A stretch of 64,000 nucleotides of DNA from positions 21,016-85,015 of the forward strand of contig JAUJNI010000001.1 of assembly GCA_030446465.1 (NCBI GenBank). The letters run 5' to 3'. This DNA comes from Actinomycetota bacterium. Lineage in GTDB: Bacteria > Actinomycetota > CADDZG01 > WHSQ01. The position numbers and the translations under genes are program-made. Positions 1-64,000 of the stretch are shown here, piece by piece. Below the pieces are notes generated by a model that was not told where the DNA came from, ran no database searches, and saw only the letters and a program-made list of their open reading frames with translations. How positions within the stretch are numbered: position 1 is the stretch's first letter; each line of letters opens with the position of its first letter.

Positions 1-231
1 GAAGTCGGGCACGTCTCCGACTTCGTCGGGAAGCCGCTTCAACCACGACATCAGCCTGCGATCGTGGGGGCCGAGATGGGTGTCGGAAAGGTGCAGAACC
101 GAAAGAGGAAGGGTCGACTCGCTCACGGTGAGATCGTGCGTCGTGAGGCGGTAGAGGTAGGGCTCCACCGCCCCGTAGGCGGCCAGTGTGGCACCGACCG
201 CCGGCAGTCCGACGACCCAACCCGCCCTCAT
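1..231 (-). CDS. Metallophosphoesterase, N-terminal part (cut by window edge)
   Basis: The reverse strand reads from an ATG at 231 to the window edge, 77 codons without a stop. An N-terminal hydrophobic stretch (about residues 4-20) is followed by VLHLSDTHLGP, the DxH metal-binding motif that opens calcineurin-like metallophosphoesterases. The hydrophobic start followed directly by the catalytic domain suggests a membrane-anchored or exported enzyme of the YkuE/YaeI type, which hydrolyses phosphomonoesters or diesters such as UDP-sugar lipids. Substrate cannot be inferred from the fragment. It diverges from the SpoIIE phosphatase gene with only 20 bp between starts, so each promoter must lie inside the other gene or be very compact. 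Confidence 0.8.
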   Translation of the reverse strand, partial: MRAGWVVGLPAVGATLAAYGAVEPYLYRLTTHDLTVSESTLPLSVLHLSDTHLGPHDRRLMSWLKRLPDEVGDVPDF

Positions 232-251
232 CGGTCGAGGATACTTGTGCG

Positions 252-1835
252 GTGAAGCTGTCCCTCCGGTGGAAGATCGTTGGGGGATTCGGTCTGCTGC
301 TTGCCCTCATTGGGTTGCTGGGCTGGGTGACTCTCTCCCTCTTCTCCTCCCTTCGAACGGTGCAGCGGCGGGTCTTTGACGACGCCGTGCCGGGCCTCGT
401 GACGGTGGATGAGATCGTCAGGTCGTATACGGCTCAGAGCGCTGCGGTCAGGGGATTCCTGATCCAGAGCCAAGACTCCTTGCTCGAGCAGTATCGCGTC
501 GAGGTGGGGACCGTCCACGTTGCACAACGGGACGCGCAACGACTGTTCACCTCAGACCCGGAGCGTGCACTTCTTCGCCGGCTCATCAACGCCGGCACGG
601 ACTTCCAGGCACTCGTGGAGGACCGGGTTGTGCCGCTCGCCGATGAGGGACGCCGAGCGCTGGCCTTCTCTGTGCTCGGGCAACGGGGGACGCCACTGAT
701 CTCGGAAATAGAGGAGCTCGGCAACAACCTGCGGGAGCTGCAGAGGGAGGTGGTCGTCCGCAGCGAGAGCGATCTTCGGTCCCAGTCCGGCCAAGCGCGC
801 GTGATCCTCTTGGTGGTCACCGTGGGGGCCCTGGTCGCCGGGACGGCGCTCGCCGTCCTGCTTCCGCGCAGGTTGTCGTCCAACATCCAAACCCTTGTGG
901 GAGCAGCTCGGGCTATTGGCAGCGGAGACCTGGACCAGAAGATCCAAATCAAGTCCGGTGACGAGATCGAGGAGCTCGGAGCCCGCTTCACCGAGATGCA
1001 ATCGGGTCTCAAGCGCCTTCACCAGCTCGCGGCACAGGACCGAGAGCTCGAGATCGCGAGCTCTATTCAGAGGAACCTGCTTCAGAGGACGCTGCCTCGG
1101 ACGCCGGGCCTCCAGCTCGTTCCGATTCAGCGTCAGGCGAACCTGGTCGGAGGCGATTGGTACGACGTCGATGTCTCGGGCAGCGAAATGACCGTGGCGG
1201 TCGGGGACTCCTCCGGCAAAGGGATTGGTGCCGCGCTGATGGCAACCGTTGTCCTATCCGTCCTTCGAGCCGAACGGGGGCTGGGGGCCGGACCGACGAG
1301 GATCATCCAGCGCGCCAACCAAGCCCTCAAAGAGGCGACCGATCCAGACTCGTTTACGACACTGGTCTACGCAACCGTTGACTTCCGCTCTGGGGCGGCG
1401 ACGTGGTTGAACATGGGGCATCCGTCGCCTTTCGTGCTTACTTCGAGCCCCCGGGACGGGCGCCCGCGGGGCTTCTTCCTGGAAGGTCCGAGGAATCGGG
1501 CCCTAGGCTGGTTCGACGACCCGGGCGCGGGGCAGACGGTCATGCAGCTGGAGCCGGGTGACAGGTTGGTCTTCTATACCGACGGGCTGCTGGAAGCGAA
1601 GTCGCCGGAGGGGGAGATTTTCGGGGAGGAGCGCTTGGGTCAAGCGATGCTAAGGCTGGCGTCACTCGATTGCGCTGATCTGAGCGAGGCACTGGTTCGT
1701 CAGGTGGAGGATTTTGCCGCCGGTAAGCTGGACGACGACCTCACGATATTGGTCATCGAGTATCAGGGCTCACCGCTCGGGGAGCGGGTCGTCGAGGAGC
1801 TGACAGGAGAGAGGCCTTGGCACAGCAAGGAGTAG
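252..1835 (+). CDS. Membrane HAMP-SpoIIE (RsbU-type) serine phosphatase
   Basis: PP2C-type phosphatase that most likely dephosphorylates a STAS anti-anti-sigma factor in a partner-switching pathway. GTG at 252 is chosen because the first membrane helix begins a few residues later; the frame stays open upstream but codes for unlikely protein. Layout of the 527 residues: TM1 about 8-31, extracytoplasmic helical sensor (4HB_MCP-like), TM2 about 180-205, HAMP about 207-260, short coiled coil, then the RsbU/SpoIIE domain with GGDWYDV, GDSSGKGIGAAL and FYTDGLLEA carrying the metal-binding acidic residues. The downstream STAS gene overlaps its 3' end by 19 nt, so the two are co-translated and probably enzyme and substrate. 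No RsbW-type kinase is nearby. Confidence 0.93.
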   Translation: MKLSLRWKIVGGFGLLLALIGLLGWVTLSLFSSLRTVQRRVFDDAVPGLVTVDEIVRSYTAQSAAVRGFLIQSQDSLLEQYRVEVGTVHVAQRDAQRLFTSDPERALLRRLINAGTDFQALVEDRVVPLADEGRRALAFSVLGQRGTPLISEIEELGNNLRELQREVVVRSESDLRSQSGQARVILLVVTVGALVAGTALAVLLPRRLSSNIQTLVGAARAIGSGDLDQKIQIKSGDEIEELGARFTEMQSGLKRLHQLAAQDRELEIASSIQRNLLQRTLPRTPGLQLVPIQRQANLVGGDWYDVDVSGSEMTVAVGDSSGKGIGAALMATVVLSVLRAERGLGAGPTRIIQRANQALKEATDPDSFTTLVYATVDFRSGAATWLNMGHPSPFVLTSSPRDGRPRGFFLEGPRNRALGWFDDPGAGQTVMQLEPGDRLVFYTDGLLEAKSPEGEIFGEERLGQAMLRLASLDCADLSEALVRQVEDFAAGKLDDDLTILVIEYQGSPLGERVVEELTGERPWHSKE

Positions 1836-2167
1836 AGATCCAGATCGAGAACAAAGGTGGCTTCCGAGTCCTCCGACCCACGGGGGACCTCGACGTCTAC
1901 ACGGTTGGATCGCTGCGCGACGTTCTGGGACAGATGATCGAAGACCAGACGCCAAGAGTCGTGGTCGACCTCGACGCCGTCCCGTTCATGGACTCGTCCG
2001 GCCTCGGAGCCCTAATGGGCGGGGTCCGCAGGCTACGGGAAGCGGGCGGAGACCTGGCCATTTCGTGCACGCGTGATCAACACCTGAAGCTGTTCACGAT
2101 CACGGGCTTCGGCGAGGGCGTATCAATCGCCCCGACGGTCGAGGAAGCCGCCGGGGGCCTGCGCTAG
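1817..2167 (+). CDS. STAS-domain anti-sigma factor antagonist
   Basis: A 116-residue single-domain STAS protein of the RsbV/SpoIIAA type. The phosphorylatable serine sits in MDSSGLGAL (about residues 56-64), the conserved site. TTG at 1817 is chosen because AGGAGAG lies just upstream and the next residues enter the first beta strand. In this family the unphosphorylated protein binds an anti-sigma kinase and frees a sigma factor; the neighbouring SpoIIE phosphatase would activate it. It overlaps the phosphatase by 19 nt. Target sigma factor unknown; the SigH-like factor at 38 kb is one untested possibility. Confidence 0.93.
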   Translation: MAQQGVEIQIENKGGFRVLRPTGDLDVYTVGSLRDVLGQMIEDQTPRVVVDLDAVPFMDSSGLGALMGGVRRLREAGGDLAISCTRDQHLKLFTITGFGEGVSIAPTVEEAAGGLR

Positions 2168-2193
2168 CGCGAACTTTTCGCACCCTGGCAGAT

Positions 2194-2222
2194 GTTCATG
2201 CGCCCGTCACCGACGGTTCAGC
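2194..2222 (+). promoter_or_regulatory. Candidate PHO box upstream of phoX (three 11-nt-phased units)
   Basis: GTTCATG (2194-2200), CGTCACC (2205-2211) and GTTCAGC (2216-2222) are spaced by exactly 4 nt, giving an 11-nt period. Actinobacterial PhoP binds direct repeats of about GTTCACC with this period. The site lies 108 nt before the ATG of a PhoX-type phosphatase, a classic phosphate-starvation gene. The middle unit deviates at the first two bases. Confidence 0.65.
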
Positions 2223-2330
2223 TGGGCGCGTAGAAGCCAGAGGACTATTCGCTTCGTAGCCGGTCGTGGGCCGGCATTCACAGAAGCCGGCGCGCCGGGT
2301 CCGGCCGCCGGTGGTGAGAGGAGGCGGAGC

Positions 2331-3842
2331 ATGACGACCATCGACCGAAGAAGCTTTTTGCGCCGCAGCGCAATCTTGGGGGGCGGGCTTGCTGCAATGG
2401 GGCCGCTTCACGCCCTGGGGGCCAGGGTCGCCCTGGGTGACCCCCCGCCAAGGGTGACGGGCTACGGACCGCTCGTGCCGAAAGGCGACCTCGCCCTTCC
2501 GGCCCAGTTCAACTACCAGATCATCTCCCGCCAAGGCCTACCGCAACGAGATGGCACTCCCACGCCTGGGATCTTCGATGCGATGGGCGCCTTTCGTGAC
2601 ACCCGCATGGGCGCAGGCACTCCGGGAGACACGACGATTCTGATCCGCAACCACGAGAACCGTGAGCGCCCTGGCGAAATCAAAGTCGTGACGGGACCGG
2701 GGTTCGAGTACGACGAGACTGCGTTCGGTGGCTGCACCAAACTGGTCGTCCGGCAAAAGCGCACGCCGGGGCCCCAGGGGGACACCGCCATCACTTACGA
2801 GGTGATCGACAGCTTCAACATCATCGGAGGCACGTCCACCAACTGCGCCGGCGGCGTGATCCCCTTCGAGAAGTGGATCACTTGCGAGGAGGTCGTCAAG
2901 AGAAGCCCGAACGGTAAGAAGCACGGCTACAACTTCGAGGTGAACGCGATGGCCGATGGACCGGTCGTGGCCGCGCCGATCCTTGCGGCAGGACGGTTCG
3001 TGCACGAGGCAACCATTTGGCGCTCGGGGATCCTGTACGAAACCGAGGACAGAAGCATCACTGCGGACCCACTTACGCAAAAGCGCCTTCTCGGTTCCTG
3101 CTTCTACCGTTACATCCCGGATCAGCGTGTCGGTCAGTCCGGCAACCTGGCGGAGACGACCGGACCCCTTCAAGCTCTAAAGCTCAAGAATGAGTTCCAC
3201 GCCAACATGGACACCGGGCGAGTGGTCGGGGCCCCCTACCCTGTCGAGTGGGTCACCGTTCCCCAGGCCGACCACGACGACGACACCGACAACCGGCGCG
3301 ACCGAGTGCCCGGCTTCACTCCAACGCGCGTCCAGGCGCAGGATCTAGGAGCCGCCTTCTTCGACCGTGAGGAAGGAATGTGGACGGGAGTCGGCGACAG
3401 CAAGGTCTACTTCGATTGCACCACCGGCGGCGCACAGAACCTTGGCCAGGTCTGGGAATACGACCCGGGCCGCGAGGTGATCACCCTTATCTACGAGTCG
3501 GTCGACCGGAACACGCTCGAGAATCCCGACAACGTCGTGATAGTCCCTCAGACTGGCGACATCTTCTTGCAAGAGGACAGTCCAGGCGAGCAGTACATCC
3601 GCGGCCTGACGCAGGACGGTTCCATCTACGACTTTGCTCTGGCTCTCACCAACGACACGGAGTTCTGCGGCGGGTGTTTCGACCCTGATGGCCAAACCCT
3701 TTACGTCAATCAGCAGGGGGAGCGCGGGGGTGGAGTCGACGGGCCTCCGGAAGCTCGTGCCACCACCTATGCCATCTACGGCCCGTTCGAGAAGCGTGAG
3801 GGCGACAACAGCAAGAACTTCGGCAACGGGCCGAGCCGATAA
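2331..3842 (+). CDS. phoX: PhoX family (DUF839) Tat-exported alkaline phosphatase
   Basis: 503-residue secreted phosphatase of the PhoX/DUF839 family, whose members release phosphate from organic monoesters using calcium and iron. A twin-arginine signal is visible at the start (RRSFLRRS followed by a hydrophobic stretch to about residue 33). The body carries family blocks such as NHENRERPGE, CEEVVKRSP and EDSPGEQYIRGL. GAGGAGG precedes the ATG at good spacing. A secreted EEP-fold phosphodiesterase candidate follows 40 bp later, and the upstream region has PHO-box repeats, so the pair looks like a phosphate-scavenging unit induced on starvation. Confidence 0.9.
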   Translation: MTTIDRRSFLRRSAILGGGLAAMGPLHALGARVALGDPPPRVTGYGPLVPKGDLALPAQFNYQIISRQGLPQRDGTPTPGIFDAMGAFRDTRMGAGTPGDTTILIRNHENRERPGEIKVVTGPGFEYDETAFGGCTKLVVRQKRTPGPQGDTAITYEVIDSFNIIGGTSTNCAGGVIPFEKWITCEEVVKRSPNGKKHGYNFEVNAMADGPVVAAPILAAGRFVHEATIWRSGILYETEDRSITADPLTQKRLLGSCFYRYIPDQRVGQSGNLAETTGPLQALKLKNEFHANMDTGRVVGAPYPVEWVTVPQADHDDDTDNRRDRVPGFTPTRVQAQDLGAAFFDREEGMWTGVGDSKVYFDCTTGGAQNLGQVWEYDPGREVITLIYESVDRNTLENPDNVVIVPQTGDIFLQEDSPGEQYIRGLTQDGSIYDFALALTNDTEFCGGCFDPDGQTLYVNQQGERGGGVDGPPEARATTYAIYGPFEKREGDNSKNFGNGPSR

Positions 3843-3882
3843 GGCTGCCTGGAGCGCTGGCTTGTCAGAGAAAGGAATATTG

Positions 3883-5142
3883 ATGACAACGCGTATCACC
3901 GCCCGTGGATCAATTGGCCTGTTAGCCGGGGCGCTTACCGCAAGTCTTGTGGGCGTCAGCGCGTCGGCGGACGCTGCGGCAGGCTCACAGTCTCGTCGAT
4001 CGACGCTGCGCTTTGCGACCTTCAACGCGTCCTTGAATCGCAATGCCGAAGGTCAACTGATCGGCGATCTGTCGATCCCCGCAAACAGGCAGGCGAGCGC
4101 AGTTGCGGAGATCATCCAGCGCACCCGCCCCGATGTCCTGCTGATCAATGAGTTCGACTACGACGAAGAGGGGCGGGCAGCGCGACTGTTTCAGGACAAC
4201 TACCTATCGGTTGCTCACAACGACGCAGATCCGATCAACTATCCGTATCGCTTCGTGGCAGCCTCCAACACGGGCATCCCGTCGGGTTTCGACCTCGACA
4301 ACAACGGGTCCGTGGGTGGGCCCAACGACGCCTACGGCTTCGGCTTCTACCCTGGTCAGTACGGGATGGTGATCTATTCCAGGCATCCCATAGTCACTTC
4401 TCAGGTCCGAACTTTTCAGGAGTTCTTGTGGAAGGACATGCCGGGCGCGCTGTTGCCGGATAACCGGGGGACACCGGCCCCCGCCGACTGGTATTCGCCT
4501 CGGGAGCTCGCGGTTCTCCGTTTGTCGTCAAAGAGTCACTGGGACGTTCCCGTAGTCATCGACGGGCGGGAAGTCCACGTGCTCGCCAGTCACCCGACGC
4601 CTCCGGTGTTCGATGGCCCCGAGGATCGAAACGGGCGCCGCAACCACGACGAGATCCGGTTCTGGGCAGACTACGTGAGCCCTGCGCGCGACGACTACAT
4701 CTATGACGACGACGGACGCATGGGCGGCCTCGAACCAGGTGCTCGCTTCGTCATCATGGGTGACATGAACGCCGACCCATTCGACGGTGACAGCGTCGAG
4801 GGAGCAGCCCAACAACTACTAGAGCATCCAAGGATCAACACCAAGGCCACGCCGACGAGCCCCGGCGGGCCGGAGCAGGCGAGGCTTCAGCGTGGAGCCA
4901 ACCTGGCGCACGAAGGGGACCCGTCATTCGACACCGCCGACTTTCAGGACACCCCCGGCCCCGGTAACTTGCGGGTCGACTACGTCTTGCCGAGCAAGTC
5001 GCTGAGGATCACCGACGCGCAGGTGTTCTGGCCGCTCTCAGGTGACCCGCTGTTCCGCTTGGTCGGGACCTTTCCGTTCCCGAGCTCGGATCACCGTCTC
5101 GTGTGGATCGAGGTGCGCGTCCAGCCCGCCGGCCGCCGCTGA
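3883..5142 (+). CDS. Secreted endonuclease/exonuclease/phosphatase-family hydrolase
   Basis: 419 residues starting at ATG 3883, preceded by AAAGGA; the frame is open further upstream but the signal peptide fixes this start. Residues 1-32 form a signal peptide (arginine near the start, hydrophobic core, ASADAAAG cleavage region). The mature part has the EEP fold: FATFNASL, DVLLINEFDY, VIMGDMNADP and the C-terminal SSDHRLVW, which provide metal ligands and the catalytic His/Asp. This family includes secreted phosphodiesterases and nucleases. Its place after phoX supports a role in freeing phosphate from extracellular diesters or nucleic acid. Exact substrate unknown. Confidence 0.85.
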   Translation: MTTRITARGSIGLLAGALTASLVGVSASADAAAGSQSRRSTLRFATFNASLNRNAEGQLIGDLSIPANRQASAVAEIIQRTRPDVLLINEFDYDEEGRAARLFQDNYLSVAHNDADPINYPYRFVAASNTGIPSGFDLDNNGSVGGPNDAYGFGFYPGQYGMVIYSRHPIVTSQVRTFQEFLWKDMPGALLPDNRGTPAPADWYSPRELAVLRLSSKSHWDVPVVIDGREVHVLASHPTPPVFDGPEDRNGRRNHDEIRFWADYVSPARDDYIYDDDGRMGGLEPGARFVIMGDMNADPFDGDSVEGAAQQLLEHPRINTKATPTSPGGPEQARLQRGANLAHEGDPSFDTADFQDTPGPGNLRVDYVLPSKSLRITDAQVFWPLSGDPLFRLVGTFPFPSSDHRLVWIEVRVQPAGRR

Positions 5143-5192
5143 CCCTCCCTCTCCGGGTTCTTGGCGAGTGACTACTCCTCGTGGGTGTTCAC

Positions 5193-5234
5193 ATAGTCCG
5201 TTCGGGCCAGCAGAAAACGGTCCAAACGGACTAT
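5193..5234. promoter_or_regulatory. Perfect 10-bp inverted repeat upstream of whiB
   Basis: ATAGTCCGTT (5193-5202) and AACGGACTAT (5225-5234) are exact reverse complements with a 22-nt spacer. There is no T-run after the second arm, so a terminator for the preceding gene is less likely than a two-site operator. It lies 73 nt before the WhiB start. Confidence 0.4.
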
Positions 5235-5306
5235 CAACACTGGGCGCTCGGATCGCTACTGTGTGACCGGCGAGCACTCCACCACCAGGGAAGGGGAACC
5301 AGAGCG

Positions 5307-5573
5307 TTGGGGACGCCGGGCCTCGAACATGAATGGCGGACGCAGGCACTCTGCGCCACCTCCGACGCCGAGTTATGGTTTGCGGCCGGAGCAGTGGAGC
5401 ACAAGCTCGCAAAGATGGTTTGCGGGAGATGCCCAGTGAAGAGCGACTGCCTCGCCTACGCGATGGAAGCTCCCATCGAACATGGGATCTGGGGCGGCCT
5501 CACCGGTCGTGAGCGTCGTCGCTACAGGCTCAGGTCTTCGGAAGAGAATTCGGCGGCGCTCGTCGACGCTTGA
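5307..5573 (+). CDS. WhiB-family iron-sulfur transcriptional regulator
   Basis: 88 residues. Four cysteines are arranged as in WhiB proteins: one near the N-terminus (ALCATSD), then CGRCPVKSDC, followed by the diagnostic turn GIWGGLTGRERR. The four cysteines would bind a [4Fe-4S] cluster; WhiB proteins act with the primary sigma factor to control genes in redox or developmental responses. TTG at 5307 is preferred because AAGGGGA lies upstream; the open frame starts earlier but the extra residues are not WhiB-like. Which WhiB subclass this is cannot be settled by eye. Confidence 0.9.
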   Translation: MGTPGLEHEWRTQALCATSDAELWFAAGAVEHKLAKMVCGRCPVKSDCLAYAMEAPIEHGIWGGLTGRERRRYRLRSSEENSAALVDA

Positions 5574-5579
5574 GTCACC

Positions 5580-6458
5580 CTAGGTCCTGAGGGTCAACTC
5601 GAGCAGGTCGCATTCGTCCCGCCAGCGTCTGGCAGTGTCCTCGGGCACTCCTGGGATGTTAAGTCGCTTCTCAGCGACCCTTTCCGCGATCGCGTCCCAC
5701 TCGTCTCCTGGAGGAATGACTCGCACGCTCGCCGGTATCTCGGCCACCCGCGCGTTGTTTCCCTTCCATCGCAGAATGACGTCACATTCGCGCATGCGCG
5801 CGGCCCCCGGCAGCGTTTGCTCTCGCTCTCCCGACAACACGTAGATCAGCTGTGCCTTGCTGTCATAGAGAAACCACACCGGCATGGTGTGCTCACGGCC
5901 GTCGTCCCGCCAGCGCATCCATAGGATCGTCGATTTCTTGAGCGACTCTTGGACCGCTGCGGATGTCGAGGCGCCGGATACCCTCTTGCGTTCCTCGCTC
6001 CACTCGACGCCGGGTCCAAGCTCGTAGGCGACGCCCTCCCAAGTCTTGTCCGTTGCGAGGAGCACGTACCACGACGCAAGGTCGAAGAAACCCTCGATGG
6101 CCTCCGAGGGAGTAGCGAACTCCCGATGGTGGGCGAGCTGTATCTCACCGTCCGTCGGCCGCTCGTGGAAGAAAAAGGCCCAGTTCTGGAAGTCGGGGCT
6201 GAGGTAGGCCTCGGCCCAGTGGACGCGTGGCTCCGCCACCTCGAGGTGAAGACCCACCGATTGTCCGGGCACATTCACCTCAAAAGGGGTCCAGTAGACC
6301 TGCACCACGCGCCTGACGTTGTCCTCGATTGTCACCCGGAGGCTAGCTTCGGCCCCCGATGCGGCGCCCTCCTTCACGCCGTGACGGCTGAGCTGGCGCG
6401 CCACCTCGTCAAGAATCGGGGCAAGCCGGCTGGACACTCCCTGTTCGGTCGTCGCCAT
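5580..6458 (-). CDS. Protein with C-terminal PNPOx-like (split-barrel) domain
   Basis: 292 residues from ATG 6458. The C-terminal third (MPVWFLYDSKAQLIYVLSG ... VILRWKGNNARVAE) resembles the flavin/F420-binding split barrel of pyridoxamine-phosphate-oxidase-like proteins. The first ~190 residues, rich in acidic and aromatic residues, are not recognised. The start overlaps the stop of the sdhC-like gene (TGATG), so translation is coupled. The coupling to a membrane cytochrome subunit hints at a redox role, but this is inference. No signal peptide or membrane segment. Confidence 0.6.
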   Translation of the reverse strand: MATTEQGVSSRLAPILDEVARQLSRHGVKEGAASGAEASLRVTIEDNVRRVVQVYWTPFEVNVPGQSVGLHLEVAEPRVHWAEAYLSPDFQNWAFFFHERPTDGEIQLAHHREFATPSEAIEGFFDLASWYVLLATDKTWEGVAYELGPGVEWSEERKRVSGASTSAAVQESLKKSTILWMRWRDDGREHTMPVWFLYDSKAQLIYVLSGEREQTLPGAARMRECDVILRWKGNNARVAEIPASVRVIPPGDEWDAIAERVAEKRLNIPGVPEDTARRWRDECDLLELTLRT

Positions 6459-6940
6459 CAGCTGAAGGGGGAGTGCTCGTACGCGGAACGCAGCATGAAG
6501 AAGGCCGCCGGAAGGAAGGCGATCAGGAAGAGGACGAGCTCCGCATAGGCAAACTGCTTCTGCTTGAGCGCTAGATTCGGCCAGAAGTCGAACAAGATGA
6601 TGCGCAGGCCGTTGAAAGCGTGGAAGATGGTCGCAGCCACCAGCGCGACCTCGAAAGGCTTGAACCACCACTGTTGGTACAGGCTGATGGTCTCGTTGTA
6701 GAGCTCCGGGCCGAAGCCAACCGCGAAAGTGTCGACGATGTGGCCGAATAGGAAGGCCACCACCAATATTCCGGTGATCCGGTGTGCGGCCCACGACCAC
6801 TGCCCGATCCCGCCTTTGTAGGCCGGCCCCCTGTCCCGCTTGCGAAGCCGCAAGAGGTCTGCGAGGAGATAAAGGACGAAGAGCCCCGACCCGACCGTCA
6901 GGACGAACACGAACCCCTCGATTAGCTTCGGTGCCAGCAT
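6458..6940 (-). CDS. sdhC: Succinate dehydrogenase cytochrome b subunit-like membrane protein
   Basis: 160 residues with four hydrophobic segments. WAAHRITGILVVAFLFGHI and FHAFNGLRIILFDFWP match the quinone- and haem-binding helices of SdhC, including the histidines that ligate haem b. In most actinobacteria sdhC stands with sdhD, sdhA and sdhB; here it is alone, followed only by the coupled PNPOx-like gene. The catalytic subunits must be elsewhere. A start other than ATG 6940 is unlikely because the first helix begins soon after. Confidence 0.8.
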   Translation of the reverse strand: MLAPKLIEGFVFVLTVGSGLFVLYLLADLLRLRKRDRGPAYKGGIGQWSWAAHRITGILVVAFLFGHIVDTFAVGFGPELYNETISLYQQWWFKPFEVALVAATIFHAFNGLRIILFDFWPNLALKQKQFAYAELVLFLIAFLPAAFFMLRSAYEHSPFS

Positions 6941-7010
6941 GACGGAGGGAATGGTACCGCGGACCCTCGTACCTCCCCCGTCGCCAGCAAGCCCCCTCGG
7001 CCGGGGCCTT

Positions 7011-7028
7011 GTTCACAATGTGTTCAAG
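7011..7028 (+). promoter_or_regulatory. Candidate PHO box upstream of ppk1
   Basis: GTTCACA (7011-7017), 4-nt spacer, GTTCAAG (7022-7028). Two direct repeats with an 11-nt period fit the PhoP binding unit of actinobacteria. The site ends 21 nt before the GTG of polyphosphate kinase, so it lies in or next to the core promoter. Confidence 0.65.
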
Positions 7029-7049
7029 CGGTGAAGCTAGGTTGGAGTC

Positions 7050-9110
7050 GTGGCGTCCCAGGGATGGCCTCCAGACAGATTCCTGAACCGCGAGCTCTCG
7101 TGGCTCGATTTCAATCGACGCGTCTTGAGCCTCGTGGAAGACCGGGCAGCACCGTTGCTCGAGCGGGCCAAGTTCCTTGCCATCTTTGCCGTCAACCTCG
7201 ATGAGTTCTACATGGTGCGTGTCGCCGGTCTGAAGCGGCAACAGGAGGCGGGTCTGGCCGCTCCATCGGCCGACGGGCGCACGCCCAAACAACAACTGGC
7301 CGAGATCTCCACCAAGGTGATGCCCATGGTCGAGCGGCACGCGGAGCTCGCGGCTCGCGACGTGCTCCCCTCTCTTGGTGACGCAGGCATTCGTATCCTG
7401 CGTTGGAACGAGCTGGACGACGTTCAGCGCAAGGAGCTCGACGAGTTCTTCATCGAGCACATCTTCCCGGTGGTCACACCCCTGGCCGTGGATCCGGGCC
7501 ACCCCTTCCCCTACATCTCGAACCTCTCACTCAACCTTGCGGTGCTCGTTCGTAACCCGATCGAAGGACAGGCTCACTTCGCGCGGGTGAAGGTGCCGCC
7601 GCTTCTCGCCCGGTTCGTTCCGCTGTCGGAAGAGAGCTGCTTTACGCCGCTAGAGGATGTCATCGCATCCAACCTCAACCATCTCTTTCCGGGGATGGAG
7701 ATCGTCGAGCATCATGCATTCAGAGTTACAAGGAACGCCGACCTCGAGGTGGACGACGACGGTGCCGAGGACCTCCTGGAGGCGCTCGAGACCGAGCTCA
7801 CCAGACGCCGCTTCGCCCCCGCGGTGCGGCTCGAGATCGAATCCAGCATGCCCAAGCACATTCTCGAGTTGCTCATGAGCGAGCTGCCGGTCGAGGAAGC
7901 AGACGTCCATTCCGTGGCAGGACCCCTCGACCTGTCGGCGTTGTGGCAGCTACAGGACCTCGATAGACCGGACCTGAAGGACCCTCCGCACCAGCCGGCC
8001 ACGCACCCCGCATTGGTGTCCCCTGAAGAGATCCCCCTGGACATCTACGCGGTCTTGCGGAAAGAAGACGTGCTCCTCCACCATCCCTATCAGTCGTTCA
8101 CCACGAGCGTTCAGCGTTTTATCGAGGCAGCAGCCGATGATCCGCAGGTGCTCGCGATAAAGCAGACCCTTTATCGAACGTCGGGCGAAAGCCCAATCGT
8201 CGAGGCGCTGATCGAGGCGGCTCGAGCCGGTAAACAGGTGGTCGTGCTGGTCGAGATCAAGGCGCGTTTCGACGAGCAAGCCAATATCAACTGGGCTCGG
8301 ACCCTGGAGCGCGCGGGGTGTCATGTCGTGTACGGACTGGTCGGCTTGAAAACCCACTGCAAGTTGTGTCTCGTAGTTCGTCAGGAGGGTGAACGCCTGC
8401 GACGCTACGTTCACGTTGGCACGGGGAACTACAATCCCAAGACCGCCCGCCTGTACGAGGACCTCGGGCTGCTCACATCGGATGAGGACATAGGTTCCGA
8501 CGTTAGCCACTTGTTCAACTACCTCACGGGGTACTCGCGCAAGACTAAGTACGAGTCCTTGATAGTGGCCCCCCACGGCATGAGGGAACGGATCATCGAG
8601 TTGATCGAGCGTGAGGCCTCCAGCGGCACATCGGATCACCCAGGCCGGATTGTCATGAAGCTCAACAACCTGGTCGACGAACGAATCATCGACTCTCTCT
8701 ATGCGGCGTCTCAAGCCGGCGCCTCAATCGATCTGATCGTTCGAGGCGTATGCGGCCTTCGCCCCGGAGTGCAGGGAATGAGCGAGAGCATTTCCGTTAG
8801 GAGCATCTTGGGCCGGTTCCTCGAACACTCTCGCATCCTGTACTTCCGCAACAGAGGCGAAGAAGACCTCTACGTGGGGAGCGCCGACATGATGCATCGC
8901 AACCTGGATCGTCGTGTGGAAGCGATCGTCCAAGTCAACTCTCAGACGATCAAGGCGCAGCTCAAAGAGGTCCTGGACCTCGCTCTGAGGGATAACAGCT
9001 CCGCCTGGTGTCTAAGCCCCGACGGTGAGTGGTCTCGTCTCGTAGCCCCCGAGGGAGACCGAGTGGAGCTCCAGAAAGAGTTGATGAGGCTAGCCGGCGC
9101 ACATGCGTGA
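7050..9110 (+). CDS. ppk1: Polyphosphate kinase 1
   Basis: 686 residues, normal length for PPK1, which reversibly moves the terminal phosphate of ATP onto a polyphosphate chain. The N-terminal helical domain starts [16 protein letters not shown]; the catalytic phospholipase-D-like domains carry [27 protein letters not shown] (the histidine that is phosphorylated during the reaction) and [17 protein letters not shown] at 7050 gives the canonical N-terminus. The gene overlaps the next (CYTH-CHAD) by 8 nt, forming a polyphosphate operon with the NUDIX gene. A PHO box just upstream indicates control by phosphate supply. Confidence 0.96.
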
Positions 9111-10608
9111 GACAGAATTGAAGTTTGCGGTACACGGCTCCTTCGCCGTGCCCAGCTTCGAACAAGACGACTCTGGCGTGGCCATCGTCGAGAAGCTGCC
9201 TCCACAGGACCTACGCGCTACCTACTACGACACTCCGGATCTCCGGCTGGCACGCAACGGGATAACACTCCGCTACCGCAGCGGCGAAGAAGAAAACTCC
9301 GGCTGGCACCTCAAGCTTCCCGTGGACGGCGCCGGTGGACGGGTCCGCGACGAGCTGTACTTGAGAGGCGTCCCGCGTCGCATCCCGGACGAAGCTGTTG
9401 ATCTCGTCACCGCCTTTGTGCGCGGCGAGAAGCTCGGGCCGGTTGCGTCGCTCAAGACGAGGCGACGGCGATGGCGGTTGAGAGACGATGCGGGAACCGA
9501 GCTTGCCGATGTCATGGACGACGAGGTCTCGGTCCTCGAGGGAAGGCGCGTCGTGGCTCGCTTCAGAGAGGTGGAGCTCGAAGGTCGCTCTGTCGAGCTA
9601 GATCGGCTGGATCGCTTGGCGCTCGTGCTGCGTAACGCGGGAGCTGTCGATTCGGAGCCAATCCCGAAAGCAGTGAGGGCGCTGGGCCCCCGCGCCACCG
9701 CCCCTGCTGATCCGTCCGACGGTCACGTGGTAAGCCCCAGCGGTCCGGCCTCAGAAGCGGTCAAGGCGGCGCTGGTGCACGGAGTTCGTCGCCTGGTCGC
9801 GCACGACCCTCGGGCGCGGCTTGGAGAGCCCGAGGGAGTCCATCAAATGAGGGTCGCGGCGCGTCGCATGCGAAGCGACCTTCAGACCTTCAGCCCTCTG
9901 GTCGAAGCCCAGTGGGCCGCCGAGCTGACAGCCGAGCTCAAGTGGCTGGCCGACGGCCTCGGGAAGGTTAGGGACCTCGACGTCTTGGAGGACCGGCTGC
10001 GGCGCTCGGCCGGCGACCTTCAAGCCGATCTGGAGCCGTTGTTCGCATCCCTCGAAGAAGGACATAGGCAAGCTCGTGAAGCCTTGTTGCAAGTGCTAAG
10101 AAGCCCCCGGTACAGGGAGCTCGTCGACAAGCTGGTGGGGGCCGCTACCGGTCCGGAGCTGACCGAGGCAGCGTCCGGCCCCTGTGAAGACGTCCTTCCC
10201 GGCCTCGTGAAGAGCCGCTGGACCAGGCTGGCCAAAGGCGCCCGCGCTTTGTCGATTGATGACCCGGACGAGGACTTCCACGCCATCCGCATCCGAGCCA
10301 AGCGTGCACGCTACGCCGCCGAGGCGGTCGCACCTGCACTCGGACCCGACCGGGGAGCAAGGGCGAAGCGGTTTGCCAAGCAGGTCGCCGAGGTGCAAGA
10401 GGCACTGGGCGATCATCAGGATGCGAGCGTTGCACTAGAGGTCATTGCGAGTGTCGAGAACCGAGGACGCAACCACCCCGGGTACGACTTTGCTGCCGGC
10501 CGGCTCTTCGAGAGACAAAGCCATGACTTGCAGGGGCAGCGCGTTAGGTTCTTTCAATTGTGGGACGAGCTCGATCAAAAGAAACACCGGCGGTGGATGA
10601 AGAGCTAA
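9103..10608 (+). CDS. CYTH-CHAD domain protein (polyphosphate-associated)
   Basis: 501 residues with two domains. The N-terminal CYTH (triphosphate tunnel metalloenzyme) domain starts ETELKF and covers about 1-200; it binds or hydrolyses triphosphates or polyphosphate. The C-terminal CHAD domain (about 225-490) is helical, with conserved basic residues as in [15 protein letters not shown] and [20 protein letters not shown] domains bind polyphosphate granules. The start overlaps ppk1 by 8 nt, supporting a role in polyphosphate turnover or granule binding. Confidence 0.92.
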
Positions 10609-11525
10609 CACCCATCAGGGCAGCCGGTGGTGTGCTGTGGCGACCCAAGGACCGAGGCTCAGGCGAAGAGACCGTCGAGGTGGCGGTGATCCACCGTCCT
10701 CGCTACGACGACTGGAGTCTTCCCAAAGGAAAGCTGTCGCCCGGCGAGTCCGAAATCGAAGGTGCGGTCAGAGAGGTTCTCGAGGAGACCGGTTCTAGGG
10801 TGCGGGTTGGACGCCCTCTTGGTGAGGTTCGCTACCTCAAGACCTCCGGCGGCGTCACCAGGCCCAAGGTGGTTCGCTACTGGTCGATGCAGGCCGACGG
10901 CGGCACATTCACACCGAGTCGGGAGGTCGACGAGCTGCGGTGGCTCGATCTGGCGTCCGCCCGCAGCCTCTTGACGCGGCAATCTGACCTCAAGGTCCTC
11001 GAGCGGTTCGTGAGGGGGCCGGCTCTATCGGGGACCGTGCTCATCGTGCGCCACGCGCGGGCCGGCGAACGATCCAAGTGGCAAGGAGAAGACCGGCGTC
11101 GGCCGCTCGATGAGGTTGGGTACAGACAGGCGGAAGACCTCGTGCGGCCCCTGTCCCGCTTTGAGGTCGACGAGATCATCTCCGCCGATTTCGATCGCTG
11201 CGTTCAAACCGTGCAGCCGTTGAGTGAAGCGATCGGTGTGCCCATCAAGCTCGAAGAGATCTTCTCGGAGGTTGGATATCCAGCTCACGAGGAGGACGCG
11301 CTCCACCTCATCAGGAAACTCGGGGATTCCCAGCGCACGACTGTTGTCTGCAGCCAGGGGGACGTCATCCCCGATCTATTGCAGAGGTTCGCGACCACCG
11401 ATCATGTCGATCTACCGGACCCACTGCCCTTGAAGAAGGGGAGTGTCTGTGCGCTGATCTTCGACGGCCCCCGTCTGTTCAGCATCGAGTACTTCCCGCC
11501 CCCCGGCAGCAACGGTCACCGCTAG
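10593..11525 (+). CDS. NUDIX hydrolase fused to histidine phosphatase (MutT1-like)
   Basis: About 310 residues. The N-terminal NUDIX domain carries the box GAVREVLEETG inside GESEIEGAVREVLEETGS; the C-terminal half is a histidine phosphatase with LIVRHARAG and the later catalytic histidine apparently replaced in the degenerate VVCSQGDVI segment. This arrangement is that of mycobacterial MutT1, which removes oxidised nucleotides, dinucleoside polyphosphates and 8-oxo-GTP. GTG 10593 is chosen since IRAAGGVLWR follows at once; GTG 10560 is an alternative. It overlaps the CYTH-CHAD gene, so it may instead serve polyphosphate-linked nucleotide metabolism. Confidence 0.88.
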   Translation: MDEELTPIRAAGGVLWRPKDRGSGEETVEVAVIHRPRYDDWSLPKGKLSPGESEIEGAVREVLEETGSRVRVGRPLGEVRYLKTSGGVTRPKVVRYWSMQADGGTFTPSREVDELRWLDLASARSLLTRQSDLKVLERFVRGPALSGTVLIVRHARAGERSKWQGEDRRRPLDEVGYRQAEDLVRPLSRFEVDEIISADFDRCVQTVQPLSEAIGVPIKLEEIFSEVGYPAHEEDALHLIRKLGDSQRTTVVCSQGDVIPDLLQRFATTDHVDLPDPLPLKKGSVCALIFDGPRLFSIEYFPPPGSNGHR

Positions 11526-11538
11526 TGCGGTCAGCCGG

Positions 11539-12669
11539 TCAGGCGGTGTCGAAGAGCTGGTCCGCGATCGCCGCCAGACCCTTGATGTCGACGGCTTCTT
11601 GTTCTAGGTAGGGCACCCTGACCCAGCGATGCCTGGGGATCTTGCGGGCCAGCGCGTTGAGGTTTTTCTCTTCGAGGTGCACCAACCTCATGAAGGCGTC
11701 CTCATTGTCGAGAAGCTTGGCAAGCAGCCGAGCTCGATCGCCTCCCGCCTCGAGTTTAGATAGCTGCCGGGGCTTGACGCCGATCCCGTCACCGATCCGG
11801 GGATGGACCCTGTTGACGACTAGTGCCCCGAAGGGCAATCCAGCCTGGTTTAGCCGGGTTGCAAAGAAGGTGGCTTCCGCGACCGACTCTTCTGCAGGTG
11901 AGGTGACGATGACGAACGACGTGGATCTGCTCTGAAGTAACGCGGACACGTCTCCCGCGCGTTGCTTAAAGCCGTCGTACATGCCTTCGAGGTTCCGAAA
12001 GAACTCTGCGGTGTCTTGAAGCACGTCGCCTCCAACGACCCTCTTCATGGCATGCAGGAACGTGGTGGCCGCGACGTTGGCAACCCGCATGATGCCTCCG
12101 CCAGCCTTCATATAGGGCAGCAAGAACCACCGCAACAAGCGAGACTCGAAGAAGTCGGTCAACCGCTTCGGAGCATCCAAGAAGTCGAGCGCATTGCGGG
12201 TCGGTGGAGTGTCGATGACAACCAGATCAAAGCCTCCGTCTGCATGGAGCTCGTAGAGTTTCTCCATCGCCATGTATTCCTGAGTCCCCGACAGGGTGCC
12301 GGAGATGTTTCTGTAGAAGCGATTGGAGATGATGCGCTCCGCCTGCTCTCGTGTGGGGGCGTATCGAAGAACTACTTCGTCGAAGGTGGTCTTCGTATCC
12401 AGCATCAGTGCGTAGAGTTCGCCACCCGGTTCCAGGCCCGCCGTCGTGAGCTTCCGTTTGCTCACCTTGGAGGGTTCATTGGAAAGCTCTTTCAATCCCA
12501 GGGAAGTTGCGAGTCTCCTCGCGGGGTCGATTGTCAAGACGGCCGCCCTCTTGCCCTGCAGAGCTGCTCGAAGGGCGATGGCCGCGGCCGTCGTGGTCTT
12601 CCCGACGCCTCCGGAACCGGCACAGACGACGATCTCCTTGGCGGCGACCATCTCCCCAATGGGATTCAT
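11539..12669 (-). CDS. ArsA-family ATPase, second of a pair
   Basis: 376 residues from ATG 12669. The P-loop is CAGSGGVGKTTTAAA, the deviant Walker A of SIMIBI ATPases, followed by LTIDPARRLATSLG (switch I region) and VVIDTPPTRNALDFL (switch II). No arsenite-binding cysteine triad is evident, so arsenical efflux is unlikely. It forms an ATGA overlap with the upstream paralogue. Such tandem pairs are conserved in actinobacteria (Rv3679-Rv3680 in Mycobacterium) and are thought to work as a heteromeric ATPase linked to envelope or membrane proteins. Confidence 0.9.
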   Translation of the reverse strand: MNPIGEMVAAKEIVVCAGSGGVGKTTTAAAIALRAALQGKRAAVLTIDPARRLATSLGLKELSNEPSKVSKRKLTTAGLEPGGELYALMLDTKTTFDEVVLRYAPTREQAERIISNRFYRNISGTLSGTQEYMAMEKLYELHADGGFDLVVIDTPPTRNALDFLDAPKRLTDFFESRLLRWFLLPYMKAGGGIMRVANVAATTFLHAMKRVVGGDVLQDTAEFFRNLEGMYDGFKQRAGDVSALLQSRSTSFVIVTSPAEESVAEATFFATRLNQAGLPFGALVVNRVHPRIGDGIGVKPRQLSKLEAGGDRARLLAKLLDNEDAFMRLVHLEEKNLNALARKIPRHRWVRVPYLEQEAVDIKGLAAIADQLFDTA

Positions 12670-13673
12670 GTCTTCTCGACCTGCTCTTCCATGACGTCTG
12701 CGAGTGTCTCTATGTCGGGAAGGGCCAGCCCTGCCGAGAAGAGAAACGGCAGCTCGAGGACCGGCTGCGTCGTTCCCTTCCTTAGGGCCTTTAGATAGCC
12801 CTGCTGAATCGTTCGCCTGGAACTCAAGAAGCGTGCGTAGCCAACCAAGGCGTCGGCATCCTCGGCATCGAGGTTCAGACCGACCCGCTTGGCCTCCGGC
12901 TGGAGCTTTCTGAGCAAGCCGTTCGCTGCTATGGCCTCGAGCTGCTCTTCCTCGGCGGCGGTAAGCAACTCCGAATAGATGGAGTTGGCGAAGACCGGGC
13001 CCTGCGAGATGTGGAGCTTTTGGCTCAACGCACCGGAGGTTTCGAGCGTCTCCACCACCGGCATCTCTTCCGCCAGCGCGACGAGATGGACCCTGGTGCG
13101 CCTGGGGTCGGTCAGCATGTCGATGAGCCAGTCCGTCTGCCGCCTTATGGGACCAACTCGCACGGCGTCGGATAGCCCGGAGGGCGCTTGGAGAAATGTC
13201 AGCATGTGTCCGGCTGCCGGCGCGTCCACGATGATCGTGTCGAAGTCCTGCGGTCTCCCGGTGCCCGACCGGCCCTGCTCCAGGTACCAGATCTTCCCCA
13301 GCACGAGGACGTCCTTGAGGCCGGGGGCCGCGGTCGTGACGAAATCGACAAACTGTCCGGAGCGAAAAATCTTGGCGGCCCGGTGCATGCGGTACTGGAC
13401 CCTGAGATATTCGGACAGAGCTTCTTCCGGCAGGATGTTCACCCCCCACACTCCGGGGGACAGCTCGGACGGCTCATAGGCGAGCCCCCCGCCACCAAAG
13501 AGCTTCGGCAGCGTCCCTCTTCGGTCGACCTCGGCCACGCAGACCCTGCGGCCCCTACGGGCGGCCACAAGCGCCAGGGAGGCGGCCACGGTCGACTTCC
13601 CGACGCCGCCCTTGCCGGACACGATTAGGACCTTGGGTTCGAGGAACTCGTCGATCAGCATCTCGGGATTCAT
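12666..13673 (-). CDS. ArsA-family ATPase, first of a pair
   Basis: 335 residues. Walker A is IVSGKGGVGKSTVAAS; DTIIVDAPAAGHMLTFL is the switch II region. Its sequence differs enough from the next gene to suggest an old duplication with separate subunit roles. ATG 13673 is chosen because MLIDEFLEPKVLIVSGKG follows directly; the frame remains open upstream but adds a basic, unlikely leader. The stop overlaps the start of the second ATPase (ATGA). It is divergent from nfeD with 72 bp between starts. Confidence 0.9.
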   Translation of the reverse strand: MNPEMLIDEFLEPKVLIVSGKGGVGKSTVAASLALVAARRGRRVCVAEVDRRGTLPKLFGGGGLAYEPSELSPGVWGVNILPEEALSEYLRVQYRMHRAAKIFRSGQFVDFVTTAAPGLKDVLVLGKIWYLEQGRSGTGRPQDFDTIIVDAPAAGHMLTFLQAPSGLSDAVRVGPIRRQTDWLIDMLTDPRRTRVHLVALAEEMPVVETLETSGALSQKLHISQGPVFANSIYSELLTAAEEEQLEAIAANGLLRKLQPEAKRVGLNLDAEDADALVGYARFLSSRRTIQQGYLKALRKGTTQPVLELPFLFSAGLALPDIETLADVMEEQVEKT

Positions 13674-13745
13674 ATCCCACGGCCGGTCATATAAGCCTGC
13701 GCGCCTCCGTCTCAAGCAACGCCCGGCGTCTGCCACCATGGCAGG

Positions 13746-15119
13746 GTGATCTCTGTGGCGTCCGCATCAAGAAGGCGCATGCTTTTGGGCGCATGCCTCG
13801 CCGTGCCGGCAATCATGTTGCTTGCGGGGGGCTCATCTTCGTTCGCCTCCACGCACGATCGGATCGTGGATGTGGTCGAGGTGAAGGGCGTAATCGACCC
13901 TCCGACTGCCGACTACCTGAGCGCCCGGCTCGATGCTGCCCAGGATGACGGCGCCCATGCGGTCATCATCCAGATCGACACTCCGGGCGGCCTGGACGTC
14001 TCGATGCGTTCGATTATCACGAAGATGCTGGAGTCCGAGACGCCCGTGATCGTGTGGATCGCTCCGGGAGGGGCACGCGCGGCGTCCGCCGGAACCTTCA
14101 TTACCTATGCCGCAAACCTCGCTTACATGGCACCCGCAACCGAGCTCGGAGCGGCGACGCCCATCAACCTCGGTGGAGACAGCTCCGAGACGCTCGAGCG
14201 AAAAGTGACCAACGATGCTGCGGCCTTCATAAGAGAGCTGGCGACCACCAGGGGCAGGGATACGGAGTTCGCCGAGGCCGCCGTGCGAGAGGCGGCCTCT
14301 CTTGGTTCAACCGAGGCCGCCGAGAGGGGGGTCGTGAACGGCATCGCCGGCTCGCTGAGAGAGGTACTCACGATGATGGACGGCCAGATGGTCGAGGTCG
14401 GCGGCGGCTCGAGTGTGACACTCGAGACCTGGGATGAAGCCGAAGAGCGTCCCACTGCGACCCTCCGGTTTCAGCAGATGAACCTGGTTCAGCGGCTTCT
14501 CCATGCGGTTACCGACCCGGAGATTGCCTACCTGCTCATCCTGATCGGGACCTTCGGGTTGATCTTCGAGCTCTACAACCCCGGAGTCGGGCTCGCGGGC
14601 ATCATCGGTGGCGTCGCCCTCCTGCTCGGGTTCTACTCGCTCTCCGTTCTGCCCACCAACTGGGTCGGAGTCCTGCTCATCATGCTCGGAGTCGTCTTTT
14701 TCTTGGTCGACCTGCACACCGCAGGCCTCGGCGTCTTCACCGTGGGCGGGATTGCGGGGCTGGTCGCGGGTGGCCTGCTGCTCTTCTCGGGTGCCCCTGC
14801 GCTGGCACTGTCTCCATGGGCGATCGTCGTCGCCGTTGGGCTCACCCTGCTCTTTTTCATCTCGGTGATGACCGCGGCTCTCCGAGTGCGCCTCAGGCGG
14901 CCGATTACGGGGGAGGATGCGGTCATCGGGACGGTGGGCGAGGCGAAGACCGACATCGCCCCGGAGGGCACCGTGTTCACCAAGGGAACACTGTGGCGGG
15001 CGCGCACCATGGAGACGGGGATCGCCGCCGGGTCAATGGTTCAGATCAAGGCGACCGAGGGCCTGGTGCTGCTGGTGGAACCCCTGGAAGCAGGAGGAGA
15101 GAGCCACCCACCCGCGTAG
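13746..15119 (+). CDS. nfeD: NfeD-family membrane protein with ClpP-like serine protease domain
   Basis: 457 residues. An N-terminal hydrophobic signal (about 10-34) precedes a periplasmic ClpP-class protease domain (about 40-220) with IQIDTPGGLDVSMRSI and the nucleophile region ARAASAGTFITYAAN. Four to five membrane helices (about 255-370) follow, then an OB-fold NfeD C-domain (about 385-450). Long NfeD proteins usually pair with a slipin and cleave its C-terminal hydrophobic tail; the slipin gene follows 51 bp downstream. GTG 13746 is the first start in frame with weak ribosome-binding signal; ATG 13779 would shorten the leader. Confidence 0.9.
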   Translation: MISVASASRRRMLLGACLAVPAIMLLAGGSSSFASTHDRIVDVVEVKGVIDPPTADYLSARLDAAQDDGAHAVIIQIDTPGGLDVSMRSIITKMLESETPVIVWIAPGGARAASAGTFITYAANLAYMAPATELGAATPINLGGDSSETLERKVTNDAAAFIRELATTRGRDTEFAEAAVREAASLGSTEAAERGVVNGIAGSLREVLTMMDGQMVEVGGGSSVTLETWDEAEERPTATLRFQQMNLVQRLLHAVTDPEIAYLLILIGTFGLIFELYNPGVGLAGIIGGVALLLGFYSLSVLPTNWVGVLLIMLGVVFFLVDLHTAGLGVFTVGGIAGLVAGGLLLFSGAPALALSPWAIVVAVGLTLLFFISVMTAALRVRLRRPITGEDAVIGTVGEAKTDIAPEGTVFTKGTLWRARTMETGIAAGSMVQIKATEGLVLLVEPLEAGGESHPPA

Positions 15120-15170
15120 TTCATGGCAGGCTAGCCTTCTAAAGACACCAAGCACTGGGGAGGGACGGAC

Positions 15171-15983
15171 ATGTCGTTGGTAGTCATCGGAATTGTAGTC
15201 GTGCTCTTGCTAATCCTGGTCTCCGCGGCTATTCGCGTGGTCCAGGAATACGAGCGGGGTGTCATCTTCCGGCTTGGGCGAGTCCTCGAGGGGGCCAAGG
15301 GGCCCGGTCTCTTCTTCCTCATCCCAATCATCGATCGCATGGTTAAGGTCAATCTGCAGATAGTCACCCTGGACGTGCCGCCCCAGGACGTGATCACCAG
15401 GGACAACGTCACCATTCGGGTAAACGCGGTCTGCTACTTCCAGGTGTTTGCCCCCGTAAAGGCAATCGTCGAGGTGCAGAACTATCTCTTTGCGACCTCC
15501 CAGATCGCCCAAACGACCTTGCGGGCCGTGCTGGGCAAGGTCGAGCTCGACGACATCCTCGCCGAACGAGACCGGTTGAACCGAGATCTTCAGCGGATCA
15601 TCGACGACCTCACCGATCCCTGGGGCGTCAAGGTCACGCACGTTGAGATAAAGGATGTCGATCTCCCCGTGGAGATGCAGCGAGCGATGGCTCGCGGGGC
15701 CGAGGCCGAGCGTGAGCGGCGCGCGAAGATCATCAACGCGGAAGGTGAGTATCAGGCTTCGGAGCGCCTTGCACAGGCCGCCGAAGTGATAGCGCGGCAC
15801 CCCATCGCCTACCAGCTCAGGTACCTCCAGACCATCACCGATGTGGCGGCAGAGCAGAACTCGACTCTGGTGGTCCCGATTCCGGTTGAGATGCTGAAGG
15901 CCTTCGAGGCCGCTTTCTCCAACGACGTCTTCACCAGTAATTCGCCGGAAGACGGCTCTAGGCCGGCACCTACGACCATGTAG
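15171..15983 (+). CDS. Slipin (stomatin/SPFH-family membrane protein)
   Basis: 270 residues with one N-terminal membrane helix (about 3-22), then an SPFH/PHB domain: [43 protein letters not shown] charged helical segment with [19 protein letters not shown] follows and would drive oligomerisation. Slipins form membrane scaffolds; the pairing with NfeD is a conserved prokaryotic operon. GGGAGGGACGG precedes the ATG. The next gene (YibE/F) starts 2 nt after its stop. Confidence 0.94.
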
Positions 15984-15985
15984 CG

Positions 15986-17230
15986 GTGGGACATTCACAC
16001 GTCAACTCGGGAGCCTCCCACTCAGCTTCCCCCCGAGTGCATCGCGCGCTGCTCATTGCGATAGTCCCCTTCGTCGTCGCAACCATCGCTGGACTGGTGC
16101 TCCTATGGCCCTCCGAGACTCCAACGAGCGTGTTGGGGGGCTCGGTGAACCCCGACAGGGTTGAGGCGACCGTGACCGCCATCACGCCGACCAACTGCGG
16201 GATAGTTCGCACGAACAATCGCTGTGTGCAGGTCGAGGCCCGACTGGACGAAGGACCCAAGGAGGGTCAGACGATCTCCTTTTCTAGCCAGGAGGCACCA
16301 CAGGCCCGCGCAATGCAGGAGGGTGACGCCATCTACGTCGCGCACTCGCCAAACGACCCCGATCCGACGCGCTATCTGTTCCTGGACTATCAACGGGGCG
16401 TTCCCCTGCTCGTCCTCGGAATCATCTTTGCAGTGGTCGTCATCGGGCTGAGCCGGCTAAGCGGCGTTGCCGCGCTGGCGGGGCTTGCGGTCAGTTTGGT
16501 GGTCCTGGTCCGATTCGTATTGCCAGCAATCCTCGAGGGCTCGAGCCCCATTGCGGTCGCAATCGTCGGCTCCGCAACCATCATGTTCGCGGCGCTCTAT
16601 CTCACCCATGGCGTCAACGTCAGAACCAGCACTGCGGTTCTCGGCACCCTCTTCAGTCTCTTGTTGACGGGCCTGTTGGCCGGCTACTTCGTCGATCTGG
16701 CCCGCTTGACCGGCTTCGGCTCCGAAGAGGCGCTCTTCCTTCAGATATCTGCGGAGCAAGTGAACCTCGAAGGTCTGATTCTCGGCGGCGTGATCATCGG
16801 GACCCTTGGTGTGCTCGACGACGTCACGATCACGCAGGCATCTGCGGTGTGGGAGATCCACCTCGCTAATCCGGCACTGGGAGCGCGCCAGCTGTACAGG
16901 TCGGCGGTTCGCATCGGCCGCGATCACATTGCTTCCACCGTCAATACCCTGGTGCTTGCTTACGCAGGAGCGTCCTTGCCGTTGCTGATTCTGTTCACTC
17001 TGGCGGACTTCTCCGTGGGGGACACGCTCACGTCCGAGGTGGTTGCCCAAGAGGTGGTCCGTACCCTCGTCGGCAGCATCGGCCTGGTGGCCTCGGTGCC
17101 CATCACCACAGGGCTAGCGGCTCTCGTTGTGAGCCGGGAGCCGGCGCCGCACCGCGCTTCCAGCCAGCCGACCGACACGGATGAGGATTACAAGGTGCCG
17201 CGCGCCGAACGGGCCTGGCGGAGCGACTGA
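15986..17230 (+). CDS. YibE/F-family multi-pass membrane protein
   Basis: 414 residues starting GTG 15986, two nt after the slipin stop. The start is histidine-rich (MGHSHVNSGASH), followed by TM1 (about 22-42), a 90-residue external domain and about seven more helices. DVTITQASAVWEI within the membrane part is a YibE/F signature. Function of the family is not established; Firmicute members have been linked to export or regulation. The histidine-rich tip and the neighbouring ZIP/Zur genes would allow a metal role, but that is guesswork. Confidence 0.85.
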   Translation: MGHSHVNSGASHSASPRVHRALLIAIVPFVVATIAGLVLLWPSETPTSVLGGSVNPDRVEATVTAITPTNCGIVRTNNRCVQVEARLDEGPKEGQTISFSSQEAPQARAMQEGDAIYVAHSPNDPDPTRYLFLDYQRGVPLLVLGIIFAVVVIGLSRLSGVAALAGLAVSLVVLVRFVLPAILEGSSPIAVAIVGSATIMFAALYLTHGVNVRTSTAVLGTLFSLLLTGLLAGYFVDLARLTGFGSEEALFLQISAEQVNLEGLILGGVIIGTLGVLDDVTITQASAVWEIHLANPALGARQLYRSAVRIGRDHIASTVNTLVLAYAGASLPLLILFTLADFSVGDTLTSEVVAQEVVRTLVGSIGLVASVPITTGLAALVVSREPAPHRASSQPTDTDEDYKVPRAERAWRSD

Positions 17231-17273
17231 GACGGGTCGCTGCTGGGGTGGCTCGGACTCGCCAGTGGTCCGG

Positions 17274-18029
17274 CTACTCAACAAGGAGCAGGGCCGCCAT
17301 TACGAGGACTCCCGAAGAAAGCGCCAGGAGCTGCAGCAGCGACTTCCCGGGTTCGGGCTCCTTGTGAAGCTCCGGGATCAAATCGGTACTCGCTATATAG
17401 ACGAAGGCACCCGCCGAAAACGGCAACAACCAGGCCTCAACTGCCGATATCGATCCCAGCAGCAGCGCGGTTATCCCACCGACGAATGCGCTCAGCGCGC
17501 TGAGAAGGTTGAGGGCGAGTGCCCTCTTCGGTTTCAGTCCCGAATGCATGAGGATGGCGAAGTCTCCGAGTTCCTGAGGGATCTCGTGAAGGGCGATTGC
17601 CACCGCCGTGACCACGCCGAGGTGAGGGGATGCGACGAACGCTCCGGCAACGATCGCGCCGTCCACAAAGTTGTGGAGGCCATCCCCAACGAGGTTCGAG
17701 ACCGCCACCGGGTGGAGCACATCCTCTGAAGGAAAGTGAGCGTGGTGCCAGTGAAGGATCTTCTCCAGCGAGAAGAACATGATGATGCCGCTGAGAACAG
17801 AGAGCGATGCCAGCAAGTTGAAGCCATCCTTGGATTCGGCGATCTCAGGGATGACGTGAAGGAAAGCGTCACCTAGCAGAGCACCGGCCGCGAACGCGAC
17901 CAAGAAGATGAGAATCCGGCTTAGCGTTGCTGCGTTGATCGTCAAAGAGACCGCTCCGACCAGCGACATAGAGCTGATGACCAAGAGCGCGCCCAGCGTG
18001 TAGAGCCACGTCTGCCCGTCAGCTTCCAA
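17274..18029 (-). CDS. ZIP-family metal cation transporter
   Basis: 251 residues, about seven helices. HNFVDGAIVAGAF and IALHEIPQELGDFAIL are the metal-binding helices IV and V of ZIP proteins (HNFxDG, HExPxE). A cytoplasmic loop contains HWHHAHFPSEDV, typical of the variable metal-binding loop. Start TTG 18029 is preferred because AGGAGAAGGG sits just upstream; the open frame continues further. The start overlaps the Zur-like gene by 11 nt, so the two are co-translated and the importer is presumably repressed when zinc is plentiful. Confidence 0.93.
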   Translation of the reverse strand: MEADGQTWLYTLGALLVISSMSLVGAVSLTINAATLSRILIFLVAFAAGALLGDAFLHVIPEIAESKDGFNLLASLSVLSGIIMFFSLEKILHWHHAHFPSEDVLHPVAVSNLVGDGLHNFVDGAIVAGAFVASPHLGVVTAVAIALHEIPQELGDFAILMHSGLKPKRALALNLLSALSAFVGGITALLLGSISAVEAWLLPFSAGAFVYIASTDLIPELHKEPEPGKSLLQLLALSSGVLVMAALLLVE

Positions 18030-18456
18030 GAGTGGTCCCTTCTCCTGTCGTGGACGTGTGGCTTGCGCACCTCGAACAGACGCCGTGGACCTCACATTCG
18101 TGCGTCAAGTCAGTGAATCCATAGCGCTCACCTACCGACCTCACCCACTCCTCGAAGCCGTCGTTGCTGAGCTCAACCGTGCGTCCGCAATGGCGACACC
18201 GAAGATGATGGTGATGGCTTGGGGCAGTGGAGCAGTGCCCAAAGAGCGATTCGCCGGATTCGCTTCGAATCACATGGACGCTGCCGGCCTTCACCAAGGC
18301 GGCCAGTGTCCTGTACACCGTCGTAAGGCCAACGCCCCCTTGTCTCTTTCGAATCTCGGCGTGGAGGTCCTGGGCACTGCTGAACCCCTCGGTAGCGGCG
18401 AGCGCGGCGAGCACTTCGGTGCGTTGGCGAGTGGTCCGGATCGACTTGCGGGTCAT
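18019..18456 (-). CDS. zur: Fur-family metalloregulator, Zur-like
   Basis: 145 residues from ATG 18456. Winged-helix part: RQRTEVLAALAATEGFSSAQDLH and VGLTTVYRTLAALVKAG (recognition helix). Metal part: SHHHHLRCRHCGRTVEL with the structural CxxC, and CSRCAS for the second pair of cysteines. HHHH plus the downstream ECEVH supply regulatory ligands. Coupling to a ZIP transporter argues for zinc sensing over iron or peroxide. A perfect 9-1-9 palindrome lies 40 nt upstream, giving likely autoregulation. Assignment between Zur and other Fur subfamilies rests mainly on context. Confidence 0.87.
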   Translation of the reverse strand: MTRKSIRTTRQRTEVLAALAATEGFSSAQDLHAEIRKRQGGVGLTTVYRTLAALVKAGSVHVIRSESGESLFGHCSTAPSHHHHLRCRHCGRTVELSNDGFEEWVRSVGERYGFTDLTHECEVHGVCSRCASHTSTTGEGTTLGS

Positions 18457-18495
18457 CGGGCGGCCTTCCGTCGGGTGGTTTGTGAGTGTAGTGAA

Positions 18496-18514
18496 AATGA
18501 CAACCGTTGTCATT
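18496..18514. promoter_or_regulatory. Zur/Fur-type palindromic operator
   Basis: AATGACAAC-C-GTTGTCATT is a perfect 9-1-9 palindrome. Its core TGACAAC-N-GTTGTCA fits the 7-1-7 format of Fur-family boxes. It lies between the divergent Zur-like gene (start 18456) and an MFS gene (start 18579), so it could control both. Confidence 0.7.
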
Positions 18515-18578
18515 AGGAACCGCAGCGGCAGAGGGGGATATCGCTCGGGTGGGTTGCGAAGGTTCTACGCTTCCGGCG

Positions 18579-19826
18579 ATGTCCACCAGCAGGGTTCCGG
18601 ACGAGGAGCCGCTCTTTCGCATAGCGGTCCGGCGTGTGTTCAGGAATGCAAGGCGGGAGGCTGCCACCCCGGAGTTCGGGCGGCTGCTGCTGTTCCAGGG
18701 CTCGGGCGCTGCCGGAGACGCGCTCCTGGCCCTCGCGCTTGCCGGGTCCCTGTTCTTCGCCGTTCCCGAGGCGACCGCGCGCGGCCGGGTTGCGCTGTAC
18801 TTGGCCCTAACGGTCGCGCCGTTAGCAGTGGTCGCACCCTTTCTTTCGAGGTTCCTCGATCGACACAGGGGAAGCCTTCGTCTTGCCGTCGTCATTGCGT
18901 CGCTTGGCCGCGGCACGCTCGCGTGGCTGCTCGCGACGAGGCTCGACAGCATCTATCTCTTCCCGATCGCCTTCGGGATCCTGGTGCTGTCGCGGGCCGC
19001 CCTCGTGGTGAAAGGCGCCCTCTTGCCGGACCTCGCACCGGACGATCGCCCACTTGTGCGAGCAAACGCCTCGCTGTCCAAGGTAAGCGCCCTCGCCGGC
19101 ATCTTGGCGGTGCCCCCGGGCCTCGCCTTGCTGAGGTTCGTGGGACCGAACGCCGAGCTGCTTCTTGCTGCTCTTGTCTACTACCTGGGCGCCATGCCGG
19201 CCCTCTTGCTCCCCCTGGCCTCCGGACGCAGGAATCGGCGCGAGCAAGCCAAGGCTCGAGGGGTGGCGCGGGCGGTCGCAGTCCGCCAAGCGATAGTGGC
19301 GATCGCAGGAATGCGTTTCCTGGTGGGCTTTCTCGTCCTTCACCTCGCCTTTGCATTGAGAAGAGAGGAGCTCAGCTCTGTGGGGCTCGGCCTGCTGGTG
19401 GGCTCGGCCGCGCTGGGCTCCCTTCTGGGGGCGTTGATCGCCCCCGCCCTGAAACGCAGGTTGAGGGAGGAGGGGATCCTCGCGGTGGCCTTGATGATCG
19501 CCGGCGTGACCGGGGTCCTCGTAGGACGATCCTTTTCGGTTTCCACGGCCGCGCTGTTGGTAGGGATCTTCGGTCTGGCTTCGGGGGCGGGAAAGGTCGC
19601 GTTCGACGCAATCGTTCAACGAGATACGCCACCGGCGGCGCGCGGGTGGGCTTTCGCGCGCTTTGAGTCGGTGCTGCAGGTTGCCTGGGTGCTGGGGGCG
19701 CTGATCCCGCTCGGTCCATCGATTCCCTCGGGGACCGGGGTGTTGCTCGCGGGCGTCGGGGCTACTCTGCTTGCCATTGTGTACACGCTCGGCCGACGCA
19801 GGGTAAGCGCAACTCGTTTGCCGTAG
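18579..19826 (+). CDS. MFS-type transporter
   Basis: 415 residues from ATG 18579 with about 11-12 hydrophobic helices. The N-terminal cytoplasmic leader (about 35 residues, RVFRNARREAATPEF) precedes TM1 with LLLFQGSGAAGDALLALAL. SRFLDRHRGSLR matches the loop 2-3 motif of major facilitator proteins. Substrate is not evident. The divergent promoter region carries the Zur-type palindrome, 65 nt before this start, so zinc-linked regulation is possible. Confidence 0.8.
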   Translation: MSTSRVPDEEPLFRIAVRRVFRNARREAATPEFGRLLLFQGSGAAGDALLALALAGSLFFAVPEATARGRVALYLALTVAPLAVVAPFLSRFLDRHRGSLRLAVVIASLGRGTLAWLLATRLDSIYLFPIAFGILVLSRAALVVKGALLPDLAPDDRPLVRANASLSKVSALAGILAVPPGLALLRFVGPNAELLLAALVYYLGAMPALLLPLASGRRNRREQAKARGVARAVAVRQAIVAIAGMRFLVGFLVLHLAFALRREELSSVGLGLLVGSAALGSLLGALIAPALKRRLREEGILAVALMIAGVTGVLVGRSFSVSTAALLVGIFGLASGAGKVAFDAIVQRDTPPAARGWAFARFESVLQVAWVLGALIPLGPSIPSGTGVLLAGVGATLLAIVYTLGRRRVSATRLP

Positions 19827-19883
19827 CATCGGCTTCCCTCGACAACAATCCGTCGAGCTTGCGAGGGGGAGGAGCCTTCCGAA

Positions 19884-21077
19884 GTGGACATCGCCTTCAA
19901 CAGGTCAGAGCGGCCGACGCTCGGCGTCGAGATAGAGGTGCAGGTCGTCGATGAGACGGGGGCTCTTGTCACGGACACTGCAGCGACGAAGATCCTCGCA
20001 GAGCTCGGGCCTGAGCCCGGCTTCAAGCACGAGCTTCTCGAGTGCACCATCGAAGTCATCACCGACGTCTGCCCTACGGTGAGCGCCATCAGGCGGGAGC
20101 TGCGCGAGAAGCTCGACCTCTTGATCAAGGTGGCGTCCAACCACAACTATCGGATCATTTGCTCCGGTACGCATCCCTTTTCGGCATGGGCTGACCAAAC
20201 GGTGTCGCCAGACCCTCGCTACCACCGGCTGATCGAGGACTGCCAGTGGACGGCTCGCAGGCTTCTCATCTTCGGGGTGCATACGCACGTCGGATTGAAG
20301 ACCGGCGAGGAAGCAATAGCGGTTGGCAACAGCCTCGCCACCTTCATTCCACACTTCCTGGCCCTGTCGACATCAAGTCCCTTCTGGCAAGGCCGCGACT
20401 CAGGCCTCGCTTCGATTCGCTCCAAGGTCTTCGAATCCCTTCCGACCGCCGGGCTCCCTTACTCCATGGCCAACTGGGGCCAGTTCCAACGATTCATGCG
20501 GACTCTGATCGGTGCGGGCAGCATTCGCAGCATTCGGGAGGTCTGGTGGGACATTCGGCCCCATCCCGGCTTCGGGACTCTGGAGCTCCGCATCTGCGAC
20601 GGGATACCAACCCTCGACGAGCTCTGCTCCGTGGTTGCGCTGTCCCAGTGCCTGGTCGTGTGGTTGGCCGACCGTTACAACGCGGGGCTCGACATGTTCG
20701 AGCACCAGGCGTGGACGATACGAGACAACAAGTGGCGCGCGGCCCGATACGGATTGGACGCCGAGATCATTCGCGATGAAGAGGGCAATGTCATGGCGCT
20801 GCGTCGTTCCATCGGCGACCTGGTCGAACGGCTAACGCCTACGGCCGAACGCCTTGGCTGTCTCGAGGAGTTGAAGGGAATCCACACAATCATGGACCGC
20901 GGCACCTCTGCCACCCGTCAGAGGGAGGTGTATCAGCAGACGGGTGATCTCTCGAAGGTGGTCGACCTTTTGGTGGAGGAGATGAAGACCGGCAGTCCAA
21001 GCCCTCTTCCCGACAGCGACCTCATTGGCGGACTCGTCTCGCACGGGTCGCCGTTGCCGGGTGAAACAGGGAGATAG
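19884..21077 (+). CDS. Carboxylate-amine ligase, GCS2 family (YbdK-like)
   Basis: 397 residues, GTG 19884 behind GGGGGAGGAG. The GCS2 fold is recognisable from TLGVEIEVQVVDE (ATP/metal site), FGVHTHVGLKTGEEAI, SSPFWQGRDSGLASIRSKVFESLPTAG (quoted in part) and FGTLELRICDG. Members ligate glutamate to an amine, often cysteine; actinobacterial forms include EgtA in ergothioneine synthesis, but no egt neighbours are present. It is convergent with selB, 4 nt apart. Confidence 0.9.
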   Translation: MDIAFNRSERPTLGVEIEVQVVDETGALVTDTAATKILAELGPEPGFKHELLECTIEVITDVCPTVSAIRRELREKLDLLIKVASNHNYRIICSGTHPFSAWADQTVSPDPRYHRLIEDCQWTARRLLIFGVHTHVGLKTGEEAIAVGNSLATFIPHFLALSTSSPFWQGRDSGLASIRSKVFESLPTAGLPYSMANWGQFQRFMRTLIGAGSIRSIREVWWDIRPHPGFGTLELRICDGIPTLDELCSVVALSQCLVVWLADRYNAGLDMFEHQAWTIRDNKWRAARYGLDAEIIRDEEGNVMALRRSIGDLVERLTPTAERLGCLEELKGIHTIMDRGTSATRQREVYQQTGDLSKVVDLLVEEMKTGSPSPLPDSDLIGGLVSHGSPLPGETGR

Positions 21078-21081
21078 TGAC

Positions 21082-22911
21082 CTATGGGTTGGGCCCCAGA
21101 ACCCTCTCGTCACCTTGCCGCACGGTCGCACCCGTTTGATCGAGCCATTCGGACAACGGCACCGCATACTTCCGTGACGTCCCGAGCAGGTCCCGGATCC
21201 CGGCGACCGATACGGGTCCGGATCGTTTGATGTGGTCCCGCACCGTTGCCCGGGCCTGGCGCGCCTGTTCGGCGGTCAGGTAGAAGTCGCCAACCTTCAC
21301 GAGCTCGCGGCCGTCCGTAAGGGCACGCAGAAGGTCGGCGTCGGCGTCGAGGTCCTTGGCCAGCGGAGGGGTAAAGCCGGCCGACTCGATTTGCGCCAGG
21401 ACGGCGCGCCGCACCCTCTGCTGGTCCTGGGACATGACGACCGAGTGAGACGACAGTCGAACGAGGGCTCGCTCCTGCACCACCTCGGGCATAACCTCCA
21501 AGAGCGCGTCGAACCCCTCGGGCGCCAGCTTCGTCGTTGCCCGAAGAGCCTCCCGGGGCATCCCCCGGTCGAGCGGCCGGTTCGCATGGTGACTGCTCAA
21601 CGCCCCAAGAACCTGTGTACGGAGGACATCGAGATGCCCCTTGGACACGAGTAGGGGGCCGAGTGCGACGATCTCGTCGGATGGTTCCGTCGCACCCGAG
21701 CGGACGAGTGCGACGCGCGCCTCGACGGCCCCCTCCGCGTTGACGATGGCCGTCAGCGCCTCACTTGGCTCGGCATTCGCGAGCTGCCCGAGGAGCTCTA
21801 AACGCGCATTGTCTGAGCGATTCGTTGCCCGGGGCAAGGGGTCGAGAACCGCTCCACCTCCGAAGGTCAACACGCGGCCGGCGTCGCGTAGTACGAACTT
21901 GTCTCCTCTCGCGAGGGGCAGGGAATCCCTCAGATGAAGCTGGGCGAATCCGCTTTCGCCACCTTTGAGGCTGGCGCGCCCGTACAGCTTTATGCGCACG
22001 GGAGTCTCGGCGGACCCGACGTACAGAAGATGGGCGCCTTTCTCGGATAGCTCGTGCTGGGAACCCGTCGCCCACGCCGGCAGAACCCGTACTTGGGCGT
22101 CCACGCGCCTCGTGATCCTCCATGTGCCCGGGGTCACCACCGCGTCCCCCCGCTCGGCCCCCTGCCTCGACAATCCGACCAGGTTGAGCGCCACTCGATT
22201 GCCCGGCTCGATGAACGCAACCTCCTTCTTGTGGCTCTGAATCGATCGCACTCGAGCACGCCGCGCCTCGGGCGAGATCTCGATCTCCTGTCCTGCTCGA
22301 AGAGAGCCTCCAGCGAGCGTGCCCGTGACCACCGTTCCCGCCCCCGCAATGGTGAAGACGCGGTCGATCCACAGCCGCGGTCGTCCAAGGTCGGGCAGCA
22401 GAGGAGCGGACGCGACGACTCGGTCGATCGCCGCCACGAGGTCATCCATACCGTGGCCCGTTACAGGTGAGCAGGGAACGATCGGCGCATTCGCAAGGGA
22501 GGAGCGTGCGAGCTGCTCTTCCGTTTCGGCGGTGGCAAGCTCGAGGGTCTCGGCGTCGACCGTGTCTGACTTGGTAAGGGCCACTACGCCGGAGGTCACT
22601 CCCAGCACCTCGAGCACCGCCAGATGCTCTGTGCTCTGGGGCATCCAGCCCTCGTTTGCAGCGACCACGAATAGGCAGATGGACACCCCTCCGGCGCCGG
22701 CGAGCATGTTCTTGATGAATCGCTCGTGTCCCGGAACGTCGATAAGGCCGATCTCGCGCCCTGAGGGAAGTGGGAGCCACGCGAACCCAAGGTCGATGGT
22801 CAGGCCTCGTCGCTTCTCCTCGGCGAAACGGTCGGGGTCGATCCCCGTGAGTCGCTCGACGAGCGTCGATTTTCCGTGGTCGACGTGACCGGCGGTGCCG
22901 ATTACGTGCAT
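21082..22911 (-). CDS. selB: Selenocysteine-specific elongation factor SelB
   Basis: 609 residues. EF-Tu-like G domain with TAGHVDHGKSTLVERLTG (G1), IDVPGHERFIKNML (G3) and ALTKSDTVD (G4); domains 2 and 3 to about residue 345; then winged-helix repeats to the C-terminus that bind the SECIS hairpin. SelB delivers Sec-tRNA(Sec) to UGA codons. ATG 22911 is chosen because MHVIGTAGHVDHGK is the canonical start; the open frame begins 18 codons earlier. Divergent from fdhD with 52 bp between. With selA, tRNA-Sec and a selenoprotein gene also in the window, Sec insertion is clearly active here. Confidence 0.96.
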   Translation of the reverse strand: MHVIGTAGHVDHGKSTLVERLTGIDPDRFAEEKRRGLTIDLGFAWLPLPSGREIGLIDVPGHERFIKNMLAGAGGVSICLFVVAANEGWMPQSTEHLAVLEVLGVTSGVVALTKSDTVDAETLELATAETEEQLARSSLANAPIVPCSPVTGHGMDDLVAAIDRVVASAPLLPDLGRPRLWIDRVFTIAGAGTVVTGTLAGGSLRAGQEIEISPEARRARVRSIQSHKKEVAFIEPGNRVALNLVGLSRQGAERGDAVVTPGTWRITRRVDAQVRVLPAWATGSQHELSEKGAHLLYVGSAETPVRIKLYGRASLKGGESGFAQLHLRDSLPLARGDKFVLRDAGRVLTFGGGAVLDPLPRATNRSDNARLELLGQLANAEPSEALTAIVNAEGAVEARVALVRSGATEPSDEIVALGPLLVSKGHLDVLRTQVLGALSSHHANRPLDRGMPREALRATTKLAPEGFDALLEVMPEVVQERALVRLSSHSVVMSQDQQRVRRAVLAQIESAGFTPPLAKDLDADADLLRALTDGRELVKVGDFYLTAEQARQARATVRDHIKRSGPVSVAGIRDLLGTSRKYAVPLSEWLDQTGATVRQGDERVLGPNP

Positions 22912-22963
22912 CACCGCACGATACGGCGTGTGGCCCCAAAGTGGACCGTGATTTGATGGGAGC

Positions 22964-23863
22964 ATGAGGGCGGACCGGGCTCTAGGACCACTCGACGCGT
23001 CGGGGCAGCAGCGGGAGGAGAGGGGCGGAGTCGGCAGCGCGATAAAGGCGCGCGTTTACGTCGTAGACGGCGACACCAACCGAGAGCGCTTCGATCGCCT
23101 CGCGGCCGAAGAACCCCTCGAGATCAGGGTGCGATCGGCAGGGGAAGCAAGGACGGCAACCGTCACGATGCGGACGCCGGGCAACGACTTCGAGTTGGTC
23201 GCGGGCTGGTTGCACTCAGAGGGTGTCGCTAGAGGCCGCAAGGACATCGCCAGGATGGCGTACTGCATCGACCGAAGCCGTGGAGAGGAACAGCTCTACA
23301 ACATCGTTAACGTCGATCTCGCGCCCGAGGTCGATGCCGACATCCGTTCCTTCGAGCGGAGCTTCTTTACTACGAGCGCGTGTGGTGTGTGCGGCAAGGC
23401 GGGGCTTGAGCAGCTCCAGACCCGCGGCTGCCTGCCTCTCACCGGCGGCCCCACAATAGATCCCGCGGTCATCTACTCGCTGCCGGACAAGCTGAAGGAG
23501 TCACAGCGCGTGTTCGAGGCCACCGGCGGTCTCCACGCGGCCGCGTTGTTCGACTCGAGCGGCGACCTGCTGGCGCTCCGTGAGGACGTCGGTCGCCACA
23601 ATGCTCTCGACAAGCTCGTCGGCTGGGCCCTGTTGGGCGGCCGCCTGCCGCTAAAGGATCACCTCGTGATCGTCAGCGGTCGTGCGAGCTTCGAGCTGGT
23701 GCAGAAATGCGTGATGGCGGGGGTCCCGGCCATGTGCGCCATCTCGGCCCCCAGTAGCCTGGCAGTCGACCTCGCCCGGCACTTCGGTGTGACGCTCATC
23801 GGCTTTCTCAGGGCCAGACGGTTCAACATCTACTCCTGCCCCCAACGGGTTATTGCGCCATAA
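22964..23863 (+). CDS. fdhD: Formate dehydrogenase accessory sulfurtransferase FdhD
   Basis: 299 residues. TTSACGVCGKAGLEQL holds the CxxC that moves sulfur from the cysteine desulfurase IscS to the molybdenum cofactor of formate dehydrogenase. Other blocks: NDFELVAGWLHSEG, FEATGGLHAAALFD, REDVGRHNALDKLVG and IVSGRASFELVQK. Its position between selB and selA implies that a selenocysteine-containing formate dehydrogenase is made by this organism, encoded outside the window. The first ~25 residues are poorly conserved, so a later start is possible. Confidence 0.95.
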   Translation: MRADRALGPLDASGQQREERGGVGSAIKARVYVVDGDTNRERFDRLAAEEPLEIRVRSAGEARTATVTMRTPGNDFELVAGWLHSEGVARGRKDIARMAYCIDRSRGEEQLYNIVNVDLAPEVDADIRSFERSFFTTSACGVCGKAGLEQLQTRGCLPLTGGPTIDPAVIYSLPDKLKESQRVFEATGGLHAAALFDSSGDLLALREDVGRHNALDKLVGWALLGGRLPLKDHLVIVSGRASFELVQKCVMAGVPAMCAISAPSSLAVDLARHFGVTLIGFLRARRFNIYSCPQRVIAP

Positions 23864-24049
23864 GTCCCGATCGGGTCTAAAGCGGTCCGGCTGCGCTGCC
23901 GATAGGTCAGGTGCAAGCACCGCTCCTCAGAATTAGTTGGGACGGCACCTTGCCCCCGTCGAGAACCGGGCCCTCCCCCGGTCCGATAGAGAGAAGCGGC
24001 CGACGTCCCCGGCCGCTTCTCTGCTTATGGGGGGGTCCTTGACTCCGAA
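23864..24049. terminator. Convergent fdhD/selA gap with strong hairpin (bidirectional terminator)
   Basis: The best structure is a 13-bp perfect stem, AGAGAAGCGGCCG (23990-24002) with CGGCCGCTTCTCT (24010-24022), loop 7 nt. A smaller stem ACCGGG (23965-23970)/CCCGGT (23977-23982) stands just before it, and GGTGCAAGCACC (23910-23921) is a further palindrome. No clear U-tract follows either strand. The row of stems could also belong to a small RNA; nothing known was matched. Confidence 0.55.
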
Positions 24050-25444
24050 TCACGCTGTGGCCAGCGCGTTGGTGACCAGTGCCAGGAGTTGCGGGTCCTG
24101 TCCGGGTGGGACGCTGCGGAGGTCGAGCAGCAGGCGGTCGTCGGCGATGCGCCCGATGACCGGGGTCTCCGCATGCCTGAGGGCGCGGCCGAGCTCCGCG
24201 GCGCTCCTTTCGCCGTGGTCGAGCGCGATGGCCCACGAAGCCAGCTCCTCTCCCGGCAGTGATCCTCCACCCGTAACCGACGCCACCGGCTGAGCTTCTG
24301 CCTTGAGGCCCTTGTTCGCAGCGGACAGAGCCTCGGCAAGGTGCTTCGCTCGGGCCTCGAGCTCTTCGGTGGCAGCCAGAGCCATGCTCCATAGCGGAAG
24401 ATCCGTGAGCCTGTCCTCCATGTGGGCCCTCAAGGTCTCTTCCAGCGCTGCAAGCGTCATCTTGTCGACTCTCACCGCGCGGAGAAGCGGGTGCCGGGCG
24501 ATCTTTTCAACCAGGGGGCCACGTCCCAGGATGATGCCGGCTTGCGGGCCGCCGAGCAGCTTGTCCCCCGAGAAGGTCACGATGTCTGCGCCGTCCGAAA
24601 GGGCGACGTCCACGAGCGGCTCCTCCCGAGCCCAACTGGCTCCGGCGGGGGCGGACATGAAGCCCGAGCCGACGTCGTGGATGAACGGTATGCCCGTGCT
24701 CCGAGCCAGCTCCCCAAGCTTTCTGGCGGGCACCGAGGCGGTGAAGCCGACCACGCGGTAATTGGAGGGGTGAACCTTCAATATCGCCGCAGTGGCGTCG
24801 GTCACTTTCGAGCGGTAGTCGGCAAGACGGGTCCTGTTCGTGGTCCCGACTTCTACGAGCCTGGACCCCGACAGGGCCATGACGTCCGGGATGCGAAACT
24901 CACCGCCGATCTCGACCAGCTCTCCTCGGCTGATCAGAACTTCCTTTTCTGCGCACAACGCGACCAGCGTCACAAGGACCGCCGCGGCGTTGTTGTTGGT
25001 GACCAGTGCGGCCTCCGCTCCGGTGAGGGCGGTTAGCAACTTTGCTGCGTGGTCGTAACGGCTGCTGCGCCGGCCCTCTTCGACGTCGTACTCGAGGTTC
25101 GAATAAGACCCAGCGATCTCGACTACGGCATCTAGCTGCCGCCTGCCCAGAGGGGACCTTCCCAAGTTGGTGTGGATCAATACACCTGTGGCATTGATCA
25201 CGGGACGCAGCAGCGTTTCACTTTCTTGATCGACGATCTTTTTAGTCGCGTCGACGATCTGATCGAACGAGGGCGCAGGCCGGCCCTGTCTAATCGACTG
25301 GCGGGCAAGGTCGATAGCTCGTCGTGCGGCGGGCCCTGCGCCGCGCTGGTCTGCCGACGCACCGAGTCCGCGTAGCACTCGGTCTACCGAGGGCAACGAT
25401 CGCAAGCTTTGGTGTACTTCGTCTCGCGCGTGCTCAGGTGGCAT
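24050..25444 (-). CDS. selA: L-seryl-tRNA(Sec) selenium transferase SelA
   Basis: 464 residues, usual length. PLP enzyme that converts Ser-tRNA(Sec) to Sec-tRNA(Sec) with selenophosphate. N-terminal domain RSLPSVDRVLRGLG; then INATGVLIHTNLGRSPLG, TNNNAAAVLVTLVAL, FIHDVGSGFM and FSGDKLLGGPQAG with the PLP lysine. The start overlaps the end of an upstream response regulator gene by 11 nt, so the two share a transcript. selD was not found in the window. Confidence 0.96.
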   Translation of the reverse strand: MPPEHARDEVHQSLRSLPSVDRVLRGLGASADQRGAGPAARRAIDLARQSIRQGRPAPSFDQIVDATKKIVDQESETLLRPVINATGVLIHTNLGRSPLGRRQLDAVVEIAGSYSNLEYDVEEGRRSSRYDHAAKLLTALTGAEAALVTNNNAAAVLVTLVALCAEKEVLISRGELVEIGGEFRIPDVMALSGSRLVEVGTTNRTRLADYRSKVTDATAAILKVHPSNYRVVGFTASVPARKLGELARSTGIPFIHDVGSGFMSAPAGASWAREEPLVDVALSDGADIVTFSGDKLLGGPQAGIILGRGPLVEKIARHPLLRAVRVDKMTLAALEETLRAHMEDRLTDLPLWSMALAATEELEARAKHLAEALSAANKGLKAEAQPVASVTGGGSLPGEELASWAIALDHGERSAAELGRALRHAETPVIGRIADDRLLLDLRSVPPGQDPQLLALVTNALATA

Positions 25445-26093
25445 GGTTCAGCAATCGCCGGCGTAACGCCTCCTGGATCGCCGAGACGCGGTTGTTGACA
25501 TGCAGCTTTGCGTAGATGTTGGACACATGCGCGCCCACGGTGCGCACCGAGATCCCCAACTGCGGGGCAATCGCTTTATCGGGGAGACCCTCCGACATGA
25601 GCTCGAGCACTTGCCTTTCCCTGCGTGTCAGGGGTTGGTAAGCCTCGGATGATTCTGTGGATTGATACGACTTGAACTGCTCCAGCATCTTCATTGCGAG
25701 GGATGGATCCAGAACACCCCCGCCCTCCGCCACCAGCCGGATCGTGTCTAGGACGTCCTCGAGCGGGGCTGTCTTCAGCAGATATCCTGATGCGCCCGCT
25801 TTCAGTGCCTCGAAGAGGTAGCGCTGCTCTTCGTGGCTCGAGAGCACAACCACAGAGGTCCCCGGCCACGTCTGCCTCAGAAGGCGAGTGGCCTCGATGC
25901 CGTCCATGCTCGGCATCACCACATCCATCAAGACCACGTCCGGCAGAGTGTCCTCTATGAGCCCAAAGACCTCGTTGCCGTTCGAGCATTCCCCAACGAC
26001 CTCCACATCGCCTTCTGCTTCGAGCAGGGTCTTGATACCGCGGCGAACCAGGTCGTGGTCGTCCACCAGCACTACCCGTATCGGCCCAGACAT
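25434..26093 (-). CDS. NarL/LuxR-type response regulator
   Basis: 219 residues from ATG 26093. Receiver domain (about 4-120) with VVLVDDHDLVRRG, phosphoacceptor in VVLMDVVMPSMDG and the lysine in YLLKTAPLEDV. C-terminal LuxR-type helix-turn-helix (about 150-212) with LTRRERQVLELMSEGL and ISVRTVGAHVSNIYAKL. No histidine kinase is adjacent. Its 3' end overlaps selA by 11 nt, an unusual pairing. Signal and targets unknown. Confidence 0.92.
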   Translation of the reverse strand: MSGPIRVVLVDDHDLVRRGIKTLLEAEGDVEVVGECSNGNEVFGLIEDTLPDVVLMDVVMPSMDGIEATRLLRQTWPGTSVVVLSSHEEQRYLFEALKAGASGYLLKTAPLEDVLDTIRLVAEGGGVLDPSLAMKMLEQFKSYQSTESSEAYQPLTRRERQVLELMSEGLPDKAIAPQLGISVRTVGAHVSNIYAKLHVNNRVSAIQEALRRRLLNHAT

Positions 26094-26217
26094 TGGAGAG
26101 ATGATAGCCAGGGCCTCTGTGGAGCATCCCCGAGGACTTCGAAATTCCCCCGATTGGGGGACGAAAACCGGCGAATTGTGATTTACCGCCCCCACGCCGG
26201 CGGTCGAAAATCAAGAC

Positions 26218-27153
26218 ATGAGAGCTTCAAGAGCATACAGATCATTAGTGATCGCTATCGGGGTCCTGCTGCTTCTCGGCATGGTCGCGTCGAGCGCGGC
26301 GGCCTACCCCTTCCACGGCCGCAAGCTCAAGCCGGGGATGAGTGGCCGTGCCGTACGGGCCCTGCAAGTGAGAGTTGCGGGTTGGTACCCAACCAACGCC
26401 CAGAAACGCTTTTACATCGATGGCGCCTACGGGGACCAGACAAAGGCGGCCGTGAAGGCCTTCCAAGCGCACTACGGGATGAAGCGGACCGGCATCGCTT
26501 ACCGGCGGGTCCTCAGGGAGTTGAACCGCCTGGAGGACGCTGACAACTCGACGCTCCACTTCGCGTGGGGAGAGTTCAAGCAGCATCGAAACCGCGCCTG
26601 TTCGGCACAGGCCAATGCCTATGCGGGGACCTTTCGCGGCGGCATGACCTCTGCCAAAAGGGTGAGAAGGAACGTCAAGCGGCTGATGTGGCGCCTGGAA
26701 GCTGTCCGAGCCAAGGGGGGCGCCCACCCCATCGGGATCAATTCCGGCTTCCGATCGGTCGCGTACAACAACTGCATCGGGGGGGCCGGCGCGTCACAGC
26801 ACCTGTACGGCACCGCGGCCGACAACCGTATGGCCAAGATCTCCAACCGAACACAGCGATACCTGGCGAAGTCGAGCCAGGTGCACGGGATCGCTTGCTA
26901 TTCGTCCCTGACACATAACCACTTCGACTTAAGGATCGAGAACAAGAAGGCTGCCAGCCAGCAGTCGTGGTGGTGGCCCAAGAGAGACTCCCAGGGTCGC
27001 GATCTGGCGGATGACGGGCGACCGTGCTGGGGAGAGGGCGGTACTTCATCCCGCTCGGTGATGACGACCGACGCGTCACTCATCCCAACCCCCGAGGAGA
27101 TACAGGCGTTCCAGGACGCCGGTGAGCCCGCCGACCTCGGCGGCTCGGACTGA
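26218..27153 (+). CDS. Secreted peptidoglycan-binding D,D-carboxypeptidase-like protein (M15)
   Basis: 311 residues. Signal peptide 1-30 (hydrophobic core, SSAAAYPF). A peptidoglycan-binding-1 domain (about 37-105) has SGRAVRALQVRV and GDQTKAAVKAFQAHYG. The catalytic part (about 115-250) has the M15 zinc site: SQHLYGTAADNRM supplies His and Asp, HNHFDLRIE the later histidine, preceded by NSGFRSVAYN. Family members trim peptidoglycan stem peptides. Acts outside the membrane on the cell wall. Confidence 0.87.
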   Translation: MRASRAYRSLVIAIGVLLLLGMVASSAAAYPFHGRKLKPGMSGRAVRALQVRVAGWYPTNAQKRFYIDGAYGDQTKAAVKAFQAHYGMKRTGIAYRRVLRELNRLEDADNSTLHFAWGEFKQHRNRACSAQANAYAGTFRGGMTSAKRVRRNVKRLMWRLEAVRAKGGAHPIGINSGFRSVAYNNCIGGAGASQHLYGTAADNRMAKISNRTQRYLAKSSQVHGIACYSSLTHNHFDLRIENKKAASQQSWWWPKRDSQGRDLADDGRPCWGEGGTSSRSVMTTDASLIPTPEEIQAFQDAGEPADLGGSD

Positions 27154-27212
27154 GCGTCTCCCCAGCTCGCTCGGATCACCGCCCGGCGGGCCTACAACGG
27201 CCACGCTGGGCC

Positions 27213-28301
27213 ATGCCCTCCCGGAAGTGGCTGGTTGTGGGCGTAGTCGCCGTCGCGGTTGCCGGCGGTTGCGGCCCCCAAGGCGGTGATACCGGTCCCC
27301 AGCCCTCGTCTGGAGCCTCCGACACCGCTGCCTCCAGGACTGCCTCAATCGGTGAGCACCGCCGCCAGGAGGCGTTGTTCTACCTGCGAGGAACAAAGAT
27401 CCGGCGGCTGACGCTCGAGTCGAACAGGGACGCGCTCATCGCCGACCTGCATACAAAAGACGTCTTCGGGGGTGGGCGATCACCGTGGGTTGCCTACATT
27501 GAGCCGGGAACCAGGTCGAGCGAAACGGAGGTCGACTTTGTCGAGAGCCCGGTGCTCCATCTCTTCAATGTGACGACCAGAAAAGACGTGGTGGTGGGGC
27601 CGGGACTCGGCCCAGTGTGGGGCCCGCGGACGGCGCTTGCCTACCTGAGGCCGGTCGAACGGCGAGATTGCTCGGGAGAGCGCTGCAGCGGCCGGACCAA
27701 GCTGGTCCTGAGGAACGCGACGTCGGGGGCCGAGGTCGTGGCCCTCTCGGCGGGCCATTGGAGAGTTCTCGGCTGGTTGGGGCACAAGGTCCTCGTCGGT
27801 GACGCCGATCATCTCCGCACCACCCTGCTCGTGGATGCCGATGGAGGCGTCGCCAAGCTGGCGCTGAGCCCCAGCTCGATTTGGGCGGGGGCGCCGAACG
27901 GGCGCTGGCTTCTAACTGTCGATGACAGCTCTGCCCACTTTCTATCGCTCGGTACGGACGGAGCAGTGACCGGATCCGCAAGTGTCTCGCTCGAGGCAGG
28001 GATTCTGGCGGAGGGATCTTGGTCTCTCGATTCGACCAGCGTTGCCGCTGGCCTCCTGAATCGCAGGACGCTCGATTCCAAGCTGGTCGTATTGGGCCCG
28101 GACTCCCAGCGCTTTCGGCGAATCGGGTCGGTGCATCCCGCCGGAAGCGTGTTGTGGTCACGGTCAGGTTCATCCCTGGTGGCGGTTGCAACCGATGGGT
28201 CGCAAGGGCTCCGGGCGGTTCGATGCCTCACTGGAGAGACTTCCGGTTGTTCGACCCTTCTCAGGTGGAAGCAAGGAGTGGCTCTGCTCTCGCTTCGCTG
28301 A
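27213..28301 (+). CDS. Lipoprotein with probable beta-propeller fold, unknown function
   Basis: 362 residues. The N-terminus is a lipoprotein signal ending AVAVAGGCGP, with the cysteine at about residue 20. A low-complexity Ser/Thr/Pro segment follows. The rest has repeated short strands with GxxxVxWSxDS-like turns (WSLDSTSVAAG, WSRSGSSLVAVA), reminiscent of TolB/WD40-like propellers. Two cysteine pairs (DCSGERCSG, RCLTGETSGC) could form disulfides. No specific function recognised. It overlaps the convergent methyltransferase gene by 41 nt. Confidence 0.65.
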   Translation: MPSRKWLVVGVVAVAVAGGCGPQGGDTGPQPSSGASDTAASRTASIGEHRRQEALFYLRGTKIRRLTLESNRDALIADLHTKDVFGGGRSPWVAYIEPGTRSSETEVDFVESPVLHLFNVTTRKDVVVGPGLGPVWGPRTALAYLRPVERRDCSGERCSGRTKLVLRNATSGAEVVALSAGHWRVLGWLGHKVLVGDADHLRTTLLVDADGGVAKLALSPSSIWAGAPNGRWLLTVDDSSAHFLSLGTDGAVTGSASVSLEAGILAEGSWSLDSTSVAAGLLNRRTLDSKLVVLGPDSQRFRRIGSVHPAGSVLWSRSGSSLVAVATDGSQGLRAVRCLTGETSGCSTLLRWKQGVALLSLR

Positions 28302-30222
28302 CTGGAGTCGTCGTGAATGCGAGCAGATAGAGCACGGCTACAACTACCAGCAACGCCCGGTATCCAGTTAGCAGGGCCAGGTACTCGAGCATGCCGCCCA
28401 CCATCGCGCCGAGGAGGTTCGCACCAAACGCGCTCGTCGACCGAGATGTGTTCTTGAAGCGCTCCGCGAAGATCAGATTGGCGATGAAGATCGGGAAGAA
28501 GGCAACGGCCGTCGCCGCAAGGAACCGCAAGGGCAGAGCGAGTTCCAACAGAGCTTCCTGTGGAACTATCCATGCCAGCGCCAGAGCGATCATGAGAGTG
28601 ACGTATAGATACCTCGGCGTGCGCACGACCTTGCGTCGGCTCACCTCTACTGCGGCCAACACAGACACTAGTATGCCGGCGAAAACCAGGGCATTGACGA
28701 ACCAGGTCGTCCCAAACAACAGAGCGAATTGCACGACGCTCTTCGTTTCGAGCAACAAGAACGCGGCCCCCATGAAGAAGAGGTCGAGGTACGGCCGCAT
28801 CGTCCGAACGGGTCCCCCCACCGCTCTGGTTGCCACGAGTGACACCGCGATGATCAACGCGAGGGTGAGCAAGTAGAAGCCCGGAATCGACGGCTCTCGC
28901 AAATAGAGGAACGGGTAGTCGTCGGTTGCCGGTTCGGGCACGGGTTGCGTAACGGCTCTCCAGGTCTGCTCGCAGCTCAGCGCGTCCGGTTGCGTGCTTG
29001 TTGTCAAGAGCGCGAGACGTCCGACCACACCTACGGAGTCAATGCAAGGCGGCCGCCCATAGGTCTGCTCCAAGGTTCCCGCCAGACGATCGAGCAACCA
29101 ATCCTCCCGATAGTAGTTGTACATGGCGAAGACGCCTGCGGGCCTCAGGTGCTCTCGAGCTTGCTCCATCGCCTCCCGAGTGAAGAGGTAGCTCTCCAGT
29201 CGGATGGATGACTGACCCGCGACGAGCGTCAACGAGTCTGGCAAGGCAAACAGAATGAGGTCGTAGTTGCGCCCGCTTCGTTCGAGGAAGGCACGGCCGT
29301 CGTCTATGTGAACCCGTACCCTCGGGTCGGAATAGGGACTGTCGGGATGAAGCTCTTGCCCCAGGCGGTACAGCCTCGGGTCGATCTCAACTGCGTCGAC
29401 CGATCGGGCGCCCTGTTCCAGGGCGATGGCCACGTCGGTTCCGTTGCCTGCACCTATCACCAAGACGTCGCCCGGTGAACTCGCCTTCTTCCTCTGGTAG
29501 GGCAAGAAGTAGATCGGCTCGAGAGAGCGTCTTGTCTCTGTGCTCTCAATCGCTTGATGGGGTATCCCGTTGACGCTGACGTCGATTCCCGACGGCTGTT
29601 CTTTCACGGTCACCTTGTAGTAGGGAGACCAGCTCGAGTCTGGAGCGAGGGACTCGGCGCCGAGCATGACCACCAGCCCGAGCAACGCAACAAGTTGCAA
29701 AGGAGCGATCCGTCGCCATTCCAGCAGCGCGAACACGATTACCACCACCATCCCCCACACCACCGGCGGCGATCCGGCAAAGGCGAGCAGGGAGAAGGCT
29801 GCGATGCCTGCAAGGCTTCCGACGACATCGATCCTGTAGGCCTCGAGTGGCTCGAATCGCTCGAAGACGCGCGCCACTCCATGAGCCAGCATCGCCATGA
29901 CGGCTGCCACCGCCGCGAACAGCACCGGAAGGGTGATCCACGTCGGTAGCCCAGATTGCTCGAACGCTCCGAAGTAGATCAGCTCGCTTCCCGACCGATC
30001 GATCTCGACGGGGAAGGCAAGAACGAACGCAACCAGGAGGGCCAAGGCTATGGGGGCCCAGCGAAAAAGCTCGGTCCACCGACCGGCGCAGAGGAAGCCA
30101 AGCCCGATGCCGAGAAAGCTTCCGAGGAGCACGAAGTTGGAGAAATACGAAAGGTACACGACGTCCGAGCCGGTCCACCTGATAAGGGCCAGTTCGACGA
30201 AAAGAAGCAGGAAGCTGAGCAA
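28261..30222 (-). CDS. Membrane protein with spermidine-synthase-like methyltransferase domain
   Basis: 653 residues. Six to seven helices (about 1-200), a soluble Rossmann-type domain (about 245-420) with VLVIGAGNGTDVAIALEQG, VDAVEIDPRLY and RVHIDDGRAFL, then a second set of helices. The soluble domain is of the spermine/spermidine synthase superfamily; membrane-embedded fusions of this kind are widespread but uncharacterised. The annotated TTG at 30222 lacks a good ribosome site. A CTG at 30243 sits 5 nt after AGAAGGAG and would be the better initiation site if CTG is used. Confidence 0.75.
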   Translation of the reverse strand: MLSFLLLFVELALIRWTGSDVVYLSYFSNFVLLGSFLGIGLGFLCAGRWTELFRWAPIALALLVAFVLAFPVEIDRSGSELIYFGAFEQSGLPTWITLPVLFAAVAAVMAMLAHGVARVFERFEPLEAYRIDVVGSLAGIAAFSLLAFAGSPPVVWGMVVVIVFALLEWRRIAPLQLVALLGLVVMLGAESLAPDSSWSPYYKVTVKEQPSGIDVSVNGIPHQAIESTETRRSLEPIYFLPYQRKKASSPGDVLVIGAGNGTDVAIALEQGARSVDAVEIDPRLYRLGQELHPDSPYSDPRVRVHIDDGRAFLERSGRNYDLILFALPDSLTLVAGQSSIRLESYLFTREAMEQAREHLRPAGVFAMYNYYREDWLLDRLAGTLEQTYGRPPCIDSVGVVGRLALLTTSTQPDALSCEQTWRAVTQPVPEPATDDYPFLYLREPSIPGFYLLTLALIIAVSLVATRAVGGPVRTMRPYLDLFFMGAAFLLLETKSVVQFALLFGTTWFVNALVFAGILVSVLAAVEVSRRKVVRTPRYLYVTLMIALALAWIVPQEALLELALPLRFLAATAVAFFPIFIANLIFAERFKNTSRSTSAFGANLLGAMVGGMLEYLALLTGYRALLVVVAVLYLLAFTTTPVSEARAEPLLAST

Positions 30223-30302
30223 GCTCAGCCGAATGCGGTCGCTCAGTGTGGCTCCTTCTGCCTCCAGCCCGGCCCCCGCCAGACCGGGCTCTGCGGCGGC
30301 GC

Positions 30303-30333
30303 AAAAAGAGAGCCGGCGCGAAGGCCGGCTCTC
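30303..30333 (-). terminator. Rho-independent terminator of the csbD-like gene
   Basis: 10-bp perfect stem GAGAGCCGGC (30308-30317)/GCCGGCTCTC (30324-30333), loop 6 nt. On the minus strand the stem is followed by five U (30303-30307). It sits 22 nt after the csbD stop. Confidence 0.85.
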
Positions 30334-30354
30334 AGCTCGATTCGATGGCTCGAG

Positions 30355-30543
30355 TCAGTCCTTGAGCTTGTCCTTCGCGCCCTCGACCATCCCCTTTGCC
30401 TTGCCGCTGGCCTCCTCGAACTTTTCCTTGCCCTCTTCGGTGCTTCGCTGGGTGCGACCCTCGCTCTCCATCTCGTCGTCTCCGGTCAGCTTCCCGGTGA
30501 CCTCTTTCGCCTTGCCCCCCAACTTGTCCGACTGGTCGGTCAT
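30355..30543 (-). CDS. CsbD-family stress protein
   Basis: 62 residues, very charged, no hydrophobic segment. DKLGGKAKEVTGKLTGDDE and ASGKAKGMVEGAKDK are the repeated GKxKExxGxxTGD units of CsbD-like proteins, which accumulate in general stress. Start ATG 30543 follows AAAGGAG at ideal spacing, and a terminator follows the stop, so this is a monocistronic unit. Molecular role in the family is unknown. Possibly under an alternative sigma factor, by analogy with Bacillus SigB control. Confidence 0.88.
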   Translation of the reverse strand: MTDQSDKLGGKAKEVTGKLTGDDEMESEGRTQRSTEEGKEKFEEASGKAKGMVEGAKDKLKD

Positions 30544-30760
30544 TGACGCTCCTTTCGATGTGGTGGACACTGTCCACGTCTCTTCTCCCCCTCGGGCAAC
30601 TTTTCTCACCGGCAGAGCGTCATTTCCTCTGTAGGCAAGCCCAATGGAGCCTCCGAGGGGAATAGTAGGGCAGAAAGCGCAGTTTAGGTGATTGACGGTT
30701 GGCCACAATAGATATGTAGGGTGGCCGGCCGCTTCAAGATCGAAGGAGGACTTGTCCACC

Positions 30761-31039
30761 GTGATGGACCCCGCAGACAGGCTCGATTGGCAAGAGAGCG
30801 CAGCCTGTCGCGCCTTTGAGAACACGCTCTTCTTTGGGCCAGACCAGGGTGAGTCCGAGCTAGAGAAGCAGTCTCGGGAAGCGCGTGCCAAGGCGGTGTG
30901 CCACCGGTGCCCCGTCGCGGAACCATGCCTCGAGTTCGCCATGGAGACGAATCAGAAGTACGGGATCTGGGGCGGGCTCACCGACAAGGAACGCGCCTCT
31001 CTCAAGCGCCGCCGGGCCCGCGCTCGCCGCGCTTCGTAG
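30761..31039 (+). CDS. WhiB-family iron-sulfur transcriptional regulator (second copy)
   Basis: 92 residues. AACRAF gives the first cysteine, VCHRCPVAEPC the other three, followed by YGIWGGLTDKER and a basic tail SLKRRRARARRAS. Start GTG 30761 lies about 10 nt after AAGGAGGA; ATG 30764 is the next codon and equally possible. The basic tail could contact DNA. Differs from the WhiB at 5.3 kb in its longer spacing between first and second cysteine. The F420-type enzyme starts 14 nt after its stop and may be co-transcribed. Confidence 0.92.
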   Translation: MMDPADRLDWQESAACRAFENTLFFGPDQGESELEKQSREARAKAVCHRCPVAEPCLEFAMETNQKYGIWGGLTDKERASLKRRRARARRAS

Positions 31040-31053
31040 CGCCCAGACCGTCT

Positions 31054-32007
31054 ATGCCTGAAATCGGCTACAAGCTCTCGAGCGAAGAGCACCCGCCTAA
31101 CGATCTCGTTCGATACGCGCAGCGGGCCGAAGCCATCGGCATGAGCTTCGGGTCTATCTCGGACCACTTCCACCCGTGGATAGACAAGCAAGGCCACAGC
31201 CCGTTCGTGTGGAACGTGATTGGAGCGATCGCGCATGCGACCACCGACTTCAGGGTGCTGACGGGGGTCACCTGCCCGACCATCCGAATCCACCCCGCCA
31301 TCGTCGCTCAAGCCGCCGCAACCTCGGCGGCCATGATGCCCGGCCGGTTTGCCTTGGGCGTGGGCTCGGGGGAGAACCTCAACGAGCACATCTTGGGGGA
31401 TCATTGGCCCTCGACCGATACGCGCCTCGAAATGCTCGAGGAGGCGATCGAGATCATCCGCAAGCTGTGGGCCGGCAAGCTGACGAGCCACAGCGGCACC
31501 CACTACACCGTCGAGAACGCGCGGCTCTACACGCTTCCCGATGAACTCCCTCCGATCATGGTCGCCGCCGCAGGGGAGAAAGCGGCGAAGCTCGCGGGAA
31601 AAGTCGGCGATGGGCTCGTGTCCGTAGGACCTGCCGAAGACTCGGTCAAGACCTTTGAGGCCAGTGGGGGTCGGGGGAAGCCTCGATACGCCGAGGTGCA
31701 GGTCTGTTGGGCGGCCACCGAGGAACAAGCCAAGCAGATCGCGCACGAATGGTGGCCCAACGTGGGCATAAAGGGCCAGCTGAGCCAGGAGCTCCCGCTG
31801 CCCACGCACTTCGGCCAGGCCGCGGAGATGGTGAGGGTCGAGGACCTCGAGGGCTCTATTTCGTGGGGGCCGGATCCCGACGTCCACGTCGAGGGAGTGA
31901 AGAAGTTCATCGACGCCGGGTTCGACCACCTGGCGATTCACCAGATAGGACCCGATCAGGACGGTTTCTTTCACTTCTACGAGCGGGCCATCCTTCCCCG
32001 GCTCTGA
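31054..32007 (+). CDS. LLM-class F420-dependent oxidoreductase
   Basis: 317 residues, TIM-barrel of the luciferase-like monooxygenase superfamily. GSISDHFHPWIDKQGHSPFVW, of which the SDHFHPW core is typical of F420-dependent glucose-6-phosphate dehydrogenase-like enzymes, and GRFALGVGSGENLNEHILG are the family blocks. HTHY-type residues for phosphate binding were not checked. The substrate may be a sugar phosphate or another alcohol. Implies that coenzyme F420 is made by the organism. Confidence 0.87.
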   Translation: MPEIGYKLSSEEHPPNDLVRYAQRAEAIGMSFGSISDHFHPWIDKQGHSPFVWNVIGAIAHATTDFRVLTGVTCPTIRIHPAIVAQAAATSAAMMPGRFALGVGSGENLNEHILGDHWPSTDTRLEMLEEAIEIIRKLWAGKLTSHSGTHYTVENARLYTLPDELPPIMVAAAGEKAAKLAGKVGDGLVSVGPAEDSVKTFEASGGRGKPRYAEVQVCWAATEEQAKQIAHEWWPNVGIKGQLSQELPLPTHFGQAAEMVRVEDLEGSISWGPDPDVHVEGVKKFIDAGFDHLAIHQIGPDQDGFFHFYERAILPRL

Positions 32008-32122
32008 GAGTTCAATCGGCTCACCGGCCGGTGCTCGTGGCAAGCGTCTCCTTGAACACTTGTTCAGAGCGCGTGAACGATTGCCCAAAGTGATATCGGT
32101 CGAGCGGGGCGACAATGGCACC

Positions 32123-32569
32123 GTGATCTCGTTTCAAGAGTTCGAGACGAAGACCGGCGGCCGGCTGGATGCGCTCGACATCACGGAAGAAGTCGTCGAA
32201 GTCACGCGCGCCTCGGGCATAAGGCAGGGCAATGCCCTGATCTTCTCGCCGCACACGACTTGCTCGGTCCTGATCGCCACGGGAGGGAACCAGACCGTCG
32301 AATTGCTCGAGCGAATGATGCGTGCTCTTGCTCCAGACGAGGACTACTACCAACATGACGATTTCTCGGTTCGAACGGAAAACATGACCGAGGAAGAGCC
32401 GCCCAACGCTCCGTCCCACCTCTTCCATGTTTTTGCCGGCAAGGCGTCCGAGTGCATTCCGATAGTTGAAGGTTCGCTGAGCCTGGGAGATGGGCAGAGA
32501 GTGCTGTTCATCGAGCTCGACTCTTCACGGGCGCGTCGATACTGCATACAGGTGGTGGGAGAGCAATGA
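32123..32569 (+). CDS. YjbQ/UPF0047 family protein
   Basis: 148 residues from GTG 32123; TTG 32060 and GTG 32090 are in frame upstream but the conserved domain starts with VISFQEFETKTGG, so the shorter form is preferred. The family block is IFSPHTTCSVLI and later HLFHVFAGKA, with histidines that coordinate a metal. Some members show weak thiamine-phosphate synthase activity, but the physiological role is unknown. Its stop overlaps the prenyl synthase start (ATGA). Confidence 0.82.
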   Translation: MISFQEFETKTGGRLDALDITEEVVEVTRASGIRQGNALIFSPHTTCSVLIATGGNQTVELLERMMRALAPDEDYYQHDDFSVRTENMTEEEPPNAPSHLFHVFAGKASECIPIVEGSLSLGDGQRVLFIELDSSRARRYCIQVVGEQ

Positions 32570-33543
32570 GCCGCTCCCAGCGGATCGCTTCCCGCAGCGT
32601 CATCACCATCCCTTACTGGCTGGAAGATGACATGGAGCGGGCGGAAGCGTTGCTGACGGCCACGGCGGGCGCGTCGGCCCACCCTTTGGTGAGTGAGGCC
32701 TGTCTCCATTTGGCTAAGGCAGGTGGAAAACGGCTCCGTCCAGCGCTCGTGCTTCTGGCTTCGCGCGCCGGGCAACGGGGACGGCGCACTACCGACATGT
32801 CGGCAGCAGCCATCGAGTTGCTTCACCTTGCATCGCTCTATCACGATGACGTGCTGGACGAGACGGAGACGCGTCGAGGGGTGCCGACGGCGCACAACAA
32901 GTGGGGCGTCCAGGTTGCGGTTCTTGCAGGCGACTATCTGTTCGCGGCCGGCTGTGCTCTAGGCGCCGACGCCGGCGGCGAAGTGCCGGGAATTCTTTCG
33001 AGGGCCATCGTGGCCGTTTGTGAAGGCGAGATCGTCGAAACGGCGGCGTTGAGCGACCCGCGCCGCGCCGTCGAGGATTACTTCCAAACCATTCGGCTCA
33101 AGACGGCGTCGTTGTTCTCGGCGGCATGTGAGCTCGGAGCCGTGACCTCGGGGGCCTCTGCTGAGGTCCGCGCCGCCCTTATGGCCTACGGGGAGAAGCT
33201 TGGGCTTGCGTTCCAGGTGGTAGACGACGTGCTCGATCTCATTGCAGGTCCCAATGACACGGGCAAAGGCCGCGGCACCGACTTGCAAGAGGGGGTGTTC
33301 ACGCTCCCTGTGCTTTTGGCGTGCGCACGGGACCCTGAGCTTGGCACCCGGCTGGTCGCCGGCGACCGAACACTCGACTCGATTCTTCCCACAGTGAAGG
33401 CCACGGGTGGTCTCGAAGATGCCATTTCCATGGCGAGGGACTTGGGGGCCGGCGCCCTCGAAGAGATCACCGGCGTCGGCAGCGCAGCTTGGCGCGAGGG
33501 CATGGAGACGATCGTGGAGGGCGTGCTCGGTCAACTGCGCTGA
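32566..33543 (+). CDS. Polyprenyl diphosphate synthase (trans-prenyltransferase)
   Basis: 325 residues. The two aspartate-rich motifs are present: HDDVLDE within SLYHDDVLDETETRRG (first, DDxxD) and FQVVDDVLDLIAG (second). GGKRLRPALVLLA is the isopentenyl-binding block. These enzymes build the C35-C50 side chain of menaquinone or a related carrier. The N-terminal region and ATGA coupling to YjbQ are clear. Chain length cannot be read by eye. Confidence 0.93.
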   Translation: MSRSQRIASRSVITIPYWLEDDMERAEALLTATAGASAHPLVSEACLHLAKAGGKRLRPALVLLASRAGQRGRRTTDMSAAAIELLHLASLYHDDVLDETETRRGVPTAHNKWGVQVAVLAGDYLFAAGCALGADAGGEVPGILSRAIVAVCEGEIVETAALSDPRRAVEDYFQTIRLKTASLFSAACELGAVTSGASAEVRAALMAYGEKLGLAFQVVDDVLDLIAGPNDTGKGRGTDLQEGVFTLPVLLACARDPELGTRLVAGDRTLDSILPTVKATGGLEDAISMARDLGAGALEEITGVGSAAWREGMETIVEGVLGQLR

Positions 33544-33573
33544 GCGAACCCTCGGGGGGCTTGCACCGCCCGT

Positions 33574-33612
33574 TAACTGTTGCTAGCATAATGCTAACAG
33601 TTGCAAGCACGA
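33574..33612 (+). promoter_or_regulatory. Helically phased TGCTAGCA-like repeats upstream of the phasin-like gene
   Basis: TGCTAGCA (33581-33588), TGCTAACA (33592-33599) and TGCAAGCA (33602-33609) lie 11 and 10 nt apart. They are embedded in an imperfect palindrome running from AACTGTT (33575-33581) to ACAGTT (33597-33602) around GCATAATGC. Directly followed by the AGGAGGA ribosome site at 33623. Such symmetry suggests a TetR-type operator; a TetR gene lies 0.8 kb downstream. Confidence 0.55.
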
Positions 33613-33633
33613 CCCGGACCCTAGGAGGAAACG

Positions 33634-34338
33634 ATGCTCAAACTGCCTGAGAGGGTTGAGCGCTTTCGCACCACGGCCATGGAGCTCGGTCTCTATTTGC
33701 CACTCGGCGTCTACAGCAAGGCCAGGGATCAGCTGACCGGGCTCAGCCGCCGTCGGATCGAGAATGCCTTCACCGACCTGATCGACCGGGGGCAAGAGCG
33801 GGCTCAGCCGATTGAGCGGCGCGTGCGGCGCAGGGCAAGTTGGATGGAGCAGGAGGTAAAGGACACCGCAACGAGGGCCGCATCGTCCGCAACAGAGTCG
33901 GGTAGCGCCGCCCGGGACTCTGCACAGAAGGCCGGGCGAAAGAACGTGAAGAGGGCCACTGCTGCGGCCGCCAGTGCCGCGCCCACGAGGTTGCCGCGCG
34001 TCGCCGCACCACGCGCGGCCAAGGATCTGCCGATCCCCAACTACGGTTCGCTAACCGCCGCCGAGATCACCGGCAAGTTGGCAGGCCTCACCCAGACGGA
34101 CCTCGCCAAGGTCTATAAGTACGAGCAGAGCCACGACAACCGGCGTACGGTCCTCGATGCGATCGAAGGCAAGCTCATCGAGCTGCCGATCCCGACCTAT
34201 GACGCCCTGACTGCAGAAGAGATCATTGCGCGTCTCGACAACCTCTCCAAGGACGACCTGAAGACGATTCACCGCTACGAGTCGGCTACGAAGTCGCGGT
34301 CGACCGTGATGGAGAAGATCGACTCGTTGCTCGCTTAA
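33634..34338 (+). CDS. Phasin-like or lipid-droplet-like protein with two C-terminal repeats
   Basis: 234 residues. AGGAGGA precedes the ATG. Residues 1-110 are amphipathic and helical, rich in Arg, Ala and Glu, as in phasins or surface-coat proteins of storage granules. A linker rich in Ala/Pro precedes two 52-residue repeats starting LPIPNYGSL (132) and LPIPTYDAL (184); each has a LTAxEI helix, a DLxxxxxYE segment and a RxTVxxxI end. This repeat occurs at the end of various actinobacterial proteins. The role is inferred only from composition. The upstream operator and the downstream TetR gene suggest control by lipid or acyl signals. Confidence 0.6.
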   Translation: MLKLPERVERFRTTAMELGLYLPLGVYSKARDQLTGLSRRRIENAFTDLIDRGQERAQPIERRVRRRASWMEQEVKDTATRAASSATESGSAARDSAQKAGRKNVKRATAAAASAAPTRLPRVAAPRAAKDLPIPNYGSLTAAEITGKLAGLTQTDLAKVYKYEQSHDNRRTVLDAIEGKLIELPIPTYDALTAEEIIARLDNLSKDDLKTIHRYESATKSRSTVMEKIDSLLA

Positions 34339-34354
34339 AGGCTGAGGTCCTTCG

Positions 34355-34999
34355 CTAGCGGACCAGCGCAGGCCCGGTTGGTTTCGGCCGACCGGGCCCC
34401 AGCCTTTTCACGACCATGTCGACGAGGTGCTCTATGTAGGTGTTCTCGTCGGCCGGCAGCATGTGCTTGCCCCCCAAAATCTCTTGCTCCACGAAGAAGG
34501 CCAGCAACGAGTTGAAGAACAGTCTCGCGACGACGCCGGGATCGACTTGGCTTCTCGCCTTGTCGCTCATGCGAGCCTCGAGGATGTCGCCGAGCTCCAG
34601 GATGGACCTGCCCACCATGTCTGAGAAGAAGGCCTCCTTCTCCTCGGGGAAGACCTGCACCTCTTGCAATAACAGTCGTGTCAGCTGGGTGTTCTGTCGC
34701 AACACGTCGAAGAACCCGCGGGCAAGGACTATGAGCAGACCGCGAAGGTCAAGCTGCTCGGCGAGATCGGGGAGTGTCCGAAGCAACGATAGGAAGGAGT
34801 ACTCGTCGATGATGGCGCGAAAGAGATCTCTCTTTCCTGCGAAGTAGTGATAGATGAGGCCCTCCGTAATGTCGGCCTCCCGGGCGATGTCGCGCATCGA
34901 CGTCCCATGGAAACCCTTGGTTGCGAAGAGCTGAAGGCTCGCCTTGAGGATGTCTTCCCGCCGGTCCCTTCTCTGCGGCTGCGGCTCGCGCGAGGTCAT
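34355..34999 (-). CDS. TetR-family transcriptional regulator
   Basis: 214 residues. N-terminal helix-turn-helix: REDILKASLQLFATKGFHGTSMRDIAREA (quoted in part as LFATKGFHGTS) and ITEGLIYHYFAGKRDLF. The C-terminal ligand domain has a large hydrophobic core (LLIVLARGFFDVLRQ), which would fit fatty acyl-type ligands. It overlaps the HPF-like gene start-to-stop by 4 nt (34996-34999), so both are on one transcript. Convergent with the phasin-like gene, whose promoter carries a candidate operator. Confidence 0.93.
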   Translation of the reverse strand: MTSREPQPQRRDRREDILKASLQLFATKGFHGTSMRDIAREADITEGLIYHYFAGKRDLFRAIIDEYSFLSLLRTLPDLAEQLDLRGLLIVLARGFFDVLRQNTQLTRLLLQEVQVFPEEKEAFFSDMVGRSILELGDILEARMSDKARSQVDPGVVARLFFNSLLAFFVEQEILGGKHMLPADENTYIEHLVDMVVKRLGPGRPKPTGPALVR

Positions 35000-35310
35000 G
35001 TGTGCTTGCTGAACGAGCTATGCCCCCGGCGCGAGCGATCGTTGATCTGTCTGAGAATCTCTTCGCGTGCGGCGCGCACCGCCTGGCCCAGGTTCTCGTG
35101 CTCGGCCTTCGCGATCAGGTGCCGGCGTCCATAGTGGAGCTCGATCAGCGCCTGTTGCAGCGGGACTCCATTGCTTTGAGAGATGCGAACGTTGGCGACG
35201 ACATGCTCGTGATCGCTCAGCCGGCGGCCGAGCTTGTCGAGGTCCCTGGCTATTCGGTCGATGTCTTCATCGGTCAGGTGGTTACCCGGCGATGCGAGAT
35301 GAAGCTCCAT
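34996..35310 (-). CDS. Short HPF/RaiA-like ribosome-associated protein
   Basis: 104 residues with the S30AE/sigma-54-modulation fold. MELHLASPGNHLTDEDIDRIARDLDKL (core LTDEDIDRIARDL) and LIELHYGRRHLIAKAEHENLGQAVRAA (core KAEHENLGQAV) follow the beta-alpha-beta pattern. Only the N-terminal domain is present; the C-terminal dimerisation domain of long HPF is missing. Likely binds the 30S subunit under stress. Confidence is moderate because the sequence is divergent. Confidence 0.65.
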   Translation of the reverse strand: MELHLASPGNHLTDEDIDRIARDLDKLGRRLSDHEHVVANVRISQSNGVPLQQALIELHYGRRHLIAKAEHENLGQAVRAAREEILRQINDRSRRGHSSFSKHT

Positions 35311-35340
35311 GGCCCCTCCTCGAGTCTTTCGAGTGTCTGG

Positions 35341-36477
35341 TCATCGTATGTCGTCTTCGAGCCACGCGAGAAGCCGGGCGGGTAGCCGGCGATTGGAGAA
35401 GCGCTCGGCGACGTGCACTCGCCCTGCCCTACCCATCGCGGCGGCCTCTGCGGGTTGCTCGAGCAACCTCACGACCGCTTCGACCAACTCGTCTTGTTTG
35501 GTCGCGTCCACGACATGCCCCGTTCGGCCGTCGATCACCGCCTCGGGTGTGCCGCCTGAGCGACCTGTGACGCAGGGCGTGGCGCACGCAGCAGCCTCCA
35601 ACAGCACGACCCCGAGGCCTTCCGCCTCCAGCCCCCACAAGCGATCGGCGACGGGCAACAGGAAGATATCCGCCAGCCCATAAAGGGCGGGCGCGTTGGC
35701 GTCGGCGACTCTTCCCGCGAATACGACTCTGCCCTTGGTTCGAGCTGCCAGCGCCTTCAGGATTCGCTCCTGGGGGCCGGTTCCCGCGATGACCAGGACG
35801 GTCCGGGGAACTCTCGCGGCGATCGATGGAAGCGCCCGAATGGCCCGGTCGACTCCCTTGCGCCTGACCAGGCGGCCGAAACAGAGCACCACCCTGTCAT
35901 CTCGTGTGAGGCCGAGGCTCTTCGCCGCAGGTCCAACATCGACGTCCGGGTGAAACCTTTGGAGGTTCACTCGGGCGCGAAGCGTCTCTCGAGGTGGGAC
36001 AGGCAGGTCGCATTTCTCGATGACCCGGGCCAAGCTCCTTGACGTGTAGTCGCTCACCGGAAACAGCAAATCGGCCCCCGCCATGGCCCGTCCCAGGATC
36101 CTCCGCAGCCCCGGAACCGCGGACGGCACGGTGAGCTCGGCGCCGTGGATGATGGCCGCGTAGTGCATGCCTGTCTTCTTGAGCTGTGGCCCGAGCAGGC
36201 CCAGTGGCCACGGCGTACCGAACAACACCTTGTTGGTCCGGTGCCTTGTCGCGGCTTCTCTGATGGCCTGGAGCACCGACCTCGTCGGCCATAACATCGA
36301 CCCCGCGTGGCTTTCGGTGGGATAGGGCAGATCACTGGGGATGGCCATTCCTTCTCGTGTACGGGGGGCCAGCACCGCGAGCCGCGGTGCCAGATCGCTG
36401 CACAGCTCGGCCAGGTAGCTCTCGATCCCCCCTCGTCCGGGCAGGAAGGAAGAGGTCACCATCAGGGCGTCGGCCAC
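35341..36477 (-). CDS. GT4-family glycosyltransferase (PimB-like)
   Basis: 378 residues. N-terminal FLPGRGGIESYLAEL is the glycine-rich acceptor loop; VVLCFGRLVRRKGVDRAI and VLVIAGTGPQ lead the nucleotide-binding domain; EAEGLGVVLLEAAACATPCV carries the catalytic glutamate pattern (E-x7-E). Such enzymes in actinobacteria transfer mannose to phosphatidylinositol mannosides or related lipids. Acceptor not determined. No membrane anchor; probably peripheral. Confidence 0.9.
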   Translation of the reverse strand: MADALMVTSSFLPGRGGIESYLAELCSDLAPRLAVLAPRTREGMAIPSDLPYPTESHAGSMLWPTRSVLQAIREAATRHRTNKVLFGTPWPLGLLGPQLKKTGMHYAAIIHGAELTVPSAVPGLRRILGRAMAGADLLFPVSDYTSRSLARVIEKCDLPVPPRETLRARVNLQRFHPDVDVGPAAKSLGLTRDDRVVLCFGRLVRRKGVDRAIRALPSIAARVPRTVLVIAGTGPQERILKALAARTKGRVVFAGRVADANAPALYGLADIFLLPVADRLWGLEAEGLGVVLLEAAACATPCVTGRSGGTPEAVIDGRTGHVVDATKQDELVEAVVRLLEQPAEAAAMGRAGRVHVAERFSNRRLPARLLAWLEDDIR

Positions 36478-36527
36478 GGCTCGATTATCCGTGGCCCTGC
36501 GGCGAGCGCTGCGTATACCCTCGGGTG

Positions 36528-36839
36528 ATGACCGAGCCGGAAGAGGTCGAACAACTGAGGGCTCAGGCCCGCGACGACCGCAAGCTGCTCAAGAGGGCTG
36601 CGGATGCCCTCGCCGAGATCGATCGGGAGCAAGGGCTGTCGGATCGACACGCCGACGTGCTTGCAGCCGTGCGTATTCGGCTTGAAGGCAAGAGGCGGGC
36701 GTCGCTCGAGGAGCTTCTGACCGCGACTGGAGATATCTCAGGCAAGAAAGATCTCGGAGATGTCCTCGGTCCGGGTCAGGGGGCAGCTTCAGAATGGCCT
36801 GCCGTGCAAGAGAAGAAGAAGGACTGGCCCGGGCTCTAG
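36528..36839 (+). CDS. Small charged hypothetical protein
   Basis: 103 residues from ATG 36528. Highly charged with a predicted long helix or coiled coil over about 5-65 (EEVEQLRAQARDDRKLLKRA, then RHADVLAAVRIRLE). No signal peptide or membrane helix. The start is inferred from codon pattern and position after the GT4 promoter; ribosome site is weak. Not recognised. It diverges from the glycosyltransferase gene and converges with the PAC2 gene. Confidence 0.5.
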   Translation: MTEPEEVEQLRAQARDDRKLLKRAADALAEIDREQGLSDRHADVLAAVRIRLEGKRRASLEELLTATGDISGKKDLGDVLGPGQGAASEWPAVQEKKKDWPGL

Positions 36840-36845
36840 TCCCGG

Positions 36846-37742
36846 TTACGGAAGGGGCGGCCCTCCTTCGTTCTTGTCCCTCAGAAACCGCTCGAGCTCG
36901 GCCGCCAGCTCTTCTCCGCTCGGCATCTTGGATGGGTCGAGCTCCTCGACTGCTTGCTCATCCGTCTTCTCCTCGAGCAACCGCACGTAAGCTTCGACAT
37001 CCTCGTCGGAGGCAACCATCTCCGACACCCGCTCCTCGTAGGTCCCGGTTGCTCGTCGGAGATCGTCCACTTCGACGGTGACGCCGACCAGTCGGGAGGC
37101 TTTCTCCACAAGAGCTAGGGCCGCCTTGGGATTGGGCGTCACCGCGAGGTAGTGAGGCACTGCGGCCCACAAGCTGGCCGAGTCGATGCCACTGCGTGCA
37201 AAAGCGTCATGGAGAACGCCGACGATCCCGGTTGGACCTTCGTAGCGCGAGCGTTGCAAATCCAAACGAGCGACGAGCTCTGGATCCACGGCAGTCCCGG
37301 TGATGGGCACCGGGCGGGAATGTGGCACGTCTGCAAGCAGGGCTCCGAGCGTCAGGACCAACTTCACGCCATGTTTCTTGGCGAGATCGACGATCAAGCC
37401 GCTGAAGGTTCGCCAGCGAACATTCGGCTCCGTGCCCACAAACAACAGCGCATCGTGCGCCGAGCCCTGCAGACGAGCCGCCCACAGCTCGTTGCTAGGC
37501 CATGTGATCCGCCGGGTAATGCCGTCGACCAACTCCACCTGGGGCCGAACCGCCTGGAAGTCGTAGAACTCCTCGGGATCGATCGAGGCGACCCTTTCTG
37601 CCGACCACACTCGGCCGAGATGCTGAGCCGCAAATGAGGCCGCGTCACCGGCGTCGTTCCACCCTCTGAACGCGACGACCAGCACGGGGTCCCGCAGTGG
37701 GATCTGGGAGTGCTCTGTGACTTTGTCGTCCAGTTCCGCCAT
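36846..37742 (-). CDS. PAC2-family protein
   Basis: 298 residues. FRGWNDAGDAASFAAQHL is the conserved start of PAC2 proteins, named for a eukaryotic proteasome-assembly chaperone. LTLGALLADVPHSRPVPITGTA and GPTGIVGVLHDA are other blocks. Almost all actinobacteria carry one or two copies; the biochemical role is unsettled, with a proteasome link suspected because the Pup-proteasome system is in the same phylum. Ends in a charged tail (EELAAELERFLRDKNE). Confidence 0.88.
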   Translation of the reverse strand: MAELDDKVTEHSQIPLRDPVLVVAFRGWNDAGDAASFAAQHLGRVWSAERVASIDPEEFYDFQAVRPQVELVDGITRRITWPSNELWAARLQGSAHDALLFVGTEPNVRWRTFSGLIVDLAKKHGVKLVLTLGALLADVPHSRPVPITGTAVDPELVARLDLQRSRYEGPTGIVGVLHDAFARSGIDSASLWAAVPHYLAVTPNPKAALALVEKASRLVGVTVEVDDLRRATGTYEERVSEMVASDEDVEAYVRLLEEKTDEQAVEELDPSKMPSGEELAAELERFLRDKNEGGPPLP

Positions 37743-37804
37743 CGCGTCTCTAGGCTACTCGCGCGGAAAAACTTCCAGCTCGAATCTTGGATAAAGACGC
37801 CTGA

Positions 37805-38467
37805 TCAGACGAGGACGTTGCGCTGATCGAGGTGCTGCTGGAGCTTGCGCTTGACGCGTTGGAGCGCGTTGTCGATGGACTTCACATGGTTGCCGAGAGT
37901 TCCAGCGATCTCTTCATAGGACTTGCCGTCCATGTACAAGGCCAGGACGTCTCCTTCGAGGCGGGTGAGGTTGTCGCACATCGAGGTCCTGAGGGCCTCG
38001 ATCTCTTGGGCCGAGATCACCAGCTCGACCGGATCGGAGAGAACGATCGGAGTCATCAGCTGATCCATCACCGAGCCGGGATCATCGTCTCCGTACAGGG
38101 AGGCGTCCAGTGAGATCGAGCCATTCAGGACTTGGTGCTTGTTGCGATTTGCCGTCTTTATGGCGGTGAGGATCTGACGGGAGATGCAGAGCTCAGCAAA
38201 GGCACGGAACGGAGTCTTTTGGCTGGCATCGAAGTCCCGGATCGCCTTGAAGAGCCCGATCATGGCCTCCTGAATGACGTCTTCCTTCTCGGAACCCGCC
38301 AGGAAGTAAGAACGCGCCTTGCGGCGAGCGAACGCACGGTAGCGCTGCAAGAGGACCTCGATCGAGCGGTCGTCGCCCCACTGGGCGCGGCTTACGAGCT
38401 GTGAATCTTCAAGCGTTTCCAGACTCGAGAGCTCGACCTCTAGGTCGTCAACCCAACTGACTGGCAT
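37805..38467 (-). CDS. Sigma-70 family factor, SigH-like (stationary-phase/sporulation type)
   Basis: 220 residues. Region 2: AQWGDDRSIEVLLQRYRAFARRKARSYFLAGSEKEDVIQEAMIGLFKAIRDFD, of which EDVIQEAMIGLFKAIRDFD is the core-binding and -10 region. The middle carries SLDASLYGDDDPGS, as in Bacillus sigma-H. Region 4.2 is LYMDGKSYEEIAGTL and ends KSIDNALQRVKRKLQQHL. ATG 38467 is preceded by a weak ribosome site. SigH-like proteins of this kind are found outside spore formers. A divergent 250-bp gap separates it from tRNA-Sec. Confidence 0.9.
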   Translation of the reverse strand: MPVSWVDDLEVELSSLETLEDSQLVSRAQWGDDRSIEVLLQRYRAFARRKARSYFLAGSEKEDVIQEAMIGLFKAIRDFDASQKTPFRAFAELCISRQILTAIKTANRNKHQVLNGSISLDASLYGDDDPGSVMDQLMTPIVLSDPVELVISAQEIEALRTSMCDNLTRLEGDVLALYMDGKSYEEIAGTLGNHVKSIDNALQRVKRKLQQHLDQRNVLV

Positions 38468-38590
38468 GTGTTTCTTTCTTTAGTTGGCCCACGCCTCTGA
38501 TGGCGTAGATCCCCTCACCCACTCGAGTAGCTTAATCGTCCCATAGGGGGAAGCCAATGACCCATCTGGGTTATTTTTACAGTGGAGCCT

Positions 38591-38666
38591 GACTAGTCCG
38601 ATGCCCTGCTCTGCAGCGTAAGACATGACTAGTCATGCAGAAGGTGTTGGGGTCTCCGGGCTAGTC
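38591..38666. repeat. Three CTAGTC-containing repeats between sigma gene and tRNA-Sec
   Basis: GACTAGTCCG (38591-38600), CATGACTAGTCATG (38624-38637, a perfect 14-bp palindrome) and GGCTAGTCCA (38659-38668). Spacing of the cores is 37 and 31 nt. Candidate operators for the divergent sigma gene or for tRNA-Sec. The rest of 38468-38717 shows nothing else certain; AT-rich TTATTTTTACA near 38571 may be part of the sigma-gene promoter. Confidence 0.4.
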
Positions 38667-38717
38667 CATACGCGTCAGGAGCAATGATTCCGAGGCCATC
38701 TAACATCACTCCAACGA

Positions 38718-38808
38718 GGAGGCGAATGGGGGCTGGTGTCCCTCCCGGTCTTCAAAACCGGTGCGCCGAGGAGACTCGGTGGGCGGGTTCGATTCCCGTC
38801 CGCCTCCG
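38718..38808 (+). tRNA. selC: tRNA-Sec (anticodon TCA)
   Basis: 91 nt without encoded CCA. Anticodon loop CTTCAAA (38750-38756), anticodon TCA at 38752-38754, on a 5-bp stem CCGGT/ACCGG. D arm GGGGG/CCCTC. Long variable arm with stem CCGAG (38766-38770), loop GAGA, CTCGG (38775-38779). T arm GCGGG-TTCGATT-CCCGT. Acceptor GGAGGCG (38718-38724) pairs with CGCCTCC (38801-38807), and position 8 is an A-C mismatch; discriminator G at 38808. The long variable arm and 8+5 acceptor-T axis are typical of bacterial tRNA-Sec. Reads UGA as selenocysteine together with SelA and SelB. Confidence 0.97.
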
Positions 38809-38996
38809 CTACAACGCTCCGGCGGACCTGAACACTCGACGGCAACCGCTGTTAGAGCGTTTCCGAATGTAGAACGCGCCTTTCAGGTGCTGAGCTCGGT
38901 CGCGGTGAGCGCTGATCTCGTTTCTTTGGGTGAGACTGTCCTCTAGGCGGACAGCCGTCGGGAAAGAAGGCACAGGCTCTTGTCCTCGCCGCGTCC

Positions 38997-39899
38997 CTAA
39001 CGTTTGTCGAGCACGGGCGAGAGAAAGTCGATCAACAGGCGGTTGACCGCTTCTGGCTCGTCCAGGTGGACCCAGTGGCTTGCGTTTCGAAATCTCTGCA
39101 TCTCTAGGTTGGGCACCCATTTCGAGTCCGGCTCTGCCAGAGCGCCTTCTAAGTAGCGATCCTTCTCGCCCCATATGACGAGAGCTGGTTGCTCGATCAC
39201 CGTGAGATCCCTTGCAGCTTGGCGAGGATTCCTTCGCAACAAGGCCCTGTAATAGTTGAGCGCGCTCGTGAGTGCTCCGGGCCGGGCAAGGGCCTCGACG
39301 TAACGTTCTATGTCCTCTGGTGTGAAAGCCTCGGGGTTCACCGGGTCCGACCGGAACAGGCGTCTGAGCATCCAGAAGTCATTGGCGCGAATCATCGCTT
39401 CCGGTGCACCAGGCAATTGGAAGAAGGCGATGTACCAACTCTTTAGCAGCTGCCGAACGTTGATGGGGCCGTTTAGAAAGCGGGAAGGATGAGGAGCGTT
39501 AAGGATCGCCAGCCGCCCCAGCTTGTCGGGATAGTGCATCGCGAAGAGCCAGGCAACGATGGCTCCCCAGTCGTGGCCCACGATCGAGGCACACTGCTCA
39601 CCGAGCGCCTCGATCAACAGAGCGATGTCGCGGGTTAGCAGCTCGGTCTTGTAAGAGCCGACTCCAGGGGGCTTGTCGGACAAGTTGTAGCCGCGCATGT
39701 CCGGAGCGACGACTCTGAATCCTGCGTTTGCCAGCGCGGGGATCTGGTTGCGCCACGAGTACCAGAAGTCGGGGAACCCGTGCAGCATCATCACCAGTGG
39801 GCCGGCCCCCGCCTCGACGTAGTGGAGGCGCACCCCTTCGAGGTCGACGAACTCATGCCGGAGCTCGGCCCCACTAATCGCCCCAAACGAATCGTTCAC
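38997..39899 (-). CDS. Alpha/beta hydrolase, epoxide-hydrolase-like
   Basis: 300 residues from GTG 39899, which overlaps the stop of the upstream DUF2071 gene (GTGA). Oxyanion motif LHGFPDFWYSWRNQI, nucleophile elbow VGHDWGAIVAW (nucleophile Asp as in epoxide hydrolases and haloalkane dehalogenases), acid region VIWGEKDRYLEG and catalytic His in NASHWVHLDEPEAV. Aspartate nucleophile and HGFP favour epoxide hydrolase. Cytoplasmic. Co-translated with the DUF2071 gene. Confidence 0.9.
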   Translation of the reverse strand: MNDSFGAISGAELRHEFVDLEGVRLHYVEAGAGPLVMMLHGFPDFWYSWRNQIPALANAGFRVVAPDMRGYNLSDKPPGVGSYKTELLTRDIALLIEALGEQCASIVGHDWGAIVAWLFAMHYPDKLGRLAILNAPHPSRFLNGPINVRQLLKSWYIAFFQLPGAPEAMIRANDFWMLRRLFRSDPVNPEAFTPEDIERYVEALARPGALTSALNYYRALLRRNPRQAARDLTVIEQPALVIWGEKDRYLEGALAEPDSKWVPNLEMQRFRNASHWVHLDEPEAVNRLLIDFLSPVLDKR

Positions 39900-40627
39900 C
39901 TGAGAGGTCGCGGAGGATGGAGGGTGAAGCGAACCGACGGCTCGACGAGGACCGAGTACGCCGGCACGACCTCTTCCGGCTGGAGGATCTCGAGGCGCTC
40001 CCAGAAGTCGAAGCGCCCCGACAGAAGAGTGCCCGACCATGGGCTCATCCGCCGGTGCTCGACCGGGCCATAGGTCTGGAAACCTAGGGGGTTCCTGGCA
40101 AACCCGTGAAGGCGATAGGTGATGAACTGAGCGTGCTCATCGCCGGTCTCGAAGGGGTGCACGGCCTCTGGATGGTTGGTCGCCTCGATCACGAAGCTGC
40201 CTTCGCCGTGACTCGTTGCCGCCACCGTCGAGTACGCCGGGTAGCCGGTCGGTCCGCCATTGACATCGACCTGAAAAGAAGCCAGATACGAGTTCGCGGC
40301 GACGGCGCTCTGTCCGAGAAATGACAGGCGGGTGCTCACATAGGTCCCGAAGAAGTACGAACCTCGCCGTCCCTTGTGGCTGACGTAGGTGCGAAAGTTC
40401 ATCTGGTCGAAGTCGTGCGCGGGATGCCGCGCCGCCGACCAGTGCAACTGGCGATTGCAAAAAGAGGTCACGGAGATCAGGCACATTTCTTCCCCACTCT
40501 CCGAGGTGAAGGTCTCGAGATGGAAGTAATCGGGAACGTGGGCGCGTAGCCGGCTCGCAGGGACGGCATGCGTCACCAGTACGAAATTGTCGACATCGAC
40601 CTGGGCTGTCGTCAGGGCTCGCCGCAC
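39896..40627 (-). CDS. DUF2071-type (YqjF-like) conserved protein
   Basis: 243 residues from a GTG at 40627. NFRTYVSHKGRRGSYFFGTYV (core NFRTYVSHKGRRG) and FLGQSAVAANSYLASFQ resemble the DUF2071/acetoacetate-decarboxylase-like beta-barrel. VLVTHAVPASRLRAHVP is the typical start. No function is assigned to the family. It is upstream of and overlaps the epoxide-hydrolase-like gene, and diverges from the selenoprotein gene with 195 bp between starts. Confidence 0.65.
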   Translation of the reverse strand: MRRALTTAQVDVDNFVLVTHAVPASRLRAHVPDYFHLETFTSESGEEMCLISVTSFCNRQLHWSAARHPAHDFDQMNFRTYVSHKGRRGSYFFGTYVSTRLSFLGQSAVAANSYLASFQVDVNGGPTGYPAYSTVAATSHGEGSFVIEATNHPEAVHPFETGDEHAQFITYRLHGFARNPLGFQTYGPVEHRRMSPWSGTLLSGRFDFWERLEILQPEEVVPAYSVLVEPSVRFTLHPPRPLR

Positions 40628-40822
40628 GACTGGAGTCTCGCGTGTTTACGGCAACTGGTTCCCCTGAGAACAGTCTCGTTCGTGAGTTCGCTCCACCTGC
40701 GGTATGAAGACATGGTTCAGCAGCAGAGCCGCTCAGGTACGGCAGTCACCAACCTTTCCGAATCTCTAGACCGCCCGTTTGTGGTCGTCACCGACCCCGA
40801 TGCCATGAAAGGAGGGTCAAGG

Positions 40823-41272
40823 ATGGATGAGACGCCTCGAGAGGCTGCACAAGAGCGCGTTGGCCGGCCCCCCGCCGATGAGCGCCTAAAACGGCCCCTT
40901 CTCCTTTACGAGGACGACTGACCGTTCTGTAGCGCGGCGGCGAGGTTCGTCGCCAAGGTCGATAAGAAAGAGCGATTGTCGATGCTGCCCTACGACGATC
41001 CAGAGGCGGCACGCTGGGTGGTTTTCCTGACGGAGGGAGAGGTCGAGGGCTCGTGGCGCCTGGTCGAGCCGGACGGACGTCGCCTGACCAAGGGGGAGGC
41101 GGGCATCGCCTTGCTCGAGCACATCGATGCGACCAGGTGGCTGGGGCGCCTTCTTGGGATGCTGCACCTCACCCGGGTGGTTGGCGCGATTGATTGGGTT
41201 ATCTCCAAGCTGAGACCGACCCTCAGCCGGTTCGTCGACAAGGGCCCGCCGTTTAGACGGCCTCCGGTATAG
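40823..41272 (+). CDS. Selenoprotein: DCC-family thiol-disulfide oxidoreductase with UxxC
   Basis: 150 codons with an in-frame TGA at 40919-40921 (codon 33) read as selenocysteine; 149 residues. The sequence around it is LLLYEDD-U-PFCSAAARF, matching the DCC-family motif YDxDCPFC with Sec for the first Cys. Downstream, DGRRLTKGEAGIALLEHI and the C-terminal helical part also fit the family. ATG 40823 lies 6 nt after GAAAGGAGGG, an ideal ribosome site, so translation starts before the TGA. The frame is the same on both sides, both sides are conserved, and a hairpin with GGU loop follows. Function: redox-active thiol/selenol enzyme in the cytoplasm; substrate unknown. Confidence 0.85.
40936..40954 (+). 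promoter_or_regulatory. Candidate bacterial SECIS hairpin
   Basis: GGCGGCGA (40936-40943) pairs with TCGTCGCC (40947-40954): 8 bp with one G-U, loop GGU (40944-40946). The loop begins 22 nt after the last base of the TGA. Bacterial SECIS elements have a short apical loop with a leading G, commonly GGU, about 16-37 nt past the UGA, bound by the SelB C-terminus. Confidence 0.7.
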
Positions 41273-41334
41273 AGAAACCTTTGCTTCGCAGGGCCGCCTC
41301 CGCTTTGTGGCTGTGTGGCTGCCCGCCAAGGTAG

Positions 41335-41664
41335 CTAACGCGCGATCTGCTCCAGCAGCGCGCCGATCTGCGTGATCCGGTCCTTTCTGAGGTGAGCGTC
41401 GGCCCACTCAGGAGTCCTTTCCACCGATCCCGAGAAAGCGACGATGGTCGTGCCCGGCACCTGAGCCTTGATCGACCTGGCGGCAGTCGCTCCGTCCATT
41501 CCGCCGGGCATCCTGTTATCAACGATCACGAACGCCGGCCTCGAGGCGATCGCAGCGGCCAATCCGTCGGCACCTGTCTCCGATTCCGCGCGCACGTCGA
41601 ACCCGTCCATCTCTAGCAACAATCGGAGCGCGTGACGCACGTCAGGGTCGTCATCGATAATCAC
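41335..41664 (-). CDS. Single-domain response regulator receiver protein
   Basis: 109 residues from GTG 41664, 5 nt after GAGGAG. MIIDDDPDVRHALRLLLE holds the acidic pocket, FVIVDNRMPGGMDG the phosphoacceptor aspartate, VAFSGSVE the conserved Ser/Thr position. The lysine normally in beta-5 is not obvious (HLRKDRIT is nearest). No output domain; probably acts by protein contacts. N-terminus is short, so an upstream non-ATG start is possible. Confidence 0.8.
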   Translation of the reverse strand: MIIDDDPDVRHALRLLLEMDGFDVRAESETGADGLAAAIASRPAFVIVDNRMPGGMDGATAARSIKAQVPGTTIVAFSGSVERTPEWADAHLRKDRITQIGALLEQIAR

Positions 41665-41855
41665 GACGCTCCTCGCACCGTCAGTAATGTCGGTTGTTCC
41701 TTTCGCCGGCGTCCCTTCCTCGCTTGTTGCATCGTCCGTATTTGTCCAAAGTTGACCTCCCCTGGGGCGAAATTCAAGTCCTCGGCGGAGCAGTCCCTCG
41801 GCAAACTGGGGATCGAAGGGCTCGAGAAATCGAGTGCTTGCTTAGTCGAGCCGCG

Positions 41856-42626
41856 CTAGCCGCCTTCTTGCAGCTCCAGCATCCGGGCGAAGGCATCGGC
41901 AACCGCCCGATGACCGGCAGTGCTCGGGTGAAAACCGTCCTCGGCGACCAGGCGGAGGTAGGAGTTGGTTCGAACCGCGGCCACGCCGAGGGCGTGGAGA
42001 TCCACCACCGTCGCGCCCGAGCTGGCAGCAGCGCGGGCAATTGCCTCGTTGTAGCGGGTGACAACCGAGTCGATCGCTCTTGGCCGGGGCAGCGGGCGGC
42101 CGGTAACGCACGAGGGACCGCCAGGTGGAGAGTGGGGCAGGCAGGCCCGAAATGCGGGCAGATGCTCAACCGGAGGAGTGTTGGCCACGAGCACTTCGGT
42201 GGACCCTCCGGCTCGGAGGCGAGTGAGCAAGCGGTCGAGGTTGCGCTCGTAGGAGGCTGGGCTGACGCCCGCAATGATGTCGTTGACGTTCAGCCACACC
42301 GTGACGATGTCGGGTTGGAGGCGCAGTGCATAAGGGACCTCTGCCCGCAACGCGTCTGCAACGGTAGCTCCTGGGATCCCTAGATTCACGAAACGTGTCT
42401 GCTGAGGAAGCGCGGCGGAGTAGAGGACCTGTGGCCATGCTTCCCGTAGCGGATTGTCCGCTCCTATTCCGACGGTCTCGCTTGCGCCCACTGCGACGTA
42501 TAGCAGCGGCGGCCCCGTAGCGCCCTTGAACTCGAGCTCCTCGGACGTCGAGTCGTTCGAGGACCCAGTGCAGGCCGCGCCGGCAAGCAGCAGCGCGATC
42601 AGTGGTAAGGACATGATCCGGTTCAC
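41856..42626 (-). CDS. SGNH/GDSL-hydrolase-like lipoprotein
   Basis: 256 residues. Lipobox LLAGAAC puts the acylated cysteine at about residue 19. The SGNH fold: YVAVGASETVGIG (block I, with Ser in GAS), NLGIPGATVAD (block II), NVNDIIAG (block III, Asn) and DGFHPSTAGHRAVA (block V, Asp and His). Members are esterases or acyltransferases; substrate unknown. ATGA overlap with the downstream ABC permease indicates one transcript, so it may act on a product of that exporter. Confidence 0.88.
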   Translation of the reverse strand: MNRIMSLPLIALLLAGAACTGSSNDSTSEELEFKGATGPPLLYVAVGASETVGIGADNPLREAWPQVLYSAALPQQTRFVNLGIPGATVADALRAEVPYALRLQPDIVTVWLNVNDIIAGVSPASYERNLDRLLTRLRAGGSTEVLVANTPPVEHLPAFRACLPHSPPGGPSCVTGRPLPRPRAIDSVVTRYNEAIARAAASSGATVVDLHALGVAAVRTNSYLRLVAEDGFHPSTAGHRAVADAFARMLELQEGG

Positions 42627-43960
42627 ACGACCCCCATGGCTTCTTTCGCGGGCAGCCTCGCCGCACGCCGCGCTGGGACCGTGCCGGCTGCAAAGGCCAG
42701 CACAGTCGACCCGATGACGCCTCCCGCAATGATCAAGGGACTCAGGTCTAAATCGATTGGCAGCAGGCCCTGGCCGATCAGGTACCCGTTGACGACAGAA
42801 CCCACCGCCTGGGCAATCAGCGCGCCGGCCAGCGTGCCCACGGCGCCCCCTATGGCCCCTATCAATGAGGCCTCGATCAAGAAGATCCGCAAGACGTCGC
42901 GGTCCCTTGCTCCGATCGCCTTCAGCACGCCGATCTCGCGCCTTCGTTCGCGAATCGCAGCCAGAAGCGCGCTGGCGATGCCGAGGGAAGCGATGACGAG
43001 CGCGATCGCACCGATCGACGCGAGCACGATCTCGATTACTCGTAGGTAACGCTGCACCGAGGCGATCAGGTTCTCCGGTGCGCTCGTCGAATAGCCGATT
43101 CGAGTGATCTGGGTGCGAACCTTGCCGATGCTATCGAGGCCCCGAGCGACCACAACTAGGCCGCTGTAGGGCGAGGTCGGAATCGAGAAGTCGCCCTCCG
43201 GTTCGGCATCGCTTTGGCGGGTCCAGTCGCGACCTAGGGTCGCCTGTTGGATGGGGGCCAGGACCTGGCCGGGCGCCGCCTCCTGTGCAACGACTCCGAC
43301 GATGACCGTACGTTGCCACTGCGCGCGCAGTGGTTGATCGCCTAGCGACTCGAAAACCCTGGGAGAGCCCATCTCGAGCTCGGTGCCGAGGACCGCCTCG
43401 GGCTCGAGCGGATTCAGCTCGAGTCGCTCGAGGTAGCCGGTTGTCACCGCCACTTCGGTGAGGGACTCCGCGGAGGGGAGGCGCCCCGCCAGGAGCGTCA
43501 CCGGCAGCAACGAGGACTTGTTCATGTCGACGCCCACCATGGTTTCGAAGAAGAAACGGGGAACTTTTGCTGAGGGCTGCTTAGGTGTGTCGGCGCGCAC
43601 GGGAGGGTCGGGCGGCAAGAAGATCATGCGGCTCGTGACTACGGGCACGACCGAGTCGACCTCCGGCAGCCCGGCGATGGCGCGCACCGCGTCGTCCCCC
43701 AGGTCCTTGGGGGGGCCGGGCCGCGCGTTGTCATTCGCGATCTGCGCCGGGTCGGGCGCTGCAGCCACCACCTTGATCCCTGCCAGCGGGCCCCCCTTGG
43801 CAAGCTGCCGAAGCACCTCGGTCCTGCCGGTTTGGGCGATGGTCAGAAGAGCAGTGAGCAGAGCCGCCGCCAGAGCCACGGACAGCACTGTGAGAAAGGC
43901 GCGGCCTAGTCGTCGCGTGACTCCCTTACGGGCGAGCGCCAACGCATCGCGCCAGCTCAT
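42623..43960 (-). CDS. ABC transporter permease (MacB/FtsX type)
   Basis: 445 residues from ATG 43960. N-terminal helix (about 20-45), a large extracytoplasmic domain (about 50-290), then three helices (about 300-440), the MacB topology. ASLGIASALLAAIRERRREIGVLKAIGARDRDV is the FtsX-domain coupling region; the core is RRREIGVLKAIGA. Start and stop overlap the ATPase gene and the SGNH gene by 4 nt each. MacB-type systems work on periplasmic or membrane substrates rather than by classic import. Confidence 0.92.
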   Translation of the reverse strand: MSWRDALALARKGVTRRLGRAFLTVLSVALAAALLTALLTIAQTGRTEVLRQLAKGGPLAGIKVVAAAPDPAQIANDNARPGPPKDLGDDAVRAIAGLPEVDSVVPVVTSRMIFLPPDPPVRADTPKQPSAKVPRFFFETMVGVDMNKSSLLPVTLLAGRLPSAESLTEVAVTTGYLERLELNPLEPEAVLGTELEMGSPRVFESLGDQPLRAQWQRTVIVGVVAQEAAPGQVLAPIQQATLGRDWTRQSDAEPEGDFSIPTSPYSGLVVVARGLDSIGKVRTQITRIGYSTSAPENLIASVQRYLRVIEIVLASIGAIALVIASLGIASALLAAIRERRREIGVLKAIGARDRDVLRIFLIEASLIGAIGGAVGTLAGALIAQAVGSVVNGYLIGQGLLPIDLDLSPLIIAGGVIGSTVLAFAAGTVPARRAARLPAKEAMGVV

Positions 43961-44703
43961 GCGGGGGTCAGCTTGCCGCCGGTCAACAGCAGCCGTTGGT
44001 CGGCTCTGGCGGCTATCGATGGGTTGTGGGTAATCAACACGAGGGTGCACCGGCTTGTTGCGTGAAGCTCTTCCAGCAGCGCGACCACACGCTCCGCCGA
44101 AGCCTCGTCCAAGTTGCCCGTAGGCTCGTCGGCCAGCACCAGGCCCGGGCGGTTCGCAAGTGCCCGAGCTATCGCCACCCGCTGTCGCTCCCCTCCCGAA
44201 AGCTGGGCAGGTTGGTGTATGGCGCGCTCGCTCAGCCCCACGGCGCTCAACAGCGTCTTGGCCTTGTGCCGCCTGCGTCTCTGTGACGTCCCGGACAGCG
44301 TGAAGGCCAGCTCCACGTTCTCCAGGGCGGTCAGGGTTTCTAGAAGCCCCGAATGTTGAAAGACGAAGCCCACAGAGGACCGCCGGTACGCGGCTAGATC
44401 GTCTCCCGACAGCAGCCTCAGGTCATAGGACCCAACCTGCACGCAACCGGCGTGGGGTGGCTCGAGGCCCCCGAGCAGCGTGAGCAAGGTCGTCTTTCCG
44501 GCGCCGGATGCGCCGGTTATCGAGGTATAGCCACCTGGTTCTACGTTGAAGTCAAGGTCACCGAGCACGCGCAGCTCCCGGCCGTCGCTTCTGTACGAGT
44601 GCGTCAGGCCCCGGACCTCTATGGCGAGGCCCGACTCGAGGGGTCGAGGTGTTGAGAGTGACACCGAGGCGAGCCTAAGGCGGCAGGCGGCTCTATTGGG
44701 CAT
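43957..44703 (-). CDS. ABC transporter ATP-binding protein (MacB/LolD type)
   Basis: 248 residues from ATG 44703; GTG 44664 is the alternative start with the conserved part beginning [14 protein letters not shown]. Walker [19 protein letters not shown]-loop [14 protein letters not shown], signature [16 protein letters not shown], Walker [14 protein letters not shown], switch His in ITHNPSI. Partner of the adjacent permease. Divergent from the ECF sigma gene with a 177-bp gap that would hold both promoters. Confidence 0.93.
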
Positions 44704-44880
44704 GACCGTCGCGTGCAACCTTTGAGGCGGGCGCAGCGTTGGTGATTGGTGACCACGCTGAGCAGGGGAAGGCTGCAAAGGCATGCGCCGCTCGATGCCC
44801 TTCAACCGACGACGGCTATCGACCAGGATGGGATCACCCCGTTCGATGACGGGCTTACGAGTGACCGGAGCAGGATCGGG

Positions 44881-45378
44881 TTGAGCACGAGAGACGAGGA
44901 GTTCAGGGCCTTCTTCGTCGCGGAGAGCGAGAGTCTCCAGCGTTTCGCCACCCTCTTGACCGGAGACCCTCATCAGGCCGCGGATCTCGCTCAAGAGGCG
45001 ATGGTGAGGACCTATAAGCACTGGCGCCGGATAAGAAACGAAAGACCCGGCCCCTACGCGCGCAGGATCGTGGTGAACCTGGTTCGGAGCGCGCATCGCT
45101 ACAAGAAGGTTCGCGAGCTGAAGCCGGTGGGCCACCAAAGCGACAGGGTGGAGGCTCAGGGTGGTCGCGTCGACGAGTGGTTGCGGATCTCGGCGGCCCT
45201 CGAGGAGCTGTCGCCGGTTCGCAGAGCGACGGTGCTGCTGCGGTTTTACGAGGACATGAGCGAGCACGAGATCTCTGCGGTGTTGGACCGCCCACTCGGA
45301 ACCGTCAAGTCAGACATTCACAGGGCGCTGAATCAACTGCGCCCCTTGCTCGACGACACGACCAGGGAGAAGGCATGA
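44881..45378 (+). CDS. ECF sigma factor, SigE-family (actinobacterial)
   Basis: 165 residues from TTG 44881. Region 2: FVAESESLQRFATLLTGDPHQAADLAQEAMVRTYKHW, core GDPHQAADLAQEAM. Region 4: SPVRRATVLLRFYEDMSEHEISAVL and PLGTVKSDIHRALNQLRPLL. An earlier TTG at 44746 opens the same frame but adds a region unlike sigma factors; GGAG lies about 12 nt before the chosen start. The next gene overlaps by 4 nt and has one membrane helix, so it may be the cognate regulator. Confidence 0.85.
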   Translation: MSTRDEEFRAFFVAESESLQRFATLLTGDPHQAADLAQEAMVRTYKHWRRIRNERPGPYARRIVVNLVRSAHRYKKVRELKPVGHQSDRVEAQGGRVDEWLRISAALEELSPVRRATVLLRFYEDMSEHEISAVLDRPLGTVKSDIHRALNQLRPLLDDTTREKA

Positions 45379-46469
45379 ACTTCGAAGAAGGACTCCGAGC
45401 GAGCCTCAAGCGAGCCGGCGCAGCCAACCCCGTGAGTTCCGTCAGCTTCGAGGAGACCCTGGGTCGCGCGCGCCGGGAGCGGAGGATCTACATGGCCACG
45501 GTTGCCGGCGCCACCGCCGCACTCATCGCCGGAGGCGTCGTGGGTGCCCGCGCATTGACCTCTGCCCCCGAACCCGAACCCAAGCTGCCACCGGTTGCCT
45601 CCCTGACGCAAGAGTCTTCGCCCCGCGTCACGAAGAGCGCCACACCTTCTGAGGAGTCGGTTGGAGAGCTAATGCCGGCCCCAAGTGAGTCGCCGACCGC
45701 TTCTCCAAGTCCCACGCCGTCGGTAATCAGACCGACGGCTAGCCCCTCGCCCGGTCCGAGCCCCACCGTGACCGAGGCGCCGGGGGAAGAGGCGCCGCCG
45801 GAAGAGGGCCAGAGCCTCGCCTCCACGATTCCAACGGTAAAGACGTGGATAGACGCGATCGCTCAGGGGGACGCGCGCGGAGCCTGGGCCCTGATGTCTG
45901 CGGGCGCCAAAGACCGCATCGGCAGCTTTGAGGAGTTCGAAGCCCGGCTGCCTGAGCTCCAGGAAGGCCTGGGGGCCTGGGCTGAGTCCCCCGACGTTCG
46001 CTACTACCTCAGCGTCGTCGTCTCGTCGGACCGGGAGGCCGTCGCCGTGGTGACGCTGGCCGGCGAAGTCATGCAGGAGGGCACGATCACAACAAGGGCC
46101 CAAGCGGTGCCGGTGCTCGTGACCAACAACGTCGCCTACGTCGACCAATCTTTCGAGGGCGCCTACTTCATCACTCCGAAAACGCCCAGCGAGAACTCCG
46201 CCGAAGGGGCCAATAGCGTGGGCCCTGGCGACACCTTCGCCGCCTACGTCTCGCCGTCCACGGGCGTGCGGCAGGTTTACTTTGCGGTCGACGGCGACGA
46301 GGTCAACCTGATGGCCAAAACAGATGTCATCGACAAGCAAAAGCTGTTCGCGTTTGTCGAGCACTCCGATTGGCCACTAAAGCCCGGTATGCATGTGCTG
46401 ACCATTGCCGCGGAAACCGGAACGGGGCAAATCACCGCCAAATCGTTGATTTTCGAAGCTCGTGGGTAA
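45375..46469 (+). CDS. Single-pass membrane protein, possible anti-sigma partner
   Basis: 364 residues from ATG 45375 (ATGA overlap). Cytoplasmic N-terminus of about 33 residues (SFEETLGRARRERR), one helix (about 36-58), a Pro/Ser/Thr/Glu-rich spacer (about 60-150, SPTPSVIRPTASPSPGPSP), then an extracytoplasmic domain with a NTF2-like start (VKTWIDAIAQGDARGAWALM). The layout (short cytosolic tail, one helix, external sensor) is that of membrane anti-sigma or sensor proteins, but the tail lacks a clear zinc anti-sigma motif. Coupled to the sigma gene. Confidence 0.7.
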   Translation: MNFEEGLRASLKRAGAANPVSSVSFEETLGRARRERRIYMATVAGATAALIAGGVVGARALTSAPEPEPKLPPVASLTQESSPRVTKSATPSEESVGELMPAPSESPTASPSPTPSVIRPTASPSPGPSPTVTEAPGEEAPPEEGQSLASTIPTVKTWIDAIAQGDARGAWALMSAGAKDRIGSFEEFEARLPELQEGLGAWAESPDVRYYLSVVVSSDREAVAVVTLAGEVMQEGTITTRAQAVPVLVTNNVAYVDQSFEGAYFITPKTPSENSAEGANSVGPGDTFAAYVSPSTGVRQVYFAVDGDEVNLMAKTDVIDKQKLFAFVEHSDWPLKPGMHVLTIAAETGTGQITAKSLIFEARG

Positions 46470-46539
46470 CCCTCAACCGGTCGCAACCTTTCGGGCTGCG
46501 GCTCCGTCTCAAGTGAAGGGGAAACCGACGGAGACACTT

Positions 46540-46797
46540 ATGGTCCGGACACCCAACGACGAGGCATCGAACGGTCCCGACGGGCGGGCAGTGCTCCGCT
46601 GGGTGGTGGCGGGGATCCTGGCCTTCGTCGCGTTGGTCGGTGCAGTGAGCATCTTGACGATATTCGTGTTGGCGGCAGAGGACATACCGGGCTGGCTGAC
46701 CCTGGTTCTTGGTGGCGGGCTCGCTCTGGGCACAGCTGCGTTCGCCTGGGTGATCGCCTCTGCCCTTCGCTCCATCGATCGGTCTCGGGACCGCTAG
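46540..46797 (+). CDS. Small two-helix membrane protein
   Basis: 85 residues from ATG 46540, which follows GGAG at 7 nt. Two hydrophobic helices (about 22-46 and 55-78) are joined by EDIPG. C-terminus is basic (RSIDRSRDR). No homology recognised. The frame upstream is open but low in likelihood. Lies 70 bp after the anti-sigma-like gene and 57 bp before the next membrane protein. Confidence 0.55.
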   Translation: MVRTPNDEASNGPDGRAVLRWVVAGILAFVALVGAVSILTIFVLAAEDIPGWLTLVLGGGLALGTAAFAWVIASALRSIDRSRDR

Positions 46798-46854
46798 CTC
46801 TTTCTGAGTATGGTTCGGGGGCTCGTCTGACTCGAGCCCCCGTGGGAGGAGCCG

Positions 46855-47559
46855 ATGTGGTTGTTTCCGCTAGCGGCCGCCGCCGTCAGCGGTTACTTAG
46901 CCGGAATCCTTGCGGCGCAATGGCGCGCCCGGCACAGGTCCCATCTGCTTGCCTGGTCGCTCGCCTTGGTGATGTTCGCAGTCGCCTCCGCGGCGGCAGG
47001 GGTCGGCTTGCTCGCAGGATGGACGACGAGCCTTTATCGCGCCTACTACTTGTTCGGCGCGATCCTGAACGTTCCCGTGCTTGCGCTCGGAACTATCTAC
47101 TTGCTCGCGCCTCGCCCGGTCGCGCACCTGTTTGCGGTCATCGTGCTGGTTGCAGGGGCCTCCGCAACCGTGGTCGTCACGACGGCGCAGATGAACGCCG
47201 GTGGCTTGGACACCAGCGGGATCCCAAGAGGCAGCGAGGTCTTTCCTGCAGACGTTCGCTTGTTGTCCCGCTTCTACTCGATCAGCGGGTTTCTGGTGGT
47301 CGTTTCCGGAGCGGTGTGGTCGGCAGTGCGGCTACTCAGACGAGGAGAAGCGCACCTACGAAGGCTCGCGCGCGCCAATCTCCTCATTGCAGGGGGCACG
47401 ACGGTGGTCGCGGCGGCGAGTGAGGTTGCCAGGATCGGCACCGGGTCGGCGCAGGGGTTCATCTTCGCCGTCGGTCTGCTGGTTGGGGTCTCGCTGATGT
47501 TCCTCGGATTCATCAGGACCCGGCCTCCGAGCAGCGCAGCTTCGAGTCCTAGGGAATGA
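46855..47559 (+). CDS. Multi-pass membrane protein of unknown function
   Basis: 234 residues with seven hydrophobic segments. GTGGGAGGAGCCG precedes the ATG. The first helix is MWLFPLAAAAVSGYLAGIL. LYRAYYLFGAILNVPVLALG could be a substrate-related helix. Not matched to a known family by eye. The last 4 nt overlap the following gene (ATGA), so the two are co-translated. Confidence 0.75.
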   Translation: MWLFPLAAAAVSGYLAGILAAQWRARHRSHLLAWSLALVMFAVASAAAGVGLLAGWTTSLYRAYYLFGAILNVPVLALGTIYLLAPRPVAHLFAVIVLVAGASATVVVTTAQMNAGGLDTSGIPRGSEVFPADVRLLSRFYSISGFLVVVSGAVWSAVRLLRRGEAHLRRLARANLLIAGGTTVVAAASEVARIGTGSAQGFIFAVGLLVGVSLMFLGFIRTRPPSSAASSPRE

Positions 47560-48143
47560 ACGACCGCCCAGATCCCCTGGAAGAGGGTTGGTATCTCATG
47601 AGTGATCGAGACCTCGAGTTAGAGCTGGCCCGGTGGCGGTCGGGAAACGCGCCGCCATCCGCTGCAATGCCGCTTGGGATCGAGGAGGCGCTCGAGTACC
47701 GCAACGCCGGCAATGTGCCGGACGACAAGGGGAGAAGCCTGCGCCTCGTCTTGCGCGTCAACGACTCCTCTGAGCTGCTGAGGTTAGACGCAAAGCGTTT
47801 GATGTACGAGCCCGACTACCACGATGCTCCCGCATGGAGAGTCGATGGATCGAGACCGGTCAACGTGGTGCCGCTTCGGGGGCCGGATGCCGGCCCGCCC
47901 GCAACCGGACCGTGGTGGGAGCGCCCCGAGCTCGCGGCGCTCGAAGCAGAATGGCGGCAGCAGGGATCGGTTGCCGGAGTTCGTGTTCCCGAGGGCTACC
48001 GCAGCTTCGTGTTCAAGACGGTTCTGAGCTTGCGGGCCGCGGGCAAGGAGGTCACAGCCTCGTCGATTGCAGATTCGGTCCAGCGCTGGTTGCCGCCGGA
48101 CGACGCGCTCCGGATTCGGACCGCCCTAGAAGAGGCGAATTAG
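47556..48143 (+). CDS. Conserved hypothetical soluble protein
   Basis: 195 residues. The N-terminal segment MSDRDLELELARWRSGNAPPSA looks helical, the centre has LRLVLRVNDSSELLRLDAKRL, the C-terminus a helical block (SFVFKTVLSLRAAGKEVTA). No metal or P-loop motif. Start overlaps the membrane-protein gene by 4 nt; ends 7 nt before the convergent AI-2E-type gene. Function unknown. Confidence 0.65.
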   Translation: MNDRPDPLEEGWYLMSDRDLELELARWRSGNAPPSAAMPLGIEEALEYRNAGNVPDDKGRSLRLVLRVNDSSELLRLDAKRLMYEPDYHDAPAWRVDGSRPVNVVPLRGPDAGPPATGPWWERPELAALEAEWRQQGSVAGVRVPEGYRSFVFKTVLSLRAAGKEVTASSIADSVQRWLPPDDALRIRTALEEAN

Positions 48144-48150
48144 GAGGGGC

Positions 48151-49194
48151 TCAGGTCGTCTCCAGCTTTGGCAACACGACCTCCTGGGCGATCAGCTTGA
48201 TCGAGGCCGCTACCGGGATCGCCATGAGGGCCCCGACAAATCCCAGCAGGCTGCCCCCGATTAACGCGGCAAGCAGCACGGCGGCGGGCGAGATGTCTAC
48301 CGCTTTGGTCATGACCCGCGGCTGGAGGATGTAGTTCTCGATCTGCTGGTAGACGATGAAGTAGACGAGGGTGGCGATACCCAACGGGATCGACGTGAAG
48401 AAGGCGACGATGACCGCAGGTATGGCCCCAAAAGTGGCTCCGACCAAGGGAATCAATGCTGCGATCGAGACCCAGAGCGCGAGCGCGATCGGCGAAGGCA
48501 CGCCGATTATCGCGAGGAAGATGAATGCGAGTGCTCCTGCAATCAGAGCTATCGTTATCTGCCCCGCGATGTACCCACCAATTTTCTCGAGGATGGGGTC
48601 CGCGAGCTTCTGAACCCTCGCTCTTCTGCTCTGGGGTACGAGCCTCATCGACCCGTGCCTCAAGCGCCCGAAGCTCAGCAGGAAGTAGATCGTGAGGATC
48701 AGAAGCGTGAGGAACTTGAAGAGCGAGCCGAGCACCGAGCCGGCCACTCCCACCACTCGTCCGAAGGAGCCACCGATAACGCTTGGGATCTGGCTGGTGG
48801 CCGATTCGAGCTTCGAGGAAATCTCGTTTTGGTTGACGTACTCGCGAATCCGCGGGTTCTCGTCCGCCAGGTCTTGGAGGTAGGAGGGAAAGTTCGCGGC
48901 GAAGGTGGTCACCTGCTCGACCAGGCTCGGAATGACGGCCACGGCAAAACCCACCAGGAACAGCGTCATGGCGAGGAAAATCGCAGCCACCGCCTGGCCT
49001 CTCTTGAGCCCGACTCTCTCCAACCTCCGAACCGCGGGGTCGAGCCCGGCGGCCAGGAAGGCTGCAACCAAAACCAGCGTGAGGACCGCTCGCACGAGGT
49101 AAACGGCGTAGAGCAGGAGCAGCACCCCGGCGATCACGAGGACGATGCGCGCGACGGTTGCGTTCGTTGGCCTCTCGCGCTGGACGCTCGCCAT
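48151..49194 (-). CDS. AI-2E/PerM-family permease
   Basis: 347 residues, about eight helices. DPAVRRLERVGLKRGQAVAAI marks the N-terminal family block, LLSFGRLRHGSMRLVP precedes the central region, IENYILQPRVMTKAVDISPAAVLLAALIGGSLLG (core QPRVMTKAVDISP) is the C-terminal signature. Family members export small molecules or act as sodium/proton antiporters; the AI-2 function in the name is not general. Divergent from the SRPBCC gene with 114 bp between. Confidence 0.9.
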   Translation of the reverse strand: MASVQRERPTNATVARIVLVIAGVLLLLYAVYLVRAVLTLVLVAAFLAAGLDPAVRRLERVGLKRGQAVAAIFLAMTLFLVGFAVAVIPSLVEQVTTFAANFPSYLQDLADENPRIREYVNQNEISSKLESATSQIPSVIGGSFGRVVGVAGSVLGSLFKFLTLLILTIYFLLSFGRLRHGSMRLVPQSRRARVQKLADPILEKIGGYIAGQITIALIAGALAFIFLAIIGVPSPIALALWVSIAALIPLVGATFGAIPAVIVAFFTSIPLGIATLVYFIVYQQIENYILQPRVMTKAVDISPAAVLLAALIGGSLLGFVGALMAIPVAASIKLIAQEVVLPKLETT

Positions 49195-49308
49195 TTACGA
49201 TAGGCAATCACGCTCCTGGAGTGCTGATATGGATTTGGCCACGGGGCTCAAGACCTTGGCTGGCGGTCCATGCGAGGCAGGGCAGGCATCGAGCGAGAGG
49301 AGAGGCGA

Positions 49309-49773
49309 ATGTCGAGCATCGAACAGTCGATTGACGTCGAGGTTCCGGTCCGGACGGCTTACAACCAGTGGACCCAGTTCGAAGAGTTTCCCCGCTTCAT
49401 GGAGGGAGTCGAGAGCGTTCACCAGCACGATGACAAGCGACTTCACTGGACCGCCGAGGTCGCGGGCCAGCGGCGCGAGTGGCTTGCGGAGATCACCGAG
49501 CAGTCACCCGACGAGCGGATCGCGTGGAGAAACGTCGACGGCTCGACCAACGCGGGAGTGGTCACGTTCCACCGTCTTGGCGACGGCTTGACCCGAGTCA
49601 TGCTGCAGATGGAGTTCGAACCGGAAGGCCTGGCGGAGAAGGCCGGAGACGCCCTCGGCCTCGTCGAGCGGCGCGTGAAGGGTGACCTCGAGCGGTTCAA
49701 GGAGTTCATCGAGAGCCGTGGGCACGAGACCGGCGCATGGCGAGGCGCGGTCGACCAGGACCCAACTCAGTAG
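49309..49773 (+). CDS. SRPBCC/polyketide-cyclase-like protein
   Basis: 154 residues behind GAGAGGAGAGG. The START-like fold is seen in IDVEVPVRTAYNQWTQFEEFPRFMEGV (core VRTAYNQWTQFEEFP) and the C-terminal helix GLVERRVKGDLERFKEFIESR. The pocket binds hydrophobic molecules. This coenzyme-Q-binding-type subgroup is common in stress-linked genes of actinobacteria. Role unknown. Confidence 0.88.
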   Translation: MSSIEQSIDVEVPVRTAYNQWTQFEEFPRFMEGVESVHQHDDKRLHWTAEVAGQRREWLAEITEQSPDERIAWRNVDGSTNAGVVTFHRLGDGLTRVMLQMEFEPEGLAEKAGDALGLVERRVKGDLERFKEFIESRGHETGAWRGAVDQDPTQ

Positions 49774-49822
49774 TCCCGATGCCGTCGCAGGTGTGGCAGT
49801 GACTGGCAGGGCTCCGCTGCGG

Positions 49823-49881
49823 CGAAGGGTCCGCTTCGCTCAGGCACCCCGCTTTTTCAGCCTTCGCTTCGGGACCCTTCG
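49823..49881 (+). repeat. Intergenic hairpin element, copy A
   Basis: 59-nt element. Outer arms CGAAGGGTCC (49823-49832) and GGACCCTTCG (49872-49881) are exact complements. The inner 39 nt contain TTCGCTC, CTTTTTCAGCC and TTCGCTTCG. A second copy (59880-59939, opposite strand) shares the inner part but has different, also complementary, arms. No convincing protein is encoded in the 147-bp gap 49774-49920. Confidence 0.6.
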
Positions 49882-49920
49882 TCCTCACGGCGCCCGCGCC
49901 ATGTTTCTTGAGCTGATGCT

Positions 49921-50850
49921 GTGAAGATCGTTTCGCTGTTGCCTTCGGCCACCGAGATCGTCTACTTCCTCGGCCTCGAGGATCAGCTCGAGGGAGTCAC
50001 CTTTGAATGCGACTACCCTCCGGAGGCTAGGACTAAGCCGGTCGTGTCCAACACCTCGCTGCCGCTTGACGAGGAATTATCCGCCGGTGAGATCGACGCG
50101 CTGGTGACGGAGAAGATGAGACGCGGCGAGCCCCTCTATACCCTCGACGAGCAGCTGATTCGGTCGATCAAGCCGGACCTCATCCTGGCTCAAGACCTCT
50201 GCCATGTGTGCGCGGTCCCCTCCGGGCAAGTCACAGACGCTTTGGCGAAGCTGGGATCCAGCGCCCGGGTGATCTCGCTCGATCCGCACTACCTCCCGGA
50301 CATCCTGGACGGGATCGAGCAGGTCGCGCAGGTTGCGGGCGCGGGTGATGCGGTCGAGCGCGTGGCTTCGCTGCGCCGACGCGTCGAGCGGGTGCGAGTT
50401 GCAGCGGCCGAGCTTCCGAGGCCGCGGACGGTCGCTCTGGAGTGGGCCGAGCCTCCTTTCACCGGCGGCCACTGGCTTCCCGAGATGATCGAGGTGGCGG
50501 GGGGCAGAGACGTCTTGGGCCAGCCGGGCCAGAGGTCCACCCGCCGCACCTGGGAGGAGATCGTCGAGACCCAGCCCGAGGTCTTCGTCTTCATGCCTTG
50601 CGGTTATGGGCTGACCGGGGCGCTCGGGCAGGTCGGCGCCCTTTATGAAGTGCCCGGCTTCGCGGACACCCCGGCGGCAATCAACGGAAGGGTCTACGCG
50701 ACCGATGCTTCCGCTTACTTCTCGAGACCGGGCCCCCGGATCGTGGACGGGCTCGAGATCCTCGCCTGGATTCTCCACCCCGAGACGTTCGCCGAACCGC
50801 CTCCTGAGCGGGTGAGCCGGGCCCTGCTCAGCTCCTCCGGAGCTATATGA
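49921..50850 (+). CDS. BtuF-like cobalamin/iron-siderophore-binding protein
   Basis: 309 residues from GTG 49921. SLLPSATEIVYFLGLEDQLEGVTFECDYPP is the N-terminal lobe (core LLPSATEIVYFLG), PDLILAQDLCHVCAVP a loop near the ligand, PEVFVFMPCGYG in the second lobe. BtuF-type proteins bind vitamin B12 outside the membrane, yet there is no signal peptide or lipobox here. Two nearby cysteines (CHVC) are unusual. No permease or ATPase neighbours. Such solitary cytosolic members are known in actinobacteria without assigned function. Confidence 0.8.
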   Translation: MKIVSLLPSATEIVYFLGLEDQLEGVTFECDYPPEARTKPVVSNTSLPLDEELSAGEIDALVTEKMRRGEPLYTLDEQLIRSIKPDLILAQDLCHVCAVPSGQVTDALAKLGSSARVISLDPHYLPDILDGIEQVAQVAGAGDAVERVASLRRRVERVRVAAAELPRPRTVALEWAEPPFTGGHWLPEMIEVAGGRDVLGQPGQRSTRRTWEEIVETQPEVFVFMPCGYGLTGALGQVGALYEVPGFADTPAAINGRVYATDASAYFSRPGPRIVDGLEILAWILHPETFAEPPPERVSRALLSSSGAI

Positions 50851-51883
50851 ACCGATAACGGTAAATGGTGGCGTCGCCGACGGTCGCGTAGCTCAGCTCT
50901 ACCCCGGGCAGAAGGACGATCTCCTGAATGACCGCCTCGGGCGTGGTCGCGGTTGCGGCCGCGGCCAGCTCGGGGACGAGCAATGACCACTCCGAGTAGG
51001 ACGAGCGGCGGAGGTAGTCGAGCAGAGCCTCGGCTCGCCCGTGTGGACGTGCCGGCCCGTGGAGTGGAGCGGGTGGGACCCGCGGGGGAATGGGAGGAGG
51101 CGGCGGCGGGCGTTCTGCCGGTGGCTTCGACGCAGCAAGCGTCCGATGCAGCTCGACCACTACGGCCGCTAGGGTCGCCGAGGCGTCACTCATGGACTTC
51201 AGGATCGCGGTGTGGCTCCTCAGGTGCCCCCCGTACTCGGTGACCGCCGACACGAGCTCCTCGAGCCTCGTTCTTATCAGTTCGAACTCTTCAGCCTCAG
51301 AGGGAAGGAGGGGCCGCGGCGGACTCACGGGGGGTTCCGCGGCCGCAGAGGGCGCAGGTGGGGGTGGGGGCGCAACCCTCGGAGGCGGGGGGGGCGGTGC
51401 GCAGGTAGCGCGAGGCGGCGGTGGAGGAGCGACCCGCGCCGCCCTTGACGGCGGCGGGGGCGGAAGGCTGACCCGAGCCGGAGGTCCAGGTGGTGGAGCA
51501 ACGAGGTGAAGCGGAGGCGGTGGCGGCGGGCGCCGGATAGCGGGCGGCGGAGGCGGAGGTGCGAGCCGTGCCCTGGTGGGAGGCGGCGGTGGGATAGCGA
51601 GGCGGCTAGGAGGTGGTGGGGGGAGCCGTTTGCTCGGTGGGGGTGACGGTTGTGCCATGAAGCGTGGTGGTGGAGGTGGTGGCGCTTTAGATGGCCGCGA
51701 CGGCGGAGGTGGAGCCGCCTTGGTCACCCGGGGCGGAGGTGCAGGTGCCTTCCTCACTGGTGGTGGAGGTGGGCCCGCCCTTCCGGACTGCCCCTTTGCC
51801 CGCCGTCTCAGCGCCGCTGCCGCAAGCAGGACGGCTACTCCCAGCAGGAGACCGGCGAGCACCGCTGTTTGGATCAAGGTCAT
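50843..51883 (-). CDS. Proline-rich single-pass membrane protein
   Basis: 346 residues from ATG 51883. One N-terminal helix (LIQTAVLAGLLLGVAVLLAAAAL, about 2-24) and a basic stop (RRRAKG), then about 185 residues dominated by runs of 3-6 prolines separated by Arg, Ala, Lys and Val. The C-terminal part has a helical region (SEAEEFELIRTRLEELVSAVT) and a globular end (ALLDYLRRSSYSEWSLLVPEL ... YRYRFI). It is translated in a frame where the other strand is (GGN)n-rich. A cytoplasmic, extended scaffold or docking protein is possible. Convergent overlap of 8 nt with the BtuF-like gene. Confidence 0.7.
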   Translation of the reverse strand: MTLIQTAVLAGLLLGVAVLLAAAALRRRAKGQSGRAGPPPPPVRKAPAPPPRVTKAAPPPPSRPSKAPPPPPPRFMAQPSPPPSKRLPPPPPSRLAIPPPPPTRARLAPPPPPPAIRRPPPPPPLHLVAPPPGPPARVSLPPPPPSRAARVAPPPPPRATCAPPPPPPRVAPPPPPAPSAAAEPPVSPPRPLLPSEAEEFELIRTRLEELVSAVTEYGGHLRSHTAILKSMSDASATLAAVVVELHRTLAASKPPAERPPPPPPIPPRVPPAPLHGPARPHGRAEALLDYLRRSSYSEWSLLVPELAAAATATTPEAVIQEIVLLPGVELSYATVGDATIYRYRFI

Positions 51884-51974
51884 TACTGAAGATGATGATG
51901 CGGCCGAGGTGGGGGTCACCGGATTTAGTGGACGGCGTGGAGGGCTCGAGCTCCGTCTGTGAGAGCCTCGGGTC

Positions 51975-52889
51975 ATGAAGGAGCAGACCCTGTCGAACAT
52001 CGACCACCAGGCTCGCCGGTGGCCCCTCGCCGAGGTGGGCCTCATCGGGGTTGCGGCGGTGTGGGGCCTGACCTTCGTGATGGTGAAGGACGCGATCGAG
52101 ACCCTTCCCGTGATGACCTTCCTGGCCTATCGCTTTCTTGCGGCGGCTGCCCTGGTCGGTGCAGTGTGGGGACGACGAGTCAGGACTCTGTCCTCCGACG
52201 GTTGGAGGGCAGGCATCGTGATGGGGATCTTCCTGACTGCCGGTTACATCCTTCAGACCGTGGGGCTTCGCTATACGTCGGCCTCCAACGCCGGATTCAT
52301 CACGGGGATGTTCGTGGTCCTCACCCCGCTGTTCGGAGCGTTAGTGCTCCGCCAGCGCGCAGGGCGACCGGCGTGGATCGCCGGAGCGGTGTCGGCGGTT
52401 GGTCTCTTTCTATTGTCGGGAGCCGGAAGCGTTCATCTGCTTGGGGACCTCCTTGTGCTGGGGTGCGCGTGCTCGTTTGCGTGGCACATCCTCGTTACGG
52501 ACAAGGGCGTCAGCCGGCACCATTTCGGAGCACTTCTCGTGGTGCAGCTGGGGGTTTGCGGGCTGTTTTCGCTCGCCGTCGCAGCAGTTGCGGGTGACTT
52601 GGAAATTCCGCGCTCGGGCCCGGTATGGAGCGCCCTGATCGTCACGGCAGTGTTTGCGAGCGCCCTTGGCTTCTTCATTCAGACCTACGCGCAGAAGCAT
52701 GCGCCCCCGGCCAGGACCGCTCTAATCCTTGCGAGCGAGCCGGCCTTCGCCGGACTGTTCGCCTTCATCCTCGCCGGTGAGACACTCGGTCCCCTCGGCT
52801 GGACGGGGGCAGGCCTCATCCTTGCGGCGATCTTGACCGTGGAAGTGGTCCCGTACCTCAGGCCCGTTCGGCCGCTGCCCGAGCGCTAG
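51975..52889 (+). CDS. EamA/DMT-family transporter
   Basis: 304 residues with ten helices in two EamA repeats. AAVWGLTFVMVKDAIETLPVMTFLAYRFL is the first repeat (core AAVWGLTFVMVK), ASNAGFITGMFVVLTPLF the following helices, ALILASEPAFAGLFAFILAGE the second repeat. Drug/metabolite exporters, often for amino acids. Substrate unknown. 32 nt of its 3' end overlap the convergent hypothetical gene. Confidence 0.9.
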   Translation: MKEQTLSNIDHQARRWPLAEVGLIGVAAVWGLTFVMVKDAIETLPVMTFLAYRFLAAAALVGAVWGRRVRTLSSDGWRAGIVMGIFLTAGYILQTVGLRYTSASNAGFITGMFVVLTPLFGALVLRQRAGRPAWIAGAVSAVGLFLLSGAGSVHLLGDLLVLGCACSFAWHILVTDKGVSRHHFGALLVVQLGVCGLFSLAVAAVAGDLEIPRSGPVWSALIVTAVFASALGFFIQTYAQKHAPPARTALILASEPAFAGLFAFILAGETLGPLGWTGAGLILAAILTVEVVPYLRPVRPLPER

Positions 52890-53541
52890 CCTCGGGCAGA
52901 AATCGCTCTGCACCCTCCAGCAAGGGGGCGCACCTGACGAGTGCCGGCACGCGAGGAAACTCACTGAAGCCGAAGTCGACGCGGGGCTCGAGGGGGCCGA
53001 GCGATCCCAGGTCCACTCCATTCAACTTGGCGTGGCCGGAGACGACGCGGCGATAGCCGTCGACGCAATACCACTCCTTGACTCCGGATGGGCTCACTCC
53101 GTAGGCCCTCACGCCCTCTGCCCCCTGAAGCACGAAGCGACCGACCAGGCGTCTCAGCACCACGTCCTCGAACCTCACCCACGCCGGCGAGCGTCGCAGC
53201 CATCGTGGCCTCAGCGCGAAGAGACGCAGTGGCGGCCCCCCGACCAAGTTGAGCTCGAGCTCGCCGGCCTTGATCTCCACCCCGTCGTCGCCGGAGGAGA
53301 GGACTGTCATCGGCGTCACTCGGATCTCGTCGAAGGCGTAGACGCCGCCGACGAAGCGCGCCGCTTCCGGTGAGTCGGCCAACAAGATCTTCGTGCCGTC
53401 AGGGCGGGCCCACATCACATCAGTCATGGGGCCCAGGGGGCCCTTGGCCCACCGTCCCACCACAAACCTGTCTCCCGACGAGAACCCGGCCCCCGCGATG
53501 ACCCCGTCAAGCCTTACCCGCCCCCGCCGTGCTTCGAACAT
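52858..53541 (-). CDS. Conserved hypothetical protein
   Basis: 227 residues from ATG 53541. FSSGDRFVVGRWAKGPLGPMTDVMWARPDG (core GRWAKGPLGPMTDVM) reads as a conserved domain of all-beta character. No membrane helix or signal. Function unknown. It diverges at 21 bp from the start of a radical-SAM gene fragment, showing that the full radical-SAM gene once stood there. Confidence 0.75.
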   Translation of the reverse strand: MFEARRGRVRLDGVIAGAGFSSGDRFVVGRWAKGPLGPMTDVMWARPDGTKILLADSPEAARFVGGVYAFDEIRVTPMTVLSSGDDGVEIKAGELELNLVGGPPLRLFALRPRWLRRSPAWVRFEDVVLRRLVGRFVLQGAEGVRAYGVSPSGVKEWYCVDGYRRVVSGHAKLNGVDLGSLGPLEPRVDFGFSEFPRVPALVRCAPLLEGAERFLPEASARAAAERA

Positions 53542-53562
53542 GTGTTCTATGATTTCAATCCC

Positions 53563-53718
53563 ATGGCCGACCAACTGTTCGAGCTCCGTCGCAGAACCTT
53601 CGACACGCCCCACTTCCGGGGGATCACCTTCATCGAAACCGAAGCCAAGTCGATCATCAACCACGTACCCGGCAACTGCCTGCCTTTCAACTGGACGATT
53701 GATGAGCTGAGTACATGA
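53563..53718 (+). pseudogene. Truncated duplicate of the radical SAM gene 5' end
   Basis: 51 codons, then a TGA. The first 46 residues match the start of the intact gene at 54196 (LFELRRRTFDTPHFRGI versus LFELQRRSFDTPHFRGI); conservation extends to the nucleotide level with long identical runs including GTACCCGGCAACT. Homology ends just before the iron-sulfur motif, after FNWTI. Not expected to be functional. A DUF2007-like gene lies between the fragment and the intact copy. Confidence 0.85.
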
Positions 53719-53758
53719 CCGGGGACGATGTCTTTGCCTTCGTACGATGGCATAAGAG

Positions 53759-54199
53759 ATGACCGAGCGAGAGATCGAAATCTATAGAGGCACGGGTGGT
53801 GAGCTGGAGCAAGCTTTCTACGAGAATGCACTACGAGAAGCGGGCATCGACTACCTCACCAAGAGCGAAGGTGTCGCTCAACATCCGGTGAGCATCGGCC
53901 CAATGAGCTCGTTCGTCATCTTCGTCAGCCCCGAAGACGAGAGTCGCAGTCTTGAACTGGTTCGCAGCCTCCAGAAGGTCCCAATTGTGAGCGATGGGGA
54001 CGATGGAGACAACGAGGCCGCGCCAGAGTTGTTCTTCAGAAAGCGGAAGCAAACGGCGCGAGACAGGAAAGCGCTCCTGGCCTTCGGAGCGGCCTCTGCT
54101 GCTGTCAGTCTCTACTTCCTCATTCCGTACCGAGACGTGAGCGTCCTTGGGATCCTCATCCTGATCTGCTCGGCGCTCTTCTTGGCGGCCTCTCGATGA
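53759..54199 (+). CDS. DUF2007-like small membrane-associated protein
   Basis: 146 residues. EIEIYRGTGGELEQAFYENALREAGIDY opens like DUF2007 'signal-transducing' proteins (core ELEQAFYENALREAGID), with VFVSPEDESRSLELVRSL closing that domain. Two C-terminal helices (about 98-114 and 121-140) follow, separated by PYRD. Stop overlaps the radical-SAM start (ATGA). Probably joined this operon by the rearrangement that left the fragment upstream. Confidence 0.7.
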   Translation: MTEREIEIYRGTGGELEQAFYENALREAGIDYLTKSEGVAQHPVSIGPMSSFVIFVSPEDESRSLELVRSLQKVPIVSDGDDGDNEAAPELFFRKRKQTARDRKALLAFGAASAAVSLYFLIPYRDVSVLGILILICSALFLAASR

Positions 54200-55182
54200 G
54201 CGAGAAGCTCTTTGAATTGCAACGCCGGAGCTTCGATACGCCGCACTTCCGGGGCATCGAATTCATCGAGGTCGAGGCGAAATCGATCATCAACCACGTA
54301 CCCGGCAACTACCTGCCTTTCAACTGGACGATCAACCCGTATAGGGGTTGTTCTCATGCGTGCAGCTTCTGTTTCGCTCGTGTCACGCACACCTACATGG
54401 ACATGAACGCCGGCAGGGACTTCGAGAGCAAGATCGTTGTGAAGGTCAATGCTCCCGAGTTGCTCAGGAAAGAGCTTCGTGCCAAACGGTGGAAGGGCGA
54501 GCACATTGCCATGGGGACCGCCACCGATCCCTATCAGCGGGCCGAAGGGAAGTACCAAATCATGTCGCGCGTGATCACGACGCTGACCGAGTTCAGGAAT
54601 CCATTCTCGATCCTCACCAAAGGGACTCTGATACTGCGCGACCTCGAGCTCCTGATGGAGGCCGCGGACGTCACCCAAGTGTCGACGGCGTTTTCGGTTG
54701 CAACGCTGGACGAAGAGGCATGGCGCCGAAGCGAGCCCGGAACGCCTCATCCTCGAAAACGGCTGGAGGCCGTTGCCAAGCTCAACGACGCCGGCATCCC
54801 CTGCGGCGTCATGCTGGCACCGATCCTTCCGGGTATCACCGACGATCCGGCAAAGATGCGTGACGTCATCGTCGCCGCCCTCGACGCCGGAGCTACCCAC
54901 GTCTCACCGATCCTTCTTCATCTGAGGCCCGGAGTGAAAGAGGTCTACATGGAGTGGCTCCAGGACAACTATCCCGATCTCGTCCCTCGCTACACGTCCA
55001 TGTACGGAGCCAAGGCATATGCGAGCAAGGCGGATCAGAAGGCGCTGTCGGACGAGGTCGGCGGGATCATCCGCTCGGTTCCGCCCTCCCAGAGAAAGCG
55101 GGAGCCCAAACCGCGGCCCCGGTGGCAAGAAAAGGGAGGGCCGGACGCCCGCCGCGAGCCCGAGCAACTGAGCCTGATGTAG
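54196..55182 (+). CDS. Radical SAM protein (Rv2578c/SplB-like family)
   Basis: 328 residues. The iron-sulfur motif is CSHACSFC, in the CxxxCxxC form, within NPYRGCSHACSFCFAR. Other blocks: MGTATDPYQRAEGKYQIMSR, PFSILTKGTLILRD, STAFSVATLDEEAWR, GVMLAPILPGITDDP. The family includes actinobacterial Rv2578c-like proteins, distantly related to spore photoproduct lyase; substrate unknown. C-terminal tail is basic (RKREPKPRPRWQEKGG). Overlaps the DUF2007-like gene by 4 nt. Confidence 0.9.
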   Translation: MSEKLFELQRRSFDTPHFRGIEFIEVEAKSIINHVPGNYLPFNWTINPYRGCSHACSFCFARVTHTYMDMNAGRDFESKIVVKVNAPELLRKELRAKRWKGEHIAMGTATDPYQRAEGKYQIMSRVITTLTEFRNPFSILTKGTLILRDLELLMEAADVTQVSTAFSVATLDEEAWRRSEPGTPHPRKRLEAVAKLNDAGIPCGVMLAPILPGITDDPAKMRDVIVAALDAGATHVSPILLHLRPGVKEVYMEWLQDNYPDLVPRYTSMYGAKAYASKADQKALSDEVGGIIRSVPPSQRKREPKPRPRWQEKGGPDARREPEQLSLM

Positions 55183-55188
55183 CCGGAC

Positions 55189-55237
55189 CTTCTCTGTTGC
55201 ACGGTGGTCGCATAGCGCCCACGGTGCAGAAGAGAAG
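55189..55237. terminator. Convergent hairpin between radical SAM and GNAT genes
   Basis: CTTCTCTGTTGCAC (55189-55202) pairs with GTGCAGAAGAGAAG (55224-55237) at 12 of 14 positions; the interior can extend the stem. It fills the 61-bp gap between the two stops, as expected of a bidirectional terminator. No U-tract. Confidence 0.55.
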
Positions 55238-55243
55238 CGAACG

Positions 55244-55858
55244 TCATAGCTCTCGCTCATAAAGCCGGCACTCGTGCACACGTCGGAATCGCCGCCTTAT
55301 GTCATCTCTGTCTGTGCCTGTGTAGTGAGCGAACGACCTCATCACCTTGAGATGGTCCACGGTGCTACTCAATATCCCTTGAGCTTCGTCAGCCTCATCG
55401 ATGTAGACGTGGAGATATGAGTAGATCTCCGTAAACCCGCTCCGTTCATACCAAGCCTTCGTTCCGGGGTCGTCTCTGGTCCAGGCCTCGAACCGGGTAA
55501 CACTCAGATCCTTCGCCGAGGACTCAGCAGCGAGAAGTAGTTCCTTTCCAACACCCTGGCGTTGGTATTCGGGATGCACGGCAAGGTTCCATATGACTCC
55601 CCCGAGGCCCTCCGGCCGAAAGCAGATGGATCCTGGGGTCAGCTCGCCCTCCACGTCGATCAGCCCAACGATGCGTCCTCTGCTTTCGGCAACAAGCTCT
55701 ATGGAGGGGTTGTCGTAATGCGGCTTGCTTTGCAAGACGTCATCGAAATATGCGGTCTGCAAGAAAGAGAGCACCCTGCATTCCAGCCACGCCTTTTCAT
55801 CGCGACGCTCGTAGGGACGGATCATCAAGTCCATTGTTCGTCGACTCACTTCTCCCAT
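55244..55858 (-). CDS. GNAT-family N-acetyltransferase
   Basis: 204 residues; M9 or M12 are alternative starts since the fold begins MIRPYERRDEKAWLECR. Acetyl-CoA-binding signature HPEYQRQGVGKELLLAAE (R/Q-x-x-G-x-G/A), followed by GTKAWYERSGFTEIYSYL. N-terminal lobe suggests a small-molecule or protein acetyltransferase. Substrate unknown. Confidence 0.9.
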   Translation of the reverse strand: MGEVSRRTMDLMIRPYERRDEKAWLECRVLSFLQTAYFDDVLQSKPHYDNPSIELVAESRGRIVGLIDVEGELTPGSICFRPEGLGGVIWNLAVHPEYQRQGVGKELLLAAESSAKDLSVTRFEAWTRDDPGTKAWYERSGFTEIYSYLHVYIDEADEAQGILSSTVDHLKVMRSFAHYTGTDRDDIRRRFRRVHECRLYEREL

Positions 55859-55985
55859 GGATGGAGGCTAGCGCTGTGGTCTTTCCGGAGAAAGTGCCGT
55901 TTTCCGGTCGTTTCTGCGTAAGGAACCGGCTAGCGTTGGGGAGCTCAGGCATGCGGCTGCAGTCCCTCGTGTATCAATTACGACA

Positions 55986-56999
55986 GTGACCCCGAACGGT
56001 TGGACCCTCAGGCCCGTAGCGATCGACCTCCCGCTTGCCGAGCGGTTCACCATTGCGACCGAATCATGGGACGCGGCCAACAACGTCTTCGTCGAGGTCG
56101 GCTACGGGGGTGAACGAGGCGTCGGCGAGGTGTCACCAGACGCTCGTTGGGGCGAGTCACAGACCTCCGTCCTCGACGACCTCCAGGGAGTGGACCTCGG
56201 TGGCCTGGCCGGTCCCTTCGACCTGCACGGGATTCTCGGTCTGCTGCCCCCCGGCTCGGCTCGGAGCGCTCTGGACATCGCATTGCACGACCTTGCAGCG
56301 AGGCTCGCAGGGATCTCAGTCGCGGAGCTGATTGGGACTGGCGGCCGAACCCTCCCGCCCACCTCCGTCACGATTCCGATCGCGGAGGTCGACGCAATGG
56401 TTGATCGGGCGAAGAGGCTGTCGGATCACCCGGCGCTCAAGATGAAGGTCGGGTTCGAGGGTGACGTCGAGGCCGTGACCGCAGTGAGGTCCATCTATAG
56501 AGGGCGCATACGCATCGACGCCAACGAGGGCTGGTCGACCGAGCAGGCAATCGAGAGGCTGCGGGCCCTCGAGGGTCTGGACATCGAGCTGTGTGAGCAG
56601 CCGATCGTGCGGGCGCAGCTCGACGACTTGGCAGAGGTCACCAGGGGCACCTCGATCCCCATCTTTGCCGACGAAGATGCGTGCACCTCGGGCGACGTAG
56701 CGCGCCTCAGGGGCGTGGTCGACGGGGTCAATCTCAAGCTGAGGAAGACGGGCGGGATACGGGAGGCCCTGAACGCCGTCTCTGCCGCCAGGACTCTCGG
56801 CATGAGCGTCATGCTGGGTTGCGACCTCACCTCCGGGGTCGCCGCGACCGCCGAGGCGTCGATTGCATCGTTGGCCGACTACGCGGACCTCGACGGTCCC
56901 CTGCTGTTGGCTTCGGACCCTTACCCGGGGGTTCGCTACGACAAGGGCCACATGACGCTTCCGCGAGGTCCCGGCCTCGGCACCCAGGTGGAGCTGTGA
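55986..56999 (+). CDS. dgcA: Enolase-superfamily enzyme, DgcA-like (N-acetyl-D-glutamate racemase or dipeptide epimerase)
   Basis: 337 residues from GTG 55986. ALKMKVGFEGD holds the KxK catalytic lysine, IDANEGWS, ELCEQPI and FADEDA the three metal-binding acids, KLRKTGGI the second catalytic lysine. Sequence alone fits L-Ala-D/L-Glu epimerases. Its overlap (GTGA) with a DUF1611/DgcN gene instead points to the DgcN-DgcA D-glutamate pathway, where D-Glu is acetylated then racemised. Which activity dominates needs assay. Confidence 0.8.
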   Translation: MTPNGWTLRPVAIDLPLAERFTIATESWDAANNVFVEVGYGGERGVGEVSPDARWGESQTSVLDDLQGVDLGGLAGPFDLHGILGLLPPGSARSALDIALHDLAARLAGISVAELIGTGGRTLPPTSVTIPIAEVDAMVDRAKRLSDHPALKMKVGFEGDVEAVTAVRSIYRGRIRIDANEGWSTEQAIERLRALEGLDIELCEQPIVRAQLDDLAEVTRGTSIPIFADEDACTSGDVARLRGVVDGVNLKLRKTGGIREALNAVSAARTLGMSVMLGCDLTSGVAATAEASIASLADYADLDGPLLLASDPYPGVRYDKGHMTLPRGPGLGTQVEL

Positions 57000-58045
57000 G
57001 GTCGTGGCTCGTGCTTACCGACGGGTTCCTGACCGCCCGCAATGCAAAGACTGCGCACGGGGTCATCCGCTACACCTCGGATCGTATTGCTGCGATCGTG
57101 GACCGCGACCACGCGGGGTCCTCGCTCCATGCCGTCATGCCCGAGCTGGGACGAGATGCGCCGGTCGTGGCCTCGGTGCAAGAGGGTCTCCAGTACGCTC
57201 CCACTTCTCTTCTTCTTGGAGTCGCCACCCCTGGTGGCTGGATCCCCGAGCATTGGCGAGCGTGGGTGATCGAGGCGATAGAGGCGGGGCTCGAGATCGC
57301 CAACGGCCTCCACGGGTTCCTCAACGACGACCCCGAGCTGGTGCCACTCGCCACCCGCCACCAAGCGCGTTTATGGGACGTCAGGGAGCCCCCCGCCGGC
57401 ATCCCGTTGTTCTCGGGCAAGAGCCTCGAGCTCGACAAGCGAATCGTGCTGACGGTGGGCAGCGACTGCGCGGTGGGCAAGATGACCGCCGCGCTCGAAC
57501 TCGAGGCTGCCGGGCGCGCCGCCGGCCGAAGCACCGAATTCATCGCCACGGGCCAGACAGGCATCCTTATCGCGGGCCGCGGTATTGCGGTGGACCGGGT
57601 GATATCCGACTTCATCGCCGGGGCGGCAGAAAAGCTGGTGCTCGAGAGCTCTGCCGAGTCCGAGGTGCTGGTGGTCGAGGGTCAGGGGAGCCTGTGGCAT
57701 CCCGCTTACTCGGGCGTGACCTTGGGGTTGCTGCACGGGACTGCTCCTGAGGTCCTCGTCCTCTGCCACCAGGCGGGGAGGGCCGCGATCGAGGAGCCTC
57801 CCTATTCCACCCTTCCTCCTCTTCCGGAGATGATCGATGTCTACCAGTCGATGGCGGCGACCGTCCGTCCTGCGCCGGTGGCGTGCGTCGTCGTGAACTG
57901 CCGCGGCCTCGATCCCGGGCAAGCTCGCAGGACGATTGAGGAGGTCGAGGACGACACGGGTCTTCCCGCCGGCGACGTCTTTAGGGGAGACGCTCCGAAG
58001 CTGTGGCAGGCCGTGGACCGGCGTCTAGCCGAGATAGCCGGTTGA
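56996..58045 (+). CDS. dgcN: DUF1611/DgcN-family protein (D-glutamate N-acetyltransferase-like)
   Basis: 349 residues from GTG 56996, overlapping dgcA. N-terminal domain about 1-135, then a P-loop-like VLTVGSDCAVGKMTAALEL and FIATGQTGILIAGRGIAVDRVISDF; VLVVEGQGSLWHPAYSGV and VNCRGLDPG are further family blocks. DgcN-like enzymes use acetyl-CoA to make N-acetyl-D-glutamate. Operon context supports this. Confidence 0.85.
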   Translation: MRSWLVLTDGFLTARNAKTAHGVIRYTSDRIAAIVDRDHAGSSLHAVMPELGRDAPVVASVQEGLQYAPTSLLLGVATPGGWIPEHWRAWVIEAIEAGLEIANGLHGFLNDDPELVPLATRHQARLWDVREPPAGIPLFSGKSLELDKRIVLTVGSDCAVGKMTAALELEAAGRAAGRSTEFIATGQTGILIAGRGIAVDRVISDFIAGAAEKLVLESSAESEVLVVEGQGSLWHPAYSGVTLGLLHGTAPEVLVLCHQAGRAAIEEPPYSTLPPLPEMIDVYQSMAATVRPAPVACVVVNCRGLDPGQARRTIEEVEDDTGLPAGDVFRGDAPKLWQAVDRRLAEIAG

Positions 58046-58669
58046 CACGTTCTTGTAGACACTGGCAGCAAAGCGCCAGGTGGACATGCGCCCGGCGACC
58101 GCGCGCCACAGGATGATGCTCACCAGCGCGTTCACCGCGGCGAGGATCGGCGTCTCCCAGCCGACGACGAAGCGCTGCAGGATGGCATCGATCAGGAAGT
58201 AGGCGCTGGAAAAGGCGAACAGCACCGCGATCACCGCCACCACCATCGGCCCCCACACCCAGGCGACCGCAAAACGAGACTGAAGCCTCTCCGAGCACGC
58301 GGCGAGGGCATCGGCGGCGTCCTCGTAGTTCGGTCTCTCCGTGAGGGGTCGTTGCCACGGCTCCCTCAATCTCTGAATCAGCGACATGATGTTCTTGCGC
58401 TTCACCAGCGCGATCAGCGTGCACAGCGCGACCAGACCGAGCAACACGTATGCGGGCCACCCGCTCCGAAATGCCGTTGCACCCGGGCTTCCAAACCGCG
58501 ACGGGGTGATAAGGCCAATGAGCCCGAGGGCGATGACTCCTGCGAAGAAGCTTCGGACGAAAGAACGGAATGCGAAGCGGCTCTTGTCGATTCGGTCGGG
58601 CCGCGCGAGGCGGACCCACGACACTGCATCGGAATAGGCGCGTCGCCGATCGAGAGCCACCGATGCCAC
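58025..58669 (-). CDS. Four-helix membrane protein of unknown function
   Basis: 214 residues. Hydrophobic helices at about 38-57, 73-90, 138-160 and 173-190. A charged cytosolic loop (MSLIQRLREPWQRPLTERPNYEDAADALAACSERL, core RPNYEDAADALAACSER) lies between helices 2 and 3. Not recognised. Convergent overlap of 21 nt with dgcN. Confidence 0.7.
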   Translation of the reverse strand: MASVALDRRRAYSDAVSWVRLARPDRIDKSRFAFRSFVRSFFAGVIALGLIGLITPSRFGSPGATAFRSGWPAYVLLGLVALCTLIALVKRKNIMSLIQRLREPWQRPLTERPNYEDAADALAACSERLQSRFAVAWVWGPMVVAVIAVLFAFSSAYFLIDAILQRFVVGWETPILAAVNALVSIILWRAVAGRMSTWRFAASVYKNVSTGYLG

Positions 58670-58754
58670 ACTAGTGGGCTGTCTAGCAACGTGAGGCTTG
58701 TTTCGGCGAGCGTTCTGCTCACATTTCGGGGCCCCCGTCGGTTACACAAGCGAG

Positions 58755-59243
58755 ATGAATCACAGCGCAAGAGTCGTGTCCGGCACGACCTCGCTTCCCC
58801 CCTTTTGGAGGCTGGTCGAGCTACACGGCGACGAGATCCTGACTTACGCACGAAGGCTCGTGCGAGATGACGCCGAAGATGTGGCGCAGGAGGCCTTTTT
58901 GAGGGCGCTCCGTTCTTACCCGCGGGTTACCAGCGGCGACCACTTGAGGGCATGGCTGTTCCGTATCGTGACCACTGCTGCGTTCGACCACTCTCACAAG
59001 CGATCCCGCCACGGACGGATGCCCGCGGGTGAAACGCAAACGGTTGTCGACGATCCCTTTGAGCTCGAGCGCTTCAACGATCTCATCGGCGGTCTTTCTG
59101 TCTCCGCACAGGCCGCACTACGACTGCGTTTCATAGACGACCTTGGGTATGACGACATCGGCAAGAGGCTTGGCTGCACATCGGTTGCCGCGCGCCAGCG
59201 CGTCTCCACTGCAGTTAGAGCGCTGAGAAAGAGGCTGACATGA
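58755..59243 (+). CDS. ECF-type sigma factor
   Basis: 162 residues from ATG 58755. Region 2: GDEILTYARRLVRDDAEDVAQEAFLRALRSY (core DAEDVAQEAFLRAL). Region 4: AALRLRFIDDLGYDDIGKRLGCTSVAARQRVSTAVRALRK (core LGYDDIGKRLGCTS). Linked by a 4-nt overlap to an alkyltransferase gene, without an anti-sigma gene in between. Suggests a regulon connected with alkylation damage. Some sigma-plus-ogt pairs exist in actinobacteria. Confidence 0.88.
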   Translation: MNHSARVVSGTTSLPPFWRLVELHGDEILTYARRLVRDDAEDVAQEAFLRALRSYPRVTSGDHLRAWLFRIVTTAAFDHSHKRSRHGRMPAGETQTVVDDPFELERFNDLIGGLSVSAQAALRLRFIDDLGYDDIGKRLGCTSVAARQRVSTAVRALRKRLT

Positions 59244-59809
59244 TTCCCACCACCGAATGGCTCGAGCAGCTTGCCGACGCGGCGATCGATCAGGGGCTGG
59301 CCGAAGTGACCTACGCCCATGTCGACACGCCGATCGGCCGGCTCCTCGTGGCCGAGAGCGATCGAGGGGTGTGCCGCGTTGCCTTTCCCGAGGAGGGCGT
59401 AGATGAGGTGCTCCAGGAGATCGCGCAGCACCTTGGCCCCCGTGTCGTTCGTTCCGACCGAGCGACCGGGCGCATCAGGTCCCTGATCGAAGGCTACCTC
59501 CTGAGCACGACGAAGATCATCGACTACCCGGTGGACCTCAGGTTGATGCGCTCCCCCTTCAGGCGAGGCGTGCTGAAGGAGCTGACCAAGGTGACCCGAG
59601 GTGCGGTCGTCACCTACGGACAGCTCGCGGCCCGGGCGGGGCGGCCCGGCGCAGCCCGCGCAACCGGCACGGCCTGCGCGCTGAACCCCGTCCCCATTGT
59701 CGTTCCGTGTCACCGAGTGGTGCCGAGCGCAGGTGGAGTGGGCAGCTACGGCGGGGGCCCGGAGAGAAAGCGACTCCTGCTCGAGCTGGAAGGAGCCCTG
59801 ACCCCGTGA
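59240..59809 (+). CDS. ogt: Methylated-DNA-protein-cysteine methyltransferase (Ogt)
   Basis: 189 residues. Active site PVPIVVPCHRVVPSAGGVGSYGGG (core PCHRV) with acceptor cysteine, preceded by the DNA-binding helix RAVVTYGQLAARAGRPGAARATG (core TYGQLAARAGRPGAARA). Removes alkyl groups from O6-guanine. The N-terminal ~75 residues (TYAHVDTPIGRLLVAE) are the methyltransferase ribonuclease-like domain. Unusual is the translational coupling to an ECF sigma factor. Confidence 0.95.
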   Translation: MIPTTEWLEQLADAAIDQGLAEVTYAHVDTPIGRLLVAESDRGVCRVAFPEEGVDEVLQEIAQHLGPRVVRSDRATGRIRSLIEGYLLSTTKIIDYPVDLRLMRSPFRRGVLKELTKVTRGAVVTYGQLAARAGRPGAARATGTACALNPVPIVVPCHRVVPSAGGVGSYGGGPERKRLLLELEGALTP

Positions 59810-59879
59810 TGGTCCAACACCGAGACATAGGTCGCTGCGGGCGGCGGCCGTCGTTCGGCACACACAAAGGCGCGAGGAC

Positions 59880-59939
59880 GGCGGGCGTCCCGGAGCGAGG
59901 GCTGAAAAAACGGTGTGCGCGAGCGAAGGGATGCCCGCC
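59880..59939 (-). repeat. Intergenic hairpin element, copy B
   Basis: 60-nt element in the 210-bp gap between ogt and the EamA gene. Arms GGCGGGCGTCCC (59880-59891) and GGGATGCCCGCC (59928-59939) pair over 12 bp with one G-U. Read on the minus strand the interior has TTCGCTC, TTTTTTCAGCC and CTCGCTCC, matching copy A at about 31 of 37 positions, while the arms differ in sequence. The rest of the gap, 59810-59879 and 59940-60019, shows nothing definite. Confidence 0.6.
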
Positions 59940-60019
59940 GCCCGCAGCGCTAACCCACAGCGTGGCTTTGGAATCTTCGGACTTTTGGGCGGGGCGGAAT
60001 CGGAAGTGAACCCTGCCGG

Positions 60020-61009
60020 TTGCCACACCACGTGAGCATCTCCGTTCAACGACCCGACAAAGAAGCACCTGCGTGGCTGGTGTGGGCCGCGCTCGGCGTG
60101 GTCTACGTCGTGTGGGGCTCCACCTATCTGGCAATCCGGGTGACCGTGGAGACGCTTCCTCCGCTGCTTGCTGGGGGAGTCAGATTCCTTCTCGCCGGCC
60201 CCCTTATGTACGCGTGGCTGCGCATGCGTCGGGGACCACAGGGAGTCAGCGTCACCGCCTCTGAGCTCCGCGCTTGTGCGGCGGTCGGCACCGCGCTGCT
60301 TCTCGGCGGCAACGGTTTGGTGATGATCGCCGAGCAACGGGTGCCGTCCGGGCTCGCAGCCTTGATCATCGCTTCGACCCCTTTGTGGATCGTGGTGCTG
60401 AGGCTGCTGTTCGGCGACACGGTCAAGAGGGCGACCCTCGTCGGGGTGATCGCGGGCTTCATCGGGGTTGGGATCCTCGCCTTGCCGGGGGCAGGAGGGG
60501 AAGGAGTGTCTCTCGGTGGCGTCTTGCTGCTTCTGGCGGCGTCGGGCTCCTGGGGGAGTGGATCTTTCTTTTCCAAGCGGTTGCCCCTTCCGGAAGACCC
60601 CTTTGTCTCGACCACGATGCAAATGATCTGCGGAGGAGCGGTCCTCACGATCGCTGGGGTCCTTTCTGGCGAGGCGTCGAATATCGACATCGGCTCTTTC
60701 TCCGCGGCGTCGATGTGGGCCCTCGCATACCTCGTCACCATTGGATCGCTGCTTGCGTTCACCGCCTACACGTGGGTTCTCCAGCACGCGCCGATCTCCA
60801 AAGTGGCCACCTACGCGTACGTCAACCCGGTGATCGCGGTGTTTCTCGGGTGGGCGATCCTGTCCGAGGACATCACTCCGACCATCGCCCTCGGTGCTTT
60901 GGTGATCGTGGCCTCGGTCGCGTTCATCGTTCGCCAGGAGGCAGCTCCTAAGGCACCAGAGTTAGCAGACCCAGCTCCCCAGCCGGCGCTGTCCGTCGAC
61001 CGGGCCTAG
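60020..61009 (+). CDS. EamA/DMT-family transporter (second)
   Basis: 329 residues from TTG 60020; GTG 60032 is equally possible since neither has a good ribosome site. Ten helices in two EamA repeats; ALGVVYVVWGSTYLAIRVTVETLPPLLAGGVRFLLAG (core VVWGSTYLAIRV) is characteristic of the YdcZ/RhaT-type subgroup. APISKVATYAYVNPVIAVFLGW is the second repeat. Substrate unknown. Its stop touches the stop of the opposing HAD gene (4-nt overlap). Confidence 0.9.
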   Translation: MPHHVSISVQRPDKEAPAWLVWAALGVVYVVWGSTYLAIRVTVETLPPLLAGGVRFLLAGPLMYAWLRMRRGPQGVSVTASELRACAAVGTALLLGGNGLVMIAEQRVPSGLAALIIASTPLWIVVLRLLFGDTVKRATLVGVIAGFIGVGILALPGAGGEGVSLGGVLLLLAASGSWGSGSFFSKRLPLPEDPFVSTTMQMICGGAVLTIAGVLSGEASNIDIGSFSAASMWALAYLVTIGSLLAFTAYTWVLQHAPISKVATYAYVNPVIAVFLGWAILSEDITPTIALGALVIVASVAFIVRQEAAPKAPELADPAPQPALSVDRA

Positions 61010-61869
61010 CACCGGCTTCCAGAGCCAACGGGCGCTCCGGTGGCCGGCGGAGCCACCCGACGAGGCTCACCCACTGTTTCCCGGGACCTTCTCTGGAGCC
61101 ACCAAGCGAGGGCCGCGGCACCGGCGAGGCCCCCGGCTCCGGCGGCCGCGAGCGGGCCCGGGGCGGCGGCAGGACGTCTGATCGTGGGCAGCCGCTGGCG
61201 CAGCGACACCGGGTTCCTGAACGACTCGATGCGCCATCCTCGCTCTACTGCAACGCGCCGCAGCTCCTTGTCGGGATTCACCGCCACCGGGTTGCCGACG
61301 ACCTCGAGCAGGGGCAGATCGGTAGCCCGAGTCCGAGTAAGCAAACGACCCGGCGAGGTCGATATCTTTGGCGACGGCAAGCTCCTTGATGGCTTCCGGC
61401 TTGTTCACTCCGTAGCAATAGAAGTCCAGCTCGCCGGTGTAGCGACCGTCGACGATCCTGGGCCGCGTGGCGATGTAGGTGTCGATCCGAAGCATGGTCG
61501 CCAGGGGCTCGACGATCTCTTCGGGCGACGATGAGACGATGCAGATCAACCGTCCTGCGGCGCTGTGGTCGTGGATCAGCTCGAGCGCCTCTGCGTAGAT
61601 GAGGGGCGAGATAACCTCCTCCAACACCTCTGCCACGATGTCGCGCACACGCTCCTTGTCCCACCCCTCGGTCAGCCTCAAGGCTTGAAGCCGAACCCGC
61701 TCCATCTTCGCCTCGTCGGCCCCCATGAGTTGGAACACGAGCTGTGCATAGGCTGCCTTCAGGAGTAGCGAGCGGCTGATCAAACCCTCACGAAAGAAGG
61801 ACCGGCCGAGCGCGAGGGGGCCCGATCGGGCGAGAGGGTCTTGTCCAGGTCGAAAAAGGCTGCCTCCAT
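61006..61869 (-). pseudogene. HAD-IB-type phosphatase (SerB1-like) with two compensating frameshifts
   Basis: Three reading frames spell one protein. Frame 1 from ATG 61869: MEAAFFDLDKTL with the catalytic DxD. One base is missing near 61830-61836; frame 2 then gives ARSGPLALGRSFFREGLISRS ... YSDSG (core LALGRSFFREGL). One base too many near 61321-61330; frame 3 gives TDLPLLEVVGNPVAVNPDKEL (core TDLPLLEVVGNPVAVNP) to the stop at 61006. The C-terminus has a membrane helix (AGGLAGAAALAWW), as in Rv0505c-like proteins. Conservation across all parts indicates recent damage or an assembly error. Confidence 0.8.
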
Positions 61870-61990
61870 CACTTCGATTGTCGCGGGCTGCGCCCGGCCC
61901 GGCCACCGCTGACTGTGGTGCCGATATGTCGCGCAACGCATGGTGGCGGGTGCCACAGCCCTGGCTCCGAGGCCGCAGCAGGATGCCGGG

Positions 61991-62884
61991 GTGACCGGAC
62001 TCAAAGTCGCCGTCGTGACTCACGACGAAGCAATGAAGTTGGAAGTGGCGCGAGCCTTTGACAGTGCGCCGGCGTCCTGGGCGATAACGCTTCACGACTC
62101 ACCCCCGGGCGATGCGGACGTGCTGGTCTTTGGGCCGGACGTCCAAGCAGGCGGTGGCATCGTGTTCGACCCGCTCCAACCGTCAGCGGTCGTACAGTCG
62201 GTCGCGGCCCAGGCCGAGCGATCCCGCTCGACCGCCATTGTCGTCACGAGCGCAAGCGGAGGCACCGGGGTCACCACGCTGGCCCTTCACCTCGCCGCTG
62301 CGACTGCAGAATGGTCGAAGACCTGCTTCGTCGACGCCGATGTCCTCTCGGGTGCTGCCCTGAGGCTTCATCTCGAGGAAGGCGCCCATCGCACATGGGC
62401 GGACCTCGAAGAAGACGAGGACCTGCTGAAGACTGCCCTGCCGCTGCCCCACGGGTTCAGGGCTCTGTTTGCGCCTCAGTCGTGGGCGGGCGATCCGTTC
62501 GGCCATGCGGTGACTCGAGCGCAGGCCCGCTTCGAGACGGTGGTCATCGACGCGCCGTTCTCTTGCCCGTGGCCCCTCGTGCCCGAAGGCGCCGCCACGG
62601 GAGTCCTCGTTATGAGTCCCACGCTCCCGTCCGCTCACAGGACGCGCGCCTTCCTGGACGAGCACTGCTCCACCATGTGGGCGGTTGTGTGCAACCGGCT
62701 GGGCCCCGGAGGTGAGATGACTCGCACGGAGCTCGAGAGGATCGTGGAGCACAGGATCGGCCTGGAGCTTCCCTGCACCCCTGCCCTGCGCGACGCCGAG
62801 GACGAGGGCAAGCTTCTGGGCCTCCGCGTGAGCCGCTATTCGCGCCGGGTGGTGCAGCTGGCACGGGCGTTGCGTTCCCCATGA
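61991..62884 (+). CDS. CpaE-like ATPase of the Flp/Tad pilus cluster
   Basis: 297 residues from GTG 61991. N-terminal receiver-like or atypical domain (about 1-95), then a MinD/ParA-like ATPase. The P-loop region reads VVTSASGGTGVTTLALHL with the K of the deviant Walker A replaced (GGTGVTT), VFVDADVLSGA and TVVIDAPFSCPW the switch regions. CpaE/TadZ proteins set the position of the pilus machinery. Overlaps the CpaF gene by 4 nt. Confidence 0.82.
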   Translation: MTGLKVAVVTHDEAMKLEVARAFDSAPASWAITLHDSPPGDADVLVFGPDVQAGGGIVFDPLQPSAVVQSVAAQAERSRSTAIVVTSASGGTGVTTLALHLAAATAEWSKTCFVDADVLSGAALRLHLEEGAHRTWADLEEDEDLLKTALPLPHGFRALFAPQSWAGDPFGHAVTRAQARFETVVIDAPFSCPWPLVPEGAATGVLVMSPTLPSAHRTRAFLDEHCSTMWAVVCNRLGPGGEMTRTELERIVEHRIGLELPCTPALRDAEDEGKLLGLRVSRYSRRVVQLARALRSP

Positions 62885-63921
62885 AACCGGAGCTGTTCGA
62901 CCTGGTGCTCGAGCGGGACGACCTCGCGGAGCTCGATCCGGCCGCCAGAAGACTTGCCTTGAGGGACGTTCTGGCGCCGTCGGTCGACCATGCTGTCCTG
63001 GCCGACGCAGTTGCCGAGATGGCCGATGCGATCGACGGCTACGGGCCGCTCACCTGCTTCATGCGCGACGACGACATCACCGACGTGCTTGTCAATGGGA
63101 CCGAACCGGTATGGGTGGAGCGAGCCGGGGCGCTCCAGAAGACCCACGTCTCGTTCTCCTCCCGGGAGGAGCTGCTGGCTTTCACAGAGCGGATGGTCGG
63201 CTTTGCCGGCGGGCGGGTGGATGTCTCCAAGCCGATTGCCGACGCTCGGCTGAGGGATGGCTCCCGCCTTCATGTCGTGCTGCCGCCGATCGCGCCGGCA
63301 GGGCCGCTGATCTCCATTCGCAGGTTCGGTCGTAGACGTTTGGGCATCGACGATCTCGTCGCTCGCGGCTTCATCGATGATCTGCGGGCAGAGGAGCTCG
63401 TCGGCTGCGTGCACCGGCGGGCGAGCATAGCCATCAGCGGCGCCACCGGCACCGGTAAGACGACGTTGTTGAACGCGCTCCTCGGTCATGTCGGCCCCGA
63501 CGAGAGAGTGGTGTGTGTGGAGGAGGTCGCCGAGCTACAGCCAGGCTGTCCTCATGCCGTCTCACTTCTGTCTAGAGGGTGCAACGTCGAGGGCGTCGGC
63601 GAGCTCGATCTTGCGTCTCTGGTGCGAGCGGCTCTGAGAATGAGACCCGACCGCATCGTCGTTGGAGAGGTGCGGGGGCCGGAAGCCCTTGCTGCGTTAG
63701 GCGCGATGGCCACCGGCCACGAAGGCTCGATGGTTACGATCCATGCTCGTTCGCCCGCAGATGCGCTCGACCGGCTGGTGATGCTTGGGCTTCAGGCGTC
63801 CTCGGGCGCCTCCGAGGCGTCGCTCGAGCGCCAGGTGCGAAGAGCGATCGACGTGGTCGTGCAACTGGAGCGCGACGACCGAGGAGCGCGGCGGGTTTCG
63901 GCAATCGCCGAGATCGGTTGA
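62881..63921 (+). CDS. CpaF/TadA-family secretion ATPase
   Basis: 346 residues. N-terminal helical domain about 1-110, then the VirB11-like ATPase: ISIRRFGRRRLGIDDL, Walker A GATGTGKTTLLNALL, RMRPDRIVVGEVRGPEALAALGAMATGHEGSMVTIHA (core RPDRIVVGEVRG) with Asp and Glu boxes and the GHEGS motif. It powers Flp pilus assembly or type II-like secretion. ATGA overlap with cpaE, TTGA overlap with tadB-like gene. Confidence 0.93.
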   Translation: MKPELFDLVLERDDLAELDPAARRLALRDVLAPSVDHAVLADAVAEMADAIDGYGPLTCFMRDDDITDVLVNGTEPVWVERAGALQKTHVSFSSREELLAFTERMVGFAGGRVDVSKPIADARLRDGSRLHVVLPPIAPAGPLISIRRFGRRRLGIDDLVARGFIDDLRAEELVGCVHRRASIAISGATGTGKTTLLNALLGHVGPDERVVCVEEVAELQPGCPHAVSLLSRGCNVEGVGELDLASLVRAALRMRPDRIVVGEVRGPEALAALGAMATGHEGSMVTIHARSPADALDRLVMLGLQASSGASEASLERQVRRAIDVVVQLERDDRGARRVSAIAEIG

Positions 63922-64000
63922 CCCCCTTCGCATGGCGGCGGCGCCATAAAGATCTCGTTGGAGCACTTCCACTGGCGCTGCGGGGGTTGGCGTCGCTGTT
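63918..64000 (+). CDS. TadB-like pilus assembly protein, N-terminal part (cut by window edge)
   Basis: TTG at 63918 overlaps the stop of the CpaF gene. The 27 complete codons read WRRRHKDLVGALPLALRGLA after a short leader, resembling the start of the conserved type II secretion F domain in TadB/TadC proteins. The rest lies beyond the window. Position behind cpaF is the normal place for tadB. Confidence 0.5.
   Translation, partial: MTPFAWRRRHKDLVGALPLALRGLASL

Follow-up and report, generated by a model that had tools for sequence, protein, structure and literature searches.

DCC1-like oxidoreductases as a probable unlisted selenoprotein family of Actinomycetota and Chloroflexota, with selenocysteine at one or both positions of the CxxC motif

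The DCC1-like gene in the 64,000-nucleotide stretch of actinomycetotal DNA analysed here (the window) very probably encodes a selenoprotein with selenocysteine (Sec) at residue 33 of its active site, judging from the sequence of the gene and of its relatives. The comparative pattern of TGA codons in other DCC genes is the strongest evidence for this, and it widens the finding from one gene to an unlisted family; DCC as a genuine selenoprotein family is better supported than the single window gene. We also regard as highly likely a fuller picture in which DCC1-like proteins form an unrecognised selenoprotein family of Actinomycetota and Chloroflexota, whose known Sec members mostly have two Sec residues in the active site (UxxU) and one hairpin, its apex lying about 25–27 nt after the first UGA. 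Sec and Cys would have been interchanged repeatedly at each motif position (UxxU, UxxC, CxxU and CxxC), and in many members the codons of a conserved Trp-Val pair form the apex, which points to an influence of the RNA signal on the protein sequence. The preliminary description of the window had proposed a UxxC selenoprotein rather than two broken ORFs, and every computational check that it put forward came out in favour of that reading; it missed the many UxxU and CxxU relatives, the unusual residues before the motif and the only moderately convincing character of the window gene's own SECIS element.

The frame of the window gene (M...LLLYEDD-TGA-PFC...PPV-stop) contains this TGA as its sole internal stop, and the good ribosome site described earlier is indeed present before the ATG (Table 1). 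When residue 33 is taken as Cys, the full-length protein reaches 37.1 bits against PF04134 (cut-off 27.8), and the match covers residues 27–135 and profile positions 1–111 of 113. The family similarity therefore spans the TGA, in agreement with the earlier statement that the frame is unchanged and family features lie on both sides; with the stop left in the frame, the score is 27.2 bits, just under the cut-off. Just four columns are invariant in an alignment of 36 DCC proteins, and residues 33 and 36 occupy two of these, so that the TGA falls, as claimed, on the first Cys of the CxxC motif. The window protein retains all four columns (Sec33, Cys36 and the other two), with its motif, UPFC, at residues 33–36 near the N-terminus. 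Cys homologues aligned at residue 33, and related genes with TGA or with TGC/TGT at the corresponding codon were found. Just before the motif, the window protein has Glu30-Asp31 where the DCC family has a near-invariant Asp-Gly; as the latter is a typical feature and not a curated criterion of PF04134 membership, we file the window protein, on its profile score and despite the Glu-Asp, as a divergent member of the family. It is the sole DCC gene found in its genome.

Coding periodicity is retained downstream of the TGA, where GC1/2/3 are 0.66/0.48/0.80 (GC3 of the neighbouring genes is 0.71–0.76). Ordinary termination at the TGA with two products, the second starting from an internal TTG at 40976, or read-through with another amino acid, is hardly conceivable. 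An ORF at 40976–41272 does exist mechanically, but neither half keeps the CxxC region together with the rest of the fold, and the 117-residue ORF closed by the TGA has no match in Pfam. General suppression is unlikely too, since TGA is an ordinary stop codon in this genome: it terminates 10 of the 17 recognised genes of the window, so the code is not reassigned, and we rejected genetic-code reassignment on this ground.

Table 1. Features of the window that bear on the proposed selenoprotein
Feature	Position	Strand	Evidence or remark
selB, selenocysteine-specific elongation factor	21082..22965	-	TIGR00475, 329 bits (cut-off 242)
fdhD, formate dehydrogenase accessory sulfurtransferase	22964..23863	+	NF001943, 309 bits (cut-off 269)
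selA, L-seryl-tRNA(Sec) selenium transferase	24050..25444	-	TIGR00474, 519.5 bits (cut-off 268)
tRNA-Sec (anticodon TCA)	38718..38809	+	ARAGORN; Rfam RF01852, 83 bits
Shine-Dalgarno AGGAGG	40810..40815	+	7 nt before the ATG of the DCC gene; read from sequence
DCC1-like (PF04134) putative thiol/selenol-disulfide oxidoreductase gene, 149 aa with Sec33	40823..41272	+	Frame, profile score, alignment, codon periodicity
UGA codon, proposed Sec33, first residue of the UxxC motif	40919..40921	+	Frame and alignment
TGT codon of Cys36, second residue of the UxxC motif	40928..40930	+	Frame and alignment
SECIS-like hairpin GGCGGCGA-GGU-UCGUCGCC	40936..40954	+	8 bp, 22 nt after the UGA

A PF04134 search of whole genomes, with stops read through, yielded 37 more DCC genes that have TGA in the motif, of which 25 are UxxU, 8 UxxC and 4 CxxU; they belong to Rubrobacteraceae, to other Actinomycetota and to Chloroflexota. 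With the window gene, the exchange of Cys and TGA codons thus extends across 38 Sec-type genes (25 UxxU, 9 UxxC and 4 CxxU). All 63 of their TGA codons lie at the motif positions and none elsewhere inside the domain; neither TAA nor TAG was seen at the two motif positions among the DCC genes surveyed, and both TGA and TAA occur as natural C-terminal stops. Nonsense mutation, sequencing error or a change of code does not make such a pattern.

These observations weigh on two further explanations of the window gene. It might be a decaying pseudogene, a former CxxC protein in which a nonsense mutation fell by chance on the first Cys, as would suit a divergent singleton without the near-invariant Asp-Gly and without an orthologue in its class. 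We consider this very improbable, since apart from the TGA the frame is unbroken, shows coding periodicity and follows a good ribosome site, and the sole stop in 149 codons sits on the catalytic Cys, where the same exchange recurs in 37 other genes. We give still less credence to a sequencing or assembly error in an ordinary Cys oxidoreductase whose codon is really TGC or TGT: the gene is known from a single assembly, and an apparent frameshift in fdhA of the same genome indicates that errors may occur, but an error here must have struck the one codon where relatives have a functional TGA, with a SECIS-compatible hairpin at the right distance. A selenoprotein gene is the reading that we retain.

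Among 396 sampled genomes of Actinomycetota, 94 had a DCC gene, and the motif TGA was present in 13 of these besides the window (12 Rubrobacteraceae and G303). The 39 Rubrobacteraceae genomes yielded 12 DCC genes, every one of them Sec-type. Across 400 genomes from the phylum of a Thermomicrobiales MAG, which we take as Chloroflexota, 136 had DCC genes, Sec-type in 23, and a sample of another actinobacterial class added one more (G1015). The named records with a Sec-type gene include this Thermomicrobiales MAG and the complete genome of Rubrobacter marinus SCSIO 52915. The UxxU gene of the latter species (NZ_CP045121.1; L065, L047:3974-4387) appears mechanically as just a 103-residue ORF starting after the TGAs, and it may be mis-annotated. 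We did not accept as Sec codons the in-frame TGAs of G425, G802, G822, G828 and G1150, nor the second TGA in G715 and in G746, all of which are ordinary C-terminal stops that fall inside the profile range.

The Sec machinery is complete in the genome that carries the window gene. The genes for SelA, SelB and tRNA-Sec lie within 20 kb, as first noted and now borne out by profile scores, ARAGORN and Rfam, and the check for a host selD was positive (388 bits; G000:C4, about 510121). This selD has an in-frame TGA of its own (SHGGG-U-ACK), 3' of which lies a hairpin with an apex containing GU (L002:1531-1533). Formate dehydrogenase alpha (FdhA) of the same genome also has Sec (ENQARI-U-HSSTVPGLG; G000:C6, about 630826), and fdhD in the window supports this selenoprotein; downstream, after TSAMAD, fdhA is frameshifted, probably through an assembly error or because the gene is broken. 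In the window, selB and fdhD are divergent with overlapping starts (22964/22965), and with the nearby selA they form a compact selenium/formate dehydrogenase cluster (21082–25444). SelB scored above the cut-off in all genomes with Sec-type DCC genes that were checked (of the Chloroflexota, G397 alone) except G289, G353 and G393, which are only 60–77% complete. Given that most Rubrobacteraceae have SelB anyway, this co-occurrence is a matter of consistency and not a strong association.

Published limits for bacterial SECIS elements are a loop of 3–9 nt with G in the first two positions, a stem of 4–16 bp, a distance of 16–37 nt from the UGA and an energy of at most -7.5 kcal/mol (PMC13188914). 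The hairpin that lies 3' of the window TGA, with the apical loop GGU at 40944–40946 and an energy of -12 kcal/mol, is within these limits, as the SECIS check required, but it is not exceptional, being matched by 15–18% of synonymous shuffles (p about 0.18). A hairpin within the limits was present near the expected place in 35 of 36 Sec genes but also in 41 of 67 Cys genes, which gives the test little specificity, and the SECIS of the window gene taken alone is only moderately convincing. In GC-rich DNA, a test on energy alone across a wide range was of low power; restricting the loop positions to a narrower range helped.

Single-hairpin folding z-scores were unremarkable, and against synonymous-codon shuffles the Sec genes folded better than the Cys genes (mean z -0.99 and -0.15, respectively; rank test p = 1.6e-4, with rows that are not independent and a signal mainly from Rubrobacteraceae). 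The 12 Rubrobacteraceae genes have an 11-bp hairpin, 92.4% paired, with compensatory changes at two pairs altered on both sides, for example G-C to C-G in three genes; its covariation score exceeds those of all 500 shuffles, which is not a probability as the rows are related. In 26 of 36 Sec genes, compared with 9 of 67 Cys genes, the same two codons, for Trp and Val/Ile, provide the apex GGGU or GGAU. It is plausible to suggest that the SECIS element selected these residues, with a contribution from shared ancestry.

In a tree of 102 DCC domains (111 columns, many forks unresolved), the Sec genes fall in several groups: Rubrobacteraceae, Chloroflexota UxxU/UxxC genes, CxxU genes, the UxxU genes of G303, G495 and G727, G599, and the window gene. 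The tree requires at least five changes between Sec and Cys forms, with four at the first motif position and seven at the second. One CxxC gene (G425; L163, L107) is nested among CxxU genes and is a candidate for a recent reversion from Sec to Cys. The genes of G303, G495 and G727 (L038, L128 and L129) come from both Actinomycetota and Chloroflexota and fall together in a supported group, suggestive of horizontal transfer between the two phyla. The window protein is a long branch, weakly placed beside this group (support 82/78), and its highest identity, 30%, is to the protein of G599, which likewise has UPFC. No orthologue was found in 23 other sampled genomes of its class, which leaves a single assembly as the source for the window TGA. 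When 85,000 genomes were scanned directly with the window protein, no close relative came up, and there was none in the order and class samples either.

The suspicion that the family is new holds against both a 2026 catalogue and NCBIfam 20.0. DCC (PF04134) is absent from the 119 prokaryotic selenoprotein families or subfamilies of a May 2026 review (PMC13188914), and no NCBIfam 20.0 model was matched by any of the 36 aligned proteins. The deep-Sep paper (PMC12013277) does not mention DCC, and no paper that combines DUF393 or the DCC family with selenoproteins was found in the open-access literature searched. On sequence grounds, we therefore class DCC as a new selenoprotein family within a known kind, CxxC oxidoreductases with Sec, in which the UxxU form is unusually common. 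The window protein shares the full-length domain and the two motif positions with the Cys form of the DCC1-like (YuxK) family, a predicted thiol-disulfide oxidoreductase with Cys at both positions, whereas Sec-type genes have Sec for one or both motif Cys and the window protein differs further in its Glu-Asp. Prx-like thiol:disulfide oxidoreductase selenoproteins (PF00578; UxxC and UxxU; PMC13188914) likewise have Sec at one or both CxxC positions but belong to a different protein family. Sec-containing thioredoxins and glutaredoxins carry UxxC where the model of the window protein also puts it, at the head of helix 1 of what would be a thioredoxin-like fold; unlike them, DCC has extra C-terminal helices, and its family profile has no sequence match to any solved thioredoxin or glutaredoxin chain.

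A whole family would thereby be added to the bacterial selenoproteome, and its members illustrate that such genes can hide as truncated or split ORFs. Close relatives that between them have all combinations of Sec and Cys at the two active-site positions are a natural series in which to study the effect of the first, the second or both selenium atoms, and the UxxU members a way to ask how a single SECIS can serve a pair of UGA codons 9 nt apart. For the uncharacterised DCC family, the repeated replacement by selenium is a clue that the motif cysteines are redox-active enough to permit it.

No solved chain matched the DCC family convincingly by sequence. In the AlphaFold2 model of the window protein (pLDDT 84.4, pTM 0.78), the motif lies at the start of a helix (34–46) after a strand (26–29), as in thioredoxins, and the best PDB matches found by Foldseek were mostly thioredoxin-fold proteins, all weak (E >= 0.035, none with E <= 0.001). 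From the evidence as a whole we infer Sec insertion, the function of the hairpin as a SECIS element and the catalytic roles, as follows. SelB would bring Sec-tRNA(Sec) to the UGA, the hairpin just downstream would direct insertion of Sec, and the ribosome would read through to give a 149-residue oxidoreductase with the active site Sec33-Pro-Phe-Cys36. Thiol/selenol-disulfide exchange is the likely activity: Sec33, at the head of helix 1 in the model, would attack a disulfide or similar substrate as a selenolate; the resulting mixed selenenyl-sulfide would be resolved by Cys36, and a cellular thiol system would then re-reduce the protein.

The Sec genes have no conserved gene neighbourhood, and the Rubrobacteraceae neighbourhoods gave no partner. 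Two Cys relatives have an HTTM membrane domain fused to DCC, which points to a possible membrane-associated partner, and an HTTM gene adjoins one Rubrobacteraceae Sec-type gene. The occurrence of DCC fused to or beside these vitamin K carboxylase-like membrane domains (L144, L032 and L042) may be a clue to the substrate.
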